46,271 nucleotides of DNA from a bacterium. Lineage in GTDB: Bacteria > CAIWAD01. Of this stretch, positions 1 to 46,271 are shown piece by piece. Position numbers and translations under genes: made by a program. Numbering within the stretch: the stretch's first letter is position 1; each line of letters starts with the position of its first letter. The stretch spans positions 1-46,271 of the forward strand of contig JAUIFJ010000027.1 in assembly GCA_030429345.1 (NCBI GenBank). Direction: 5' to 3'. The notes beneath the pieces were generated by a model. It saw only the letters and a program-made list of their open reading frames with translations, was not told the DNA's origin and did not search any database.

Positions 1-414
1 ACAACTCTTCCCGATGCCCTGGGGCAGCTCAGTTCGCTGACAGTGCTGTATCTCAATGGCAACCAGCTTACAACTCTTCCCGATGCCCTGGGGCAGCTCA
101 GTTCGCTGACAGAGCTGTATCTCGATAACAACCAGCTTACAACCCTTCCCGATGCCCTGGGGCAGCTCAGTACGCTGACAGAGCTGTATCTCGATAACAA
201 CCAGCTTACAACCCTTCCCGATGCCCTGGGGCAGCTCAGTTCGCTGACAGTGCTGTATCTCAATAACAACCAGCTTACAACTCTTCCCGATGCCCTGGGG
301 CAGCTCAGTTCGCTGACAGTGCTGTATCTCAATGGCAACCAGCTTACAACTCTTCCCGATGCCCTGGGGCAGCTCGGTTCGTTGACTTTGCTAAGTCTCA
401 GTGAAAATTCATTA
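1..414 (+). repeat. Tandem 69-bp repeats encoding LRR units
   Basis: Units begin at 1, 70, 139, 208, 277 and 346. The first five are nearly identical at DNA level, synonymous positions included; the sixth decays after about 30 bp. Each encodes one 23-residue leucine-rich repeat. Near-identity at DNA level indicates recent expansion or gene conversion and predicts copy-number variation between strains. The array continues beyond the left edge. Confidence 0.95.
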
Positions 415-2547
415 ACAGCGCTGACAGACAAACTGAAAAATTGCCACGAGCTTAGAGAACTCTATTTGCACCAAAATGTGGGGTTGGGAATTCCCCCAGA
501 GGTACTGGGATGTGCTTTCACTGAAAAACTCCAAGGAAAGAAACCGGCGAAACCAAGCGACATTTTATCCTGGTTTTTCTATTCCCAGAGTGAAGATTTC
601 CAGCGACTGAATGAGGCCAAAATGCTTCTCGTCGGCCAGGGTGGGGTCGGCAAGACTTCACTAGTAAATTGCCTGCTTCGTAGCGAAAAATGTTGTGCAA
701 CGGAACCTCCTACCGAGGGCATCCAGATTGATTCTTGGCATGTCACCGGAATGAAGGCGGTGGATGGCAAACACGAGCGGATTCGAATGCACGTCTGGGA
801 TTTTGGCGGGCAGGAAATCATGCATTCTACACATCAGTTCTTCCTTACCCGCCGCAGCCTTTACCTATTGGTCATCGACGCCCGTGCCGGGGAGCAGGAA
901 AGCAACATTCACTACTGGTTGAAAATCGCACAAAGTTTTGGCGGGCAATCCCCTGTGCTGGTCGTCGTCAACAAGTGCGACCAGCACGCCCACGAACTGA
1001 ACGAGACCCGCTTAAAAAGGGACTATCCGGCGATAAAGGGATTCATTCAAACCAGCTGCTCGACCGGTGAGGGCATAGCCAAACTACGTCGAGAGATCGG
1101 CAAGCAAGTGCGTCGTCTACCGCACGTGTATGACGAACTTCCGAAGAGCTTCTTCGAAGTCAAGACGCAACTAGAAAGCGAGGCGGAAGAAAGAAACTAC
1201 CTGCCGATTAAGGTATACAAGAGAATGTGCGTGGATCATGGCGTTGACGAGGAAGAGAGCCAGAATCGCTTGATTCGCTTCTTGCACGACTTGGGCGTTG
1301 TGCTGAACTTCCAGGACCCGGAAGACCCGTTTGGACAGAACGATCCATTCGTGCTCAACCCCGAGTGGGTCACGAATGGCGTCTATGCCATCATCAATGA
1401 CAAGGGATTGCTGAAGAAACGGGACGGCCTGCTGAATCACCGAACACTTGCGGTGGTTCTTTCTTCCTTGGAGGGTTATCCCAGGGAGCGCTACGATTTT
1501 ATCGTGCGAAAAATGATGCAGTTTGAATTGGCTTATCAGATTGATTCAGGCGGTCGCACACGTTGGCTTATTCCGGAACTGTTAGATCCAAGGGAGCCCG
1601 AGAATCTGGACTGGAAGCCCGAGGAGTCCCTGAACTTCCAGTTCGACTACCCAGTTCTGCCTGAGAGTGTGATCTGTCGCTTCATTGTACGAATGCACGA
1701 GCACGTCGATCCCCGTAATAGCTGGCGAAGCGGTACTGTGTTGAGCTTTGACAAGAACTGGGTGCTTGTGCGCGGGGACAAGGAAAAAAAGAAGGTTTTT
1801 GTTGCTGTCCAGGGGCCGATGGCTCAACGAAAGGAATGCCTGGCCATCGTCAGGGATGCCTTCCATCTTGTACATGCTGCGATTCCCGCATTGCAGCCAA
1901 AAGAAGAAATTCCATTGCCGGATTTGCCCTCTGTTGCAGTGCCCTATGCCCATCTACAGAAGATGGAGGAGCAAGGCGAACTCACCTACTACCCACCAGG
2001 TGCTGAGCACTCGTATCGAGTCAGCGAACTCTTGAATGGAGTGGACTCGACCGACTACCAGCATCTACGTCTGAGAAAGCAATGGCAAAGGAGAATCGCG
2101 ATGGGACACAAGCATGTATTCATTTCCTATTTCCGTGCAAACAAGGCCTCTGTGTCGCAGCTGGTTTCGGACCTGGAAAGGGCCGCTGAGCCAGTGTGGT
2201 GGGATGAATTGATTCCGGGAGGAGCTGACTGGAAACACGAAATCCATGCGGCCATGAAGCAGTCCTATGCCTTTGTGCTCTGCTTGTCTGAAGAACTGCT
2301 GCAGTCAGATCGCTCCGGTGTATACCCGGAAATCCGGGAAGCAATCGCCACCTATCGCCAATACGCGCCTGGAAAACCATTTATTTTTCCGGTTCGTCTG
2401 GCAGATTGCGCCATCCCTGCAATCGAGATTGATGATACACGAATGCTGGATAGACTTCAGTGGATTGACCTGTTTCCCGCCAGCGAACGCAAGAATGGAC
2501 TGATCCAACTGCTGGATGCTTTGCGCAACGCGCCGGGGCATCCGTGA
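1..2547 (+). CDS. LRR-Roc-COR-TIR (ROCO family) protein, 5' truncated by window edge
   Basis: The open frame runs through base 1, so the true start lies outside the window. N-terminal leucine-rich repeats of 23 residues (NQLTTLPDALGQLSSL pattern) are followed by a Ras-like Roc GTPase: P-loop GQGGVGKTS at 634-660, DFGGQ at 799-813 and NKCD at 970-981. A COR-like linker follows (about 1130-1700). A C-terminal TIR domain starts near 2101 (HKHVFISYF) and carries a Glu codon at 2329-2331 in YPEIRE, the place of the catalytic Glu of NAD-cleaving TIR domains. In the family, LRRs sense, Roc-COR dimerises and switches on GTP, and TIR is an effector that may consume NAD. A role in defence or cell suicide is inference. 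Base composition is more AT-rich than in the genes to the right, suggesting transfer. The next gene starts 93 bp downstream and is unrelated. Confidence 0.9.
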   Translation, partial: TTLPDALGQLSSLTVLYLNGNQLTTLPDALGQLSSLTELYLDNNQLTTLPDALGQLSTLTELYLDNNQLTTLPDALGQLSSLTVLYLNNNQLTTLPDALGQLSSLTVLYLNGNQLTTLPDALGQLGSLTLLSLSENSLTALTDKLKNCHELRELYLHQNVGLGIPPEVLGCAFTEKLQGKKPAKPSDILSWFFYSQSEDFQRLNEAKMLLVGQGGVGKTSLVNCLLRSEKCCATEPPTEGIQIDSWHVTGMKAVDGKHERIRMHVWDFGGQEIMHSTHQFFLTRRSLYLLVIDARAGEQESNIHYWLKIAQSFGGQSPVLVVVNKCDQHAHELNETRLKRDYPAIKGFIQTSCSTGEGIAKLRREIGKQVRRLPHVYDELPKSFFEVKTQLESEAEERNYLPIKVYKRMCVDHGVDEEESQNRLIRFLHDLGVVLNFQDPEDPFGQNDPFVLNPEWVTNGVYAIINDKGLLKKRDGLLNHRTLAVVLSSLEGYPRERYDFIVRKMMQFELAYQIDSGGRTRWLIPELLDPREPENLDWKPEESLNFQFDYPVLPESVICRFIVRMHEHVDPRNSWRSGTVLSFDKNWVLVRGDKEKKKVFVAVQGPMAQRKECLAIVRDAFHLVHAAIPALQPKEEIPLPDLPSVAVPYAHLQKMEEQGELTYYPPGAEHSYRVSELLNGVDSTDYQHLRLRKQWQRRIAMGHKHVFISYFRANKASVSQLVSDLERAAEPVWWDELIPGGADWKHEIHAAMKQSYAFVLCLSEELLQSDRSGVYPEIREAIATYRQYAPGKPFIFPVRLADCAIPAIEIDDTRMLDRLQWIDLFPASERKNGLIQLLDALRNAPGHP

Positions 2548-2640
2548 AACAAGGGGATTTGCTTTAGATGGTCACACATCTCGGCATTGTCTTCTTCCTC
2601 TCATGAGGAAAAGAAAGACACAAGTAAAGGACAACCACGA

Positions 2641-3531
2641 ATGCAACTGATCGACGGGAAAGCCATCGCCCTGCAGATGCGGCGCGAGATCAAGGCGCGT
2701 GTCACGGAACTGACGGACCGGGGCCATCGCCCGCCCGGCCTCTGCGCGGTGCTGGTGGGAGAGGATCCGGCCAGCCAGGTCTACGTGGGCAGCAAGGAGC
2801 GGGCCTGCAGGCGGGCCGGCTTCCTGGGGCGCGTGATCCGCCTGCCGGACAGTGTCACACAGGAAGAACTGCTGGAAGTCGTGCGAGGGCAGAATGCGGA
2901 TCCTGGAATCGACGGCATCCTGGTCCAGCTGCCGCTTCCCCGGGGGCTGGACGAGCAGGCGGTGATCGAGGCCATCGATCCGGCCAAGGACGTGGACGGC
3001 TTCCATCCGCAGAATGTGGGCGGCACGCTGATCGGCCTGCCGGAAGCCTTCGCCCCGGCGACTCCGGCGGGAATCCGCGAGTTGCTGCTGCGCAGCGGCA
3101 TCGAGACGAAGGGGCGTCACCTGGTGGTGCTGGGGCGCTCGAACATCGTCGGCAAGCCGATGGCCAGCCTGATGGTGCAGAAGGCCTTGGGTGCCGACTG
3201 CACGGTAACCGTGTGTCACAGCGCCAGCCGCGACCTGAAGGAACACACGAAGCGGGCGGACATCCTGGTCGCCGCCATTGGCCGGCCCGAGTATGTCACC
3301 GCGGACATGGTCCGCGAAGACGCGGTGGTGGTCGATGTGGGCATCAACCGGGTCGAGGATCCCTCGGCGGAGAAGGGCTATCGCCTGGCGGGCGACGTGG
3401 CCTTCGACGAGGTGGCGCCCCGCTGTACGGCGATCACGCCGGTGCCCGGCGGCGTCGGCCCGATGACGATCGCCATGCTGCTGGCCAATACCCTGGCCGG
3501 CTGCCTGCGGCGCCAGGGGCTGGAAGCGTGA
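2641..3531 (+). CDS. folD: Bifunctional methylenetetrahydrofolate dehydrogenase / methenyltetrahydrofolate cyclohydrolase
   Basis: Cytosolic enzyme interconverting 5,10-methylene-, methenyl- and 10-formyl-tetrahydrofolate with NADP. Visible FolD signatures are YVGSKERACRRAGF with the catalytic Lys, DGILVQLPLP, DVDGFHPQNVG, VVLGRSNIVGKP in the nucleotide fold, VVVDVGINR and TPVPGGVGPMTIAMLLANT near the C terminus. The 296-residue length is normal. The ATG at 2641 is chosen because AAAGGA lies about ten bases upstream and the protein then starts MQLIDGK, as FolD proteins do; an in-frame extension back to 2587 has no such support. The usual PCTP motif reads PATP, so the common Cys is absent. The stop overlaps the GTG of ddl (GTGA), implying translational coupling. 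Confidence 0.96.
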   Translation: MQLIDGKAIALQMRREIKARVTELTDRGHRPPGLCAVLVGEDPASQVYVGSKERACRRAGFLGRVIRLPDSVTQEELLEVVRGQNADPGIDGILVQLPLPRGLDEQAVIEAIDPAKDVDGFHPQNVGGTLIGLPEAFAPATPAGIRELLLRSGIETKGRHLVVLGRSNIVGKPMASLMVQKALGADCTVTVCHSASRDLKEHTKRADILVAAIGRPEYVTADMVREDAVVVDVGINRVEDPSAEKGYRLAGDVAFDEVAPRCTAITPVPGGVGPMTIAMLLANTLAGCLRRQGLEA

Positions 3532-4529
3532 GCCGTATCCTGCTCGTATACGGCGGCGAAAGCGCCGAAAGCGAGGTCTCCCGTGTGACGGCGGAAGCCT
3601 GTGCCGGCGCGCTGGCCGCACTGGGACACGAGCTGCGCCTCTTCGACCCTGCAGGGGACGAGCCCCCCGTTTCCCTGGCGGACTACCGTTCGCCCGGAGC
3701 GGAGATCGGCGAGGGGCGCGCCCGCCCCTTCGGCCGCTCGAAGCTCGCGGCCCTGGTGGCCGAACTGGATCCGGAGCGCGTGGACCTGGTCTACAACTGC
3801 TGGCACGGCGGCGCGGGGGAGGACGGGCGCCTGGCCGCGCTCTGCGAGTGGCTCGGCCTGCCGATCAGTTCCAGCCCTTCCCTGGCCGCGGCCCAGGCCA
3901 TGGACAAGGACTTCAGCAAGCGCCTGATGCGCCGCCTGGGCATTCCCACCGCCGACTGGGGGCGCTTCGCGGCCGGCAGCGCCTGTCCAGAGAATCTGCC
4001 TGAAGGCCTGGCCTATCCCCTGGTGCTGAAGCCCAACAGCCTGGGGTCCAGCGTCGGGATCTTCATGGTCGAGAGCCGGTCGGCGCTGAAAGCGGCCTGG
4101 TCGCAGGCTGTCACACACGGAGACGCCCTGCTGCTCGAGGCCTGTGTGCCGGGGCGGGAGCTGACCTGCGCCATGCTCGGCGAACGGGTGCTGCCGACGG
4201 TGGAGATCCGCGCCGGCGAGGGCTGGTACGACTACCGGCACAAGTACCAGGGGGGCTGCAGCTATCATTGTCCGGCGGAAATCGACGAGGCGCTCGACCG
4301 ACGGCTCAAGGCCTGGACGAAGCAGCTGTGTCTTTTCATGGGCTGCAGGGGCATCACGCGCACGGACTGGAGGCTGGACCCCGAGGGACACCCCTACTGC
4401 CTGGAAGTCAACACGGTGCCCGGCATGACCTCTTCCAGCCTGGTGCCCAAGGCGGCGGCGGCGGAAAGCATCGATTTCCGCGCCCTGGTGCGGGAAAGCC
4501 TTCAGCTGGCCCTGCGGGACGGGGCGTGA
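3528..4529 (+). CDS. ddl: D-alanine--D-alanine ligase
   Basis: ATP-grasp ligase making the D-Ala-D-Ala dipeptide for peptidoglycan, 333 residues. The N-terminal lobe has VYGGESAESEVS. Next come HGGAGEDGRLAAL and the MDKDFSK stretch. The ATP-grasp core shows PLVLKPNSLGSSVGI and LLLEACVPGRELT, and the metal site is RTDWRLDPEG with LEVNTVPGMTSSSLVPK. The GTG at 3528 overlaps the folD stop and puts the first strand (RILLVYGG) right at the N terminus; a much longer upstream frame is only folD read out of frame. The 3' end again overlaps the next gene by GTGA. Family assignment is secure; D-Ala versus D-Lac or D-Ser specificity is assumed. Confidence 0.94.
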   Translation: MSRILLVYGGESAESEVSRVTAEACAGALAALGHELRLFDPAGDEPPVSLADYRSPGAEIGEGRARPFGRSKLAALVAELDPERVDLVYNCWHGGAGEDGRLAALCEWLGLPISSSPSLAAAQAMDKDFSKRLMRRLGIPTADWGRFAAGSACPENLPEGLAYPLVLKPNSLGSSVGIFMVESRSALKAAWSQAVTHGDALLLEACVPGRELTCAMLGERVLPTVEIRAGEGWYDYRHKYQGGCSYHCPAEIDEALDRRLKAWTKQLCLFMGCRGITRTDWRLDPEGHPYCLEVNTVPGMTSSSLVPKAAAAESIDFRALVRESLQLALRDGA

Positions 4530-5689
4530 GCTCCCTGGCGGGCTGCCGCGCCCGGCTCGAACCCTTCGGGGGAGAAGGCCTGCGAGGGGAGGAGGCCCTT
4601 TGCCGCTTGCGTCTTTTTGCGGACGGTCGCCTGCTCTGTGAGACAAGGGCCGGCGATCTCCGGCTGGAGGAGGACCCTCTCGAGGCGATCCGCAGCATCT
4701 GCGAAGAGCTGCAGCTTCCGGCGCTAGGCTGGCTGGGCTACGAATTCGGCTCGGCCTTCGAAGAGGTTCCCGCACCTTCCCTGCGGCGCATCGATTGGCC
4801 CCTCTTCGATTTCTGCTGGTATGAAGACCTTGATCGAAGCCGAGCGGATGCCGGGAAGGAGGCGGCCCCGAAGGGGTCGGTGGATCGGCGTACACCGGCG
4901 CCCCTTTGGCCCAAAGAGCGCTGGATCCGCTCCGTTGAGCACATTCGCCAGGCGATCCTGCGCGGGGATGTCTACCAGGTCAACCTGGTCCAGCCCTTCG
5001 CCGCCGAGCTGGATGCGCCGGCGGACGAGCTCTACGAAGATCTGTCTCACGCCGCCCCGCCCGCATTCAGCGCCCTGCTGGAAAGCCCCGAGGGCAGTCT
5101 GCTCTCCCTGAGTCCCGAACTCTTCGTCCAGCGCCGTGGCAATACACTCGCCGTGCGACCGATCAAGGGCAGCCGCCCGCCGCGCCCCGGGGCGGAGGAA
5201 GAGCTGATTGCCTCCGAGAAGGAGCGCGCGGAACTGGCGATGATCGTCGATCTGCTGCGCAATGACCTGAGCCGCGTCTGCCGCCCGGGCAGCGTCACGG
5301 TGGAGGCCTTTCCCGAACTGCTGCGGCTGCCGACGATTGTCCACAGCCAGGCGCGTATCACGGGAGTGCTGCGCGAGGATCGAGGATTCCCGGAAGCGAT
5401 CCGCGCCCTGTTCCCCTGCGGCAGCATCAGCGGCTGCCCCAGGCGCGCGGCCATGGAGCACATCGTCCGCCTGGAAGGAGAATGCCGCGGCCCGGCCATG
5501 GGCGCCATCGGCTGGCTGGAGCCGGGGGGCGATTTCACCTTCAGCGTGGCCATCCGCACGGCATGGATCACGGAGGGCCGGCTGCTGCTCTACGCGGGAG
5601 GCGGGATCACCATCGACAGCGATCCGGAAGAGGAATACGCCGAAAGCCTGCAGAAGGTGCTGGGCTTTGCCAGCGGTTTGTATCGATAG
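4526..5689 (+). CDS. pabB: Aminodeoxychorismate synthase component I (chorismate-binding)
   Basis: Converts chorismate plus ammonia to 4-amino-4-deoxychorismate on the way to p-aminobenzoate and folate. The chorismate-binding fold shows GDVYQVNLVQPF, VRPIKGSRPPRPG, DLLRNDLSRVCRPG, LPTIVHSQARI and FPCGSISGCPRRAAMEHI. The PIKGS motif, with the Lys used by aminodeoxychorismate synthases, argues against anthranilate synthase (PIAGT). The protein has 387 residues, short of E. coli PabB because the N-terminal domain is reduced. The GTG at 4526 overlaps the ddl stop. A PabC-like aminotransferase at 32582-33370 could supply the next step; no glutamine amidotransferase (PabA) gene is in the window. 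Confidence 0.93.
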   Translation: MSSLAGCRARLEPFGGEGLRGEEALCRLRLFADGRLLCETRAGDLRLEEDPLEAIRSICEELQLPALGWLGYEFGSAFEEVPAPSLRRIDWPLFDFCWYEDLDRSRADAGKEAAPKGSVDRRTPAPLWPKERWIRSVEHIRQAILRGDVYQVNLVQPFAAELDAPADELYEDLSHAAPPAFSALLESPEGSLLSLSPELFVQRRGNTLAVRPIKGSRPPRPGAEEELIASEKERAELAMIVDLLRNDLSRVCRPGSVTVEAFPELLRLPTIVHSQARITGVLREDRGFPEAIRALFPCGSISGCPRRAAMEHIVRLEGECRGPAMGAIGWLEPGGDFTFSVAIRTAWITEGRLLLYAGGGITIDSDPEEEYAESLQKVLGFASGLYR

Positions 5690-5755
5690 GGAGTGCCGCC
5701 GCTGCGCGGCTGGGGTGTCGATGAGGGCACCCTTGGCTGCGCTCCTGGCAGAGGG

Positions 5756-6178
5756 CTATGAATGGGGCAGGGTGTAGACGGCCTGGTTCTTTTCCCTGCG
5801 GAAACCCAGGGTCTCGTAGAAGCGGTGTGCTTGCTCGCGGGTCGTGTTGCAGCGGACGCGCAGGGGCAGCTCTTCGGTCTCGGCCCAGTCGCGTATTTGC
5901 TCGACCAGTGCCCGGGCAATACCCTGGCGGCGGGCCTGCTGCCGGACGACCAGGCTGCCGATCTCGATGAACGTTCCCCTTGTGATACGCTGCGTGCGAA
6001 AGGCCTGGATGAGGCCGAGGGCTTGGTCCTCGCCTGCCAGCAGCAGGCGCTGGTTAGCGTCGGCCAGGCCTTCGCGAAGGCGTCCGGCCAGGGTGGCGAC
6101 GGGGATCGTAGTTCCCAGTTCCTGCAAGAGGACGGCCAGGGCGGCAGCGTCTCCCGCATGGGGCCTGCGGATCTTCAT
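5756..6178 (-). CDS. GNAT-family N-acetyltransferase
   Basis: About 140 residues covering one Gcn5-related acetyltransferase domain. The sequence opens MKIRRPHAGDAAALAVLL. The acetyl-CoA pyrophosphate loop is VVRQQARRQGIARALVEQI (the R-x-x-G-x-A type), and the C-terminal HRFYETLGFRREKNQAVY is the standard GNAT motif B region. The ATG at 6178 is preferred over an in-frame ATG 27 bp upstream because AAAGGA sits seven bases before it. The gene converges with pabB (67 bp gap) and stands alone. The acceptor substrate is unknown. Confidence 0.85.
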   Translation of the reverse strand: MKIRRPHAGDAAALAVLLQELGTTIPVATLAGRLREGLADANQRLLLAGEDQALGLIQAFRTQRITRGTFIEIGSLVVRQQARRQGIARALVEQIRDWAETEELPLRVRCNTTREQAHRFYETLGFRREKNQAVYTLPHS

Positions 6179-6213
6179 GGGGCATCCTTTTGCTCGATTG
6201 TTCATGAGGGGCT

Positions 6214-6231
6214 CACGGGCTGAGGCCCGTG
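6214..6231. repeat. REP-like hairpin, 7-bp perfect stem
   Basis: CACGGGC-TGAG-GCCCGTG. The same arms (CACGGG/CCCGTG) recur in the hairpin at 7083-7102, on the other side of the downstream acetyltransferase gene. The following bases add GCCGC-GTT-GCGGC. No T-run follows, so a terminator is less likely than a dispersed palindromic element. Confidence 0.65.
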
Positions 6232-6353
6232 GCTACTCCAGGTGTCGCCGCGTTGCGGCTGATCCTACCAGTATACGGGAATCTTTCACGAGGGGAAGAA
6301 GAGCCCAGGCCACCGATTGTCCCCTGCCGCCACCCGTGTGACAGCGAGAGAGC

Positions 6354-6426
6354 CCGCCGCAACGCGGCACGAAACGCCAGCTGTGGGCTTCAGTCCACAG
6401 CGAAGGCACGATTGCACATCGATGGC
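6354..6426. repeat. Dispersed intergenic repeat, copy 1
   Basis: About 72 bp that recurs in the same orientation at 7179-7249 with high identity. It begins CCGCCGCAACGCGGCAC, has a central stem-loop CTGTGGGCTTCAGTCCACAG and ends GATGGC. It lies in the 383-bp gap between the two acetyltransferase genes, in which I see no gene. REP/MITE-like by structure; no transposase is adjacent. Confidence 0.75.
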
Positions 6427-6470
6427 AGGCACTCCTGCAAAAGGTTCAATCCCGCAGCAGGCATTCCGCG

Positions 6471-6494
6471 TATAATTTTGCCCGCCCGCAAAAT
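6471..6494 (+). promoter_or_regulatory. TATAAT -10-like box overlapped by an inverted repeat
   Basis: TATAAT at 6471-6476 overlaps a perfect inverted repeat ATTTTGC-CCGCCC-GCAAAAT (6475-6494), 68 bp upstream of the acetyltransferase start at 6562. The layout suggests a promoter with an operator or a 5' UTR hairpin. No good -35 box is visible at 17 bp, which would fit an activated or extended promoter. Confidence 0.4.
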
Positions 6495-6561
6495 CCTTTC
6501 CGTGTCCCTTTCCGTTTCCCTCCTTTGGACCAGCGTAATCCACTGTCGAAAGGAGGACCCC

Positions 6562-7038
6562 ATGGTCCGTGTCTGCCTGCGGGAGGTGACCCGCGAGAAT
6601 TTCCAGGAATGCATCCAGATGAATGCGGCTCCCGGGCAGGAGCCCTTCGTGGCGCCCAATGTATACTCATTGGCGCAGGCCAAGGTGAATCATCGGCTGA
6701 CGCCCTGCGCCGTGTACGACGACCGGATCCGCGGCTATCCGCCGGGTCCGGAGGACCCCATGGTGGCCTTTGCCATGTACCAGATCCGGGACGGGGTGGG
6801 CTTCATCATGAGGCTGCTGGTGGCCGCCGCCCACCAGCGCAAGGGCTACGGTCGCGCGACCATGGTCGAGGTGATCCGCCAGCTCAAACTCCACCCGGAG
6901 GTGGAATGGATCTCGACCAGCGTCCACAAGAAGAATCCGGCAGCCCTGGCGCTGTACCGCGGCCTGGGCTTCGCCGAGTTCGGCAAGGAGGATCCGGTGG
7001 AGATCTACCTCAAACTTCCCTGGGATCCGAAGGGGTGA
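6562..7038 (+). CDS. GNAT acetyltransferase, spermidine/spermine acetyltransferase-like
   Basis: A 158-residue single-domain acetyltransferase. The N-terminal pattern LREVTRENFQECIQM followed by FVAPNVYSLAQAK and then AFAMYQIRDGVGFIMRLLV is typical of the BltD/PaiA/SpeG-like polyamine acetyltransferases. The acetyl-CoA loop is HQRKGYGRATMVEVI and the C-terminal motif is NPAALALYRGLGF. The ATG at 6562 has an excellent AAGGAGG at 6550-6556; longer upstream frames run into the intergenic repeat. The gene is monocistronic and flanked on both sides by the same set of palindromic repeats. Polyamine specificity is inferred from family resemblance only. Confidence 0.85.
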   Translation: MVRVCLREVTRENFQECIQMNAAPGQEPFVAPNVYSLAQAKVNHRLTPCAVYDDRIRGYPPGPEDPMVAFAMYQIRDGVGFIMRLLVAAAHQRKGYGRATMVEVIRQLKLHPEVEWISTSVHKKNPAALALYRGLGFAEFGKEDPVEIYLKLPWDPKG

Positions 7039-7082
7039 TGTCGATCCACGGGTTTGACTGTTCGCGGGTGTGTATACGCCTG

Positions 7083-7102
7083 CCACGGGCTTGCACCCGT
7101 GG
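7083..7102. repeat. REP-like hairpin, 7-bp perfect stem
   Basis: CCACGGG-CTTGCA-CCCGTGG, 44 bp after the acetyltransferase stop. It shares its arms with the hairpin at 6214-6231. No T-tract follows. Confidence 0.65.
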
Positions 7103-7126
7103 ACAACGGATTGAACAGGGATCGGG

Positions 7127-7146
7127 ATTCCCGCCTGCGCGGGAAT
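7127..7146. repeat. REP-like hairpin, 8-bp perfect stem
   Basis: ATTCCCGC-CTGC-GCGGGAAT, followed by a partial echo GCGGGAATG at 7155-7163. This type of palindrome is common as an intergenic repeat in many bacterial genomes. Confidence 0.65.
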
Positions 7147-7178
7147 GACCGAAAGCGGGAATGAGCACATCACGCCAC

Positions 7179-7249
7179 CCGCCGCAAAGCGGCACAGAAC
7201 GCTAGCAGTGGGCTTCAGTCCACAGCGAGGCACGAATCACAACGATGGC
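7179..7249. repeat. Dispersed intergenic repeat, copy 2
   Basis: Second copy of the element at 6354-6426: CCGCCGCAAAGCGGCAC, then GTGGGCTTCAGTCCAC, ending GATGGC. It occupies the end of the 221-bp gap between the acetyltransferase and the convergent lipoprotein gene and stops 11 bp before that gene's stop codon. Confidence 0.75.
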
Positions 7250-7259
7250 GAGACGTGCC

Positions 7260-8120
7260 TCAGAATTCCTCGTCCGTGACGAAGCCGTCGCCTTCGATGA
7301 AGTCGTCGCCCAGCTGCGCTTCGCGTTCCTCGATCTCGTTGTTCTTCTTGAGCACATTGATCGTGCCGACCAGGTTGCCGATGGCGACAAGCTGCGCCGG
7401 CAGCTGGCGGCCGAAGGTGAGCAACTCGGTGGGAATGGCGAAAAACTCCTGGGCGTAGATCCCCAGGCTGAGGCCGCTCCAGAGGGCATCGACCCCGCCT
7501 CGTTCGGTGAAGTCCTTCTTGACTTCCTTGAAGTCGTTGTCAATGTGCGGCAGGTTCTTGAGGGCGATGTTGTCGCAGATCGCGGCCACGCCCAGGTTGT
7601 ACAACAGCAGCCCGACTCTCTTGGCCTGGTCTCCGCGCAGCTTTTTCTTTTCGAGAGTGCCGTCTTCCTTCGCCGCCTTGAGGGTCTCTTCCTGGTAGCG
7701 CTGCCGCTCGGCGATCAGTTCTTCCTGCTCTTCGCCTTCCGCGGCCTCGATGCGCTCGTCCAGTTCCTTCATTGCCTTCAGCTGCTCGGCGTTGGCCGCC
7801 ATCTGGAAGATCTCGCTGCGGCCGTTGCGGATCGCCTGGGCCGCGGTCTGGGCGTTGAAACGGATCACGCGCACGCGCCAGATCAGCCGCTGGACATTGC
7901 CCTCGTCCTTGTTGATGCCCACGTCCTGGGCGATCAGCGCGAAGAGGCTGTCCGTTTCGTGATCCAGCACCGGCTCTTCGCCTTCTTCACTCTCGCTCAG
8001 GCCCTGGCGCAGCTGGGCCTTCCAGTCCTGCTTGCGCAGTTCCTGTTTCAGCTGGTCCATGACCTGGGCGTTGCAGCCGATCAGCAGCAGCAGGGCCAGG
8101 AAGGGAATCAGGCGGGGCAT
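7260..8120 (-). CDS. Putative lipoprotein, function unknown
   Basis: 286 residues with a signal peptide and lipobox LLLLIGC (Cys16), so probably a membrane-anchored envelope protein. The central part (about residues 125-175) is rich in Glu, Lys and Gln and looks coiled-coil. The C-terminal half contains hydrophobic stretches (LLLYNLGVAAICDNIAL and LSLGIYAQEFFAIPTELL) and ends in an acidic tail. The ATG at 8120 is chosen over the one 66 bp upstream because AAAGGA lies about seven bases before it and the signal peptide then begins immediately. It is divergent from the flagellar operon. I do not recognise the family. Confidence 0.75.
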   Translation of the reverse strand: MPRLIPFLALLLLIGCNAQVMDQLKQELRKQDWKAQLRQGLSESEEGEEPVLDHETDSLFALIAQDVGINKDEGNVQRLIWRVRVIRFNAQTAAQAIRNGRSEIFQMAANAEQLKAMKELDERIEAAEGEEQEELIAERQRYQEETLKAAKEDGTLEKKKLRGDQAKRVGLLLYNLGVAAICDNIALKNLPHIDNDFKEVKKDFTERGGVDALWSGLSLGIYAQEFFAIPTELLTFGRQLPAQLVAIGNLVGTINVLKKNNEIEEREAQLGDDFIEGDGFVTDEEF

Positions 8121-8287
8121 GAGCATCCTTTCAATGGCGGGGGAAGGCTGTTCCCTTTGAGTCCGCGAGCCGCGGAAGCGTTTCAATGTAATGTGCCACG
8201 GCGCAAGAGCGGCATCTCGGTCCCTCGGCCCAGGGGGAAAAGAAGTTCCCCTGCCGCATGGGGTAGGGGCCTTTTTGCCCGGTGATG

Positions 8288-8310
8288 GAGCTTCCGGACT
8301 TCGGAAGCTC
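8288..8310. promoter_or_regulatory. Perfect 9-bp inverted repeat upstream of the flgB promoter
   Basis: GAGCTTCCG-GACTT-CGGAAGCTC, centred about 60 bp upstream of the sigma-54-like -24 box. An upstream activator site is the natural reading because sigma-54 promoters need an enhancer-binding activator; a simple hairpin is the alternative. The rest of the 318-bp gap 8121-8438 shows no gene. Confidence 0.4.
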
Positions 8311-8357
8311 GGAAGTCAAGTGGTTGATTTCCAAGTCTTTGAAACTCCCTTGCCACA

Positions 8358-8373
8358 TGGCACAGGCTTTGCT
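8358..8373 (+). promoter_or_regulatory. Sigma-54 (-24/-12) promoter of the flgB operon
   Basis: TGGCAC (8358-8363), five bases, then TTGCT (8369-8373). The GG and GC dinucleotides are exactly ten bases apart, and every conserved position of the TGGCAC-N5-TTGC consensus is matched. It lies 66 bp upstream of the flgB ATG, giving a short leader. RpoN control of basal-body genes is common in flagellated bacteria. Confidence 0.75.
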
Positions 8374-8438
8374 TTTCCACCCACCGAAGAAGTGCCGTCC
8401 ACGCGGGTTGGCCGAACAGGAAGCAAGGGAGTCCTTCC

Positions 8439-8858
8439 ATGAGCAGCAGCGAACGCCTGCTTTTCGATCGCACCACCATTCCCCTGATGAGCCGGGGCCT
8501 GGACGCCTACGCCCTGCGGCAGAAGGCGATCTCCAACAACCTGGCCAATACGGAAACCGACGGCTACCAGCGGCGCACGGTGGAGTTCGAGGCCGAGCTG
8601 GCCGAGGCGATCAGCGAGAAGGAAGACGCCCTGCGCCGGACCCATCCCGATCACCTGCCGAAGCCCTGGGAGCTGCGCAGCGTGACGCCCCGCATCGCCA
8701 TCGACGAGAGCGAGGACTACTACAACGGACACAACAACATCGACATCGATCGCGAAATGACGGAGCTCTCGCGGGCCGTGCTCAGCTTCCAGTTCAGCGC
8801 CCGGGCCACGCGAGGAGCCTTCGAGAGCCTGCAGCTGGCCATCAAGGGTATGCGCTAG
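8439..8858 (+). CDS. flgB: Flagellar basal-body proximal rod protein FlgB
   Basis: 139 residues, normal for FlgB. The N-terminal rod motif SRGLDAYALRQKAISNNLANTETDGYQR carries the ANTET signature, and the C-terminal heptad region DREMTELSRAVLSFQFSARA is the other half of the rod coiled coil. FlgB forms the first rod segment above the MS ring in the periplasm. It is first in a long collinear flagellar operon, directly behind the sigma-54-type promoter; flgC follows after 18 bp. Confidence 0.95.
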   Translation: MSSSERLLFDRTTIPLMSRGLDAYALRQKAISNNLANTETDGYQRRTVEFEAELAEAISEKEDALRRTHPDHLPKPWELRSVTPRIAIDESEDYYNGHNNIDIDREMTELSRAVLSFQFSARATRGAFESLQLAIKGMR

Positions 8859-8876
8859 CGCGCGGAAGGAGACCTT

Positions 8877-9371
8877 TTGAAGACGCAGAATGACCCCGCC
8901 GCCTTCCACAGCCTGCACATCAGCCGCAGCGGCCTGCGCGCCCAGCGCCGGCGCATGGACGCCATCAGCGAGAACCTGGCCAACGCGCACACGACCCGCG
9001 GCGCCGACGGCGGACCCTATCGGCCCAAGGTGGTCGTGCTCGCGGAAGGCGACCAGAGCATCACCTACGCGCGCAAGGAAGCGGGCGGCCTGGAGACGAC
9101 TGCCGAAGGCCATTTGAGCGGAGGACAGGTCAGCGAACAGACCCGTTCCCTGCGTGGCGTGAAGGAGGAAGTGCTGATCCAGGACCGCCGGCCGCGCCTC
9201 GAGTTCGATCCCGACCATCCGGATGCCGACGCCGACGGCTATGTGGCCTATCCCGACATCAACGTGGTCGAGGAAATGACCCAGCTGATGCTGGCCAGCC
9301 GCGCCTGGGAAGCCAACGCCACGGCCCTGCAGGCGGCCAAGACCATCGCCGCCAAGTCGCTCGAGATCTAG
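8877..9371 (+). CDS. flgC: Flagellar basal-body rod protein FlgC
   Basis: 164 residues. N-terminal LHISRSGLRAQRRRMDAISENLANAHT and C-terminal DINVVEEMTQLMLASRAWEANATALQAAKTIAAKSLEI are classic FlgC. The start is a TTG at 8877 with AAGGAG about six bases upstream; no ATG or GTG lies in frame before the conserved N terminus. Proximal rod component, exported by the flagellar type III apparatus. Cotranscribed with flgB and fliE. Confidence 0.95.
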   Translation: MKTQNDPAAFHSLHISRSGLRAQRRRMDAISENLANAHTTRGADGGPYRPKVVVLAEGDQSITYARKEAGGLETTAEGHLSGGQVSEQTRSLRGVKEEVLIQDRRPRLEFDPDHPDADADGYVAYPDINVVEEMTQLMLASRAWEANATALQAAKTIAAKSLEI

Positions 9372-9384
9372 GGAAGGAGGGGCC

Positions 9385-9699
9385 ATGCCGACCATCGACA
9401 TGCTCGATCGCCTACGCGCCACCCAGGGCGGCCCCCTGCCCCTGCGCGGCACGGATGCATCACGAAAGCCGGAGGACGCGCGCAGTTTCGCCGATACCCT
9501 GAAGGATGTGGTACAGGACATCAACCGCCAGCAGGTGGAGTCCGGCGAGACCTCCCTGCGCTTCATGGCCGGCGAAGTGGAACACGTGCACGAGGCGATG
9601 ATCGCCATGCAGAAGGCCAAGACCAGCTTCGAGTTCATGGTCGAGGTGCGCAACAAGCTGCTCGAAGGCTACAAGGAAATCATGAGAATGCAGGTCTAG
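9385..9699 (+). CDS. fliE: Flagellar hook-basal body complex protein FliE
   Basis: 104 residues. The C-terminal part (VEHVHEAMIAMQKAKTSFEFMVEVRNKLLEGYKEIMRMQV) is the conserved FliE helix that joins the MS ring to the rod. Start ATG with GGAAGGAGG a few bases upstream. The order flgB-flgC-fliE-fliF is the common bacterial arrangement; fliF follows after 4 bp. Confidence 0.95.
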   Translation: MPTIDMLDRLRATQGGPLPLRGTDASRKPEDARSFADTLKDVVQDINRQQVESGETSLRFMAGEVEHVHEAMIAMQKAKTSFEFMVEVRNKLLEGYKEIMRMQV

Positions 9700-9703
9700 C
9701 CCC

Positions 9704-11260
9704 ATGCCCGACTGGATGAACACCACGCTCGCGCCCTTCCTCGAGCGCCTGCGCAGAATGAACCGCGGCCGCCTGGCGCTGATCGGCGGCGGAGTGCTCG
9801 GCTTCCTGGTGCTGATGGGATTCATGCTCAGCTGGGCCACGCGCCCCGACTGGGCGACTCTCTACGCCGGATTGAGCGAGGTCGAGGCGGCCCGCGTGAT
9901 CTCCCAGCTCGAGGAGCAGGGCGTGAGCTACCGCCTGACCGCCGGCGGCAGCAGCGTGCAGGTGCCGCGCCCGGAACTCTACCGCAGCCGGGTCAAGCTC
10001 GCCGCCAAGGGCGGTCCCGTGGAGAACACGCCGGGCTACGACCTGCTGGATCGCCAGCGCATCGGCGTCAGCGACCGCGAAATGGACATGATGGAGAAGC
10101 GGGCCCTGGAAGGCGAACTGGCCAAGACCATTTCCGCCCTGCAGTGGGTCAACAGCGCCACCGTGCACATTGTCACACCGAAACCCAGCCTCTTCACCGA
10201 CGAGGAGGTCCCGGTGACGGCGAGCATCACGCTGATCACGCCGCCCCATGCCGCCGTGCCGCGCGGCGAGGTGGACGGCGTCGTCGCCCTGGTGGCGGCC
10301 AGCGTCGAGGGCCTGCATCCCAGCCGTGTGACGGTCGTCGACCATTCGGGGCGCCTGCTCACGGAAGCCACCACGGAAAGCGAAGGCCTCTTCGGCCAGT
10401 CCAACCGCCAGCTGGAGCTGACGCGACGCAAGGACGACTACCTGAGCCGCTCGGCCCAGCAGGTGCTGGACCGCGTGCTCGGTCCCGGGCGCAGCGTGGT
10501 CCGGGTCAGCTCGGAACTGGACTTCACCACCATCGAGAAGACCAGCCGCCTCTTCGACCCCGAGAAGCGCATCGTGCGCAGCCAGGAGCGCAACGAGGAA
10601 TCGAGCAGCGCCACCGACACCTCGCAGACCAGCGAGGAGAGTTCGGTCACCAACTACGAGGTCGACGAGATCCTGGAGCACATGAAAGGCCAGTACGGCA
10701 CCGTGAGACGGCTCAGCGTCTCGCTGGTCGTCGACGGCAGCTACGTGGAAGGCGAGGAGGGCGAGACGACCTACGTGCCGCGCACGGGCGACGAGATGGC
10801 CAAGCTCGAGGAGGTGGTCAAGACGGCGGTGGGCTTCGACCAGACGCGGGGAGACCAGATCGAGGCGCACAACATCGCCTTCGACTCGACGCATCAGGAG
10901 GAGGAGATCGGCCTGCTGCGGCGGCTCAACACGCAGGAAGTCTGGTTCGACCTGCTGCGCAAGCTGCTCTTCGTGGCCGGCATCGTGCTCTTCCTCAGCC
11001 TGCTGCGTACGACACTGGCGCGGATCAACCACACCATCGGCGAGGCCTTCGACCAGAAGCGCAGCCTGATCCTTACCGAGGAGGGCATCGAGACCCCGGA
11101 GGAGGAGGAAGAGATGACGACCCTGATGATGGACGCCGAGGCCGGACGCTCGCCGGAGCAGCGGGCCATGATCAAGATGCACAACAAGGTGATCGGCTAC
11201 TGCAAGAACCACCCCGAGGAAGCGGCGAAGCTGGTCAAGGCCTGGCTGGGAGCACCCTGA
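9704..11260 (+). CDS. fliF: Flagellar MS-ring protein FliF
   Basis: 518 residues. Two membrane spans bracket the periplasmic part: LALIGGGVLGFLVLMGFML near residue 30 and LLFVAGIVLFLSLL near residue 430. Between them are the YscJ/FliF ring-building motifs, including ATLYAGLSEVEAARVISQLEEQG-type sequence and VQVPRPELYRSRVKLAAKG, NTPGYDLLD and ALEGELAKTISALQWVNSA. The cytoplasmic C terminus, which binds FliG, is short and acidic. Forms the inner-membrane ring that houses the export gate. It precedes fliG, its direct partner, by 3 bp. Confidence 0.96.
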   Translation: MPDWMNTTLAPFLERLRRMNRGRLALIGGGVLGFLVLMGFMLSWATRPDWATLYAGLSEVEAARVISQLEEQGVSYRLTAGGSSVQVPRPELYRSRVKLAAKGGPVENTPGYDLLDRQRIGVSDREMDMMEKRALEGELAKTISALQWVNSATVHIVTPKPSLFTDEEVPVTASITLITPPHAAVPRGEVDGVVALVAASVEGLHPSRVTVVDHSGRLLTEATTESEGLFGQSNRQLELTRRKDDYLSRSAQQVLDRVLGPGRSVVRVSSELDFTTIEKTSRLFDPEKRIVRSQERNEESSSATDTSQTSEESSVTNYEVDEILEHMKGQYGTVRRLSVSLVVDGSYVEGEEGETTYVPRTGDEMAKLEEVVKTAVGFDQTRGDQIEAHNIAFDSTHQEEEIGLLRRLNTQEVWFDLLRKLLFVAGIVLFLSLLRTTLARINHTIGEAFDQKRSLILTEEGIETPEEEEEMTTLMMDAEAGRSPEQRAMIKMHNKVIGYCKNHPEEAAKLVKAWLGAP

Positions 11261-11263
11261 GGC

Positions 11264-12292
11264 ATGAATACGATTACCGACAGCGCGCGCGAGGAATACC
11301 GCGCCCTGAGCAACTACCAGCGCGTGGCGGCCTTCATGATCACGATCGGCTCCGAGGCTTCGGCGGAAGTGCTGAAGTTCCTCGACACGGCCGAGGTGGA
11401 GAAGATCATCGCCCAGGTGATCCAGCTGAGCAACATCCGCGTCGAGGCGCTGAACGCCTCGCTCGAGGAGTTCCACGAGATGGTCCTGGCGACCGACTTC
11501 ATCGCCGAGGGCGGCATCAGTTTCGCGCAGTCCGTGTTACAGGAAGCCCTTGGCGAGTCCCGCGCGATGGAAGTCATCAAGCGCGTCAAGGCCAGCCTGC
11601 AGATCAAGGGGTTCAACGTCTTGAAGGATGTCGATCCGACCCAGCTGCTGTCCTTCCTGCAGCGCGAGCACCCGCAGACCATCGCCCTGGTGCTGACCCA
11701 GTTGGCTCCGACCCAGGCGGCGGACATCCTGACCAATCTCCCCGCCGAGATCCAGCAGGAGGTCGTCTTCCGCTTCGCGCGCATGGAACGTGTATCACCG
11801 GACACCATCAACAGCGTCGAGCGCGTGCTCGAGCGCAACATCGACTTCAGCAAGGCCGCCAGCAAGCTGGGCGGCGTGCGCAGCGCGGCGGAGATTCTCA
11901 ACTATTCGGGCTCGAGCGTCGAGAAGACCGTGCTCGCCGGCATCTCCCAGCAGGATCCGGAGCTGAGCCAGGAGATCAAGAACCTGATGTTCACCTTCGA
12001 GGACCTGGTGACCCTGGACGACCGCAGCATCCAGAAGCTGCTCAAGGAGGTCGACAACAAGGACCTGACCCTGGCCCTGAAGGCCTGCAGCAAGGAACTG
12101 GGCGACAAGCTGCTGGGAAACATCTCCAGCCGCGCCGCCGAAATGATCCGCGACGAGCTGGAGTACATGCCGCCGGTCCGCCTGCGCGAAGTCGAGGAGG
12201 TCCAGCAACGCATCATCGAGATCGTACGCCGCATGGAAGACGAGGGCCAGCTTTCCCTCGGCGACTCCGGCGGCGGCGACATGATGGTCTAG
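11264..12292 (+). CDS. fliG: Flagellar motor switch protein FliG
   Basis: 342 residues, the usual length. The middle domain has the EHPQ motif (LQREHPQTIALVLTQLAPTQ) followed by LPAEIQQEVVFRFARME. The torque-generating C-terminal domain is MFTFEDLVTLDDRSIQKLL through DNKDLTLALKACSKEL and ISSRAAEMIRDELE, containing the charged helix that meets MotA. FliG links the MS ring to FliM/FliN on the cytoplasmic side. The start is ATG at 11264, three bases after fliF. Confidence 0.97.
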   Translation: MNTITDSAREEYRALSNYQRVAAFMITIGSEASAEVLKFLDTAEVEKIIAQVIQLSNIRVEALNASLEEFHEMVLATDFIAEGGISFAQSVLQEALGESRAMEVIKRVKASLQIKGFNVLKDVDPTQLLSFLQREHPQTIALVLTQLAPTQAADILTNLPAEIQQEVVFRFARMERVSPDTINSVERVLERNIDFSKAASKLGGVRSAAEILNYSGSSVEKTVLAGISQQDPELSQEIKNLMFTFEDLVTLDDRSIQKLLKEVDNKDLTLALKACSKELGDKLLGNISSRAAEMIRDELEYMPPVRLREVEEVQQRIIEIVRRMEDEGQLSLGDSGGGDMMV

Positions 12293-12301
12293 GGCGACAC
12301 G

Positions 12302-13078
12302 ATGGCACAGGACATGATCCTCGATACCGCCCCCGCGGGCAAGACCGCCTGGCTCGACACGGCCGGGCCGCTGGAGCGCCTTCTGCGCAGGACCCGCGAG
12401 GAGCACGAACGCCGCAGCCAGGTGGCGATCAGCGTATACAAACGCCGCATCGAGAGCCTGCTCCGGGAGCGGGACCTGCTCAAACGGGATGTAAGCGAGA
12501 TGCGTCTGGAGTCCGTGCGCCATGTGGAAGAAGTGCGCCGGGAAGCCTTCGAGGAGGGACGAATCCAGGGCGCAGCCGACAAGCAGGCCGAACTCGTCGA
12601 CCGCTTCCGCATGCTGGCCCGGCTCGAGCAGACCTTCCGCGACCAGGCCGTGTCCTACCATCGGGATTCCGACAGCGCGCTGGTCGAGCTGGCGGGGCAG
12701 ATGTTGCGGCGGGTCTTCGACCAGGCGCCGCCGCGCTCCACGAAGGCTCTTCTGCAGGCCTGTCGACGGCTGATCGATCACTGGGCAGGCGAAAGTGTCT
12801 ACCGCTTCCGGATCCACCCGGAGGACCGCAAGGGCCTGCTGGAAAAAGCGGCCCTGGGCGAGATCCTGCAGGAAGAGGGCGCACGGCTGGAGTTCCTGCC
12901 CGCGCCGGAAATGCCGCGGGGGAGCTGCTCGCTCGAACTCAGCTCCGGCCTGGTCGAGGGAGCGCCGTCGGAAATGCTGTGCGAGATCGAGCGCCAGCTG
13001 CTGGCCTGCCTGGCCGCCGACGAGCACTGGCAGGGCGACTTCAGCTCTCCGGAAGAGCCGGACGGAGCATCGGCATGA
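12302..13078 (+). CDS. fliH: Flagellar assembly protein FliH
   Basis: 258 residues. The N-terminal half is a highly charged coiled coil (EEHERRSQVAISVYKRRIES onward, with EEVRREAFEEGRIQGAADKQ), and the C-terminal half (VELAGQMLRRVFDQ to ERQLLACLAA) resembles the FliH/HrpE stator fold. FliH dimers bind and restrain the FliI ATPase and dock it to the export gate. Identification rests on these features plus the slot between fliG and fliI. The stop overlaps the fliI ATG (ATGA). Confidence 0.85.
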   Translation: MAQDMILDTAPAGKTAWLDTAGPLERLLRRTREEHERRSQVAISVYKRRIESLLRERDLLKRDVSEMRLESVRHVEEVRREAFEEGRIQGAADKQAELVDRFRMLARLEQTFRDQAVSYHRDSDSALVELAGQMLRRVFDQAPPRSTKALLQACRRLIDHWAGESVYRFRIHPEDRKGLLEKAALGEILQEEGARLEFLPAPEMPRGSCSLELSSGLVEGAPSEMLCEIERQLLACLAADEHWQGDFSSPEEPDGASA

Positions 13079-14385
13079 ACGCCGCGCAGGCTGAACGGAT
13101 CGGCGCCGCCAGCGACCTGCGCGCCCCCTGGCCCGAACACGGGCTGGTCGAGCGTGTGACAGGCATCCTGCTGGAAAGCCGCGGTCCGCGGGGATCGGTC
13201 GGCGCGCTCTGCCGCATCCAGTGCCAGGGCGGCGAGCGGATTCCCGCCGAGATCGTCGGCTTTCGCGGGCAGCGCACGCTGCTGATGCCGCTGGGGTCGA
13301 TGACGGGCATCACGCCCGGCGATCGCGTGATCCACACGCCCAGCGCCGCCCGCGTGCCCTTCGGGACAGGGCTGCTGGGGCGGGTCATCGACGAAAGCGG
13401 CCGGCCGCTGGACGGCCTGGGTCCCCTGGCGGTCGTAGACAGCGCTCCCCTCCATCGCGAAGCACCGACGCCCCTCGAGCGGCCGCGCATCACGCAGACC
13501 CTGGCGACGGGAGTGCGCGCCATCGACGGCCTGCTGACGGTGGGGCGAGGACAGCGCATGGGCATCTTCGCCGGCAGCGGCGTCGGCAAGTCGACCCTGC
13601 TGGGCATGATCGCCCGCAACACGACGGCCGAACTGAACGTGATCGCCCTGGTCGGCGAGCGCGGACGCGAGGTGCGCGAGTTCATCGAGGAGGACCTGGG
13701 GCCGGAAGGCCTGGCGCGCTCGGTGGTGGTGGCGACGACCAGCGATCGCAGCCCGCTGCAGAAGAAGCGCGCCGCCCTGACGGCGACGGCGATCGCCGAA
13801 GCCTTCCGCGACCAGGGAAGGGACGTGATGCTGATGATGGACAGCCTGACCCGCGTCGCCATGGCCCAGCGCGAGATCGGCCTTTCCGCGGGGGAGCCGC
13901 CGACGGCCAAGGGCTACACGCCCAGCGTCTTCACCCTGCTGCCCTCGCTGCTCGAGCGCACGGGAACGGCGGGCAGCGGAAGCATCACGGCCTTCTACAC
14001 GGTGCTGGTCGACGGCGACGACCTGATGGATCCCGTGGCCGACGCGGCCCGCAGCATTCTTGACGGGCACATCGTGCTCGCCCGCAAGCTGGCCGATCGC
14101 GGCCATTACCCGGCGATCGACGTGCTGGCCAGCGTGAGCCGCCTGATGCAGGGACTGGCGGGGGAGGAGCACCGCCTGCAGGCCCGCGAGCTGCTGCGCG
14201 ACCTGAGTGTATACGAAGACGCGCTGGACCTGATCCAGGTCGGCGCCTACCAGAAGGGCAGCAGCCCGGAGATCGATCGCGCCGTGAGACGCCGCGCCGC
14301 CGTCGAGGGCTTCCTGCGCCAGGAAGTCGCCGAGAAGGGCTCGTTCGAGAGCACCCTTGAGCAGCTGCGGGAGAGCCTGGCATGA
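13075..14385 (+). CDS. fliI: Flagellum-specific export ATPase FliI
   Basis: 436 residues. Walker A GIFAGSGVGKS is at about residues 163-173 and Walker B is VMLMMDSLTRVAMAQREIGL; then follow the FliI/YscN signature GEPPTAKGYTPSVF, LLERTG and DHI-like ILDGHIVLARKLADRGHYPAID. FliI hexamers couple ATP hydrolysis to export of rod, hook and filament proteins. Starts by ATGA overlap with fliH and ends by ATGA overlap with fliJ, so H, I and J are translationally coupled, matching their physical complex. Confidence 0.97.
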   Translation: MNAAQAERIGAASDLRAPWPEHGLVERVTGILLESRGPRGSVGALCRIQCQGGERIPAEIVGFRGQRTLLMPLGSMTGITPGDRVIHTPSAARVPFGTGLLGRVIDESGRPLDGLGPLAVVDSAPLHREAPTPLERPRITQTLATGVRAIDGLLTVGRGQRMGIFAGSGVGKSTLLGMIARNTTAELNVIALVGERGREVREFIEEDLGPEGLARSVVVATTSDRSPLQKKRAALTATAIAEAFRDQGRDVMLMMDSLTRVAMAQREIGLSAGEPPTAKGYTPSVFTLLPSLLERTGTAGSGSITAFYTVLVDGDDLMDPVADAARSILDGHIVLARKLADRGHYPAIDVLASVSRLMQGLAGEEHRLQARELLRDLSVYEDALDLIQVGAYQKGSSPEIDRAVRRRAAVEGFLRQEVAEKGSFESTLEQLRESLA

Positions 14386-14864
14386 GCGCGAGGACCTTTC
14401 GTCTCACACGCCTCCTGGGCCTGCGGCAGCGCGCCGAGGAGCAGCGGCGCCTGGAGCTCGGGGAACGGGTGCAGGAACGGGATCGCCGGGCCGGCGTGCT
14501 GGGCGAGGCGCTTGAGCGCATCGAGTGCACGCGCGAGCAGATGGAGCGGGAACTGGGAAAGGGCCTGCGCCCGGATCGCTGGTCGATCTTCCGCAGCTTT
14601 CTCGAGAACCTGGATCGCGCAAAGGGCCGTCGGCAGCGAGAGTTGCTGGAGATGAAGCCCCTGCTGGAACAGGCGCGCAAGGCGCTCGAAGAGGCGCTGA
14701 AGGAACGCAGGATTCTCGAGCGCCTGCAGGAGAACTGGCAGGCGGCTCGCGACGAGGAGCTGCGCCTGAAAGAGCAGCAGGAACTGGATGAGACGGGGAT
14801 GCGCATCTGGCAGGCACGCCAGTCCGCGGAGCGCCCGCGAAGGGAAGCGGATCATGAAGGCTGA
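14382..14864 (+). CDS. fliJ: Flagellar export chaperone/stalk protein FliJ
   Basis: 160 residues, almost wholly charged alpha-helix with no hydrophobic segment, opening RTFRLTRLLGLRQRAEEQRRLELGE, as FliJ proteins do (Phe-rich start, then long antiparallel coiled coil). FliJ inserts into the FliI ring like the gamma subunit of F1 and activates export. Sequence conservation in the family is weak, so position directly after fliI carries much of the call. Overlaps the following gene by 11 bp. Confidence 0.82.
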   Translation: MSARTFRLTRLLGLRQRAEEQRRLELGERVQERDRRAGVLGEALERIECTREQMERELGKGLRPDRWSIFRSFLENLDRAKGRRQRELLEMKPLLEQARKALEEALKERRILERLQENWQAARDEELRLKEQQELDETGMRIWQARQSAERPRREADHEG

Positions 14865-15414
14865 AAGGGGCGGCGCCCTGCCCGGCCTGCTGGCCTTCGG
14901 CCTGAGCATGCTGCTGATCCTGGCCCTGGTCTACGCCTTCTTCCAGGATACGCGCCAACGCTACCTGGAGCCGATGCAGGTCCTGCGCCAGGGACGGGAC
15001 AGCCTTTCGCTGGTGCGGCGCGACAGCCTGCTGGCCGACTCGATCGCCCGCGATGTCGCCGGACGCGTGAAGCAGACCCTGGCGCAGCAGGCCGACAGCC
15101 TGCGCAGCCGGCGGCGGACAGAGCTGCAGGAAGCTTCCGGGCAGCCCCGGGCGGCCGTGACGCCGGAAAAGGAACAACGGATCCTGCGCCTCAGCGCAGA
15201 GGACGAAGAGATGCTGCTGCGCGTGTTGCGCGCCATGGAGGCGCCCCGCGCCGCCCGGCAGATCCAGCGGCTGGGCCCGGAGGCCGCCGCGGGCATTCTG
15301 TCGCGGATGAGCGGACGCCAGCAGACGGAACTCCTGGGGGCTTTGCCTTCGGAGATGCGCGAAGAGTACCGCCGCGCGCTTCAGAAACGGCGCCCTGGAG
15401 CAGGGCGCAGTTGA
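14854..15414 (+). CDS. MotE/YlxF-like flagellar protein, copy 1
   Basis: 186 residues. One membrane span (LPGLLAFGLSMLLILALVY) is followed by a Ser/Asp/Arg-rich linker of coiled-coil character and a C-terminal MgtE-N-like helical domain (LLRVLRAMEAPRAARQIQRL, AAAGILSRMSGRQQTELLGAL). This is the layout of MotE/YlxF proteins, which support the motor or stator in several flagellated lineages. The ATG at 14854 overlaps fliJ. The next gene has the same architecture, so this is half of a tandem paralogous pair, the more divergent half. Confidence 0.65.
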   Translation: MKAERGGALPGLLAFGLSMLLILALVYAFFQDTRQRYLEPMQVLRQGRDSLSLVRRDSLLADSIARDVAGRVKQTLAQQADSLRSRRRTELQEASGQPRAAVTPEKEQRILRLSAEDEEMLLRVLRAMEAPRAARQIQRLGPEAAAGILSRMSGRQQTELLGALPSEMREEYRRALQKRRPGAGRS

Positions 15415-15426
15415 AAGGACAGGCTG

Positions 15427-16083
15427 ATGGCCGACGAGAAAGACAAAGAACTTCCGCCCGCCGGGGAAGAGGAAGCTGTCGAGGGCGAAGAGCAGTCCAA
15501 GCCCCGCTTCAGGCTGAAGATTCCGAAGGCCGTGCTCTTCGGCGCGGGAGTCTTCCTGCTGAGCGCGACGGTGGTCAACGTGGCCATGTTCTTCTATTTC
15601 CAGAAGCTGCGCAATCCCCAGGTCGGCCCCATGGAAGCCGCCCTGGAGCAGGCCGCCGCGGAGACGACCGCTGTGGTCGACAGCCTGCTGGAGCAGGACA
15701 GCCTGGACATCGTCGTCGACGAACTGGTGACACACATCATCGAGAAAAACATCGAGCTCGACAGTCTGCGTGATTCAACGCAGATCATGGCCACGCGGCT
15801 CGAGGAGCTGCAGGGCCAGCTGGCCTCCATGGACCAGCGCGAAGTGGACCTGGGCGACGGGGACGTGGCGCGCCTGGCCCGTGTCTTCGGCTCGATGAGG
15901 CCCAACAAGGCCGCGCCGGTGATGATGAAAATGGATGACGCCGCCGTGGCGGGCATCCTGCTGGAGATCGAGGAGCGCACCGCGGCCAAGATCCTGGCCG
16001 CCATGCCGGCGGAGAAGGCGGCGGCGATCGCCCGGCTGATCCGCACCAAGGCCCGCGAAAAGCAGCTGCAGCGGGGCAACTGA
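15427..16083 (+). CDS. MotE/YlxF-like flagellar protein, copy 2
   Basis: 218 residues: an acidic cytoplasmic head, one membrane span (AVLFGAGVFLLSATVVNVAMF), a coiled-coil stretch (HIIEKNIELDSLRDSTQIM, RLEELQGQLASMDQ) and a C-terminal MgtE-N-like domain (VARLARVFGSMRPNKAAPVM, KMDDAAVAGILLEIEERTAA, ILAAMPAEKAAAIARLI). The C-terminal pattern is the one seen in MotE/YlxF, encoded between fliJ and fliK in many bacteria. Start at 15427 has GGAC/AGG-type spacing; the stop touches the fliK ATG (TGATG). Confidence 0.75.
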   Translation: MADEKDKELPPAGEEEAVEGEEQSKPRFRLKIPKAVLFGAGVFLLSATVVNVAMFFYFQKLRNPQVGPMEAALEQAAAETTAVVDSLLEQDSLDIVVDELVTHIIEKNIELDSLRDSTQIMATRLEELQGQLASMDQREVDLGDGDVARLARVFGSMRPNKAAPVMMKMDDAAVAGILLEIEERTAAKILAAMPAEKAAAIARLIRTKAREKQLQRGN

Positions 16084-17369
16084 TGCAGGCTGTCTCACAG
16101 CTGCTTTCCCTCCCGGGAGCGTCCGCCGCGAAGGGCACGAAGTCCGCGCAGCCGGAGCTCTCCGGCAAGGGGGCGGGTGAAGCACTGGCTGTCTCACGGA
16201 AGCAGCCGCAGGGCGGCGCATCGCCCGGCGGGATGGCGGCTGCCGAACACTTCGCCGCGCTGCTGCGCCAGAGCCTGCACCCGGCCGAGGAGGCACAGGC
16301 TCCGGCGGCGAAAGCCGGCAGCGAAAGCAAGGCGCCGCTGCCTGAAAACGCACAGGGACACTGGGCCCGGCTGCGCATGAAGCAGCCCGGCGCGGGCTTC
16401 CGGCTGCCGGCCGGCGAAGAGGGCCTGCCGCCGATCCAGCTTCCGCAGCGCAAGGGCAGGCTGCTCTTCCGCCTGGAGCAGCAGCAGCTCCTGGGCGAAG
16501 AAGACACGCCAGCAAGGGGCGTGGAGGCGCCCAGGACCCGGCGGGCCCTTCCGGGAAGGGCTTCCGCCGAGACCGTGACACAGGCCCCCTTGCCCGCAGC
16601 GGCTGCAGGGGGAAGCGTGGCCGCATCCCGTGAGACGGCACTTGCCGGAGCGCGGACGGCGGTCCTGCCCGTCGAGTGGGGCCAGCGGGTCGATCCCCGG
16701 GCGACGCAGCGCAGGGACGAGCGCCCCCGGGGCGAGCAGGGTCCCGGGGATTCCCGGACAGAGGGCGGCTACCGCGGAGTCGGGCATCCGGCCCTCGGCC
16801 GCAAGGCGGAGAGTTCCGCGGGCGCTGTCCACAAGGGACGTGAACTCGGCGACAGCGCCCTGGCGCGCTGGCAGCAGGCGGCCCCGGTCGTCCTGGCGGA
16901 GGCCGCGGACACGGGAGTGCGCGGGGACAGCGAGTGGCGACAGGCCGTCCGCGAAAGCGCCGGCGAGCGACGCAGGGTTGCCGACATGCGGGGCCTGCTG
17001 CGCGAACTGCAGGGGAAGATCCGTTTTCTTGTATCACAGAATGGCCGCGCGGGCGAGGCGACCCTGAAGCTCAAGCCGCCCGAGCTGGGCGAACTGCGGA
17101 TCCAGCTGCGCCAGCAGGAAGGGCGAGTGGTCGTGCGGGTGCTGGCTCCCAGCGAGGCCGTCGCCGCCCAGCTGCAGGAGGCCCAGCCCGAGCTGCGCGA
17201 GCAGCTGGCGGCCAGCGGCCTGCGCCTCGATCGCCTCGAGGTGGAGCACAACGATCCGGCCGAGGACAGCGAGCGGGAAGAAGGGGATGGCGGAGAGCAG
17301 TCCCCGTCGGGGAACGGGAATCCGCGCGACGAGGGACAGGAGTCCGAAGAGCAAGGGGAGGAGCAATGA
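16083..17369 (+). CDS. fliK: Flagellar hook-length control protein FliK
   Basis: 428 residues. Most of the protein is low-complexity, Gly/Ala/Arg/Glu-rich and probably disordered, as expected for the molecular ruler. The C-terminal Flg_hook domain is clear: [20 protein letters not shown], then [20 protein letters not shown] and [19 protein letters not shown], ending in an acidic tail. FliK measures the hook and switches export specificity through FlhB (not in this window). It touches the upstream MotE-like gene and overlaps flgD by ATGA. Confidence 0.85.
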
Positions 17370-18103
17370 ACATCAGCGGTACGACGAATGCCAGCGGGAG
17401 CCTGGGCGGCAGCCAGGTTGCCGGCAACAGTCAGCTGGCCAAGGACGATTTCCTGCGGCTCCTTGTGACACAGCTGAGCAACCAGGACCCCCTGGACCCG
17501 GTCAACAACCAGGAGTTCGCGGCCCAGCTGGCGCAGTTCAGCAGCCTGGAACAGCTGGAGAACGTCAACAGCAGCCTGCAAAGCGGCCTGGAGCGCGACG
17601 CGGCCCTGGCCGGGGCCATGCAGAGCAGCATGGCCGCCGGGCTGATCGGGCGGACGGTGGTCGCCGTCGACGACCGGGCGCAGCTGGAGAACGGCTCCGC
17701 GGAGCTTCACTGGGAGTGCGCCGGCACGCCGGCGAGCCTCGACCTGGTGATCACCGACGAGGCGGGGATTGTCGTGCGCCGGCTCCACGTGGAGGACCCG
17801 GAAGAGACGATCCATTGGAACGGACGCGACGACAGCGGCAAGCGGCTGGAGGACGGCGTCTACAGGATCGGCATCAGCGGCACGGCAGCCGACGGCAGCC
17901 CGCTGACGGCGCGACACCTGCTGCACGAACATGTGGACAGCGTGCGCTTCCGGGACGGCGAGAGCTGGCTCGTGGCGGGCGCCATCGAGATATCCCTCGC
18001 CCAGGTCAGCGAACTGCTGCCCGGGGAAGAGGAGGGCCGGGCCCCATCGCCCTTCGCCCTGACCGGGGATCCGCTGGCCGGCAGCGATCCCACCATCGAC
18101 TGA
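17366..18103 (+). CDS. flgD: Flagellar hook capping protein FlgD
   Basis: 245 residues. The N-terminal signature [20 protein letters not shown], followed by [22 protein letters not shown], is diagnostic of FlgD. The C-terminal part carries the Tudor/Ig-like FlgD region, with [20 protein letters not shown]. FlgD caps the growing hook and is discarded. The ATG at 17366 overlaps the fliK stop; longer in-frame extensions upstream lie inside fliK. Confidence 0.96.
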
Positions 18104-18163
18104 GTGACAAACCCGTGAGAGAAGGTTCCGCCCGAAGAGACGGGACGCAGCTGTGGAGGCAAA

Positions 18164-20089
18164 ATGCTTCGATCCCTGTACACCGGTGTTTCCGGACTGA
18201 AAAACTACCAGACCAAGCTTGAAGTCGTCGGCAACAACATTGCCAATGCCAACACGACGGCCTTCAAGCGCAGTCGCGTCAGCATGCACGAAAGCTTCAG
18301 CCAGACCCTGCGCCAGGCGGCCGGTCCGGGAGCCCTGGACGGCGGACACAACGCGATGCAGGTCGGCCTGGGCAGCGCGGTCGGCAGCGTCGACCGCATG
18401 CACGAGCAGGGCAACCTGGAACTGACGGGACAGGTCACCGACCTGGCCCTGATGGGCGACGGATGGTTCATGCTCGACGAGGGCGGCCGGAATGTATACA
18501 CGCGCAACGGCGCGTTCCAGTTCAATGCCCTCGGCACCCTGGTGGACCAGGCGGGCCGCAGCGTGCTGGGTCTTTCCGCCGACGAGAACGGCGGCTTCCC
18601 CGCCCTGAGCGAGGCCGGGGCGATCACCCTGCCCCAGGGCCTGAAGGAGGATCCGCTGGCCACCAGCAGCGTCTCCTTCCGCAGCAACCTGGACGCCGAC
18701 GCCACGTCTTCCGTAGCCAGTCTGCTGGATGGCGGAGCGGGCATCTCGAGCGTCGAGGGCAGCGCCGTCGACGGCATCGGCGGTGTGACAACGGTCGAGA
18801 TCGTCGCCACGCCTGCCGGAAGCACCTTCGAGCAGCTCGTCTCCGATACCCTGGTGGCGGAAAGCAGCTTGTCGACACAGCTTTCCAGCTCCCTGACCGA
18901 TTTCAGCGGCCCGCTGAGCATCAGCCTGGCGCTCCACGAGGATCCGACCTCCGACCAGACGACGGCGATCAGCGAGAGCATCGACCTGAGCGGACTGCCG
19001 GCCAACGCGAGCCTGCTCGACGTGGCCGACCAGATCCGCGCCCAGAGCGACTACATCGACTACCGCATCAACGATGCGGGCACCCTGGAATTCTACTCCT
19101 CGAACTGGCAGGTGGACAGCTTCGAGATGAGCGAGGACGCGGCGACTCCCGTGCTCTCGACCTTCTTCAACGGGGACATCTCCCTGGAGCGCGAGACGAC
19201 CTTCACGGTGACACAGACCTTCACCGCCGATGACGGCAGTATCCAGGCCTCCAGTTTCACGCTCTATGCCCCGACCAACGCGCTGAACGGCGAGATCGAC
19301 GACCTGCCCGGCCTGCGCGAGGGCCTCAGTTTCAACACCCTGCCCGGCGGCCTGGGCGAGGGCAGCTTCTCCTTCGCCACGGCGGCGACGAGCCACACGA
19401 CCTCGATCACCGTATACGACAGCCTTGGACAGGCCTGGCCCCTGGACGTGAGCTTCACCCGCGCGGCGGAGGACAACACCTGGACCTGGACCGCCCAGGT
19501 CGATGGCGCCGAGGTGCTCAGCGGCGGCAGCGGCGAGATCCGTTTTGACAACAACGGCGTACTGGCCAGCTTCAACTATGACGGCGGCGCGGAATCCTTC
19601 GAGTTCCAGCCGGAGGGCGCCGACCCGGTGAGCATCCGCTTCGACCCGGGCACCATCGGCAGCAACGACGGCATCACCCAGAGCGCCCGCGACTTCAGCA
19701 CCCAGGCCTACAGCCAGAACGGTTATGCCATGGGCGTGCTCGAAGAACTGGACATTGCCGCCGACGGCACCGTCAGCGGCGCCTTCAGCAACGGCCACAC
19801 CAAGGTGCTGGCACAGCTGGTGCTGGCGCGCTTCGCCAACGATCCGGGCCTGAAGGCCGAGGGCGAGAGCGTCTATGCGGCCACCGGCGCCAGCGGATCC
19901 GCAGAGCTGGGGACGGCCGGCGAGACCTTCGACACGGCGGTCCAGGCGGGCTACCTGGAAATGTCCAACACGGACCTGACCAAGGAGTTCACCGAGATGA
20001 TCGTCGCCCAGCGCGGCTACCAGGCCTCGGCGAAGATCATCACCACCAGCGACACCCTGCTCGACGAGGCGATCCGCATCAAGCGCTAG
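18164..20089 (+). CDS. flgE: Flagellar hook protein FlgE
   Basis: 641 residues, longer than the roughly 400 of enteric FlgE, with an expanded variable central region. The N terminus (MLRSLYTGVSGLKNYQTKLE, VVGNNIANANTTAFKRSRV) and C terminus (LEMSNTDLTKEFTEMIVAQR, GYQASAKIITTSDTLLDEAI) form the axial coiled coil. FlgE-specific features are YTRNGAFQFNALGTLVDQAG and TSITVYDSLGQAWPLDVSFT. The ATG at 18164 has GGAGG six bases upstream, after a 60-bp gap with no clear promoter. It is probably the last gene of the flgB operon. Confidence 0.96.
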   Translation: MLRSLYTGVSGLKNYQTKLEVVGNNIANANTTAFKRSRVSMHESFSQTLRQAAGPGALDGGHNAMQVGLGSAVGSVDRMHEQGNLELTGQVTDLALMGDGWFMLDEGGRNVYTRNGAFQFNALGTLVDQAGRSVLGLSADENGGFPALSEAGAITLPQGLKEDPLATSSVSFRSNLDADATSSVASLLDGGAGISSVEGSAVDGIGGVTTVEIVATPAGSTFEQLVSDTLVAESSLSTQLSSSLTDFSGPLSISLALHEDPTSDQTTAISESIDLSGLPANASLLDVADQIRAQSDYIDYRINDAGTLEFYSSNWQVDSFEMSEDAATPVLSTFFNGDISLERETTFTVTQTFTADDGSIQASSFTLYAPTNALNGEIDDLPGLREGLSFNTLPGGLGEGSFSFATAATSHTTSITVYDSLGQAWPLDVSFTRAAEDNTWTWTAQVDGAEVLSGGSGEIRFDNNGVLASFNYDGGAESFEFQPEGADPVSIRFDPGTIGSNDGITQSARDFSTQAYSQNGYAMGVLEELDIAADGTVSGAFSNGHTKVLAQLVLARFANDPGLKAEGESVYAATGASGSAELGTAGETFDTAVQAGYLEMSNTDLTKEFTEMIVAQRGYQASAKIITTSDTLLDEAIRIKR

Positions 20090-20115
20090 CGCCTGGGACG
20101 CTATCACCAGTCGAT

Positions 20116-20179
20116 TGCCCCTTGCCCGCGGCATCTTTCGGGAAATCCTGCGCGGGCGAGGGGCAGGCTTCGCTTTTTT
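20116..20179 (+). terminator. Long hairpin followed by a T-run after flgE
   Basis: A 15-bp stem with one wobble pair: TGCCCCTTGCCCGCG at 20116-20130 with CGCGGGCGAGGGGCA at 20151-20165, loop of 20 bases. Six Ts follow at about 20174-20179, a little further from the stem than ideal. Most likely a terminator for the flgB-flgE operon. Confidence 0.5.
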
Positions 20180-20398
20180 GCAGGACGATCGCGCTCACTC
20201 CGCTCCGGAAGCAGGTGTGCCGGAAGAACTTGCCTCTTGTGCTTCGCTCCAGGGCCCGGGGATGGGTTTTCCCGGAAATCCCCCTGGCGGAGTCCAAGTC
20301 CGTGGCCCGCCATCCGATAAGGAAAGCGATGTGTTCCGCGACGCGACTGCGAGGCGGGTGGGCAAGGGAACGGACAAGGGGACTTCCGGACAGGATCC
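20180..20398. other. Remainder of the flgE-motA gap
   Basis: No gene seen. The stretch contains GC-rich partial inverted repeats (CCAGGG near 20249 against CCCTGG near 20281, with an inner GGGGAT/ATCCCC). No sigma-54 element with correct GG-N10-GC spacing and no convincing -35/-10 pair were found upstream of motA. Confidence 0.5.
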
Positions 20399-21166
20399 AT
20401 GGATATTTCAACCCTGATCGGTCTGCTGCTGGGCTATGGCTTCGTCATTTTCGCCATCGCCTCCAAGCCTGGCGCCGCCTTCTTCATTGACATCGGATCG
20501 CTCCTGATCGTCATTGGCGGGACCACCGGGGCCTTGTTCATGAATTTCCCGCTGGGCAATGTACTCGGCAGCTCGAAGGTCTTCCTCAAGACCCTGATGC
20601 ACAAGGAACCCACCATGCAGGAATCGCTGACCCTGCTGGTGGAGATTGCCGAGAAGGCGCGCCGCGAAGGCATTCTCGCCATCGAGGGCATGCTGGGAGA
20701 GATCGACGACGATTTCCTCAAGAACGGCATTCGCCTGGCCGTGGACGGCACCGACCCCGAAACCATCCAGGCCATCCTGGCCATCGAGCTGAAGAGCCAG
20801 TCCAACCGTCACGGCGACGGCAACTATTTCTTCATGCAGGTGGCGACCTACGCTCCGGCCTTCGGCATGATCGGGACCCTGGTCGGGCTGATCCAGATGC
20901 TGCAGGCCCTGGATGACCCCTCGAAGATCGGCGGCGGCATGGCGACGGCGCTGCTGACCACCTTCTACGGCGCGATGATCGCCAATCTGATCGGCCTGCC
21001 GACAGCGGGCAAGCTGGGGCTGCGCGCCAAGGAGGAGAAGGTGCGCAAGACCATGGTCGTCGAAGGCATCCTGGCGATCCAGAGCGGCGACAACCCGCGC
21101 ATCGTGGCCGACAAGCTCAACACCTTCCTGCCTCCCGCCCAGCGCGAGGCCGAAGAAAAGGCCTGA
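20399..21166 (+). CDS. motA: Flagellar motor stator protein MotA
   Basis: 255 residues with four membrane spans: two near the N terminus (IGLLLGYGFVIFAIA and IDIGSLLIVIGGTTGALFM) and two in the MotA/TolQ/ExbB proton-channel region (VATYAPAFGMIGTLVGLIQM and MATALLTTFYGAMIANLIGL). A large cytoplasmic loop holds the charged residues that engage FliG. MotA5MotB2 complexes conduct H+ or Na+ and drive rotation. AGGA precedes the ATG. motB follows after 3 bp. Confidence 0.95.
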   Translation: MDISTLIGLLLGYGFVIFAIASKPGAAFFIDIGSLLIVIGGTTGALFMNFPLGNVLGSSKVFLKTLMHKEPTMQESLTLLVEIAEKARREGILAIEGMLGEIDDDFLKNGIRLAVDGTDPETIQAILAIELKSQSNRHGDGNYFFMQVATYAPAFGMIGTLVGLIQMLQALDDPSKIGGGMATALLTTFYGAMIANLIGLPTAGKLGLRAKEEKVRKTMVVEGILAIQSGDNPRIVADKLNTFLPPAQREAEEKA

Positions 21167-21169
21167 TCG

Positions 21170-21874
21170 ATGATCGATGACGACGAAGAAGACAGTGGCC
21201 CGGAGGAATTGACCGCGCCAGGCTGGATGGCGACCTACGGCGACCTGATGAGTCTGCTGCTGGTCTTCTTCATTCTGCTCGTCAGCTTCTCGACCATGGA
21301 AGTCGTCAAGTTCCGCCAGGCCATGGGTTCGTTGAAGGGCGGTGAGAGCTTCTTCGAGCCAAACTCCGCCACCTCGATCATCAAGCGCCCCTCCACCACC
21401 ACCATGAGCGGCGACGAGTTTCTCGACGCCATCCAGGAAATGGCCCAGGACCTGGCCCAGGACGATCTGGACGACAATGTGGAAGTCTTCTGGGACGGCA
21501 AGGGCATTCGTTTCGTGCTGCAGGACGAGGTGCTTTTCACCCCCGGCACCGCGAAACTGCGGCCCCAGTTCTTTCGCGTGATCGACAGCGTGCTGGGGGT
21601 GCTGAAAACCTTCCCGGTCGAGGAGCTGCGCATCGAGGGGCACACGGACAACACGCCGATCCGCAACGAGCGCTACCCGAGCAATTGGGAACTCAGCGTC
21701 GACCGGGCCACCAGCGTCCTGCGCTACATCGAATCCAAATCGCTCTACGATGCCCGTCGCCTCGTGGCCGTCGGCTTCGGTGAATTCCGTCCCACCGTAC
21801 CCAACGACAGCGCCGCGAACAAGACGAAGAACCGCCGCGTCGAGATCTACGCCGCCAAGAAGCCGGGATCGTAG
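21170..21874 (+). CDS. motB: Flagellar motor stator protein MotB
   Basis: 234 residues. A single membrane span starts [20 protein letters not shown]; Asp25 is the ion-carrying aspartate. The C-terminal OmpA-like peptidoglycan-binding domain shows [62 protein letters not shown] and NRRVEIY. MotB anchors the stator to the wall. The downstream gap holds an unusual minisatellite rather than fliL or fliM. Confidence 0.96.
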
Positions 21875-21888
21875 ATCCGGCGACGGTA

Positions 21889-21915
21889 CCCGTAGGGGTC
21901 GATCGCGATCGACCC
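21889..21915. repeat. 27-bp palindrome-containing repeat, left copy
   Basis: CCCGTAG followed by the 20-bp perfect palindrome GGGTCGATCGCGATCGACCC (21896-21915). An identical 27-bp copy lies at 22193-22219 in the same orientation, so the two bracket the 12-bp tandem array. The left copy starts 15 bp after the motB stop. Confidence 0.9.
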
Positions 21916-21924
21916 GTCCGTGAC

Positions 21925-22188
21925 GGTGCCAGGCACGGTGCCACGGACGGTGCCAGGGACGGTGCCAGGCACGGTGCCAGGGATGGTGCCAGGCACGGTG
22001 CCAAGGACGGTGCCAGGGATGGTGCCAGGGACGGTGCCAGGGACGGTGCCAGGGACGGTGCCAGGGACGGTGCCAGGGACGGTGCCAGGGACGGTGCCAG
22101 GGACGGTGCCAGGGACGGTGCCAGGCACGGTGCCAAGGACGGTGCGAGGGACGGTGCCAGGGACGGTGCCAAGGACGGTGCGAGGGAC
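21925..22188. repeat. Minisatellite: 22 tandem 12-bp units, consensus GGTGCCAGGGAC
   Basis: Units start every 12 bp from 21925 to 22177. Variants are limited: AGGCAC, AAGGAC, AGGGAT and GGTGCGAGGGAC. The nine units starting at 22033-22129 are almost identical. Read forward in one frame it would give GTVP repeats, but no start signal or downstream domain supports a gene. Some junctions form GTGCC-A-GGCAC hairpins. The exact 12-bp period without unique spacers excludes CRISPR. Confidence 0.95.
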
Positions 22189-22192
22189 GATT

Positions 22193-22219
22193 CCCGTAGG
22201 GGTCGATCGCGATCGACCC
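22193..22219. repeat. 27-bp palindrome-containing repeat, right copy
   Basis: Identical to 21889-21915, including the 20-bp perfect palindrome at 22200-22219. Together the copies flank the minisatellite like the ends of an element. Confidence 0.9.
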
Positions 22220-22454
22220 AAACCGATCACAATTTATCCGTTCCATTCGCCAACCACCCGCACCGGTGGACAATTGCCCCCACCCCCCACCTCGGCACCG
22301 AGGAGGGTTTCGCCTCACCCACAGGGAAAATCCGGCCTCTCCCGCGGCAGCCCTTGCCGCTCCCCTGCAGCCTCCGCTGGGTATGTTTCGCAACCAGCAT
22401 CTGTAAATGATTTAAAATCAGCATCAAACGCCGAGTTCCGAAGTTCCGCAATTC
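22220..22454. other. Untranslated stretch upstream of fliM
   Basis: No gene recognised. It has a pyrimidine-rich segment (22250-22380) and an AT-rich spot with the 13-bp inverted repeat TGATTT-A-AAATCA (22408-22420) between two AGCATC words. This is about 35 bp upstream of the sigma-54-like -24 box, where an activator could bind. Confidence 0.5.
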
Positions 22455-22470
22455 CGGCATGACCTTTGCC
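22455..22470 (+). promoter_or_regulatory. Sigma-54-like promoter of the fliM operon
   Basis: CGGCATGACCTTTGCC: GG at 22456-22457 and GC at 22468-22469, exactly ten bases apart, with TTTGC at the -12 side. It differs from TGGCAC-N5-TTGC at two positions on the -24 side. It lies 44 bp upstream of the fliM ATG. Weaker than the flgB promoter but with correct spacing and context. Confidence 0.6.
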
Positions 22471-22513
22471 ATTCCCTGTTCGCAGGACCCCACTCGGTCA
22501 ATCAAGGACGGGC

Positions 22514-23569
22514 ATGGACAAGATTCTCAGCCAGGAAGAGATCGACGATCTGCTCAGCTCGGTGCAGTCGGACGATCCCAAGGCGCCTCCCAAGGGCGGC
22601 GGCCGTCTGCCGGTGGCTGCGGACCGCAACATCACGCCCTACGACTTCAAGCATCCGGATCGTATCACAAAGGATACGATGCGCGCACTGCGCACGATCC
22701 ACGAAGGCTTCGCGCGCCTGATGGGAACCTTCCTTTCGAGCAACATGCGCAGTCTGGTCGAAATCAACCTGCTTTCGATGGACCAGGTGACCTATGCCGA
22801 GTACAAGATCAGCCTGCCGGAACTGTCCTGCATCTACGTGCTGGAAAGCCGCAAGCACAACGGCTCGCTGATCATCGAGCTGAGTCCGCAGTTCGTGCTC
22901 TATATCGTCGACCGCCTGCTGGGCGGCACGGGGGAGAGGCTCAGCGAACCGCGCGAGGTCACAGCCATCGAGCAGAGCGTGATCGCCCGGACCATCGACC
23001 ATTTCGTCAGCAGCCTGAACGATGTCTGGGATATCGTCCAGCCGATGCAGCTGCGCCTCGAATCCTTCGAGACCAATCCCCAGTTCGTACAGATCGCGCC
23101 GGCGGCGGAGTCGATCGCGCTGATCTTTTTCGAGATCCGCGTGATGAATTTCAGCTTCCCGCTGAACATCTGCGTGCCCTACTTCCTGCTCGAGCCGGTG
23201 CTGCCCTACCTCAACCAGGGCAGCCGGATGAATCTTGTCGCACGCAAAGCGACCGGGGAAAGCCAGCGCCGGGCGATCCACAAGATGCAGTGCAGCGAAG
23301 TGCCCGTCCAGGCGATCCTCGGTCGACGCCAGCTGAGCATCCAGCAGTATACACAGCTCAAGGTGGGCGACGTGCTGACCCTTCAGGCACGCCAGGACGA
23401 GTACCTGCCGCTGGAAGTCGGCGGCAAGGTCAAGTTCCTTGGACGGCCCGGGAACTGCGGTATACGCAAGGCCTTCCGCATCGAGCGCGAGGTGACACAG
23501 CTGGAAGATCCGATTCACAATGACCGCAACCAGACCATGCACGGAGAGAACAGACCATGGCAGAGCTGA
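22514..23569 (+). CDS. fliM: Flagellar motor switch protein FliM
   Basis: 351 residues. The N-terminal CheY-binding peptide is intact: ILSQEEIDDLLSS. The middle CheC-like domain begins near RITKDTMRALRTIHEGFARL and contains MDQVTYAEYKISLPE, with LLGGTGER. The C-terminal SpoA domain starts near VPVQAILGRRQLSIQQYTQL. The ATG at 22514 has AAGGA six bases upstream and gives the standard MDKILSQEEI start; an upstream in-frame ATG at 22466 sits inside the promoter. Forms the C ring with FliG and FliN. Overlaps fliN by 13 bp. Confidence 0.96.
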   Translation: MDKILSQEEIDDLLSSVQSDDPKAPPKGGGRLPVAADRNITPYDFKHPDRITKDTMRALRTIHEGFARLMGTFLSSNMRSLVEINLLSMDQVTYAEYKISLPELSCIYVLESRKHNGSLIIELSPQFVLYIVDRLLGGTGERLSEPREVTAIEQSVIARTIDHFVSSLNDVWDIVQPMQLRLESFETNPQFVQIAPAAESIALIFFEIRVMNFSFPLNICVPYFLLEPVLPYLNQGSRMNLVARKATGESQRRAIHKMQCSEVPVQAILGRRQLSIQQYTQLKVGDVLTLQARQDEYLPLEVGGKVKFLGRPGNCGIRKAFRIEREVTQLEDPIHNDRNQTMHGENRPWQS

Positions 23570-24540
23570 AACCCGACGACGAACGCTTCCAGCAGCTGGA
23601 ATTCCAGTTTGCCGAGAAGGCGAGCGAAGTCCTCAAGACCGTCATCAACATGGAGACGACGGTCTTCTACGAGGGCATCGGCCAGGCGGAGGAAGAGGCT
23701 CTGAAGAGTCTGGAAGCCGAAGAGCTGGTCTGTGTGCGCATGAGTTTCGATCGCCTTCTCTCCGGAGAGGCAGTCTTCCTGCTGGACAAGACCCTGACGG
23801 CGAAGATCGTCGACTTCATGATCATGGGCGACGGCGAAGTCGAGTTCATGCCCGACGAACACCTGGACGGGATCCTCGAGGCGATCAACCAGGTGATGGG
23901 CGCGGAAGTCACACGGCTCAACGGCCTCTTCAACGTGGACATGCACGTGGAAGTGGAGAAGGCCGAGGTGCTGGACCTGAAGGCGATCCAGGAGCAGTTC
24001 GGCGACTGGGTGCTGGTCCGGCTGACCACCGAGATCGAGGGCCAGGGCAACTACAAGATGGCCAAGCTCTACGCGCCGGGACTCTTCGAGCAGCTGCAGA
24101 AGCTGGCCGTTCCCGAAGAAGGCGGGGCCGGACAGGCGGGCGGCGAAGCACCCGCATCCGGCGGAGTGGACGAGGCCGCGGGCAAGGATGTGCAGAGTGC
24201 CCGGTTCGGCGAGTTTCCGCCCTCCGGCCGCCCTGCCGCCGCCGCTCCGCCGCGCCAGGACAACATCGTTCCCGACAGCATGCAGCGCGTCATGGACCTG
24301 AGCCTGCCGATCGTGATCGAACTGGGCCGCACGCGGATGCTGATCAAGGACATCATCGACCTGGCGCCGGGCTCGATCGTCGAGCTGGAGAAGCTGACCG
24401 GCGAGCCGGTGGATCTCTTCGTCAACGGCAAGAAGTTCGCGCATGGCGAGGTCGTCGTTGTAGACGAGAACTTCGGCGTACGCATTGTCGAACTGTTGAC
24501 GATCGAGGAGCGCCTGGCGAACGTGCAAGAGGGCGCGTGA
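23557..24540 (+). CDS. fliN: Flagellar motor switch protein FliN with FliY-like N-terminal domain
   Basis: 327 residues, far longer than E. coli FliN (about 137). The last 90 residues are the FliN SpoA domain: MDLSLPIVIELGRTRMLIKD, LAPGSIVELEKLTGEPVDLF, NGKKFAHGEVVVVDENFGVR. The N-terminal 170 residues resemble the CheC/FliY fold (LLSGEAVFLLDKTLTAKIVD, LDGILEAINQVMGAEVTRLN). A Pro/Ala/Gly-rich linker joins them. In FliY the N-domain can dephosphorylate CheY-P; the paired E-N signature was not verified here, so activity is open. Starts inside the end of fliM with an adjacent GGAGA. Confidence 0.88.
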   Translation: MAELKPDDERFQQLEFQFAEKASEVLKTVINMETTVFYEGIGQAEEEALKSLEAEELVCVRMSFDRLLSGEAVFLLDKTLTAKIVDFMIMGDGEVEFMPDEHLDGILEAINQVMGAEVTRLNGLFNVDMHVEVEKAEVLDLKAIQEQFGDWVLVRLTTEIEGQGNYKMAKLYAPGLFEQLQKLAVPEEGGAGQAGGEAPASGGVDEAAGKDVQSARFGEFPPSGRPAAAAPPRQDNIVPDSMQRVMDLSLPIVIELGRTRMLIKDIIDLAPGSIVELEKLTGEPVDLFVNGKKFAHGEVVVVDENFGVRIVELLTIEERLANVQEGA

Positions 24541-24926
24541 TGCAAGTCGCCCCGGTCCTGGCCGATACCCTGGCCGCCACCGAGTGGCCGGATTCTCCCG
24601 GACTGGAAGCCCTGGGCCTGCGGGCCCTCCTGCTGCTGTTGCTGCTGGGCGCGCTGCTCTGGGGCCTGCGCTGGCTGCAGACCCGTCGCCTGGGCGGAGT
24701 TCCCGCCGCGCGCCGCCTGCAGGTGCTGGAAGCGCTGAGCCTGGGCGGTCGCCGCCAGCTGGCGCTGGTGCGGGCCGGCGAACGCGTGCTGCTGCTCGGC
24801 ATCAGCGATCACGGCGTGAGACAACTGGAGCGCTTCGGCGAGGACGAGGCCCGGGCGCTTGTGGAGGGCGCCCAAGGCCGGGATTTCGCCAGCATCTTCC
24901 GTCGCAGCGAAAGGCGTGAGTCGTGA
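24540..24926 (+). CDS. fliO: Flagellar biosynthesis protein FliO
   Basis: 128 residues: a short periplasmic head, one membrane span (LGLRALLLLLLLGALLWGL) and a cytoplasmic domain with LEALSLGGRRQLALVRAGER-type sequence and VLLLGISDHGVRQLERF, the recognisable FliO core. FliO helps assemble the FliP ring. The ATG at 24540 shares one base with the fliN stop (TGATG), and the stop overlaps the fliP GTG. Confidence 0.88.
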   Translation: MQVAPVLADTLAATEWPDSPGLEALGLRALLLLLLLGALLWGLRWLQTRRLGGVPAARRLQVLEALSLGGRRQLALVRAGERVLLLGISDHGVRQLERFGEDEARALVEGAQGRDFASIFRRSERRES

Positions 24927-25702
24927 GCGCCGCACGGATCACGGGCCTGCTTTCGGCTCTTCTTCTCTTGCCGGCCCTGGCCTGGGCCCAGGCCTCGGGC
25001 GCTACACAGGCGACTCCGGCCGGCCCGGCGGGCCTGACCCTGAGCCTGGGCGGCGGCACGGGCAGCCCGGACATGGTCGTCGCCATCGAGATCCTCTTCC
25101 TGATGACCCTGCTGGCCCTGGCGCCGGCCCTGCTGATCATGGCGACCAGCTTCACGCGCATCATCGTGATCCTGCATTTCGTGAGACAGGCCCTTGGCAC
25201 GCAGCAGCTGCCGCCCAACCAGCTGCTGATCGGCCTGGCGCTCTTCCTGAGCCTGTTCATCATGAAACCCAGCTTCGACGAGATGAACACGACGGCGCTT
25301 CAGCCTTATCTCGAACGGCAGATCACCCAGCAGGAGGCTCTGAAGGCCGCCGCGATTCCCTTCAAGCGCTTCATGCTCGAGCAGGCGCGGGAAGAGGACC
25401 TGGCGCTCTTCGTGAGACTCTCGCAGACGCCCCGTCCCTCGAGTCCCGAGGAACTGCCCCTGAGCGTCGTGATGCCCGGCTTCATGATCAGCGAACTGCG
25501 CATCGGCTTCCAGGTCGGGTTCCTTGTATACTTGCCCTTCCTGATCATCGACATGGTCGTGTCCAGCGTGCTGATGAGCATGGGCATGCTGATGCTCCCG
25601 CCGATCATGATCAGCCTGCCCTTCAAGGTGCTGCTCTTCGTCCTGGTGGACGGATGGAATTTGCTGGTGCGCTCGATCGTGGCGGGATTCACTTTTGGCT
25701 GA
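24923..25702 (+). CDS. fliP: Flagellar biosynthetic protein FliP
   Basis: 259 residues. A cleavable signal peptide (ITGLLSALLLLPALAWAQA) is followed by the first membrane helix and the FliP signature MATSFTRIIVILHFVRQALG with PPNQLLIGLALFLSLFIMKP. The second half has VVMPGFMISELRIGFQVGFL, YLPFLIIDMVVSSVLMSMGM and LPFKVLLFVLVDGWNLLVRS. FliP5FliQ4FliR1 is the export gate inside the MS ring. Starts GTG at 24923 by GTGA overlap with fliO. Confidence 0.97.
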   Translation: MSAARITGLLSALLLLPALAWAQASGATQATPAGPAGLTLSLGGGTGSPDMVVAIEILFLMTLLALAPALLIMATSFTRIIVILHFVRQALGTQQLPPNQLLIGLALFLSLFIMKPSFDEMNTTALQPYLERQITQQEALKAAAIPFKRFMLEQAREEDLALFVRLSQTPRPSSPEELPLSVVMPGFMISELRIGFQVGFLVYLPFLIIDMVVSSVLMSMGMLMLPPIMISLPFKVLLFVLVDGWNLLVRSIVAGFTFG

Positions 25703-25711
25703 CGGGATGCA

Positions 25712-25758
25712 GGGCGGTCGCAGGCCGCCCCTGCCATTCGGTCGGCCTGCGGCCGCCC
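25712..25758. repeat. REP-like long hairpin between fliP and fliQ
   Basis: GGGCGGTCGCAGGCCG (25712-25727) and CGGCCTGCGGCCGCCC (25743-25758) pair over 16 bp with one G-T wobble, loop of 15 bases. No T-run follows, and fliQ and fliR should be transcribed through it. It is an insertion-like palindrome inside an otherwise tight operon. Confidence 0.8.
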
Positions 25759-25802
25759 TGGATTTGCCGACATGGCATGAAACCTGAATTGGAACACACC
25801 CT

Positions 25803-26066
25803 ATGACCCAGGAAATGGCCGTATACATCCTCAAGGAGACGCTGACCATCGCCCTGCTGATCAGCGCTCCGATCCTGGCCGCCGGCCTGGTGGTCGGCCT
25901 GGCCGTGGGCATCTTCCAGAGCGTCACACAGATCCACGAGATGACGCTGACCTTCATTCCCAAGATCCTCGCCGTGGTCGGCGTGATCCTGCTGCTCTTT
26001 CCCTGGATGATCCAGAGCATCCTCGGCTTCACCCGCAACATCTTCACCCTGATGGGCAATGTGTAG
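25803..26066 (+). CDS. fliQ: Flagellar biosynthetic protein FliQ
   Basis: 87 residues with two membrane helices (LLISAPILAAGLVVGLAVGI and ILAVVGVILLLFPWMI), including the conserved IFQSVTQIHEMTLTFIPK. Normal length. Export-gate component with FliP and FliR. The gene is separated from both neighbours by palindromic repeat-containing spacers of 100 and 147 bp, unusual for fliPQR. Confidence 0.96.
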   Translation: MTQEMAVYILKETLTIALLISAPILAAGLVVGLAVGIFQSVTQIHEMTLTFIPKILAVVGVILLLFPWMIQSILGFTRNIFTLMGNV

Positions 26067-26090
26067 CACGCCGTCGCTCCAGGCTGTCCT

Positions 26091-26157
26091 CCCGCGGCTT
26101 GACCGCTGTGTCATCCCGCGGCTTGACCGCTGTGTCATCCCGCGGCTTGACCGCGGG
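26091..26157. repeat. Three 24-bp tandem REP-like units between fliQ and fliR
   Basis: CCCGCGGCTTGACCGC begins at 26091, 26115 and 26139, each followed by TGTGTCAT except the last. The third unit ends as a perfect hairpin CCCGCGG-CTTGA-CCGCGGG (26139-26157). This palindrome resembles dispersed intergenic elements known in many bacteria. Confidence 0.85.
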
Positions 26158-26213
26158 ATCCTGCTCCGCGTCGCAGACCGGAGTATCGGAGTGGTCGCCC
26201 GGAGGCCGGCCCG

Positions 26214-27002
26214 ATGACCTTCTTCTCCTGGCCCGTCGCCAGCGTGCAGCTCTTCCTGCTGCTGCTCTTCCGCTGCCTGGGAATCATCGGCGCTGCCCCG
26301 GCGCTTGGCGCGCGCCAGTTTCCGGTTCGCGCCAAGGTCGCCCTGGGACTGGGCCTGACGATGCTGCTCTATCCCCTGATCCAGGCCCGGCCGGACGCAC
26401 TGCCGGAAATCAACGGCTGGTGGGGCCTGCTGGGCCTGGCCTTCCATGAGCTGGTGCTGGGGCTCTTCCTGGGCTTCCTGGTCCACCTGAGTTTCATGGC
26501 GATCCAGTTCTCGGGCCAGCTGATCGGCATGGCGATGGGTTTCGGCATCGTCAGCGTGCTGGACCCGGATTCGGGTCAGCAGATCTCGATCATCAGCCAG
26601 CTGCAGTACATGGCGGCGCTGGTGCTCTTCTTCGTGCTCGGAGGACACCACATCGTGCTGGAGGCCTTGTGGCACAGTTTCGAGCTGCTCCCCGTCGGGC
26701 GCGTCAGCCTGGACGCCCTGGTGCTCGACACGGGCATTCGCGAAAGCGCGCGGGTGCTGACCCTGGGTTTCCAGATCGCCGCCCCGATCCTGGGCGCGCT
26801 CTTCCTGACCGAGGCCGCCATGGGCCTGATCGCCCGCACCGTGCCGCAGATGAACATCTTCATCGTCGGTTTCCCGGTGAAGATCGCCGTCGGCCTGGGC
26901 ATGCTGATCCTGCTGCTGCCCGCCATGGTGCAGGTGCTGGGTCAGGAGCTGAACCGCACAGGGGAACTGCTTTCGGGGCTGCTGCGGCATCTGGGGGGGT
27001 AG
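26214..27002 (+). CDS. fliR: Flagellar biosynthetic protein FliR
   Basis: 262 residues, strongly hydrophobic with about six membrane spans. Family features are FRCLGIIGAAPALGARQFPV near the start, GFLVHLSFMAIQFSGQLIGM, GFGIVSVLDPDSGQQISIIS and, near the end, ARTVPQMNIFIVGFPVKIAV. FliR completes the FliPQR export gate. Usually flhB and flhA follow; here the flagellar locus stops and a tRNA gene begins 64 bp later. Confidence 0.96.
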   Translation: MTFFSWPVASVQLFLLLLFRCLGIIGAAPALGARQFPVRAKVALGLGLTMLLYPLIQARPDALPEINGWWGLLGLAFHELVLGLFLGFLVHLSFMAIQFSGQLIGMAMGFGIVSVLDPDSGQQISIISQLQYMAALVLFFVLGGHHIVLEALWHSFELLPVGRVSLDALVLDTGIRESARVLTLGFQIAAPILGALFLTEAAMGLIARTVPQMNIFIVGFPVKIAVGLGMLILLLPAMVQVLGQELNRTGELLSGLLRHLGG

Positions 27003-27065
27003 GGGCAGCCGCAGCGGCCCGGCCCTTGCCGCAAGCCCGCCGGCATTTTATCTTCCAGCCGTTCT

Positions 27066-27138
27066 GCGAGCGTAACTCAGTTGGTAGAGTGCCAGCTTCC
27101 CAAGCTGGTTGTCGCGAGTTCGAGCCTCGTCGCTCGCT
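27066..27138 (+). tRNA. tRNA-Gly (anticodon CCC)
   Basis: A full cloverleaf folds by hand: acceptor GCGAGCG/CGCTCGC, D arm ACTC-AGTTGGTA-GAGT, anticodon arm CCAGC-TTCCCAA-GCTGG, T arm GCGAG-TTCGAGC-CTCGT (one G-T pair). The anticodon is CCC, and the discriminator is T, as in bacterial tRNA-Gly. CCA is not encoded. Confidence 0.93.
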
Positions 27139-27162
27139 TCAGGATTCAACACCCGTTTCCCT

Positions 27163-27189
27163 CCCCGCCCTGGCGGGGATTTTCTTTTT
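27163..27189 (+). terminator. Rho-independent terminator after tRNA-Gly
   Basis: CCCCGCC-CT-GGCGGGG followed by ATTTTCTTTTTG, 25 bp after the tRNA 3' end. Confidence 0.85.
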
Positions 27190-27411
27190 GTATCACCTGC
27201 TAGCGGGCTGCAGGCGAATGTTGCCTGGCACCTGGAGGGGGTGTGGGGTGTGGAGAAGGGGTGCACATCCTGCACGCTCCTACTCACAGTGCACAGCTTT
27301 GTTGCCAAAAAAGTCGCTAACACAATTTCCCCATCTGTCCACTGGAGAGGACGAATTGGCCTTCCCGTATGCAGCTCAGAAAGAGGCTGCCCCGAACGAT
27401 TGCAGAGAGAG
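27190..27411. other. Gap between the tRNA terminator and proS terminator
   Basis: No gene, tRNA or clear repeat seen. Short frames here have no ribosome binding site or recognisable protein. Confidence 0.5.
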
Positions 27412-27446
27412 AAAACGCCGCCCGTCTTCCCGACAGGCGGCGTTCG
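27412..27446 (-). terminator. Rho-independent terminator of proS
   Basis: On the minus strand: AACGCCGCC, a 13-base loop, GGCGGCGTT, then TTCTCTCTC. The stem is a perfect 9 bp. It ends 22 bp after the proS stop. Confidence 0.8.
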
Positions 27447-27468
27447 TGTCACCCTGCTTTGCCCCCGC

Positions 27469-28905
27469 CTAGTACGACAAGGCAAAGACCACTCGTCCCT
27501 TCGAGGGCTGCCCGCTGAAGACGCACTTCCCTTCTTCCGGCTCCATGCCGTCGGGAATGCAGCGGATGGTGGCCTTGGTGGCCTCCTTGATCTTCAGTTC
27601 GGTTTCCGTAGTGCCGTCCCAGTGGGCGCGGATCCACTTGCCCTGCTTGATCGCCGCCTGGAAGTCTTCCCAGCTGTCGACGCTGACCGTGTTCTCCTCG
27701 CGGCGGGCCAGGGCCTGGTCGAAGAGCGCCTGCTGCATGTCTTCCAGGATCTGCTCGATCTGGGCATCCAGCTCTTCCAGGCTGAGGAACTGCTTCTTGC
27801 GGTCATGCCGTGTCACAAGGCAGACGCTGCCCTTGTCCGCGTCGCGGGGGCCGATCTCGAGGCGGCAGGGCACGCCCTTCTGCGCCCAGTGGAAGAAGCG
27901 GTCCGCGGGGCGGGCATCGGTGCGCGTGTCCTCGATCACCGCCAGGCGGCCGAGGCGATCACGCAGGATCTGCAGCGCTTTTTCGGCGTGAGGCATCACA
28001 CGGGCCTTCTCCTCGTCGTTCTTGAAGAGAGGCACGACGGCGGCCTTCTGCGGGGCCATGCGGGGAGGCAGCACCAGGCCGTCATCGTCGGAATGGACCA
28101 TGATCAGCGCGCCGATCAGCCGCGTGGACACGCCCCAGCTGGTGGTCCAGGCGTACTGTTCCGTGTTGTCTCGGCCGGCATACTTGATCTCGAAGGCCTT
28201 GGCGAAGTTCTGCCCCAGGTTGTGGCTGGTGCCCATCTGCAGGGCCTTGCCGTCCTGCATGAAGCCCTCGATGCACCAGGTCGCCACGGCGCCGGGGAAC
28301 TTCTCCTGTTCCGTCTTGCGGCCGGTGAGCACGGGGATCGCCAGGTACTCTTCGGCGAAGGCCTTGTAGACAGCGAGCATCTGCAGGGTTTCCTCCTGGC
28401 CTTCCTCGGCGGTCTCGTGGGCCGTGTGGCCTTCCTGCCAGAGGAACTCGCTGGTGCGCAGGAAGAGGCGCGTGCGCATTTCCCAGCGCATCACATTGGC
28501 CCACTGGTTGACCAGGATCGGCAGGTCGCGATAGCTGTTCAGCCACTTGGAGTACATGTGGCCGATGATCGTCTCGCTGGTCGGGCGGATCATCAGGGGC
28601 TCCTCGAGCTCCTTGCCGCCGCCATGTGTCACGACGGCGCACTCGGGGGCGAAGCCCTCCACGTGTTCCGCTTCCTTGGTCATGAAGCTTTCGGGAATCA
28701 GCAGGGGGAAGTAGGCGTTGACATGGCCCGTCTCCTTGAAACGGCGGTCCAGGTCCTGCTGGATGCTCTCCCAGAGCGCGAAACCCGTCGGGCGAATCAC
28801 CATGCAGCCCTTGACCGGCGCCTGATCCGCCAGCTCGCCGGCCCGGATCACGTCCTGGTACCACTGGGGATAGTCCTTCTCCCGGGGGGTGATGTTCTTT
28901 GCCAC
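27469..28905 (-). CDS. proS: Prolyl-tRNA synthetase, short archaeal/eukaryote-like type
   Basis: 478 residues without the insertion (editing) domain of E. coli ProS. It opens AKNITPREKDYPQWYQDVI. Class II motifs: GFALWESIQQDLDRRFKETG, MIRPTSETIIGHMYSKWLNS with motif 2 WANVMRWEMRTRLFLRTSEF, and motif 3 in IMVHSDDDGLVLPPRMAP. The C-terminal domain has two Cys (CIPDGMEPEEGKC) and ends in Tyr, as in this type. The GTG at 28905 is preferred: GGAG lies about nine bases upstream and the protein then starts at the conserved block; an ATG at 28968 would add 21 residues of low-quality sequence. Divergent from greA. Confidence 0.95.
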   Translation of the reverse strand: MAKNITPREKDYPQWYQDVIRAGELADQAPVKGCMVIRPTGFALWESIQQDLDRRFKETGHVNAYFPLLIPESFMTKEAEHVEGFAPECAVVTHGGGKELEEPLMIRPTSETIIGHMYSKWLNSYRDLPILVNQWANVMRWEMRTRLFLRTSEFLWQEGHTAHETAEEGQEETLQMLAVYKAFAEEYLAIPVLTGRKTEQEKFPGAVATWCIEGFMQDGKALQMGTSHNLGQNFAKAFEIKYAGRDNTEQYAWTTSWGVSTRLIGALIMVHSDDDGLVLPPRMAPQKAAVVPLFKNDEEKARVMPHAEKALQILRDRLGRLAVIEDTRTDARPADRFFHWAQKGVPCRLEIGPRDADKGSVCLVTRHDRKKQFLSLEELDAQIEQILEDMQQALFDQALARREENTVSVDSWEDFQAAIKQGKWIRAHWDGTTETELKIKEATKATIRCIPDGMEPEEGKCVFSGQPSKGRVVFALSY

Positions 28906-28929
28906 GATGCACTCCGTCTTGCAGAAAGC

Positions 28930-28952
28930 GCGGCCACCCCTTCGGTGGCCGC
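28930..28952 (-). other. GC-rich hairpin in the proS leader
   Basis: GCGGCCACC and GGTGGCCGC form a perfect 9-bp stem with a 5-base loop, about 25 bp upstream of the proS GTG. On the minus strand it is followed by GCTTTCTGC, a poor T-run. Could be a weak attenuator; no T-box or other known riboswitch elements are visible. Confidence 0.35.
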
Positions 28953-29025
28953 CTGAAAAAGCCGACAATATAGAAAGGGAGCCGTGGCCTGCCAGAGCCC
29001 TTCGTCGGCGGCTTGGGCATCAGGC

Positions 29026-29053
29026 TTGAAAACCGACCGGAAATGGCTACCTT
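29026..29053 (+). promoter_or_regulatory. Possible sigma-70-type promoter of greA
   Basis: TTGAAA (29026-29031), 16-bp spacer, TACCTT (29048-29053). Transcription would begin near 29060, just before the first leader terminator. The -10 match is modest. Confidence 0.4.
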
Positions 29054-29068
29054 GCAGGCCAACATCCC

Positions 29069-29101
29069 GACCCGGTCCTCCCACAGAGCCGGGTCTTTTT
29101 T
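29069..29101 (+). terminator. Terminator-like hairpin 1 in the greA leader
   Basis: GACCCGG, a 13-base loop, CCGGGTC, then six Ts (29096-29101). It is a complete intrinsic terminator 46 bp upstream of the greA start. No upstream gene on this strand needs it (proS is divergent), so it should act on the greA transcript itself. Confidence 0.7.
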
Positions 29102-29108
29102 GATCCCG

Positions 29109-29127
29109 CCGGCAGATGCCGGTTTTT
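29109..29127 (+). terminator. Terminator-like hairpin 2 in the greA leader
   Basis: CCGGC-AGAT-GCCGG followed by TTTTT, eight bases after the first terminator's T-run and 19 bp before the greA ATG. Shorter and weaker than hairpin 1. Confidence 0.55.
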
Positions 29128-29146
29128 CATTGCCGAGGTTCGAGAA

Positions 29147-29632
29147 ATGAGCACCAACTACCTCACCCGCAAGGGCTACGAGAAGCTGGCCGAGCAGCTG
29201 AAGGAGCTGCGCGCCGAGCAGCCGGAAGTGCGCGACCGCATCGCCAGCGCCCGCGAACAGGGCGATTTGAGCGAGAACGCCGAGTATCACGCCGCCCGCG
29301 AGGAGATGAGCATGCTGATGTACAAGATCGGCAAGCTGGAAGAGAAGATGACCGCCTGCCGCATTGTCGAGGAGGAGGAGATCGATACGACCAGCGTGCG
29401 TTTCTTCACCAAGGTGACCCTGCTGGATCTGAAGACGAAGAAGGAAAAAGTCTACAAGCTGGTCTCGGCGGAAGAGATGGATTTCGCCAAGGGCAAGATT
29501 TCCATCCAGAGCCCGCTGGCGAAGGGCCTGATCGGCAAGAAGGTCGGCGAGACCGCCGAGGTCGAGGTTCCCGCCGGCACCCTCAAGCTCAAGGTCCTGG
29601 CCATCGAGAAATACTTCGACCAGGAAGACTAG
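29147..29632 (+). CDS. greA: Transcription elongation factor GreA
   Basis: 161 residues. The N-terminal coiled coil contains YLTRKGYEKLAEQLKEL and the tip DLSENAEYHAAREE, whose acidic residues (D, E, E) enter the RNA polymerase secondary channel and trigger transcript cleavage. The C-terminal FKBP-like domain ends SPLAKGLIGKKVGETAEVEV-PAG. GreA rescues backtracked polymerase. The ATG at 29147 has GAGG nine bases upstream. The leader carries two terminator-like hairpins, suggesting feedback control of readthrough. Confidence 0.97.
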   Translation: MSTNYLTRKGYEKLAEQLKELRAEQPEVRDRIASAREQGDLSENAEYHAAREEMSMLMYKIGKLEEKMTACRIVEEEEIDTTSVRFFTKVTLLDLKTKKEKVYKLVSAEEMDFAKGKISIQSPLAKGLIGKKVGETAEVEVPAGTLKLKVLAIEKYFDQED

Positions 29633-29662
29633 GGCCTGCAGCCTTTCAATCGAATACCGAGA

Positions 29663-29690
29663 CCCCGCCGGATGGCGGGGTTTTTCTCTC
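29663..29690 (+). terminator. Rho-independent terminator after greA
   Basis: CCCCGCC-GGAT-GGCGGGG followed by TTTTTCTCTC, 31 bp after the greA stop. The remaining 178 bp to aroA are G-rich and show no gene. Confidence 0.9.
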
Positions 29691-29868
29691 TCCGCGATTG
29701 CCTGTTGGGCCTGGATGTCTATTGGGGTGGACGGTGTGTTGGGTTGATGGCGGGATGTGGGGGCTTGGGCTTGTCTGATGATGGGGGATTTCCGATCTCG
29801 GATCGGGCGGGGCTTGAGGGCACCGGCCGCTGTGCCCATTCGGATCGAACAGGGATAGAGGAACCGCG

Positions 29869-31173
29869 GTGAGTACATCCTTCAGGCTTTCCGGGCCTTT
29901 GACTCTTCGGGGAAGTGTCCGGCTTCCCGGGGACAAGAGTCTCGGGCATCGCTATCTGCTGGTTTCCGCGCTGGCCCGGGGGCGGACCTTGCTGGGCAAT
30001 CCGGGAAGCGGGGAGGATCTGCGGGCGACGCTGCGCCTCGTTGAAAGCCTGGGTGTCCGGGTCGAGTGCCGCGAAGGCGAGTGGCTGATCGAAAGCCCCG
30101 GCTGGCGGAAGCTGAAGGCGCCCCGTGCCCCGATCGACTGCGGCAACAGCGGGACGACGGCCCGGCTGGGTTGCGGGCTGCTGGCCGGCCTGGGACTGCC
30201 CGCCGAACTGCTCGGAGACGCCAGCCTCTCGCGCCGCCCCATGGAGCGCGTGATCACGCCCCTCAGGCGGATGGGTGCCCGCATCCAGAGCACTGATGGC
30301 TGTTTGCCGCTGAGGCTCGAGGGCGGATCCCTTCAGGGAATGACCTACCGCCTTCCCGTAGAAAGCGCCCAGCTGAAAAGCGCTCTGCTGCTGGCCGGGC
30401 TCTTTGCTTCCGGCGAGACGACGATCCTTGAACAGGGAGGCAGCCGGGATCACACGGAACGGCTGCTGGGCCTGCAGCTGGAGGCCCAGGAAAGCGGACG
30501 CGCCTGGCAGGTGCAGGCCTCGACCCTGGAAGGACTGCTGGATCGCTGGCCCCGCGAGCTGAGCCTGCCGGGAGATCCCAGCAGCGCCATGTTCCTCGTC
30601 AGCGCTGCCCTGATGCACGAAAACAGCCAGCTGGAATTGCAGGACCTGCTGCTCAATCCGGGAAGGCTGCACACCCTGCAGCTGCTGCGACAGGCCGGCG
30701 CAGGGCTGGAATGGGAGCTGCGGCAGACCGTCCTCGGCGAGCCGCGAGGTCGGCTGCGCCTTCGCGGCGGAGGCGATTGGATCCTGCCGGATCTTCGGGC
30801 CGCCGATCTGCCGCTCCTGCTGGACGAAGTGCCGGCCCTGGCCGCCCTGGCCCTGCAGCGCGGGCAGAGATGGCAGGTCGAAGGGGCCGGCGAGCTGCGC
30901 ATCAAGGAAAGCGATCGCATTGCGGAGATCCTGAGGGTGGCCCGCGCCTTCGGTGTCGAAGGGCAGGAGGGGCCCGAGGGCTTCAGGCTGTCCGGTGGTC
31001 CTCTCCGGCCGCCGGGGGAGATCCAGGCAGGCGCCGATCATCGCATTGCCGGCATGCTGTGGGCCCTTTCCTGCGGCCTGCCCGAATCTCCCCACATCCA
31101 TGGTCGCGAAGTGCTGGGCGTCAGTTTTCCGGAGCTGCCGCAGCTACTGCGAAGCCTGGGGAGCAGGAAGTGA
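29869..31173 (+). CDS. aroA: 3-phosphoshikimate 1-carboxyvinyltransferase (EPSP synthase)
   Basis: 434 residues. Adds phosphoenolpyruvate to shikimate 3-phosphate, step six of the shikimate pathway. Motifs in order: RLPGDKSLGHRYLLVSALAR, DCGNSGTTARLGCGLLAGL, DASLSRRPMERVITPLRRMG, AQLKSALLLAGLFASGETTI, GDPSSAMFLVSAALM, LRIKESDRIAEILRVARAFG and DHRIAGMLWALSCG. All hallmark Lys, Arg, Asp and Glu positions I can recognise are present. The start is a GTG at 29869 giving the usual short N terminus. It heads a small operon with the aroE-aroK fusion and the PabC-like gene. Confidence 0.96.
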   Translation: MSTSFRLSGPLTLRGSVRLPGDKSLGHRYLLVSALARGRTLLGNPGSGEDLRATLRLVESLGVRVECREGEWLIESPGWRKLKAPRAPIDCGNSGTTARLGCGLLAGLGLPAELLGDASLSRRPMERVITPLRRMGARIQSTDGCLPLRLEGGSLQGMTYRLPVESAQLKSALLLAGLFASGETTILEQGGSRDHTERLLGLQLEAQESGRAWQVQASTLEGLLDRWPRELSLPGDPSSAMFLVSAALMHENSQLELQDLLLNPGRLHTLQLLRQAGAGLEWELRQTVLGEPRGRLRLRGGGDWILPDLRAADLPLLLDEVPALAALALQRGQRWQVEGAGELRIKESDRIAEILRVARAFGVEGQEGPEGFRLSGGPLRPPGEIQAGADHRIAGMLWALSCGLPESPHIHGREVLGVSFPELPQLLRSLGSRK

Positions 31174-31175
31174 GC

Positions 31176-32543
31176 ATGAAGGCCCAGGTCCTGCGCTGCG
31201 CCCTGCTCGGCGATCCGGTGGCGGCGAGCCTCAGTCCCTTCATCCATCAAGAAGGGGCTGCCCGGCAGGGGCATTCGCTGGAGTACGCCCTCATCCAGTG
31301 CACGAGGAATGAGCTGGAACAGAAGCTGGAAGGTCTTCATCAGCAAGGATATGTCGGAATCAATCTTACCCATCCATTGAAAGAGTCCGCCTGGTCCCGG
31401 CTGCGGGACCACGGACCGACAGCTGCCTGCGGCAGCGCGAACTGGCTCGAACGCCGTCCGGAGGGGTGGCGAGCGCACAGCAGCGACGGAGCCGGCTTTC
31501 GCGCCGCTCTGGAAAAGTGGGGTGCTCCGAATCAGCTCTGCATTGCCGGCAGCGGCGGAGTCGTGCGCAGCATCCTGCCGGAACTGCTTCGCCGCTGGCC
31601 CGCCTGCCGCGTCTCCCTGCGCGCGCGGCGGAAAGAAAGGGCGCGACGCATGCTGGCTGAGCTGGGCCTGGAGTTGCCGCTGTTCTCATGGAATGAGTTG
31701 CCCGAAGATGCCGATGTCCTGGTCAACGCCACGCCCCTTGGCATGCGGGAGGAGCAGTCTCTGCCCTTTCCTCTGGAGGCCCTGAAGAAGAGGCCGCTCT
31801 GTTTCGACCTGGTCAGCGTGCCGCAGTGGACCCCCTGGTTGCGAGCGGCAAAGGCCGCCGGATGCAGGACCCTTCACGGACGCGAAATGCTGTTGCAGCA
31901 AGCCGCGCCCGCTTTTTACGCCTGGACGGGCAAGAAGCTTCCGCTCGAGGAGCTGCGTTCCCTGTTGCAGGCCCGGCAGCAGCTGCGGGAGGCTCATGCG
32001 GCGGGAAAGCTGCGCGGACCGATCCTGCTGCTCGGCTTCATGGGCGCGGGCAAGACAAGCAGCGGCCGCGAGCTGGCGCATCTGCTGGAGTGGCCCTTCC
32101 TGGACCTGGACGAGGAACTGCAGCGCCGCACCGGAAGAACTCCCGCCCAGTGGATCCGCCAGGCGGGCGAGGCGGCCTTTCGGGAACAGGAAGCGCAGCT
32201 TTGGAGTGTGCTTTCGCGGGAATGGGCCGGACAGGGCATCGTGATCGCCGCCGGAGGCGGTTTGCCGCTGGCACCCGGCTTTTTCCAGACCTTGCGGAGG
32301 CAGGCGTATTGTATCTTCCTGGATCTGCCCGCCCGGCAGCTTCTGGAGCGCTTGAAGGCGGATCGTGAACGCCCGCTGCTGCAGGACCGGAACGAGGCGC
32401 AGCGCCTGGCCCTGATCGAGCAGCGCAGCGCGCTCTACGCCCGCGCCGAATTCCGCCTGAAGGCTGAGGCGGGCAGCCCGAAAGAGCTGGCGGCACGCAT
32501 CCTGACAACCCTGGCCCCTGCCATTGAAGAGGCAAGCAGCTGA
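31176..32543 (+). CDS. Shikimate dehydrogenase - shikimate kinase fusion (AroE-AroK)
   Basis: 455 residues. Residues 1 to about 275 form shikimate dehydrogenase: LLGDPVAASLSPFIHQEGA, GINLTHPLKESA with the catalytic Lys, SANWL, SSDGAGF with the catalytic Asp, nucleotide loop AGSGGVVRSIL, and NATPLGM. Residues from about 285 form shikimate kinase: P-loop LLGFMGAGKTSSG, DLDEELQRRTG, AFREQEAQL, IAAGGGLPL and lid ADRERPLL. The two would convert 3-dehydroshikimate to shikimate 3-phosphate, the AroA substrate encoded just upstream. The ATG at 31176 is chosen for its AGGA at seven bases; a GTG at 31170 overlapping the aroA stop is the alternative. No frameshift is seen at the junction, so this is a true fusion. 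Confidence 0.93.
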   Translation: MKAQVLRCALLGDPVAASLSPFIHQEGAARQGHSLEYALIQCTRNELEQKLEGLHQQGYVGINLTHPLKESAWSRLRDHGPTAACGSANWLERRPEGWRAHSSDGAGFRAALEKWGAPNQLCIAGSGGVVRSILPELLRRWPACRVSLRARRKERARRMLAELGLELPLFSWNELPEDADVLVNATPLGMREEQSLPFPLEALKKRPLCFDLVSVPQWTPWLRAAKAAGCRTLHGREMLLQQAAPAFYAWTGKKLPLEELRSLLQARQQLREAHAAGKLRGPILLLGFMGAGKTSSGRELAHLLEWPFLDLDEELQRRTGRTPAQWIRQAGEAAFREQEAQLWSVLSREWAGQGIVIAAGGGLPLAPGFFQTLRRQAYCIFLDLPARQLLERLKADRERPLLQDRNEAQRLALIEQRSALYARAEFRLKAEAGSPKELAARILTTLAPAIEEASS

Positions 32544-32581
32544 GACAGACGCCCGCCCCCTACTGCCTGTGCGACTACCGT

Positions 32582-33370
32582 GTGACACCCACCGGGGAGG
32601 TCTGCCTGCCCGCCGGATCGGACGCCGTGCTCTTCGGGGAAAGCCTGTTTTCCACCGTTTCGGTCCTGGAAGGCGTTCCGGTCTTCCTCGACTGGCACAT
32701 CAAGCGCATCAACTTCAGTGCCCGCGAGCTGGGTTTTCGCGCCCGCCTGGACCCCAATCGCCTGCGCCTGGCCCTGGACAACCTGATCACCAGCGACCGC
32801 GCCGACACGGCTCGCCTGCGCATCACTCTCTTCGATCCCGGTCCCGGCGAAGGCCGCGTCCCCGAGCACGTGGTCCTGCTCTTCGCGGGCAGTCGCGCCG
32901 TGGATCACGGCGCGGAGTTCTTTCCCGTCAACCGCCGCAACCTGGATCCGCTGGCCCGACACAAGACCGGCAACTACCAGGGCATGCGTCACCTGCTGCG
33001 CGGCCTGGACGAGGGCGTCGAGGCCCTGTTGATCGACGAGGGCGGCCGCCTGCTGGAAGGCGCGCGCAGCAACCTCTTCCTGGGGGTGGACGAGGAACTC
33101 TTCACTCCGCCCCGCGAGCAGGGGATCCTGAGCGGTGTCACGCGTGGTCGGCTCTTGACCGAGAGCCGCCTGCCGACTCGCATCACGGAACTGGACGTGG
33201 ATTTTCTGGAACGCGCCGAGGAGGCCTTCCTCTGCAACTCGATCCAGGGCATCCAGCCCCTGAAGCGCATCGGGCCCTTCGAGTTCGCCGAGGTTCCGGG
33301 CCCCTTGACCCGCCGCGCCATGGCCGCCCTGGAAACGTTGATCCTGGCGGATATCAGCCGCTGGTTCTAG
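32582..33370 (+). CDS. Class IV aminotransferase, PabC-like (aminodeoxychorismate lyase candidate)
   Basis: 262 residues from the GTG at 32582. PLP fold-type IV motifs: VLFGESLFSTVSVLEG, HIKRINFSARELGF, the PLP Lys in ARHKTGNYQGMRHLL, EALLIDEGGRLLEGARSNLF, FTPPREQGILSGVTRGRLL and AEEAFLCNSIQGIQPL. 4-amino-4-deoxychorismate lyase fits best given pabB in the same window; a branched-chain or D-amino acid aminotransferase cannot be excluded. No Shine-Dalgarno precedes the GTG. The frame stays open to 32540, where CTG overlaps the aroE-aroK stop (CTGA) with AAGAGG seven bases before it, so a CTG start adding 14 residues is plausible. Confidence 0.82.
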   Translation: MTPTGEVCLPAGSDAVLFGESLFSTVSVLEGVPVFLDWHIKRINFSARELGFRARLDPNRLRLALDNLITSDRADTARLRITLFDPGPGEGRVPEHVVLLFAGSRAVDHGAEFFPVNRRNLDPLARHKTGNYQGMRHLLRGLDEGVEALLIDEGGRLLEGARSNLFLGVDEELFTPPREQGILSGVTRGRLLTESRLPTRITELDVDFLERAEEAFLCNSIQGIQPLKRIGPFEFAEVPGPLTRRAMAALETLILADISRWF

Positions 33371-33418
33371 GCGACCAGGCGATCCTTCCCCCGCGCCTTT
33401 ATGAAAGGAACCGGCCGC

Positions 33419-35503
33419 ATGAAGCTTCCCGCCCACCTCAAGACGCTGATCGACGTGGCCGCGCAACACGCCGGCGCCGCCGGTCGTGCGCTGATCACGC
33501 CCATCGATCTCCTGCAGGCCCTGCAGGTGGAACACGGGGCCGGACTGCCGGCGGAGGATCGGGAACTGGGGCAGCAGCTGCTGCAGCAGGCGCCTTCGGA
33601 TGGCCCCGCCGGTGAAGCACCCGGCGAGCTGGACGACGAGCTCAAGGAGCTGCTGGCGCGCTGGACCCGGGGCGAGGGCGGCCAGCGCCTGGACCCGGAA
33701 AGCCTGCACCGCCTGCTCCTGATGCACTGGCAGGAACAGGGCGAGGCGCAAGGGGACACGGAACTGGACGAAGAGGCCTTCCTGCAGGCGCTGTTCCACG
33801 AGGAGCTGAACCTGAACCGCCGCTTCGGCGAGGAGCCGATGCAGGGTCTGCTCGAGTATCACGAGTACCTGCCGGCAATGATGGAAGTGCTGATCCGGCG
33901 CTACCGGCAGAACCTCCTGATCTACGGTGCCCGCGGCAGCGGGCGTCACGCGGTCCTGCGACGCCTGATCGAGAACACACAGGCCGGCAGGGTGCCCGAG
34001 CTCTTCCGGGAGCGCGTGTTCTACGAGTTCAGCGCGGAAATCTTCCTGGGCGGGCTGGATGACCGCGCGGAGTTGATCCACCGTTTCGAACTGCTCTCCG
34101 CGCACCTGGACCGGCACCGGGAACTTGTCCTGGTCACCGACCAGCTGCCGGGCTGGCTGGGCAGCGACAATCCCCTGCTGCAGGATTTCGTCAACCGCCT
34201 CTTCGCCATGATGGACACGCGCAGCCACCATTTCGTGCTGCTGGCCGACCTGGGCTTTTACAACGGCGTCTACCGCACCAACCCCGCGCTGATGGAACTG
34301 CTTGCGCCCGTATACGTGGCCCCGATGGGCCGGCAGGATGTGATCCGCATCCTGGAGCAGGTGCGAGAACGCTTCGAGCAGCACTACCGCATTTCGGTCG
34401 AGGACCGGCACCTGGCGGCGGTGGTCGAAGCCGCCGACGAGCATCTCTACCAGCTGCATTTTCCCAAGAAGGCGCTGATCCTGCTCGATGTCACCCTGAG
34501 CATCCTGGCCCTGCGGCCCGAGCACGAGCGCGAATGGGACCAGGCCCTCTCGCTGGCGCTGATCCGTGTGACAGGACAGGCCCTGCGGCACTATCCGGAC
34601 CTGGAGGAGAGGCTGGCCGGCCTGGAGCCGCTGCTGAGGGATCGCGTCATCGGCCAGCAGCGCGCCGTGGCCGAGATCTGCCGCAGCCTGCGTTTCCAGA
34701 AAAGCGAGCTCGACCTGGAACCGGAGCGCCCCGACGGCGTCTACCTGCTCGCCGGGCCTTCGGGGGTGGGCAAGCAGGTCCTGGTCGACGAGCTGTCCCT
34801 GCACCTCTACGGCCGCAAGCCCTTTGTCATCGACCTGCAGGAGTATCACGATCCGGAAAGCCTGGCCCAGCTCACCGGGCAGGGCGGGGAAGCTCCGAGC
34901 CTGGCGCGCGCCCTGGCCGAGATGCCGCGCTGCGTGCTTCTGCTGAAGAACCTGGAGTACGCGGCGCCGGAGATTCTGCAGTACCTGCTGCAGTCGATCC
35001 GCCGTGGCCGTATACGGGACGCGGCAGGCGAGGAAACCTGGATCAGCGAATTGACCGTGATCCTGCTCAGCGACCTGCCGATGCTCGACACGGCGAAGCG
35101 TCCCATGGGCTTCGTCGAGGGCGAGGGACGCGACCCCTATTCCGAGGAGGGGCTGAAGGACTACTTCACTCCGGAACTCCTGCGCGCCGTCGACAAGCTG
35201 GTGCCCTTCCAGCCTCTGGACGAGCAGGCCCTGCGCGAGATCCTGCGACGGCGCCTTCTTCCCGCGCTCTGTTTGCGACTCGAACGGCTGGGCCATCGCC
35301 TGGAGGTCCCGCAGGAAGTCCTGGATCACATTGCGCGCTATGAAGCCGGTCCGGAGCGCAGCGCCAGCGAGCTGGCCCGCGATTTCCGCCGTCTGCTCGC
35401 CGTGCCGGTCAACGAGGCCCTGCAGCAGTCCTCGGAGAAGCTCTCGCTGGCAGCCAGTCTGGAGGAGGGCGAGATCCGCGTCAAGCAAGCGAAGCAGGGC
35501 TGA
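33419..35503 (+). CDS. Clp/Hsp100-like AAA+ protein with degenerate nucleotide-binding sites
   Basis: 694 residues, with class 1 Hsp100 layout: an N-terminal Clp_N-like segment (ITPIDLLQALQVEHG), a first AAA+ module (about 150-390) and a second with the ClpB-type opener LRDRVIGQQRAVAEICRSLR (from about 405). The ATPase motifs are damaged: Walker A1 reads GARGSGRH (Lys to Arg176), Walker B1 VTDQ for hydrophobic-DE, Walker A2 GPSGVGKQ (K452 kept, Thr/Ser to Gln453), Walker B2 LLLKNLE (DE to K510-N511). A ClpB-like F-x-PE-LL segment remains (FTPELLRAVD). Probably binds but barely hydrolyses ATP, perhaps as an adaptor or decoy; inference. ATG 33419 has AAAGGA nine bases upstream. It sits between the aroA and aroB groups. 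Confidence 0.75.
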   Translation: MKLPAHLKTLIDVAAQHAGAAGRALITPIDLLQALQVEHGAGLPAEDRELGQQLLQQAPSDGPAGEAPGELDDELKELLARWTRGEGGQRLDPESLHRLLLMHWQEQGEAQGDTELDEEAFLQALFHEELNLNRRFGEEPMQGLLEYHEYLPAMMEVLIRRYRQNLLIYGARGSGRHAVLRRLIENTQAGRVPELFRERVFYEFSAEIFLGGLDDRAELIHRFELLSAHLDRHRELVLVTDQLPGWLGSDNPLLQDFVNRLFAMMDTRSHHFVLLADLGFYNGVYRTNPALMELLAPVYVAPMGRQDVIRILEQVRERFEQHYRISVEDRHLAAVVEAADEHLYQLHFPKKALILLDVTLSILALRPEHEREWDQALSLALIRVTGQALRHYPDLEERLAGLEPLLRDRVIGQQRAVAEICRSLRFQKSELDLEPERPDGVYLLAGPSGVGKQVLVDELSLHLYGRKPFVIDLQEYHDPESLAQLTGQGGEAPSLARALAEMPRCVLLLKNLEYAAPEILQYLLQSIRRGRIRDAAGEETWISELTVILLSDLPMLDTAKRPMGFVEGEGRDPYSEEGLKDYFTPELLRAVDKLVPFQPLDEQALREILRRRLLPALCLRLERLGHRLEVPQEVLDHIARYEAGPERSASELARDFRRLLAVPVNEALQQSSEKLSLAASLEEGEIRVKQAKQG

Positions 35504-35561
35504 TCCGCAAAGGGGCGGGGATCTTCAGGCAGCGGCTGGGAGTTCCTGGGCAGAGGGGAGA

Positions 35562-35588
35562 GAAAAACCCGGCCGCATGGCGGCCGGG
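35562..35588 (-). terminator. Rho-independent terminator of rpmB
   Basis: On the minus strand: a 9-bp stem CCCGGCCGC / GCGGCCGGG with a 3-base loop, followed by TTTTTCTC, 29 bp after the rpmB stop. Its plus-strand side has no T-run, so it belongs to rpmB rather than the Clp-like gene. Confidence 0.85.
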
Positions 35589-35616
35589 TAGGAAATGCTG
35601 GATTCGTCGCCGGAAG

Positions 35617-35805
35617 CTACTTGCGGACCTTTTCGGCCTGGATGCAGCTGGTGCAGACTTTCATCCGCTCGCGCACGCCCTGGGCATTCCGGGCATGGAC
35701 GACCTGCAGGTTGGGCAGGAAACGTCGCTTGGTGCGATTCTTGGCGTGGGACACATTGTTGCCGGTCGTCGGACCCTTGCCGCAGATCTGGCAGAAGCGG
35801 GACAT
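35617..35805 (-). CDS. rpmB: 50S ribosomal protein L28
   Basis: 62 residues: [20 protein letters not shown], then [14 protein letters not shown] and [15 protein letters not shown]. Two Cys pairs (C5, C8 and C51, C54) form the zinc-binding C+ version; zinc-free paralogues lack them. The ATG at 35805 has GGAAAGGAAAG directly upstream; in-frame extension to 35916 is not supported. The upstream transposase-like gene on the same strand ends 85 bp before it and may share a transcript. Confidence 0.96.
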
Positions 35806-35890
35806 GATCTTTCCTTTCCCTGAGCGCGGTCCCTCAATTTCGGGCCGCTTCCTCCCCCAGTGGGAGGCAATGATTCCAAAGCCTGCAAGT

Positions 35891-36337
35891 CTATGAAAGA
35901 CCGGCATCTTTTGCAACGGAATCCCTTCGCGGATCCTGTTTTTCCATGGCCCGCAGGAGGAGTGGCGGACTGGTTCCCTGCAGACGACAACGCAGCCCTT
36001 CCTCCTCGCCCGCGCCCACGCTGCGCACCTTGTAGCCTGACGGCCAGCGCAGGGGCGTGCTCAGCCTTCGCCCCAGGCCTTTCGCGCTGAGCATCTTGAG
36101 CAGCAGCACCAGCTTGGCCGGGGCCAGGCCTCGCGGGGCCTCGATCAGAAGCTCCACGCTGGACCCGCAACACCAGGCCAGCAGGGCCCCGTGATGGCGT
36201 TCCAGCAGCTCGCGGAAGAGGTCCTCGAGACGCTCCCGGTGCTCGCTCTTCAGGGCGAGCACCTGGTCGGCGCGCTTGTCTTTCTCGTGGCACAGGGGCT
36301 GGAATGCCAGCCAGAGCAGAATCCTTCCTTGGGTCAT
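35891..36337 (-). CDS. Small protein resembling an inactivated IS200/REP-type (Y1) transposase
   Basis: 148 residues. The stretch from about residue 45 follows the Y1 transposase plan: [17 protein letters not shown] where active enzymes have a HUH-bearing HVHLL motif, then [20 protein letters not shown] like the iv..lK..ts..l helix, then [20 protein letters not shown] like fWq.gYy..SvG. The HUH positions read S60-V61-E62, so both catalytic His are gone, and no clear catalytic Tyr is visible at the end. A perfect AAAGGAGG precedes the ATG and the frame is intact, so it may be a maintained, domesticated derivative. The similarity is by eye and moderate; an unrelated RNA-binding fold is possible. 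Confidence 0.45.
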
Positions 36338-36508
36338 GGTTCCTCCTTTCTTCCCGGACTTGCGAGAACTGTGCCCGCGGGTGGCGACGCGAAGTCGTGA
36401 CTTGGCCGCCCGCGTGGATCACGCTTCCGATAATCGCTTCCGAATTCTGATATTCGCCAAGGCAGGCGGACCGGCGAGCGGTCCGCGCGGCACTTCCGGA
36501 AGGCCCTC

Positions 36509-37609
36509 ATGCGACGCCTCGACATTCGCGCCCTGACTCACAGCTACCCGGTCCTGATCGGCCAGGGCCTCCTGCCTCAGCTGCTGGAGGACCTGGAAGA
36601 GCACTACCCGGCCGCTCGATTGGCCTTGAGTGACGCCAACCTGCTGCGCTGCCAGCGCCCCTGGATCGAGACCCTGCTCGACCAGGGGCAGTGCCCTACG
36701 CACTCCATCTCTCCCGGCGAGTACAGCAAGAACCTGAGTTCGCTGAATGCCCTGCTGGATCGGATGCACCGCGAGAAGCTCGAACGCAACAGTCCCCTGG
36801 TGGCCTTCGGCGGCGGAGTCGTCGGTGATCTGGCGGGGCTGGCGGCCTCGCTCTGGCAGCGCGGCTGCCCGCTGCTGCAGGTGCCGACCAGCCTGCTGGC
36901 CATGGTCGACAGCAGTATCGGGGGCAAGACGGCGATCAATTTCAAGGGCCTGAAGAACCTGCTGGGGACCTTCTGGCCGCCGCGCGCGGTCTACATCGAC
37001 ATCGACCTGCTGACGACCCTGCCCCGCAACCAGCGCATCTGCGGCTTTGCCGAGATGCTGAAAATGGCCTGGATCTGTGATCCGGACTGGGCCGCCGAGC
37101 TGGAAGCCCGGGTCGAGGACATTCTGCAGCTCAAGGGGCCGACGATCGAGGACAGCATCGAGCGCAGCCTGAAGTTCAAGACGGCAATCGTCGAGGAAGA
37201 CGAGCGCGAGACCGGCCGTCGGGCTTTGCTGAATCTGGGCCATACCTTCGGTCACGCCTTCGAGGCCCTGGCCGGGGGCGAGCTGCTGCATGGACAGGCC
37301 GTGCTCTTCGGCATAAAGGCCGAAGTCATGGCCGCGCGACGGCTCAAGCTCTGCGACCGCCTGCTCGCGCGCCGCATGCTGCTCAGGCTGGAAGCGCTGG
37401 AAAACCAGCTGGATCTCTGCCTGCCGGATGCCTGCCGGGACCGGGAAGGCCTGCTGGAGAAGATGCTGGCCGACAAGAAGCGCGTCGCAGGGCGACCTGT
37501 CATGGCCCTGCCGCGCCGGGTGGGCGAGGTGCGCCTGGTCAGCCTGTTGGATCAGAAGGAGCTGGAAGCGATCATCGACCAGTTCCTCGAGGAAGGAGCC
37601 TCCGGGTGA
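36509..37609 (+). CDS. aroB: 3-dehydroquinate synthase
   Basis: 366 residues, normal length. NAD-dependent and metal-dependent cyclisation of DAHP to 3-dehydroquinate, the second shikimate step. Signatures: AFGGGVVGDLAGLAASLWQR, LQVPTSLLAMVDSSIGGKTA, KNLLGTFWPPRAVYID, GFAEMLKMA and the metal site LLNLGHTFGHAFEALAGG with HGQAV. GGAAGG lies about nine bases before the ATG. The stop overlaps the aroQ GTG (GTGA). The 171-bp gap upstream has a repeated CGCTTCCGA (36422 and 36435) and no confident promoter. Confidence 0.97.
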   Translation: MRRLDIRALTHSYPVLIGQGLLPQLLEDLEEHYPAARLALSDANLLRCQRPWIETLLDQGQCPTHSISPGEYSKNLSSLNALLDRMHREKLERNSPLVAFGGGVVGDLAGLAASLWQRGCPLLQVPTSLLAMVDSSIGGKTAINFKGLKNLLGTFWPPRAVYIDIDLLTTLPRNQRICGFAEMLKMAWICDPDWAAELEARVEDILQLKGPTIEDSIERSLKFKTAIVEEDERETGRRALLNLGHTFGHAFEALAGGELLHGQAVLFGIKAEVMAARRLKLCDRLLARRMLLRLEALENQLDLCLPDACRDREGLLEKMLADKKRVAGRPVMALPRRVGEVRLVSLLDQKELEAIIDQFLEEGASG

Positions 37610-38031
37610 GAATACACGTGATCAACGGTCCCAGCCTGGACCGCCTTGGCAAGAGAGAGCCGGAAATCTACGGCCGGGAAAGCCTGGAGGACATTCGCCA
37701 ATGGCTCGAGCGCCAGTGCGCGGGAGATGAACTCAGCTTCTTCCAGTCGGCGCTCGAAGGACAGCTCATCGAAGCGCTCTTTCGCGCCGAGGACGAGGGG
37801 GCAGATGGCGTGATCCTCAATCCCGCCTCCTATTCCCATACCAGCCTGGCCCTCGCCGATGCCCTCTCGGCCCTGCATCTGCCAGTGGTCGAAGTGCATC
37901 TGAGCAATATCCACGGGCGCGAGGAAATCCGCCGGCGCACCCTGACCGGCGCCTGCTGCAAGGGCGTGATCAGCGGCCTGGGCAAGTTCGGCTACCTGGC
38001 CGCCATCGAATACCTGAGGCGTGCCGGGTGA
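37606..38031 (+). CDS. aroQ: 3-dehydroquinate dehydratase, type II
   Basis: 141 residues. Dehydrates 3-dehydroquinate to 3-dehydroshikimate, directly after AroB. Type II motifs: INGPSLDRLGKREPEIYG with the catalytic Arg and Tyr, FFQSALEGQLIEALF, GVILNPASYSHTSLALADAL, VVEVHLSNIHGREEIRR and GVISGLGKFGYLAAIEYL. Forms dodecamers in the family. GTG start by GTGA overlap with aroB; its own stop overlaps the next GTG as well, tying the pathway gene to the downstream envelope gene. Confidence 0.97.
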   Translation: MRIHVINGPSLDRLGKREPEIYGRESLEDIRQWLERQCAGDELSFFQSALEGQLIEALFRAEDEGADGVILNPASYSHTSLALADALSALHLPVVEVHLSNIHGREEIRRRTLTGACCKGVISGLGKFGYLAAIEYLRRAG

Positions 38032-40673
38032 GAGCCGCGCTGCTCCTGTGCTGCGCCGCGGGCGCCCTGGCTTCCGGGCCGGAGGCGGACCACGCCGCTC
38101 GCCGGGACAGCCTGCTGAGTACCGGTCTTCTGCTGGCCAACGGCAGCGCCGCCGACCTGGCCCCCGGCCTCCTTCCTTTTGAAGAAGACAGCCTGCGCCC
38201 TGCCGCAATCGACGCGGTCCTGCGGGGCGCCCGCCTCGACCACTGGGCCGACAGCCTGGCGCGGGACTGGCAGGAATGCGACCGCCTTTCAAAGGCCGCG
38301 GAGCTGCTGCGCGCGCCCGGACCCGCCGAATCCCTTTCCCTTCCCGCCTTCGAGTTGCCCGGGCGAGGCGGAACCAAGGGGCGCCGGCAGTGGATCGCGC
38401 TGCTGCAGGACCTGTCCGGTGTGCGCTTCCTGCCCGATACGACCGTCGTCCAGCTGGAAGAGGATCTGCGCTCGCTCTACGAGGAGGACGAGGAAGAGGC
38501 GGAAGCGGATCTCTTCACTCTGGATCGACGCTATCGCGAGGGCTTGCTGGAGCGAGACCAGAGGCTGGAACGCCTGCGGGATCCCGCGCGGCGGGCTGGG
38601 CGCAGGGCGGAGAGCCTGCTTCCGCGCCTCGACCTGCTGATCGAGCACCGGGAGCAGCTGGCCGCCGCCTTCCGCGGAAGCCGTCTGCAGGAGGACGGGG
38701 ACTGCGGTCCGCTGTATTACCGGGACGAGTTCCTGCTGATCGGCGGCGAAGGGCCCAATGTATACCGCGACCCCCTGCCGCCGGTGGTGATCGACCTGGG
38801 CGGCGACGACCTGCTGCTGGCTTCCGCCGCCGTGACCCGCGGCGGCTTCTCGTGCTACATCGACCTGTCCGGCGACGATACCTACCGCTGCGCCGAAGGG
38901 CCGGCGCTGGCCATCGGCGGCCTGGCCCTGCTGGCGGACCTGGACGGCGACGACCGCTACCTGGCGGGGGATTTCAGCCTGGCCTGCGCCCTGGGAGGCA
39001 CGGCGATCCTGCTGGATCACGCCGGCGAAGACCTCTACCGCGGCGGCATGCTCAGCCAGGCCGCGGCCGTGCTGGGCAGCGCCCTGCTCTCGGAAGGCGG
39101 CGGACGCGACAGCTACGACTGCCAGCTCTACGGCCAGGCTTTCGCCGGCCCCGGAGCGGTGGCCGTGCTCAATGACCTGGAGGGGGACGACCTCTACGCC
39201 GCCCGCCCCCGGGTCACGGACTTCATCCGCTACGACGATCATTCCCTGAGTCTCAGCCAGGGTTTCGCCTACGGACTGCGCCCCGAGCTGCCCGGCGGGG
39301 TCGCCCTGCTGGCCGACGCCGGCGGAAACGACCTGTATACCTGCGACATCTACGGGCAGGGAGCGGCCTACTGGTGGGCCCTGGGGGCCCTCGTCGACCG
39401 ATCGGGCAACGATGTCTACAACAGCTGGCAATACGCCCAGGGCTCGGGAGTGCACCTGGCGGCGGGCATGCTGCTCGACGACGCGGGGAACGACCGCTAC
39501 ATCAGCAATGGTGTCTCACAGGGATGCGGGCACGACCTGGCCATCGGCTGGCTGGCCGACGGGGCCGGCGACGACAGCTACCTGAGCGGCGGCCTGAGCA
39601 TGGGGGCCGGCAACGCCAACGGCATCGGCCTGCTGGGAGACGCCGGCGGGGCGGACGTGTATACGCTGCGGGATGCGGCCAACAGCATGGGCTACGGCAA
39701 TTCGCGCCGCCGCAGCGGCAGCCTGGGGCTCTTCGTCGACGGCGGGGGCGAGGACCGGCATCCCGGCGCGGTGGTCGCGGACAGCCTCTGGCGCGGCAGC
39801 CGCCGCGGCGCCGGCATCGACGCGGAGCTGTTTCCGCTGCCCGCGTACACGGAAGAGGACAAACCGAAGGACACTCCGCCGCCCCTGGACGCGCTCTTCG
39901 ACAGCACGGGCGCGGTGGAGGATCTCTACCTCTTTGCCGTCTGGGGCACCCGCGTGCGGCATCGCTGGCAGGAGGAGAGGCGGATCGCCCATCGCGTGCT
40001 CCGCGAGCGGCAGCAGGAGTTCCTGCCCTGGCTCGAGCCGCGCCTTTCCGGGGCCGAGAGCTGGGAGCGCCACGGCATCCGCGAATGCCTGAACACCTTC
40101 GGCGAGGAGAGCTGGCCCTGGTTCCGGGCCGCGCTGGACAGCGCCGACCGGAAGAGCCGCGGCCTGCTGCTCTGGACCCTGTCCTACATGAGTGACATCG
40201 GCAGCGACAGCACCTTCGCCGCGTATTACAGGCGCATTCCCGCGGAGGAGGCCGGCAACCGCTCCCAGTGCCTGATCAACGGCGCGCGCCGCGGTCCGGC
40301 CATGCAACCGGCCCTGCTGGCGGCCCTGGACGAGGACTCGCCGCGCGTGCGGGCCGCCGCCTCCTGGGGCCTCGGGCAGGGCGAGCCGGATTCCCTGAGC
40401 CGCGAAGCCCTGGTGCGCGCCCTGGGCGACCCGGTGCTGGCCGTACGGCTTTCCGCGCGGCAGGGACTCGCCGCGGACAGCAGCCTGGGCGCCGACTGGC
40501 TTCTCGAGACCCTGGCCGGCGAAGAGACGGGCGGTCCGCGATTCCGCGAAATCCTGCGCCTGCTGGCGGAACGGGATCCCGAAGCGGCAGAGTTGTTGCT
40601 GGATCAGCTGCCGCAGACTCCGGGGCTGCAACTGGAAGGTCGCCTGCAGGGCGGGAGCGCGGAGGGCGAATGA
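38028..40673 (+). CDS. Large exported protein with D-x-x-G-x-D-x-Y repeats and HEAT-like C terminus, function unknown
   Basis: 881 residues. A short signal peptide (AALLLCCAAGALA) implies export. Residues about 250-580 hold some twelve repeats: a D-x-x-G-[DNE]-D-x-Y tag (DLSGDDTYR, DLDGDDRYL, DLEGDDLYA, DAGGNDLYT, DRSGNDVYN, DDAGNDRYI, DGAGDDSYL) alternating with Gly/Ala-rich hydrophobic strands, suggestive of a beta-solenoid with acidic, possibly calcium-binding, turns. Residues about 745-870 look like HEAT repeats (LLAALDEDSPRVRAAASWGLG, LVRALGDPVLAVRLSARQGL). The family was not recognised. The GTG at 38028 overlaps the aroQ stop, and the stop overlaps the flippase ATG, so it is coupled to both. 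A cell-surface or periplasmic scaffold is inference. Confidence 0.8.
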   Translation: MRAALLLCCAAGALASGPEADHAARRDSLLSTGLLLANGSAADLAPGLLPFEEDSLRPAAIDAVLRGARLDHWADSLARDWQECDRLSKAAELLRAPGPAESLSLPAFELPGRGGTKGRRQWIALLQDLSGVRFLPDTTVVQLEEDLRSLYEEDEEEAEADLFTLDRRYREGLLERDQRLERLRDPARRAGRRAESLLPRLDLLIEHREQLAAAFRGSRLQEDGDCGPLYYRDEFLLIGGEGPNVYRDPLPPVVIDLGGDDLLLASAAVTRGGFSCYIDLSGDDTYRCAEGPALAIGGLALLADLDGDDRYLAGDFSLACALGGTAILLDHAGEDLYRGGMLSQAAAVLGSALLSEGGGRDSYDCQLYGQAFAGPGAVAVLNDLEGDDLYAARPRVTDFIRYDDHSLSLSQGFAYGLRPELPGGVALLADAGGNDLYTCDIYGQGAAYWWALGALVDRSGNDVYNSWQYAQGSGVHLAAGMLLDDAGNDRYISNGVSQGCGHDLAIGWLADGAGDDSYLSGGLSMGAGNANGIGLLGDAGGADVYTLRDAANSMGYGNSRRRSGSLGLFVDGGGEDRHPGAVVADSLWRGSRRGAGIDAELFPLPAYTEEDKPKDTPPPLDALFDSTGAVEDLYLFAVWGTRVRHRWQEERRIAHRVLRERQQEFLPWLEPRLSGAESWERHGIRECLNTFGEESWPWFRAALDSADRKSRGLLLWTLSYMSDIGSDSTFAAYYRRIPAEEAGNRSQCLINGARRGPAMQPALLAALDEDSPRVRAAASWGLGQGEPDSLSREALVRALGDPVLAVRLSARQGLAADSSLGADWLLETLAGEETGGPRFREILRLLAERDPEAAELLLDQLPQTPGLQLEGRLQGGSAEGE

Positions 40674-42127
40674 GCCTGGCCCGCCACAGCCTGCTGCTGG
40701 TCATCGGCCGCTCGAGCGCCAGTCTGGCGCGCCTGCTGGTCAACCTGCTGGTGGCGCGCACCTTCGGCGAGGCCCTGGAGCTGACGGCCGAGTACCAGAA
40801 GGTCTGGCTGTTCTTCAACACTTTCTTCCAGCTCTTCCTCTTCGGCATTCCGGCGAGCCTGTACTACTTCGTCCCCCGGCTGGAGAAGGAGCGCCTGCGC
40901 GGCTTCCTCGACCAGAGCTACAGCCTGCTGCTGCTGCTGGGCCTGCTCTTCGCCCTGGCGCTCAAGCTGCTGGCGCCCTTCGCGGCGCGCGTCTACGGAG
41001 TGCCCGAACTGCCGGAGCATTATGACTGGTTCGCCGTCTACGCCTGTGCCATGGTCGCCGGCGGTTTCCTTGAGCCCGTGCTCAACCTGCGTCGCCGTTT
41101 CGGCGCGCTTTGCGGCTGGCTCTGCGTGGAGGCGGGGCTTTTCATGCTTTGCGTCCTGGTGCCCTTGCGTCTCACGGGGGAAATCCGCCCGGCGATCATC
41201 GCTGTCACCGTGCTCGGCGTGATCCGTTTCCTGGGGCTGCATCTCTATCTGCGCCTGCGGGATCCGGAAGTCGCCTGGAGCCGGCTGCGCCTGCCGCTGG
41301 AGGGCCTGAAGACCCAGCTGGGCTGGGCCCTGCCGATCACCATGACCAGCCTGGTGGCCTACCTGGCCGGCTACCTGGACAAGAACGTGATCGCCGCCTG
41401 GTTCGCCGGCACGGGGCAATACGCCGTCTACCAGATCGGCGCCATGGAGGTCCCTTTCGTCAGCGTGCTCGTCGGGTCGGTAACCGCGGTGCTGCTGCCC
41501 CGCCTCTCGACCTTGCAGCACCAGGAACGGCCCGGCGCGATCGCCGACCTGCTGGCGAAATCGGTCGAGGCCCTGGCCTGGATCGTCTTCCCGGTCTTCA
41601 CCCTGCTGATGGTGATCGCCGACCTGGTCTTCGTCGCCCTGCTGGGCCCGGCCTACGAGGCGGCGGCCCAGCCCTTCCGGCTCTACCTGCTGCTCTTTCC
41701 CCTGCGGCTGATTTTCTACGGCCAGGTGCTGAATACCCTGGGCAAGGGGCGCTGGGTCTTCTGGACGGCGCTGGGCGATCTGGCGCTCAACGCGGCGCTC
41801 AGCCTGTGGCTGGTGCGCTGGCTGGGCTTCCCGGGACCGGCCCTGGCCACGGTGCTGGCCACCTTTGTCGAAATCGCCGTTTTCCTCTTCCTGCTTTGCC
41901 GCACGCTGCGGGAACCTTTGAGCCGCATTGTGCCCTTTCACACCCTGTGGGCCCCGGCCCTCGCCGCCCTGCTGGCCGGCGCCGGCGCCTGGGGACTGCG
42001 CCAGGCTCTCACCTTGGACGGTTTGACGCAGCTGGCGGCGCTCTGCGCGCTGCACCTGCTGATCTATTCGTCCCTCATCATTCGGCCGCGACGCCTTCGG
42101 CAGCTGCAGGCCATGTGGAAAGGATAG
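40670..42127 (+). CDS. Polysaccharide flippase (Wzx/MATE-like)
   Basis: 485 residues with about 12-14 membrane spans. The N terminus (RSSASLARLLVNLLVARTFG) and the spans FFNTFFQLFLFGIPASLYYF, GWALPITMTSLVAYLAGYLD-KN and YQIGAMEVPFVSVLVGSVTA fit the polysaccharide-synthesis/MurJ-MATE superfamily, which flips lipid-linked sugars across the inner membrane. The ATG at 40670 overlaps the preceding stop (ATGA). No glycosyltransferases are nearby, so the cargo is unknown; the lipoprotein gene follows after 4 bp. Confidence 0.85.
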   Translation: MSLARHSLLLVIGRSSASLARLLVNLLVARTFGEALELTAEYQKVWLFFNTFFQLFLFGIPASLYYFVPRLEKERLRGFLDQSYSLLLLLGLLFALALKLLAPFAARVYGVPELPEHYDWFAVYACAMVAGGFLEPVLNLRRRFGALCGWLCVEAGLFMLCVLVPLRLTGEIRPAIIAVTVLGVIRFLGLHLYLRLRDPEVAWSRLRLPLEGLKTQLGWALPITMTSLVAYLAGYLDKNVIAAWFAGTGQYAVYQIGAMEVPFVSVLVGSVTAVLLPRLSTLQHQERPGAIADLLAKSVEALAWIVFPVFTLLMVIADLVFVALLGPAYEAAAQPFRLYLLLFPLRLIFYGQVLNTLGKGRWVFWTALGDLALNAALSLWLVRWLGFPGPALATVLATFVEIAVFLFLLCRTLREPLSRIVPFHTLWAPALAALLAGAGAWGLRQALTLDGLTQLAALCALHLLIYSSLIIRPRRLRQLQAMWKG

Positions 42128-42131
42128 AACA

Positions 42132-42680
42132 ATGACACACAGGATTTCGGGGCTGGTCCTGCTTGCGGCGGGCCTGTTCCTGTTCAGCGGCTGCCTGGGC
42201 TGGCAGCGGGCAGACTATCTGCTGGAGGTGGACGCGGAAGGCCGGGTGCGCGGCCAGGTGACCTTCTTCGACCTGGTCAGCGACCAGGAAGATGCCGCGG
42301 AGGACTACCGGGAACTGGTCGAGGAGTTCATCCAGGGCGGGGAGACCGTGGTCGACTGGCCGCTGGAGGCCGAAGTGCGCGAGCTCTTCGAATGCGAAGG
42401 CCGGCTCTGCGGCGTGATCCGTTTCGAGCTGGCGGACCTGCGCCAGGCCGGATTCCAGCGGGATCCGGTGGATCCCCGCGCCGCCTGGCTGCTGCCCTGG
42501 GAAGACGGGACGCCTTCCCAGGCGAACGGCAGGTGGCTGGAACCGGACTTCGATCTGGAGGCCCTGCGCTGGCCGGCGGGAACGACCCGCTTCGAGTGGA
42601 CGATTCCCGGCGAGGCGGATCCGCATAGGGAGCAGCTCTACAGCCTCTTGCCGTATTTTCTGGCGGAGCGGGCGCAGTAG
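42132..42680 (+). CDS. Putative lipoprotein
   Basis: 182 residues with a lipoprotein signal (LVLLAAGLFLFSGC, Cys21). The mature part is soluble, acidic and Trp-rich; it opens YLLEVDAEGRVRGQVTFFDL, reminiscent of LppM-type lipoproteins, and ends GTTRFEWTIPGEADPHREQL. AAAGGA lies about nine bases before the ATG. It is the last gene in the run from aroB through the GDD-repeat gene and flippase, so an envelope role alongside them is likely but unproven. Confidence 0.75.
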   Translation: MTHRISGLVLLAAGLFLFSGCLGWQRADYLLEVDAEGRVRGQVTFFDLVSDQEDAAEDYRELVEEFIQGGETVVDWPLEAEVRELFECEGRLCGVIRFELADLRQAGFQRDPVDPRAAWLLPWEDGTPSQANGRWLEPDFDLEALRWPAGTTRFEWTIPGEADPHREQLYSLLPYFLAERAQ

Positions 42681-42687
42681 GGGGGAT

Positions 42688-42725
42688 CTCGCACGGAGAG
42701 CGCGGAGGGAAGAGGAGAACACGGA
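42688..42725 (-). repeat. Inverted copy of the CTCCGTGCGAG element
   Basis: Its reverse complement matches 43310-43347 at about 33 of 37 positions. The two copies face each other across the DUF454 gene (42765-43190). Confidence 0.8.
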
Positions 42726-42764
42726 CAAGAGTTTTCGAGATTGGCTGGAAAGGTGGGCTTGTGG

Positions 42765-43190
42765 TCAGCCGGCCTGGTCTTCGCAGGTTTTCTTGAGGGG
42801 CGGGGCGGTCGGCAGGCGCAGGATGACGAAGCTGACGATGGCGGCGACACCCAGGAAGAGAACGCGCATCAGCCAGGACTGCAGCATGAAGGTAGTGGTC
42901 AGCGGAATGGTCAGCCAGATCAGCAGGAGCAGGCCGATCTTGACGGGACGGGGCAGGCCTTCGCCTTCGCGCCAGGCGCGAATGATCGCCCCAAGGGTCG
43001 GGTGCCCCATCAGCCAGCGGTAGAGCTTCGACGATCCCCGATAGTAGCAGGCCGCCGACAACAGCAGGAAAGGCGTGGTCGGCAGCAGCGGCAGGAATAT
43101 GCCCAGCACGCCCAGGCCCAGGGTTAGGTGCCCGGCGAGAATCCACAGAAAGCGGCTCAAGCGGCTGCGGGATGAAGGGTCCATCGTCAT
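42765..43190 (-). CDS. DUF454 family inner-membrane protein (YbaN-like)
   Basis: 141 residues with three hydrophobic spans: LAGHLTLGLGVLGIFLPLLP with the family motif LPTTPFLLLSAACYYRGSSK, then VKIGLLLLIWLTIPLTTTFM and LMRVLFLGVAAIVSFVILRL. The Leu-Pro-Thr-Thr-Pro-Phe-Leu-Leu-Leu signature is characteristic of DUF454. Function in the cell is unknown. No strong Shine-Dalgarno sits before the ATG; an internal ATG two codons later is possible. Inverted copies of a 38-bp repeat lie on either side of the gene. Confidence 0.88.
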   Translation of the reverse strand: MTMDPSSRSRLSRFLWILAGHLTLGLGVLGIFLPLLPTTPFLLLSAACYYRGSSKLYRWLMGHPTLGAIIRAWREGEGLPRPVKIGLLLLIWLTIPLTTTFMLQSWLMRVLFLGVAAIVSFVILRLPTAPPLKKTCEDQAG

Positions 43191-43309
43191 GCCGTCTCTA
43201 TCGGTTGTTCAGAGTGCGTTCATCCAAAGATAGATACCGCCGCCTGAAATCCTGACAACTGGATCCACCCACGGCGCCCGAATCGCTTTTCCTTTTAGCA
43301 ATTGTATTC

Positions 43310-43347
43310 TCCGTGATCTCTTCTTCCCTCCGTGCACTCCGTGCGAG
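43310..43347 (+). repeat. CTCCGTGCGAG element, forward copy
   Basis: Inverted counterpart of 42688-42725. Its last 14 bases open the first unit of the adjacent 47-bp tandem repeat. Confidence 0.8.
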
Positions 43348-43427
43348 AATCTTCGGTAGCCGTCGCTCCTGGAACCCCCTGCACTCCGTGCGAGAATCTT
43401 CGGTAGCCATCGCTCCTAGAACCCCGC
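43334..43427. repeat. Two tandem 47-bp repeats at the lptD 3' end
   Basis: Units 43334-43380 and 43381-43427 both begin GCACTCCGTGCGAGAATCTT and differ at only a few positions. The second unit overlaps the last codons of lptD on the minus strand and supplies its TAG stop; the matching place in unit one reads CCAGG, not a stop. Confidence 0.85.
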
Positions 43428-46127
43428 CCCCGCCGTCCGGCCTTCCTTCTTCTCCCACTTCAGGTCCTGCAGGAAGGAGCTCTTCACGCGGATCAGCAGG
43501 TAGTAGCCCGGATTGCTACTGCGCGGATCCCAGGTGAACCAGCCCTCCCAGCAGTGCATGTCGCGGTAGAGCCGCAGGCTGCTGGCGCTGAAGCGCTTGC
43601 TGACCCAGTCGTAGTGAATCGAGGTCGAGGCTTTCCAGTTCCCGCTGAAACGCAGGCTGCCGCTGACGCGGGCATAATTCTGGCGTGTGACATTGTTCGG
43701 ATTGGCGCTGCTGCGGTTCCAGGTCCAGCTCAGGTTGGCGTCCCAGGGTACGCTCAGGTCGCTGCTGCCCCACTCGGGCTCGAAGCGGTCACGGAAGGCA
43801 TTGTGCTCATCGCCGGCTTCTGCGCCTTCGCCCGGCTGCGGATCCCGCGCCCGGGCCTTGAGCTGCGAACTCTTGAAGCTGGTGCTCAGGGTGATGCCGG
43901 CCCTTGTGAGACGGGGCAGGGAAGGATCGTCCCCCTGCCAGACGTATTCGTCGATCCGCTGGCCGCTCGTGTAGTCGACCTTGTAGAAGCTGTGGGTCGA
44001 GTTGAGGCTCAGGTTGAGGTTGCCCAGCGGTCCCAGTCTTCCGCCCGTATACTTGAGCGGATCCAGGCTGTAGCGCGAGCCCAGATCGGAAAGGCGGAAG
44101 CTTTCCGCGGTGAAGTTGTAGCCGCTGCTGCTGTTGATCGAGAGCAGGTCCGTGCGGACGACATCGCCCGAATCCTTGGGCGCCAGTTTGGCCTGGAAGA
44201 GGTTGTCCAGGCTGAAACTGAGGCGCCGTGTCTCGCTGGTGGGAGTGCCCCCGTAGAGGCCGCCCTGGAAGCGGTCGAGGCGGACGATCTGCCGTTCCTT
44301 GAGCGGAGGATTGCCGCCCTCTTTCGTGGCCAGCGTGTTCTCCGGATCCGGGATATAGCTCATTTCCTCCACGTAGCCCCAGAAGGGCCGGCTGAAGTCC
44401 GGGGCGACGGTGGCTGTCACACGGGGCTTGAGCACGTGGCGCAGGCCGATCAGCCGGCCGATGTTCGGGCGGGCCTGGCCGTAGATCGCCGTCGAGGTGC
44501 TGAGGGCGAAGTTGAAGGTGCGCCGCGCGGCGAGTCCGGACACGTGCAGCGTGTCCGGCGCGCCGACCGCGTTCCTGCGCAGGCGGAAACTCTCGTCGAC
44601 CCACTCCTCGCTCAGCCGGAAGGAGGGAGTCAGCGAGAAGTAGCCCAGCTTGCCCGGCAGGCTCAGGCCCAGGCTGTGTTGTGCTCCATTCTGCCGCTCC
44701 ATGTCGGAGAGGCTGAGCGAGCTCATGGTGAACTTGCCCTGGGCGCGGGAACTGGCCGAGACCACCAGGCCTCCCAACAGGGCCGGCAGGCTGCCCTCGC
44801 GGCGCTCGTCGCCCCATTCGGCCAGCGGCGTCCAGTTGGGGTAGTTGATCGAGAGGGCGGGCAGGGTGCCGCTGACGGTCTCGTTCTCCAGGTCCTGGTC
44901 GGCGTTGGCGCTCAGCGAATAGCGGATGCGCTGCTGGGGAAAGCTGCCGCTGAGGCTCAGGTTGCTGGTCAGCCGCTGCGTCAGGCGCGTATTGAGGTTG
45001 TCGCTGGCGTTGTCGTAGATGCTGCGGCTGCTGGCCAGGCGCACGTCGCTCTTCAGGCTGACATAGGGAGTCAGCGCTTGGTTGTGACGCCAGTAGAGGT
45101 CCCAGGAGCTGGTGTTGTCCGTGTTGCGCCGGCTGTATCCGCCGGACAGGGCGCCGCCGTTGCCGCGGGAGAAGACATAGGGCGTATACGAACTGAAGAG
45201 CACATCCGGCCCCTTGTCGAAATAGCTTGCTTTCAGCTGCGTGTCCCAGTAGCGGCTGGCGGCCCAGTACCAGCCGATGTTGCGCAGGCCGCGGCCCTGC
45301 TGCGCCGTGTTGTTCCAGGAAGGGACGATCAGGCCGCTGGCCCGGCCGCGCTCGAGGCTGAAAAGAGCCACCGGGCTGTAGAGGGTCGGCACCTCGCCGA
45401 AGTGCAGCCAGACATCCTTGGCCACCACCTTGTCCTTGACGACCATTTTCAGTTTCGAGGCCTCGAAATGGAAATGGGGATGACCCGCGTCGCAGGTGGT
45501 GAAAAGGGCGTCGCCGATGTGCAGCTCGCTGGGAGCGACCTTGCGGATCTCCCGCCCGCCGTAGCGGCTCTCGCCGTCCCGAGAACGGCCTTCCGTGACA
45601 CGCCCGTGCCGCGTGCGGATGTCGAGCTGCATGCGCTTGCCCAAAAGGGACTGGGTACCGTCCTCGAACTGCACCCAGCGCGTGGCCGAGGAATCCGGGG
45701 CCAGCCGTTCCCCCTGGACGCTGCCGCCTCCCTGCAGGCCGCTCCAGTCGGCGGTGGAGTCCTCGACCCAGGCCTCCAGGCTGTTCTCGGGCCAGTCGAG
45801 CAGGATGTGGTCGCTGACCAAGTCCATGTTCTGGTACTGGATGCGGCTGTTGCCGTGCAGGAAGGTCACACGGTCGCCGAGGCGCAGGTGCAGGCTGTCG
45901 GCGCTGTACTCGAAGAGCGAATCGCGCTGCAGGCGGAAGCCCGACTCGCCCAGGTAGCGACCGGGCTGCAGGTCCTGTGCCCGGGGCGCGGAGATCCAGA
46001 GACCCGCCAGCAGCAGAAAGAGCAGGGGAATGCGCAAGGCACGGTCTGTGGGGCGGGATGCCTTCAGTCGGCGCTCCGGAGCGGGAATACGGGTGATCCA
46101 CAAAGCCCCGCCCGTTCCGCGGAGCAT
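43416..46127 (-). CDS. lptD: LPS-assembly protein LptD / OstA-like outer-membrane protein
   Basis: 903 residues. An N-terminal signal region (IPLLFLLLAGLWISAPRAQD) is followed by an OstA/LptA-like beta-jellyroll part (LHLRLGDRVTFLHGNSRIQY, LVSDHILLDWPENSLEAWVE) and the LptD hallmark TTCDAGHPHFHFEASKLKMV. The large C-terminal remainder is a beta-barrel with alternating aromatic strands (KASYFDKGPDVLFSSYTPYV, NLSLSGSFPQQRIRYSLSA, YLLIRVKSSFLQDLKWEKK). LptD inserts lipopolysaccharide into the outer leaflet, so this indicates a diderm with LPS or a similar lipid. The start is uncertain: the ATG at 46127 has no clear ribosome binding site, and a TTG just before RIPLLFLL would give a tighter signal peptide. 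Confidence 0.88.
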   Translation of the reverse strand: MLRGTGGALWITRIPAPERRLKASRPTDRALRIPLLFLLLAGLWISAPRAQDLQPGRYLGESGFRLQRDSLFEYSADSLHLRLGDRVTFLHGNSRIQYQNMDLVSDHILLDWPENSLEAWVEDSTADWSGLQGGGSVQGERLAPDSSATRWVQFEDGTQSLLGKRMQLDIRTRHGRVTEGRSRDGESRYGGREIRKVAPSELHIGDALFTTCDAGHPHFHFEASKLKMVVKDKVVAKDVWLHFGEVPTLYSPVALFSLERGRASGLIVPSWNNTAQQGRGLRNIGWYWAASRYWDTQLKASYFDKGPDVLFSSYTPYVFSRGNGGALSGGYSRRNTDNTSSWDLYWRHNQALTPYVSLKSDVRLASSRSIYDNASDNLNTRLTQRLTSNLSLSGSFPQQRIRYSLSANADQDLENETVSGTLPALSINYPNWTPLAEWGDERREGSLPALLGGLVVSASSRAQGKFTMSSLSLSDMERQNGAQHSLGLSLPGKLGYFSLTPSFRLSEEWVDESFRLRRNAVGAPDTLHVSGLAARRTFNFALSTSTAIYGQARPNIGRLIGLRHVLKPRVTATVAPDFSRPFWGYVEEMSYIPDPENTLATKEGGNPPLKERQIVRLDRFQGGLYGGTPTSETRRLSFSLDNLFQAKLAPKDSGDVVRTDLLSINSSSGYNFTAESFRLSDLGSRYSLDPLKYTGGRLGPLGNLNLSLNSTHSFYKVDYTSGQRIDEYVWQGDDPSLPRLTRAGITLSTSFKSSQLKARARDPQPGEGAEAGDEHNAFRDRFEPEWGSSDLSVPWDANLSWTWNRSSANPNNVTRQNYARVSGSLRFSGNWKASTSIHYDWVSKRFSASSLRLYRDMHCWEGWFTWDPRSSNPGYYLLIRVKSSFLQDLKWEKKEGRTAGAGF

Positions 46128-46166
46128 CGCGGAAAGCTACCAAATGGAGAGGGAGATGGGTTCCTT

Positions 46167-46198
46167 GCGCGCTGTCATATATGGTCCGTCCCTTTCCT
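46167..46198 (-). promoter_or_regulatory. Possible lptD promoter
   Basis: On the minus strand TTGCAG and TATATG are separated by 15 bp, about 50 bp upstream of the lptD ATG. CATATAT recurs about 60 bp away (GTCATATATGG and GTCATATATCC on the plus strand), a possible operator pair. The spacer is short, so this is tentative. Confidence 0.3.
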
Positions 46199-46271
46199 GC
46201 AATTGAATCCATGCGATTTTGAAGCAGCGCTGCGGTCATATATCCGGCCTCTTTGTGGAGGTTCAAGCCTC

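Follow-up and report, generated by a model that had tools for sequence, protein, structure and literature searches.

The window analyzed here (46,271 nt, contig JAUIFJ010000027.1 of a bacterium of the GTDB lineage CAIWAD01) contains a gene whose product resembles the unfoldases ClpA and ClpB, while its Walker motifs deviate from those of a working ATPase. The question is whether this gene (hereinafter pseudo-Clp) is a decaying copy or a conserved protein that has lost its motor, and what such a protein may do. The comparison was made on the five available genomes of the phylum (G000-G004), all of them draft assemblies of many contigs. Features of the gene and its product are listed in Table 1.

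Table 1. Features of the pseudo-Clp gene and its product, in window coordinates
Feature	Position	Strand	Remarks
Pseudo-Clp gene	33419..35503	+	694 aa; one orthologue in each of the phylum's five genomes
N-terminal segment, residues 1-115	33419..33763	+	At most a weak Clp_N-like remnant; pLDDT mostly <50
D1 Walker A, GARGSGRH	33926..33949	+	K->R; K in G001-G003, R in G004
D1 Walker B, LVLVTDQ	34124..34144	+	Asp here and in three orthologues; Glu lost in 5/5
D2 Walker A, GPSGVGKQ	34754..34777	+	Lys invariant; Thr lost in 5/5
D2 Walker B, VLLLKN	34934..34951	+	D-E -> K-N; KN in four, ED in G004
MGF, position of the ClpP-docking IGF/LGF loop	35105..35113	+	[IMV]GF in 5/5 orthologues

Gene structure and family membership

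The reading frame of 694 codons, from the ATG at 33419 to the TGA at 35503, has no internal stops, and the impression of an intact frame without lesions, gained from the sequence alone, is thus confirmed. A second in-frame ATG is located at 33401; the start at 33419 is favored over it, being preceded by AAAGGA at a distance of 9 nt.

The best NCBIfam model is ClpA (E 3.9e-51, 174 bits, residues 117-654), with the score far below the 993-bit equivalog cut-off of this model. phmmer matches in the PDB are chains of ClpB, ClpC and ClpA (best E 1.9e-43), and the top Foldseek matches in the PDB are chains of ClpC, ClpA and ClpB. Two Clp-type AAA+ modules are present according to both the sequence searches and Foldseek, in agreement with the ClpA/B-like layout proposed initially. 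Judging by these similarities, the product belongs to the Clp/Hsp100 family as a ClpA/C-type protein with two AAA+ modules, and the homology is strong. The AlphaFold2 model (mean pLDDT 73, pTM 0.43, five-row alignment) has pLDDT mostly of 80-90 in the AAA+ modules, while the way it positions the two modules relative to each other is not to be trusted.

The Clp_N-like segment assumed in the sequence-only reading is weakly supported. There is no Pfam match to Clp_N in the window protein, and Clp_N is not among the 25 Pfam families most shared by the orthologues, while hhalign comparison of the N-terminal profile with the N-terminal regions of true Clps yields a probability of 32% over 42 columns.

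Motor motifs

The motifs were read from an alignment that also included ClpC and ClpB of this phylum and Clps from other phyla. The sequence-only reading had counted three of the four Walker motifs as damaged; the motifs themselves are as it described them, but all four are altered. The catalytic Glu of Walker B is absent from all five orthologues in both D1 and D2, as had been stated for the window protein, and Gln in the place of Thr/Ser in Walker A2, also noted then, falls in a position where Thr is lost throughout the group. The Arg for Lys in Walker A1 does stand in the window protein, but this replacement is not a family trait, since the Lys is present in three orthologues (G001-G003, which keep GxPGVGKS). 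Overall, Lys is retained in 3/5 Walker A1 and 5/5 Walker A2 motifs and Asp in 4/5 Walker B1 motifs. Walker A2 and Walker B1 are weakened rather than erased, as the Lys and the Asp persist in them. The P-loop glycine frame is also retained in the orthologues; of the motor motifs, the window protein still has these glycines, the Walker A2 Lys and the Walker B1 Asp. The combination of Walker A Lys with Walker B Asp-Glu in both rings, characteristic of ClpA/ClpC, is not found.

The alterations extend to other elements of the motor. Neither the Arg pair of the D1 arginine fingers nor the D2 Arg is present in any of the five proteins; sensor-1 Thr of D1 is absent from all of them, and sensor-1 Asn of D2 is present in G004 only (1/5). 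In D2 of the window protein, this Asn is replaced by Asp, and the GAR sensor-2 is absent. The canonical pore loops, KYRG in D1 and GYVG in D2, are missing from all five aligned orthologues. In columns whose conservation among 28 true Clps reaches 90%, the orthologues retain 2/20 pore-loop cells in D1 and 11/50 in D2, and 135/245 cells outside the listed motifs.

Hence, as far as can be judged from the alignment, the damage is wider than initially seen, taking in sensors 1 and 2 as well as the arginine fingers and pore loops of both rings, and the loss of residues expected to be responsible for hydrolysis and gripping is a trait of the whole group. The sequences give good support to the predicted loss of the motor, and on these grounds the protein is very probably a conserved Clp pseudo-unfoldase. 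With Lys in three Walker A1 motifs and an invariant Lys in Walker A2, nucleotide binding may survive.

Conservation and selection

Exactly one orthologue was identified in each of the five genomes of the phylum, all with open frames, the identity over the alignment being 44-46% for G001-G003 and 31% for G004. When the five-sequence profile was run over 386 genomes, members of the group scored above 1070 bits and the next relatives 274 bits. A search of genome contigs with the single sequence gave no matches, and the same search with the alignment yielded four loci, namely the orthologues in G002, G003 and G004 and one Helicobacteraceae Clp. In plasmid records, the matches listed comprise only Clps annotated as ClpB, ClpK or TssH, with 23-27% identity.

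The NG86 dN/dS values among the three closest relatives (G001-G003) are 0.22-0.31, indicating purifying selection. Orthologues with intact Walker motifs, which would make the changes a matter of local decay, were found for Walker A1 alone. With orthologues in five of five genomes, local decay is ruled out as an account of the degenerate motifs, as these are read from the alignment. The suggestion that the changes look selected is borne out by the presence in all five genomes, the open frames, the dN/dS values and the common loss of Glu, arginine fingers and pore loops.

A second unusual Clp-like protein is encoded in one of these genomes (G001:C59:67383-67859; L063, L078). It has an open frame of 1185 aa, IVWRIQDL as the D1 Walker B motif and intact Walker motifs in D2.

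Gene neighborhood

Upstream of the pseudo-Clp gene, the window contains aroA, an ORF resembling an aroE-aroK fusion and a gene for a class IV aminotransferase; downstream there are rpmB (on the opposite strand), aroB and aroQ. The sequence-only reading placed the gene in a chorismate-synthesis neighborhood. This link is unsupported: in G001-G003, the upstream neighbor is a divergent radical-SAM gene, and no aro gene was found on the short contig (7 kb) of G004, where the neighbors include purC. Downstream, G001-G003 retain aroB and the gene region that follows, and G001 and G002 also retain rpmB. A function in the chorismate pathway was rejected, since conservation of the neighborhood ends with rpmB-aroB and the genes that follow them, and the chorismate neighborhood looks incidental. 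No conserved operon partner was found across the phylum.

Other ORFs of the window include a short one at 35891-36337 (-) with a weak match to an IS200-like Y1 transposase and a gene at 38028-40673 (+) encoding an 881-aa protein. The C-terminal part of the latter is weakly HEAT-like, its middle part, by eye, is repetitive and Gly/Asp-rich, and similar proteins are encoded after aroB in G001 and G003.

Degenerate Clp paralogues in other phyla

The next tier of the profile search over 386 genomes includes other degenerate Clp paralogues, denoted f100, f70 and f122. The motifs are GPTGVGKRTM and FNQL in f100; GPDGVGKRAL and EQIE or AIE in f70; GPxGVGK and D-N in Walker B2 in f122, with the D2 pore loop deleted. 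Such paralogues occur in nearly all genomes of two further phylum-level groups (f100, 6/7 genomes of the phylum of G240; f70, 19/20 genomes of the phylum of G072) and of a single family (f122, 6/7 genomes) within a third, the phylum of G261. The damage in them is less uniform than in the window's group; in particular, f122 retains the D1 Arg pair, and several paralogues retain Thr or Ser of the P-loop. Those that were aligned have [ILMV]G[FY] retained. Their neighbors (CvpA and an aldehyde dehydrogenase, an M23 peptidase, TPR proteins) show no common theme.

In the tree, the window's group is placed beside f122 (support 97/92) on long branches. A single clade of all four degenerate groups is not rejected by the AU test (p 0.35), so common ancestry is compatible with the data and not shown by them. 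Recent duplication of this phylum's ClpC was rejected as the origin (AU p 0.003), with long branches in play here as well.

Several further unusual Clp proteins were observed. Two are half-degenerate, one with D1 broken and D2 intact (L118, G318:C26), the other with D1 intact and FTGLE as Walker B2 (L117, G372:C28). Two more (L079, G056:C4; L119, G244:C44), of 1059-1118 aa, have largely intact motifs and a long N-terminal extension that is TPR-like by eye.

ClpP-docking tripeptide and possible roles

Hydrophobic pockets of ClpP receive the IGF/LGF-type loop, by which ClpC is also distinguished from ClpB (PMC10149685, PMC9035409). In the alignment, the pseudo-Clp of all five genomes carries a tripeptide fitting the [ILV]GF-type loop of ClpA/ClpC (MGF in three orthologues, IGF and VGF in one each), located between D2 sensor-1 and the position of the D2 arginine finger, a feature that the sequence-only reading had not noted. 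Four aligned ClpBs from the same phylum lack it. In the AlphaFold2 model, residues 556-560, just before MGF, are of low confidence, as expected of a mobile loop. ClpP, the potential partner, is encoded in 5/5 genomes, with a ClpX-like AAA_2 gene adjoining. ClpC with intact motifs is present in 5/5 genomes and ClpB with intact motifs in G000-G003; judging by these motifs, working Clp proteins are not lacking in the phylum.

The retention of the tripeptide along with the loss of motor residues is the main pointer to a possible ClpP-linked role. The sequence-only reading left the choice among adaptor, inhibitor and scaffold, and the tripeptide tilts it towards such a role. We infer docking from three loop residues, and the tripeptide could persist for another reason.

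Several explanations compete for these observations. Decay of a pseudogene would agree with the high divergence and with the loss of the Walker A1 Lys in two members only; given that the frame is open in five genomes and dN/dS is well below 1, it is barely credible. That the protein still hydrolyzes ATP by catalytic residues shifted from their usual positions is only slightly less far-fetched: Lys in three Walker A1 motifs, Lys in all Walker A2 motifs and Asp in four Walker B1 motifs speak for it, but at the aligned positions Glu, the arginine fingers and the D1 sensor-1 Thr are absent from all five orthologues. A non-motor function, as a regulator or scaffold, is probable.

Such a non-motor protein might mix as an inactive subunit into ClpC rings and tune them. 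The D1/D2 layout is ClpC-like and ClpC is found in every genome, but the pseudo-Clp would offer its ring neighbor neither arginine fingers nor pore loops, and its recent descent from the ClpC of the phylum is rejected by the AU test above; we regard this role as improbable. A scaffold without any ClpP role, nucleotide-sensing or purely structural, in the manner of the plant SMXL proteins, deserves more weight while still being rather unlikely. Both rings are degenerate in SMXL as well (PMC12184505), and the retained P-loop glycines and D2 Lys would suit a nucleotide sensor or a structural scaffold; on the other hand, [IMV]GF is kept in all five orthologues despite the other motif losses, and ClpBs do without it.

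The best explanation as a whole, which we hold tentatively and at somewhat short of even, is a two-ring Hsp100/Clp pseudo-unfoldase that has retained the AAA+ scaffold and docks on ClpP. Nucleotide may bind to it, while useful hydrolysis and polypeptide threading would be lost. Once docked, the pseudo-Clp would act passively, capping or gating ClpP or serving it as an adaptor; resting on the tripeptide, this role is possible and similarly tentative. The docked protein would compete with ClpC and ClpX or complement them, and it would either let ClpP take already unstructured substrates or hold ClpP inactive. The extension of this scheme to several phyla, with conserved motor-dead two-ring Clps that dock on ClpP forming an unrecognized class of ATP-independent ClpP regulators, is more speculative and, as yet, doubtful.

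Comparison with known systems

A full-text literature search found no description of a degenerate two-ring bacterial Clp, whereas Clp/AAA+ pseudo-enzymes have already been described in plants, as LonC and near the nuclear envelope. The closest working relatives are ClpA and ClpC, two-ring Hsp100 proteins that feed ClpP. The pseudo-Clp shares with them the order of modules, the lack of a long M-domain and [IMV]GF at the docking position, but has no catalytic Glu, arginine fingers or canonical pore loops, and its Clp_N is at most vestigial. ClpI of Actinomycetota, which forms a class distinct from ClpB and ClpC and has members both carrying the LGF loop and lacking it (PMC10149685), retains features of ATP hydrolysis, unlike the pseudo-Clp.

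In the plant Clp-like SMXL/SMAX1 proteins, both the D1 and D2 ATPase domains are degenerate (PMC12184505). The likeness consists in degenerate D1 and D2 on a Clp scaffold, which in our case is conserved between orthologues; SMXL/SMAX1, however, are transcriptional regulators of plants and have a middle region besides their double Clp-N, while the pseudo-Clp is bacterial and carries the docking tripeptide. LonC is an AAA+ scaffold that binds nucleotide without ATPase activity, with the Walker A-like motif GPPSLGKHE and without the Walker B Glu in MtaLonC (PMC3391209). It belongs to the Lon family and has a protease domain of its own, which the pseudo-Clp lacks. LAP1 and LULL1, likewise degenerate AAA+ proteins, are partners of Torsins, ATPases of the Clp/Hsp100 family (PMC5425593), and lend an arginine finger to Torsin, while the arginine fingers of the pseudo-Clp are lost. 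None of LonC, SMXL and LAP1/LULL1 combines the two rings of a bacterial Clp with a loop for docking on ClpP. If docking on ClpP is true, the pseudo-Clp would add an ATP-free regulatory layer to a central protease, and such a regulator would be a core gene in several little-studied phyla.
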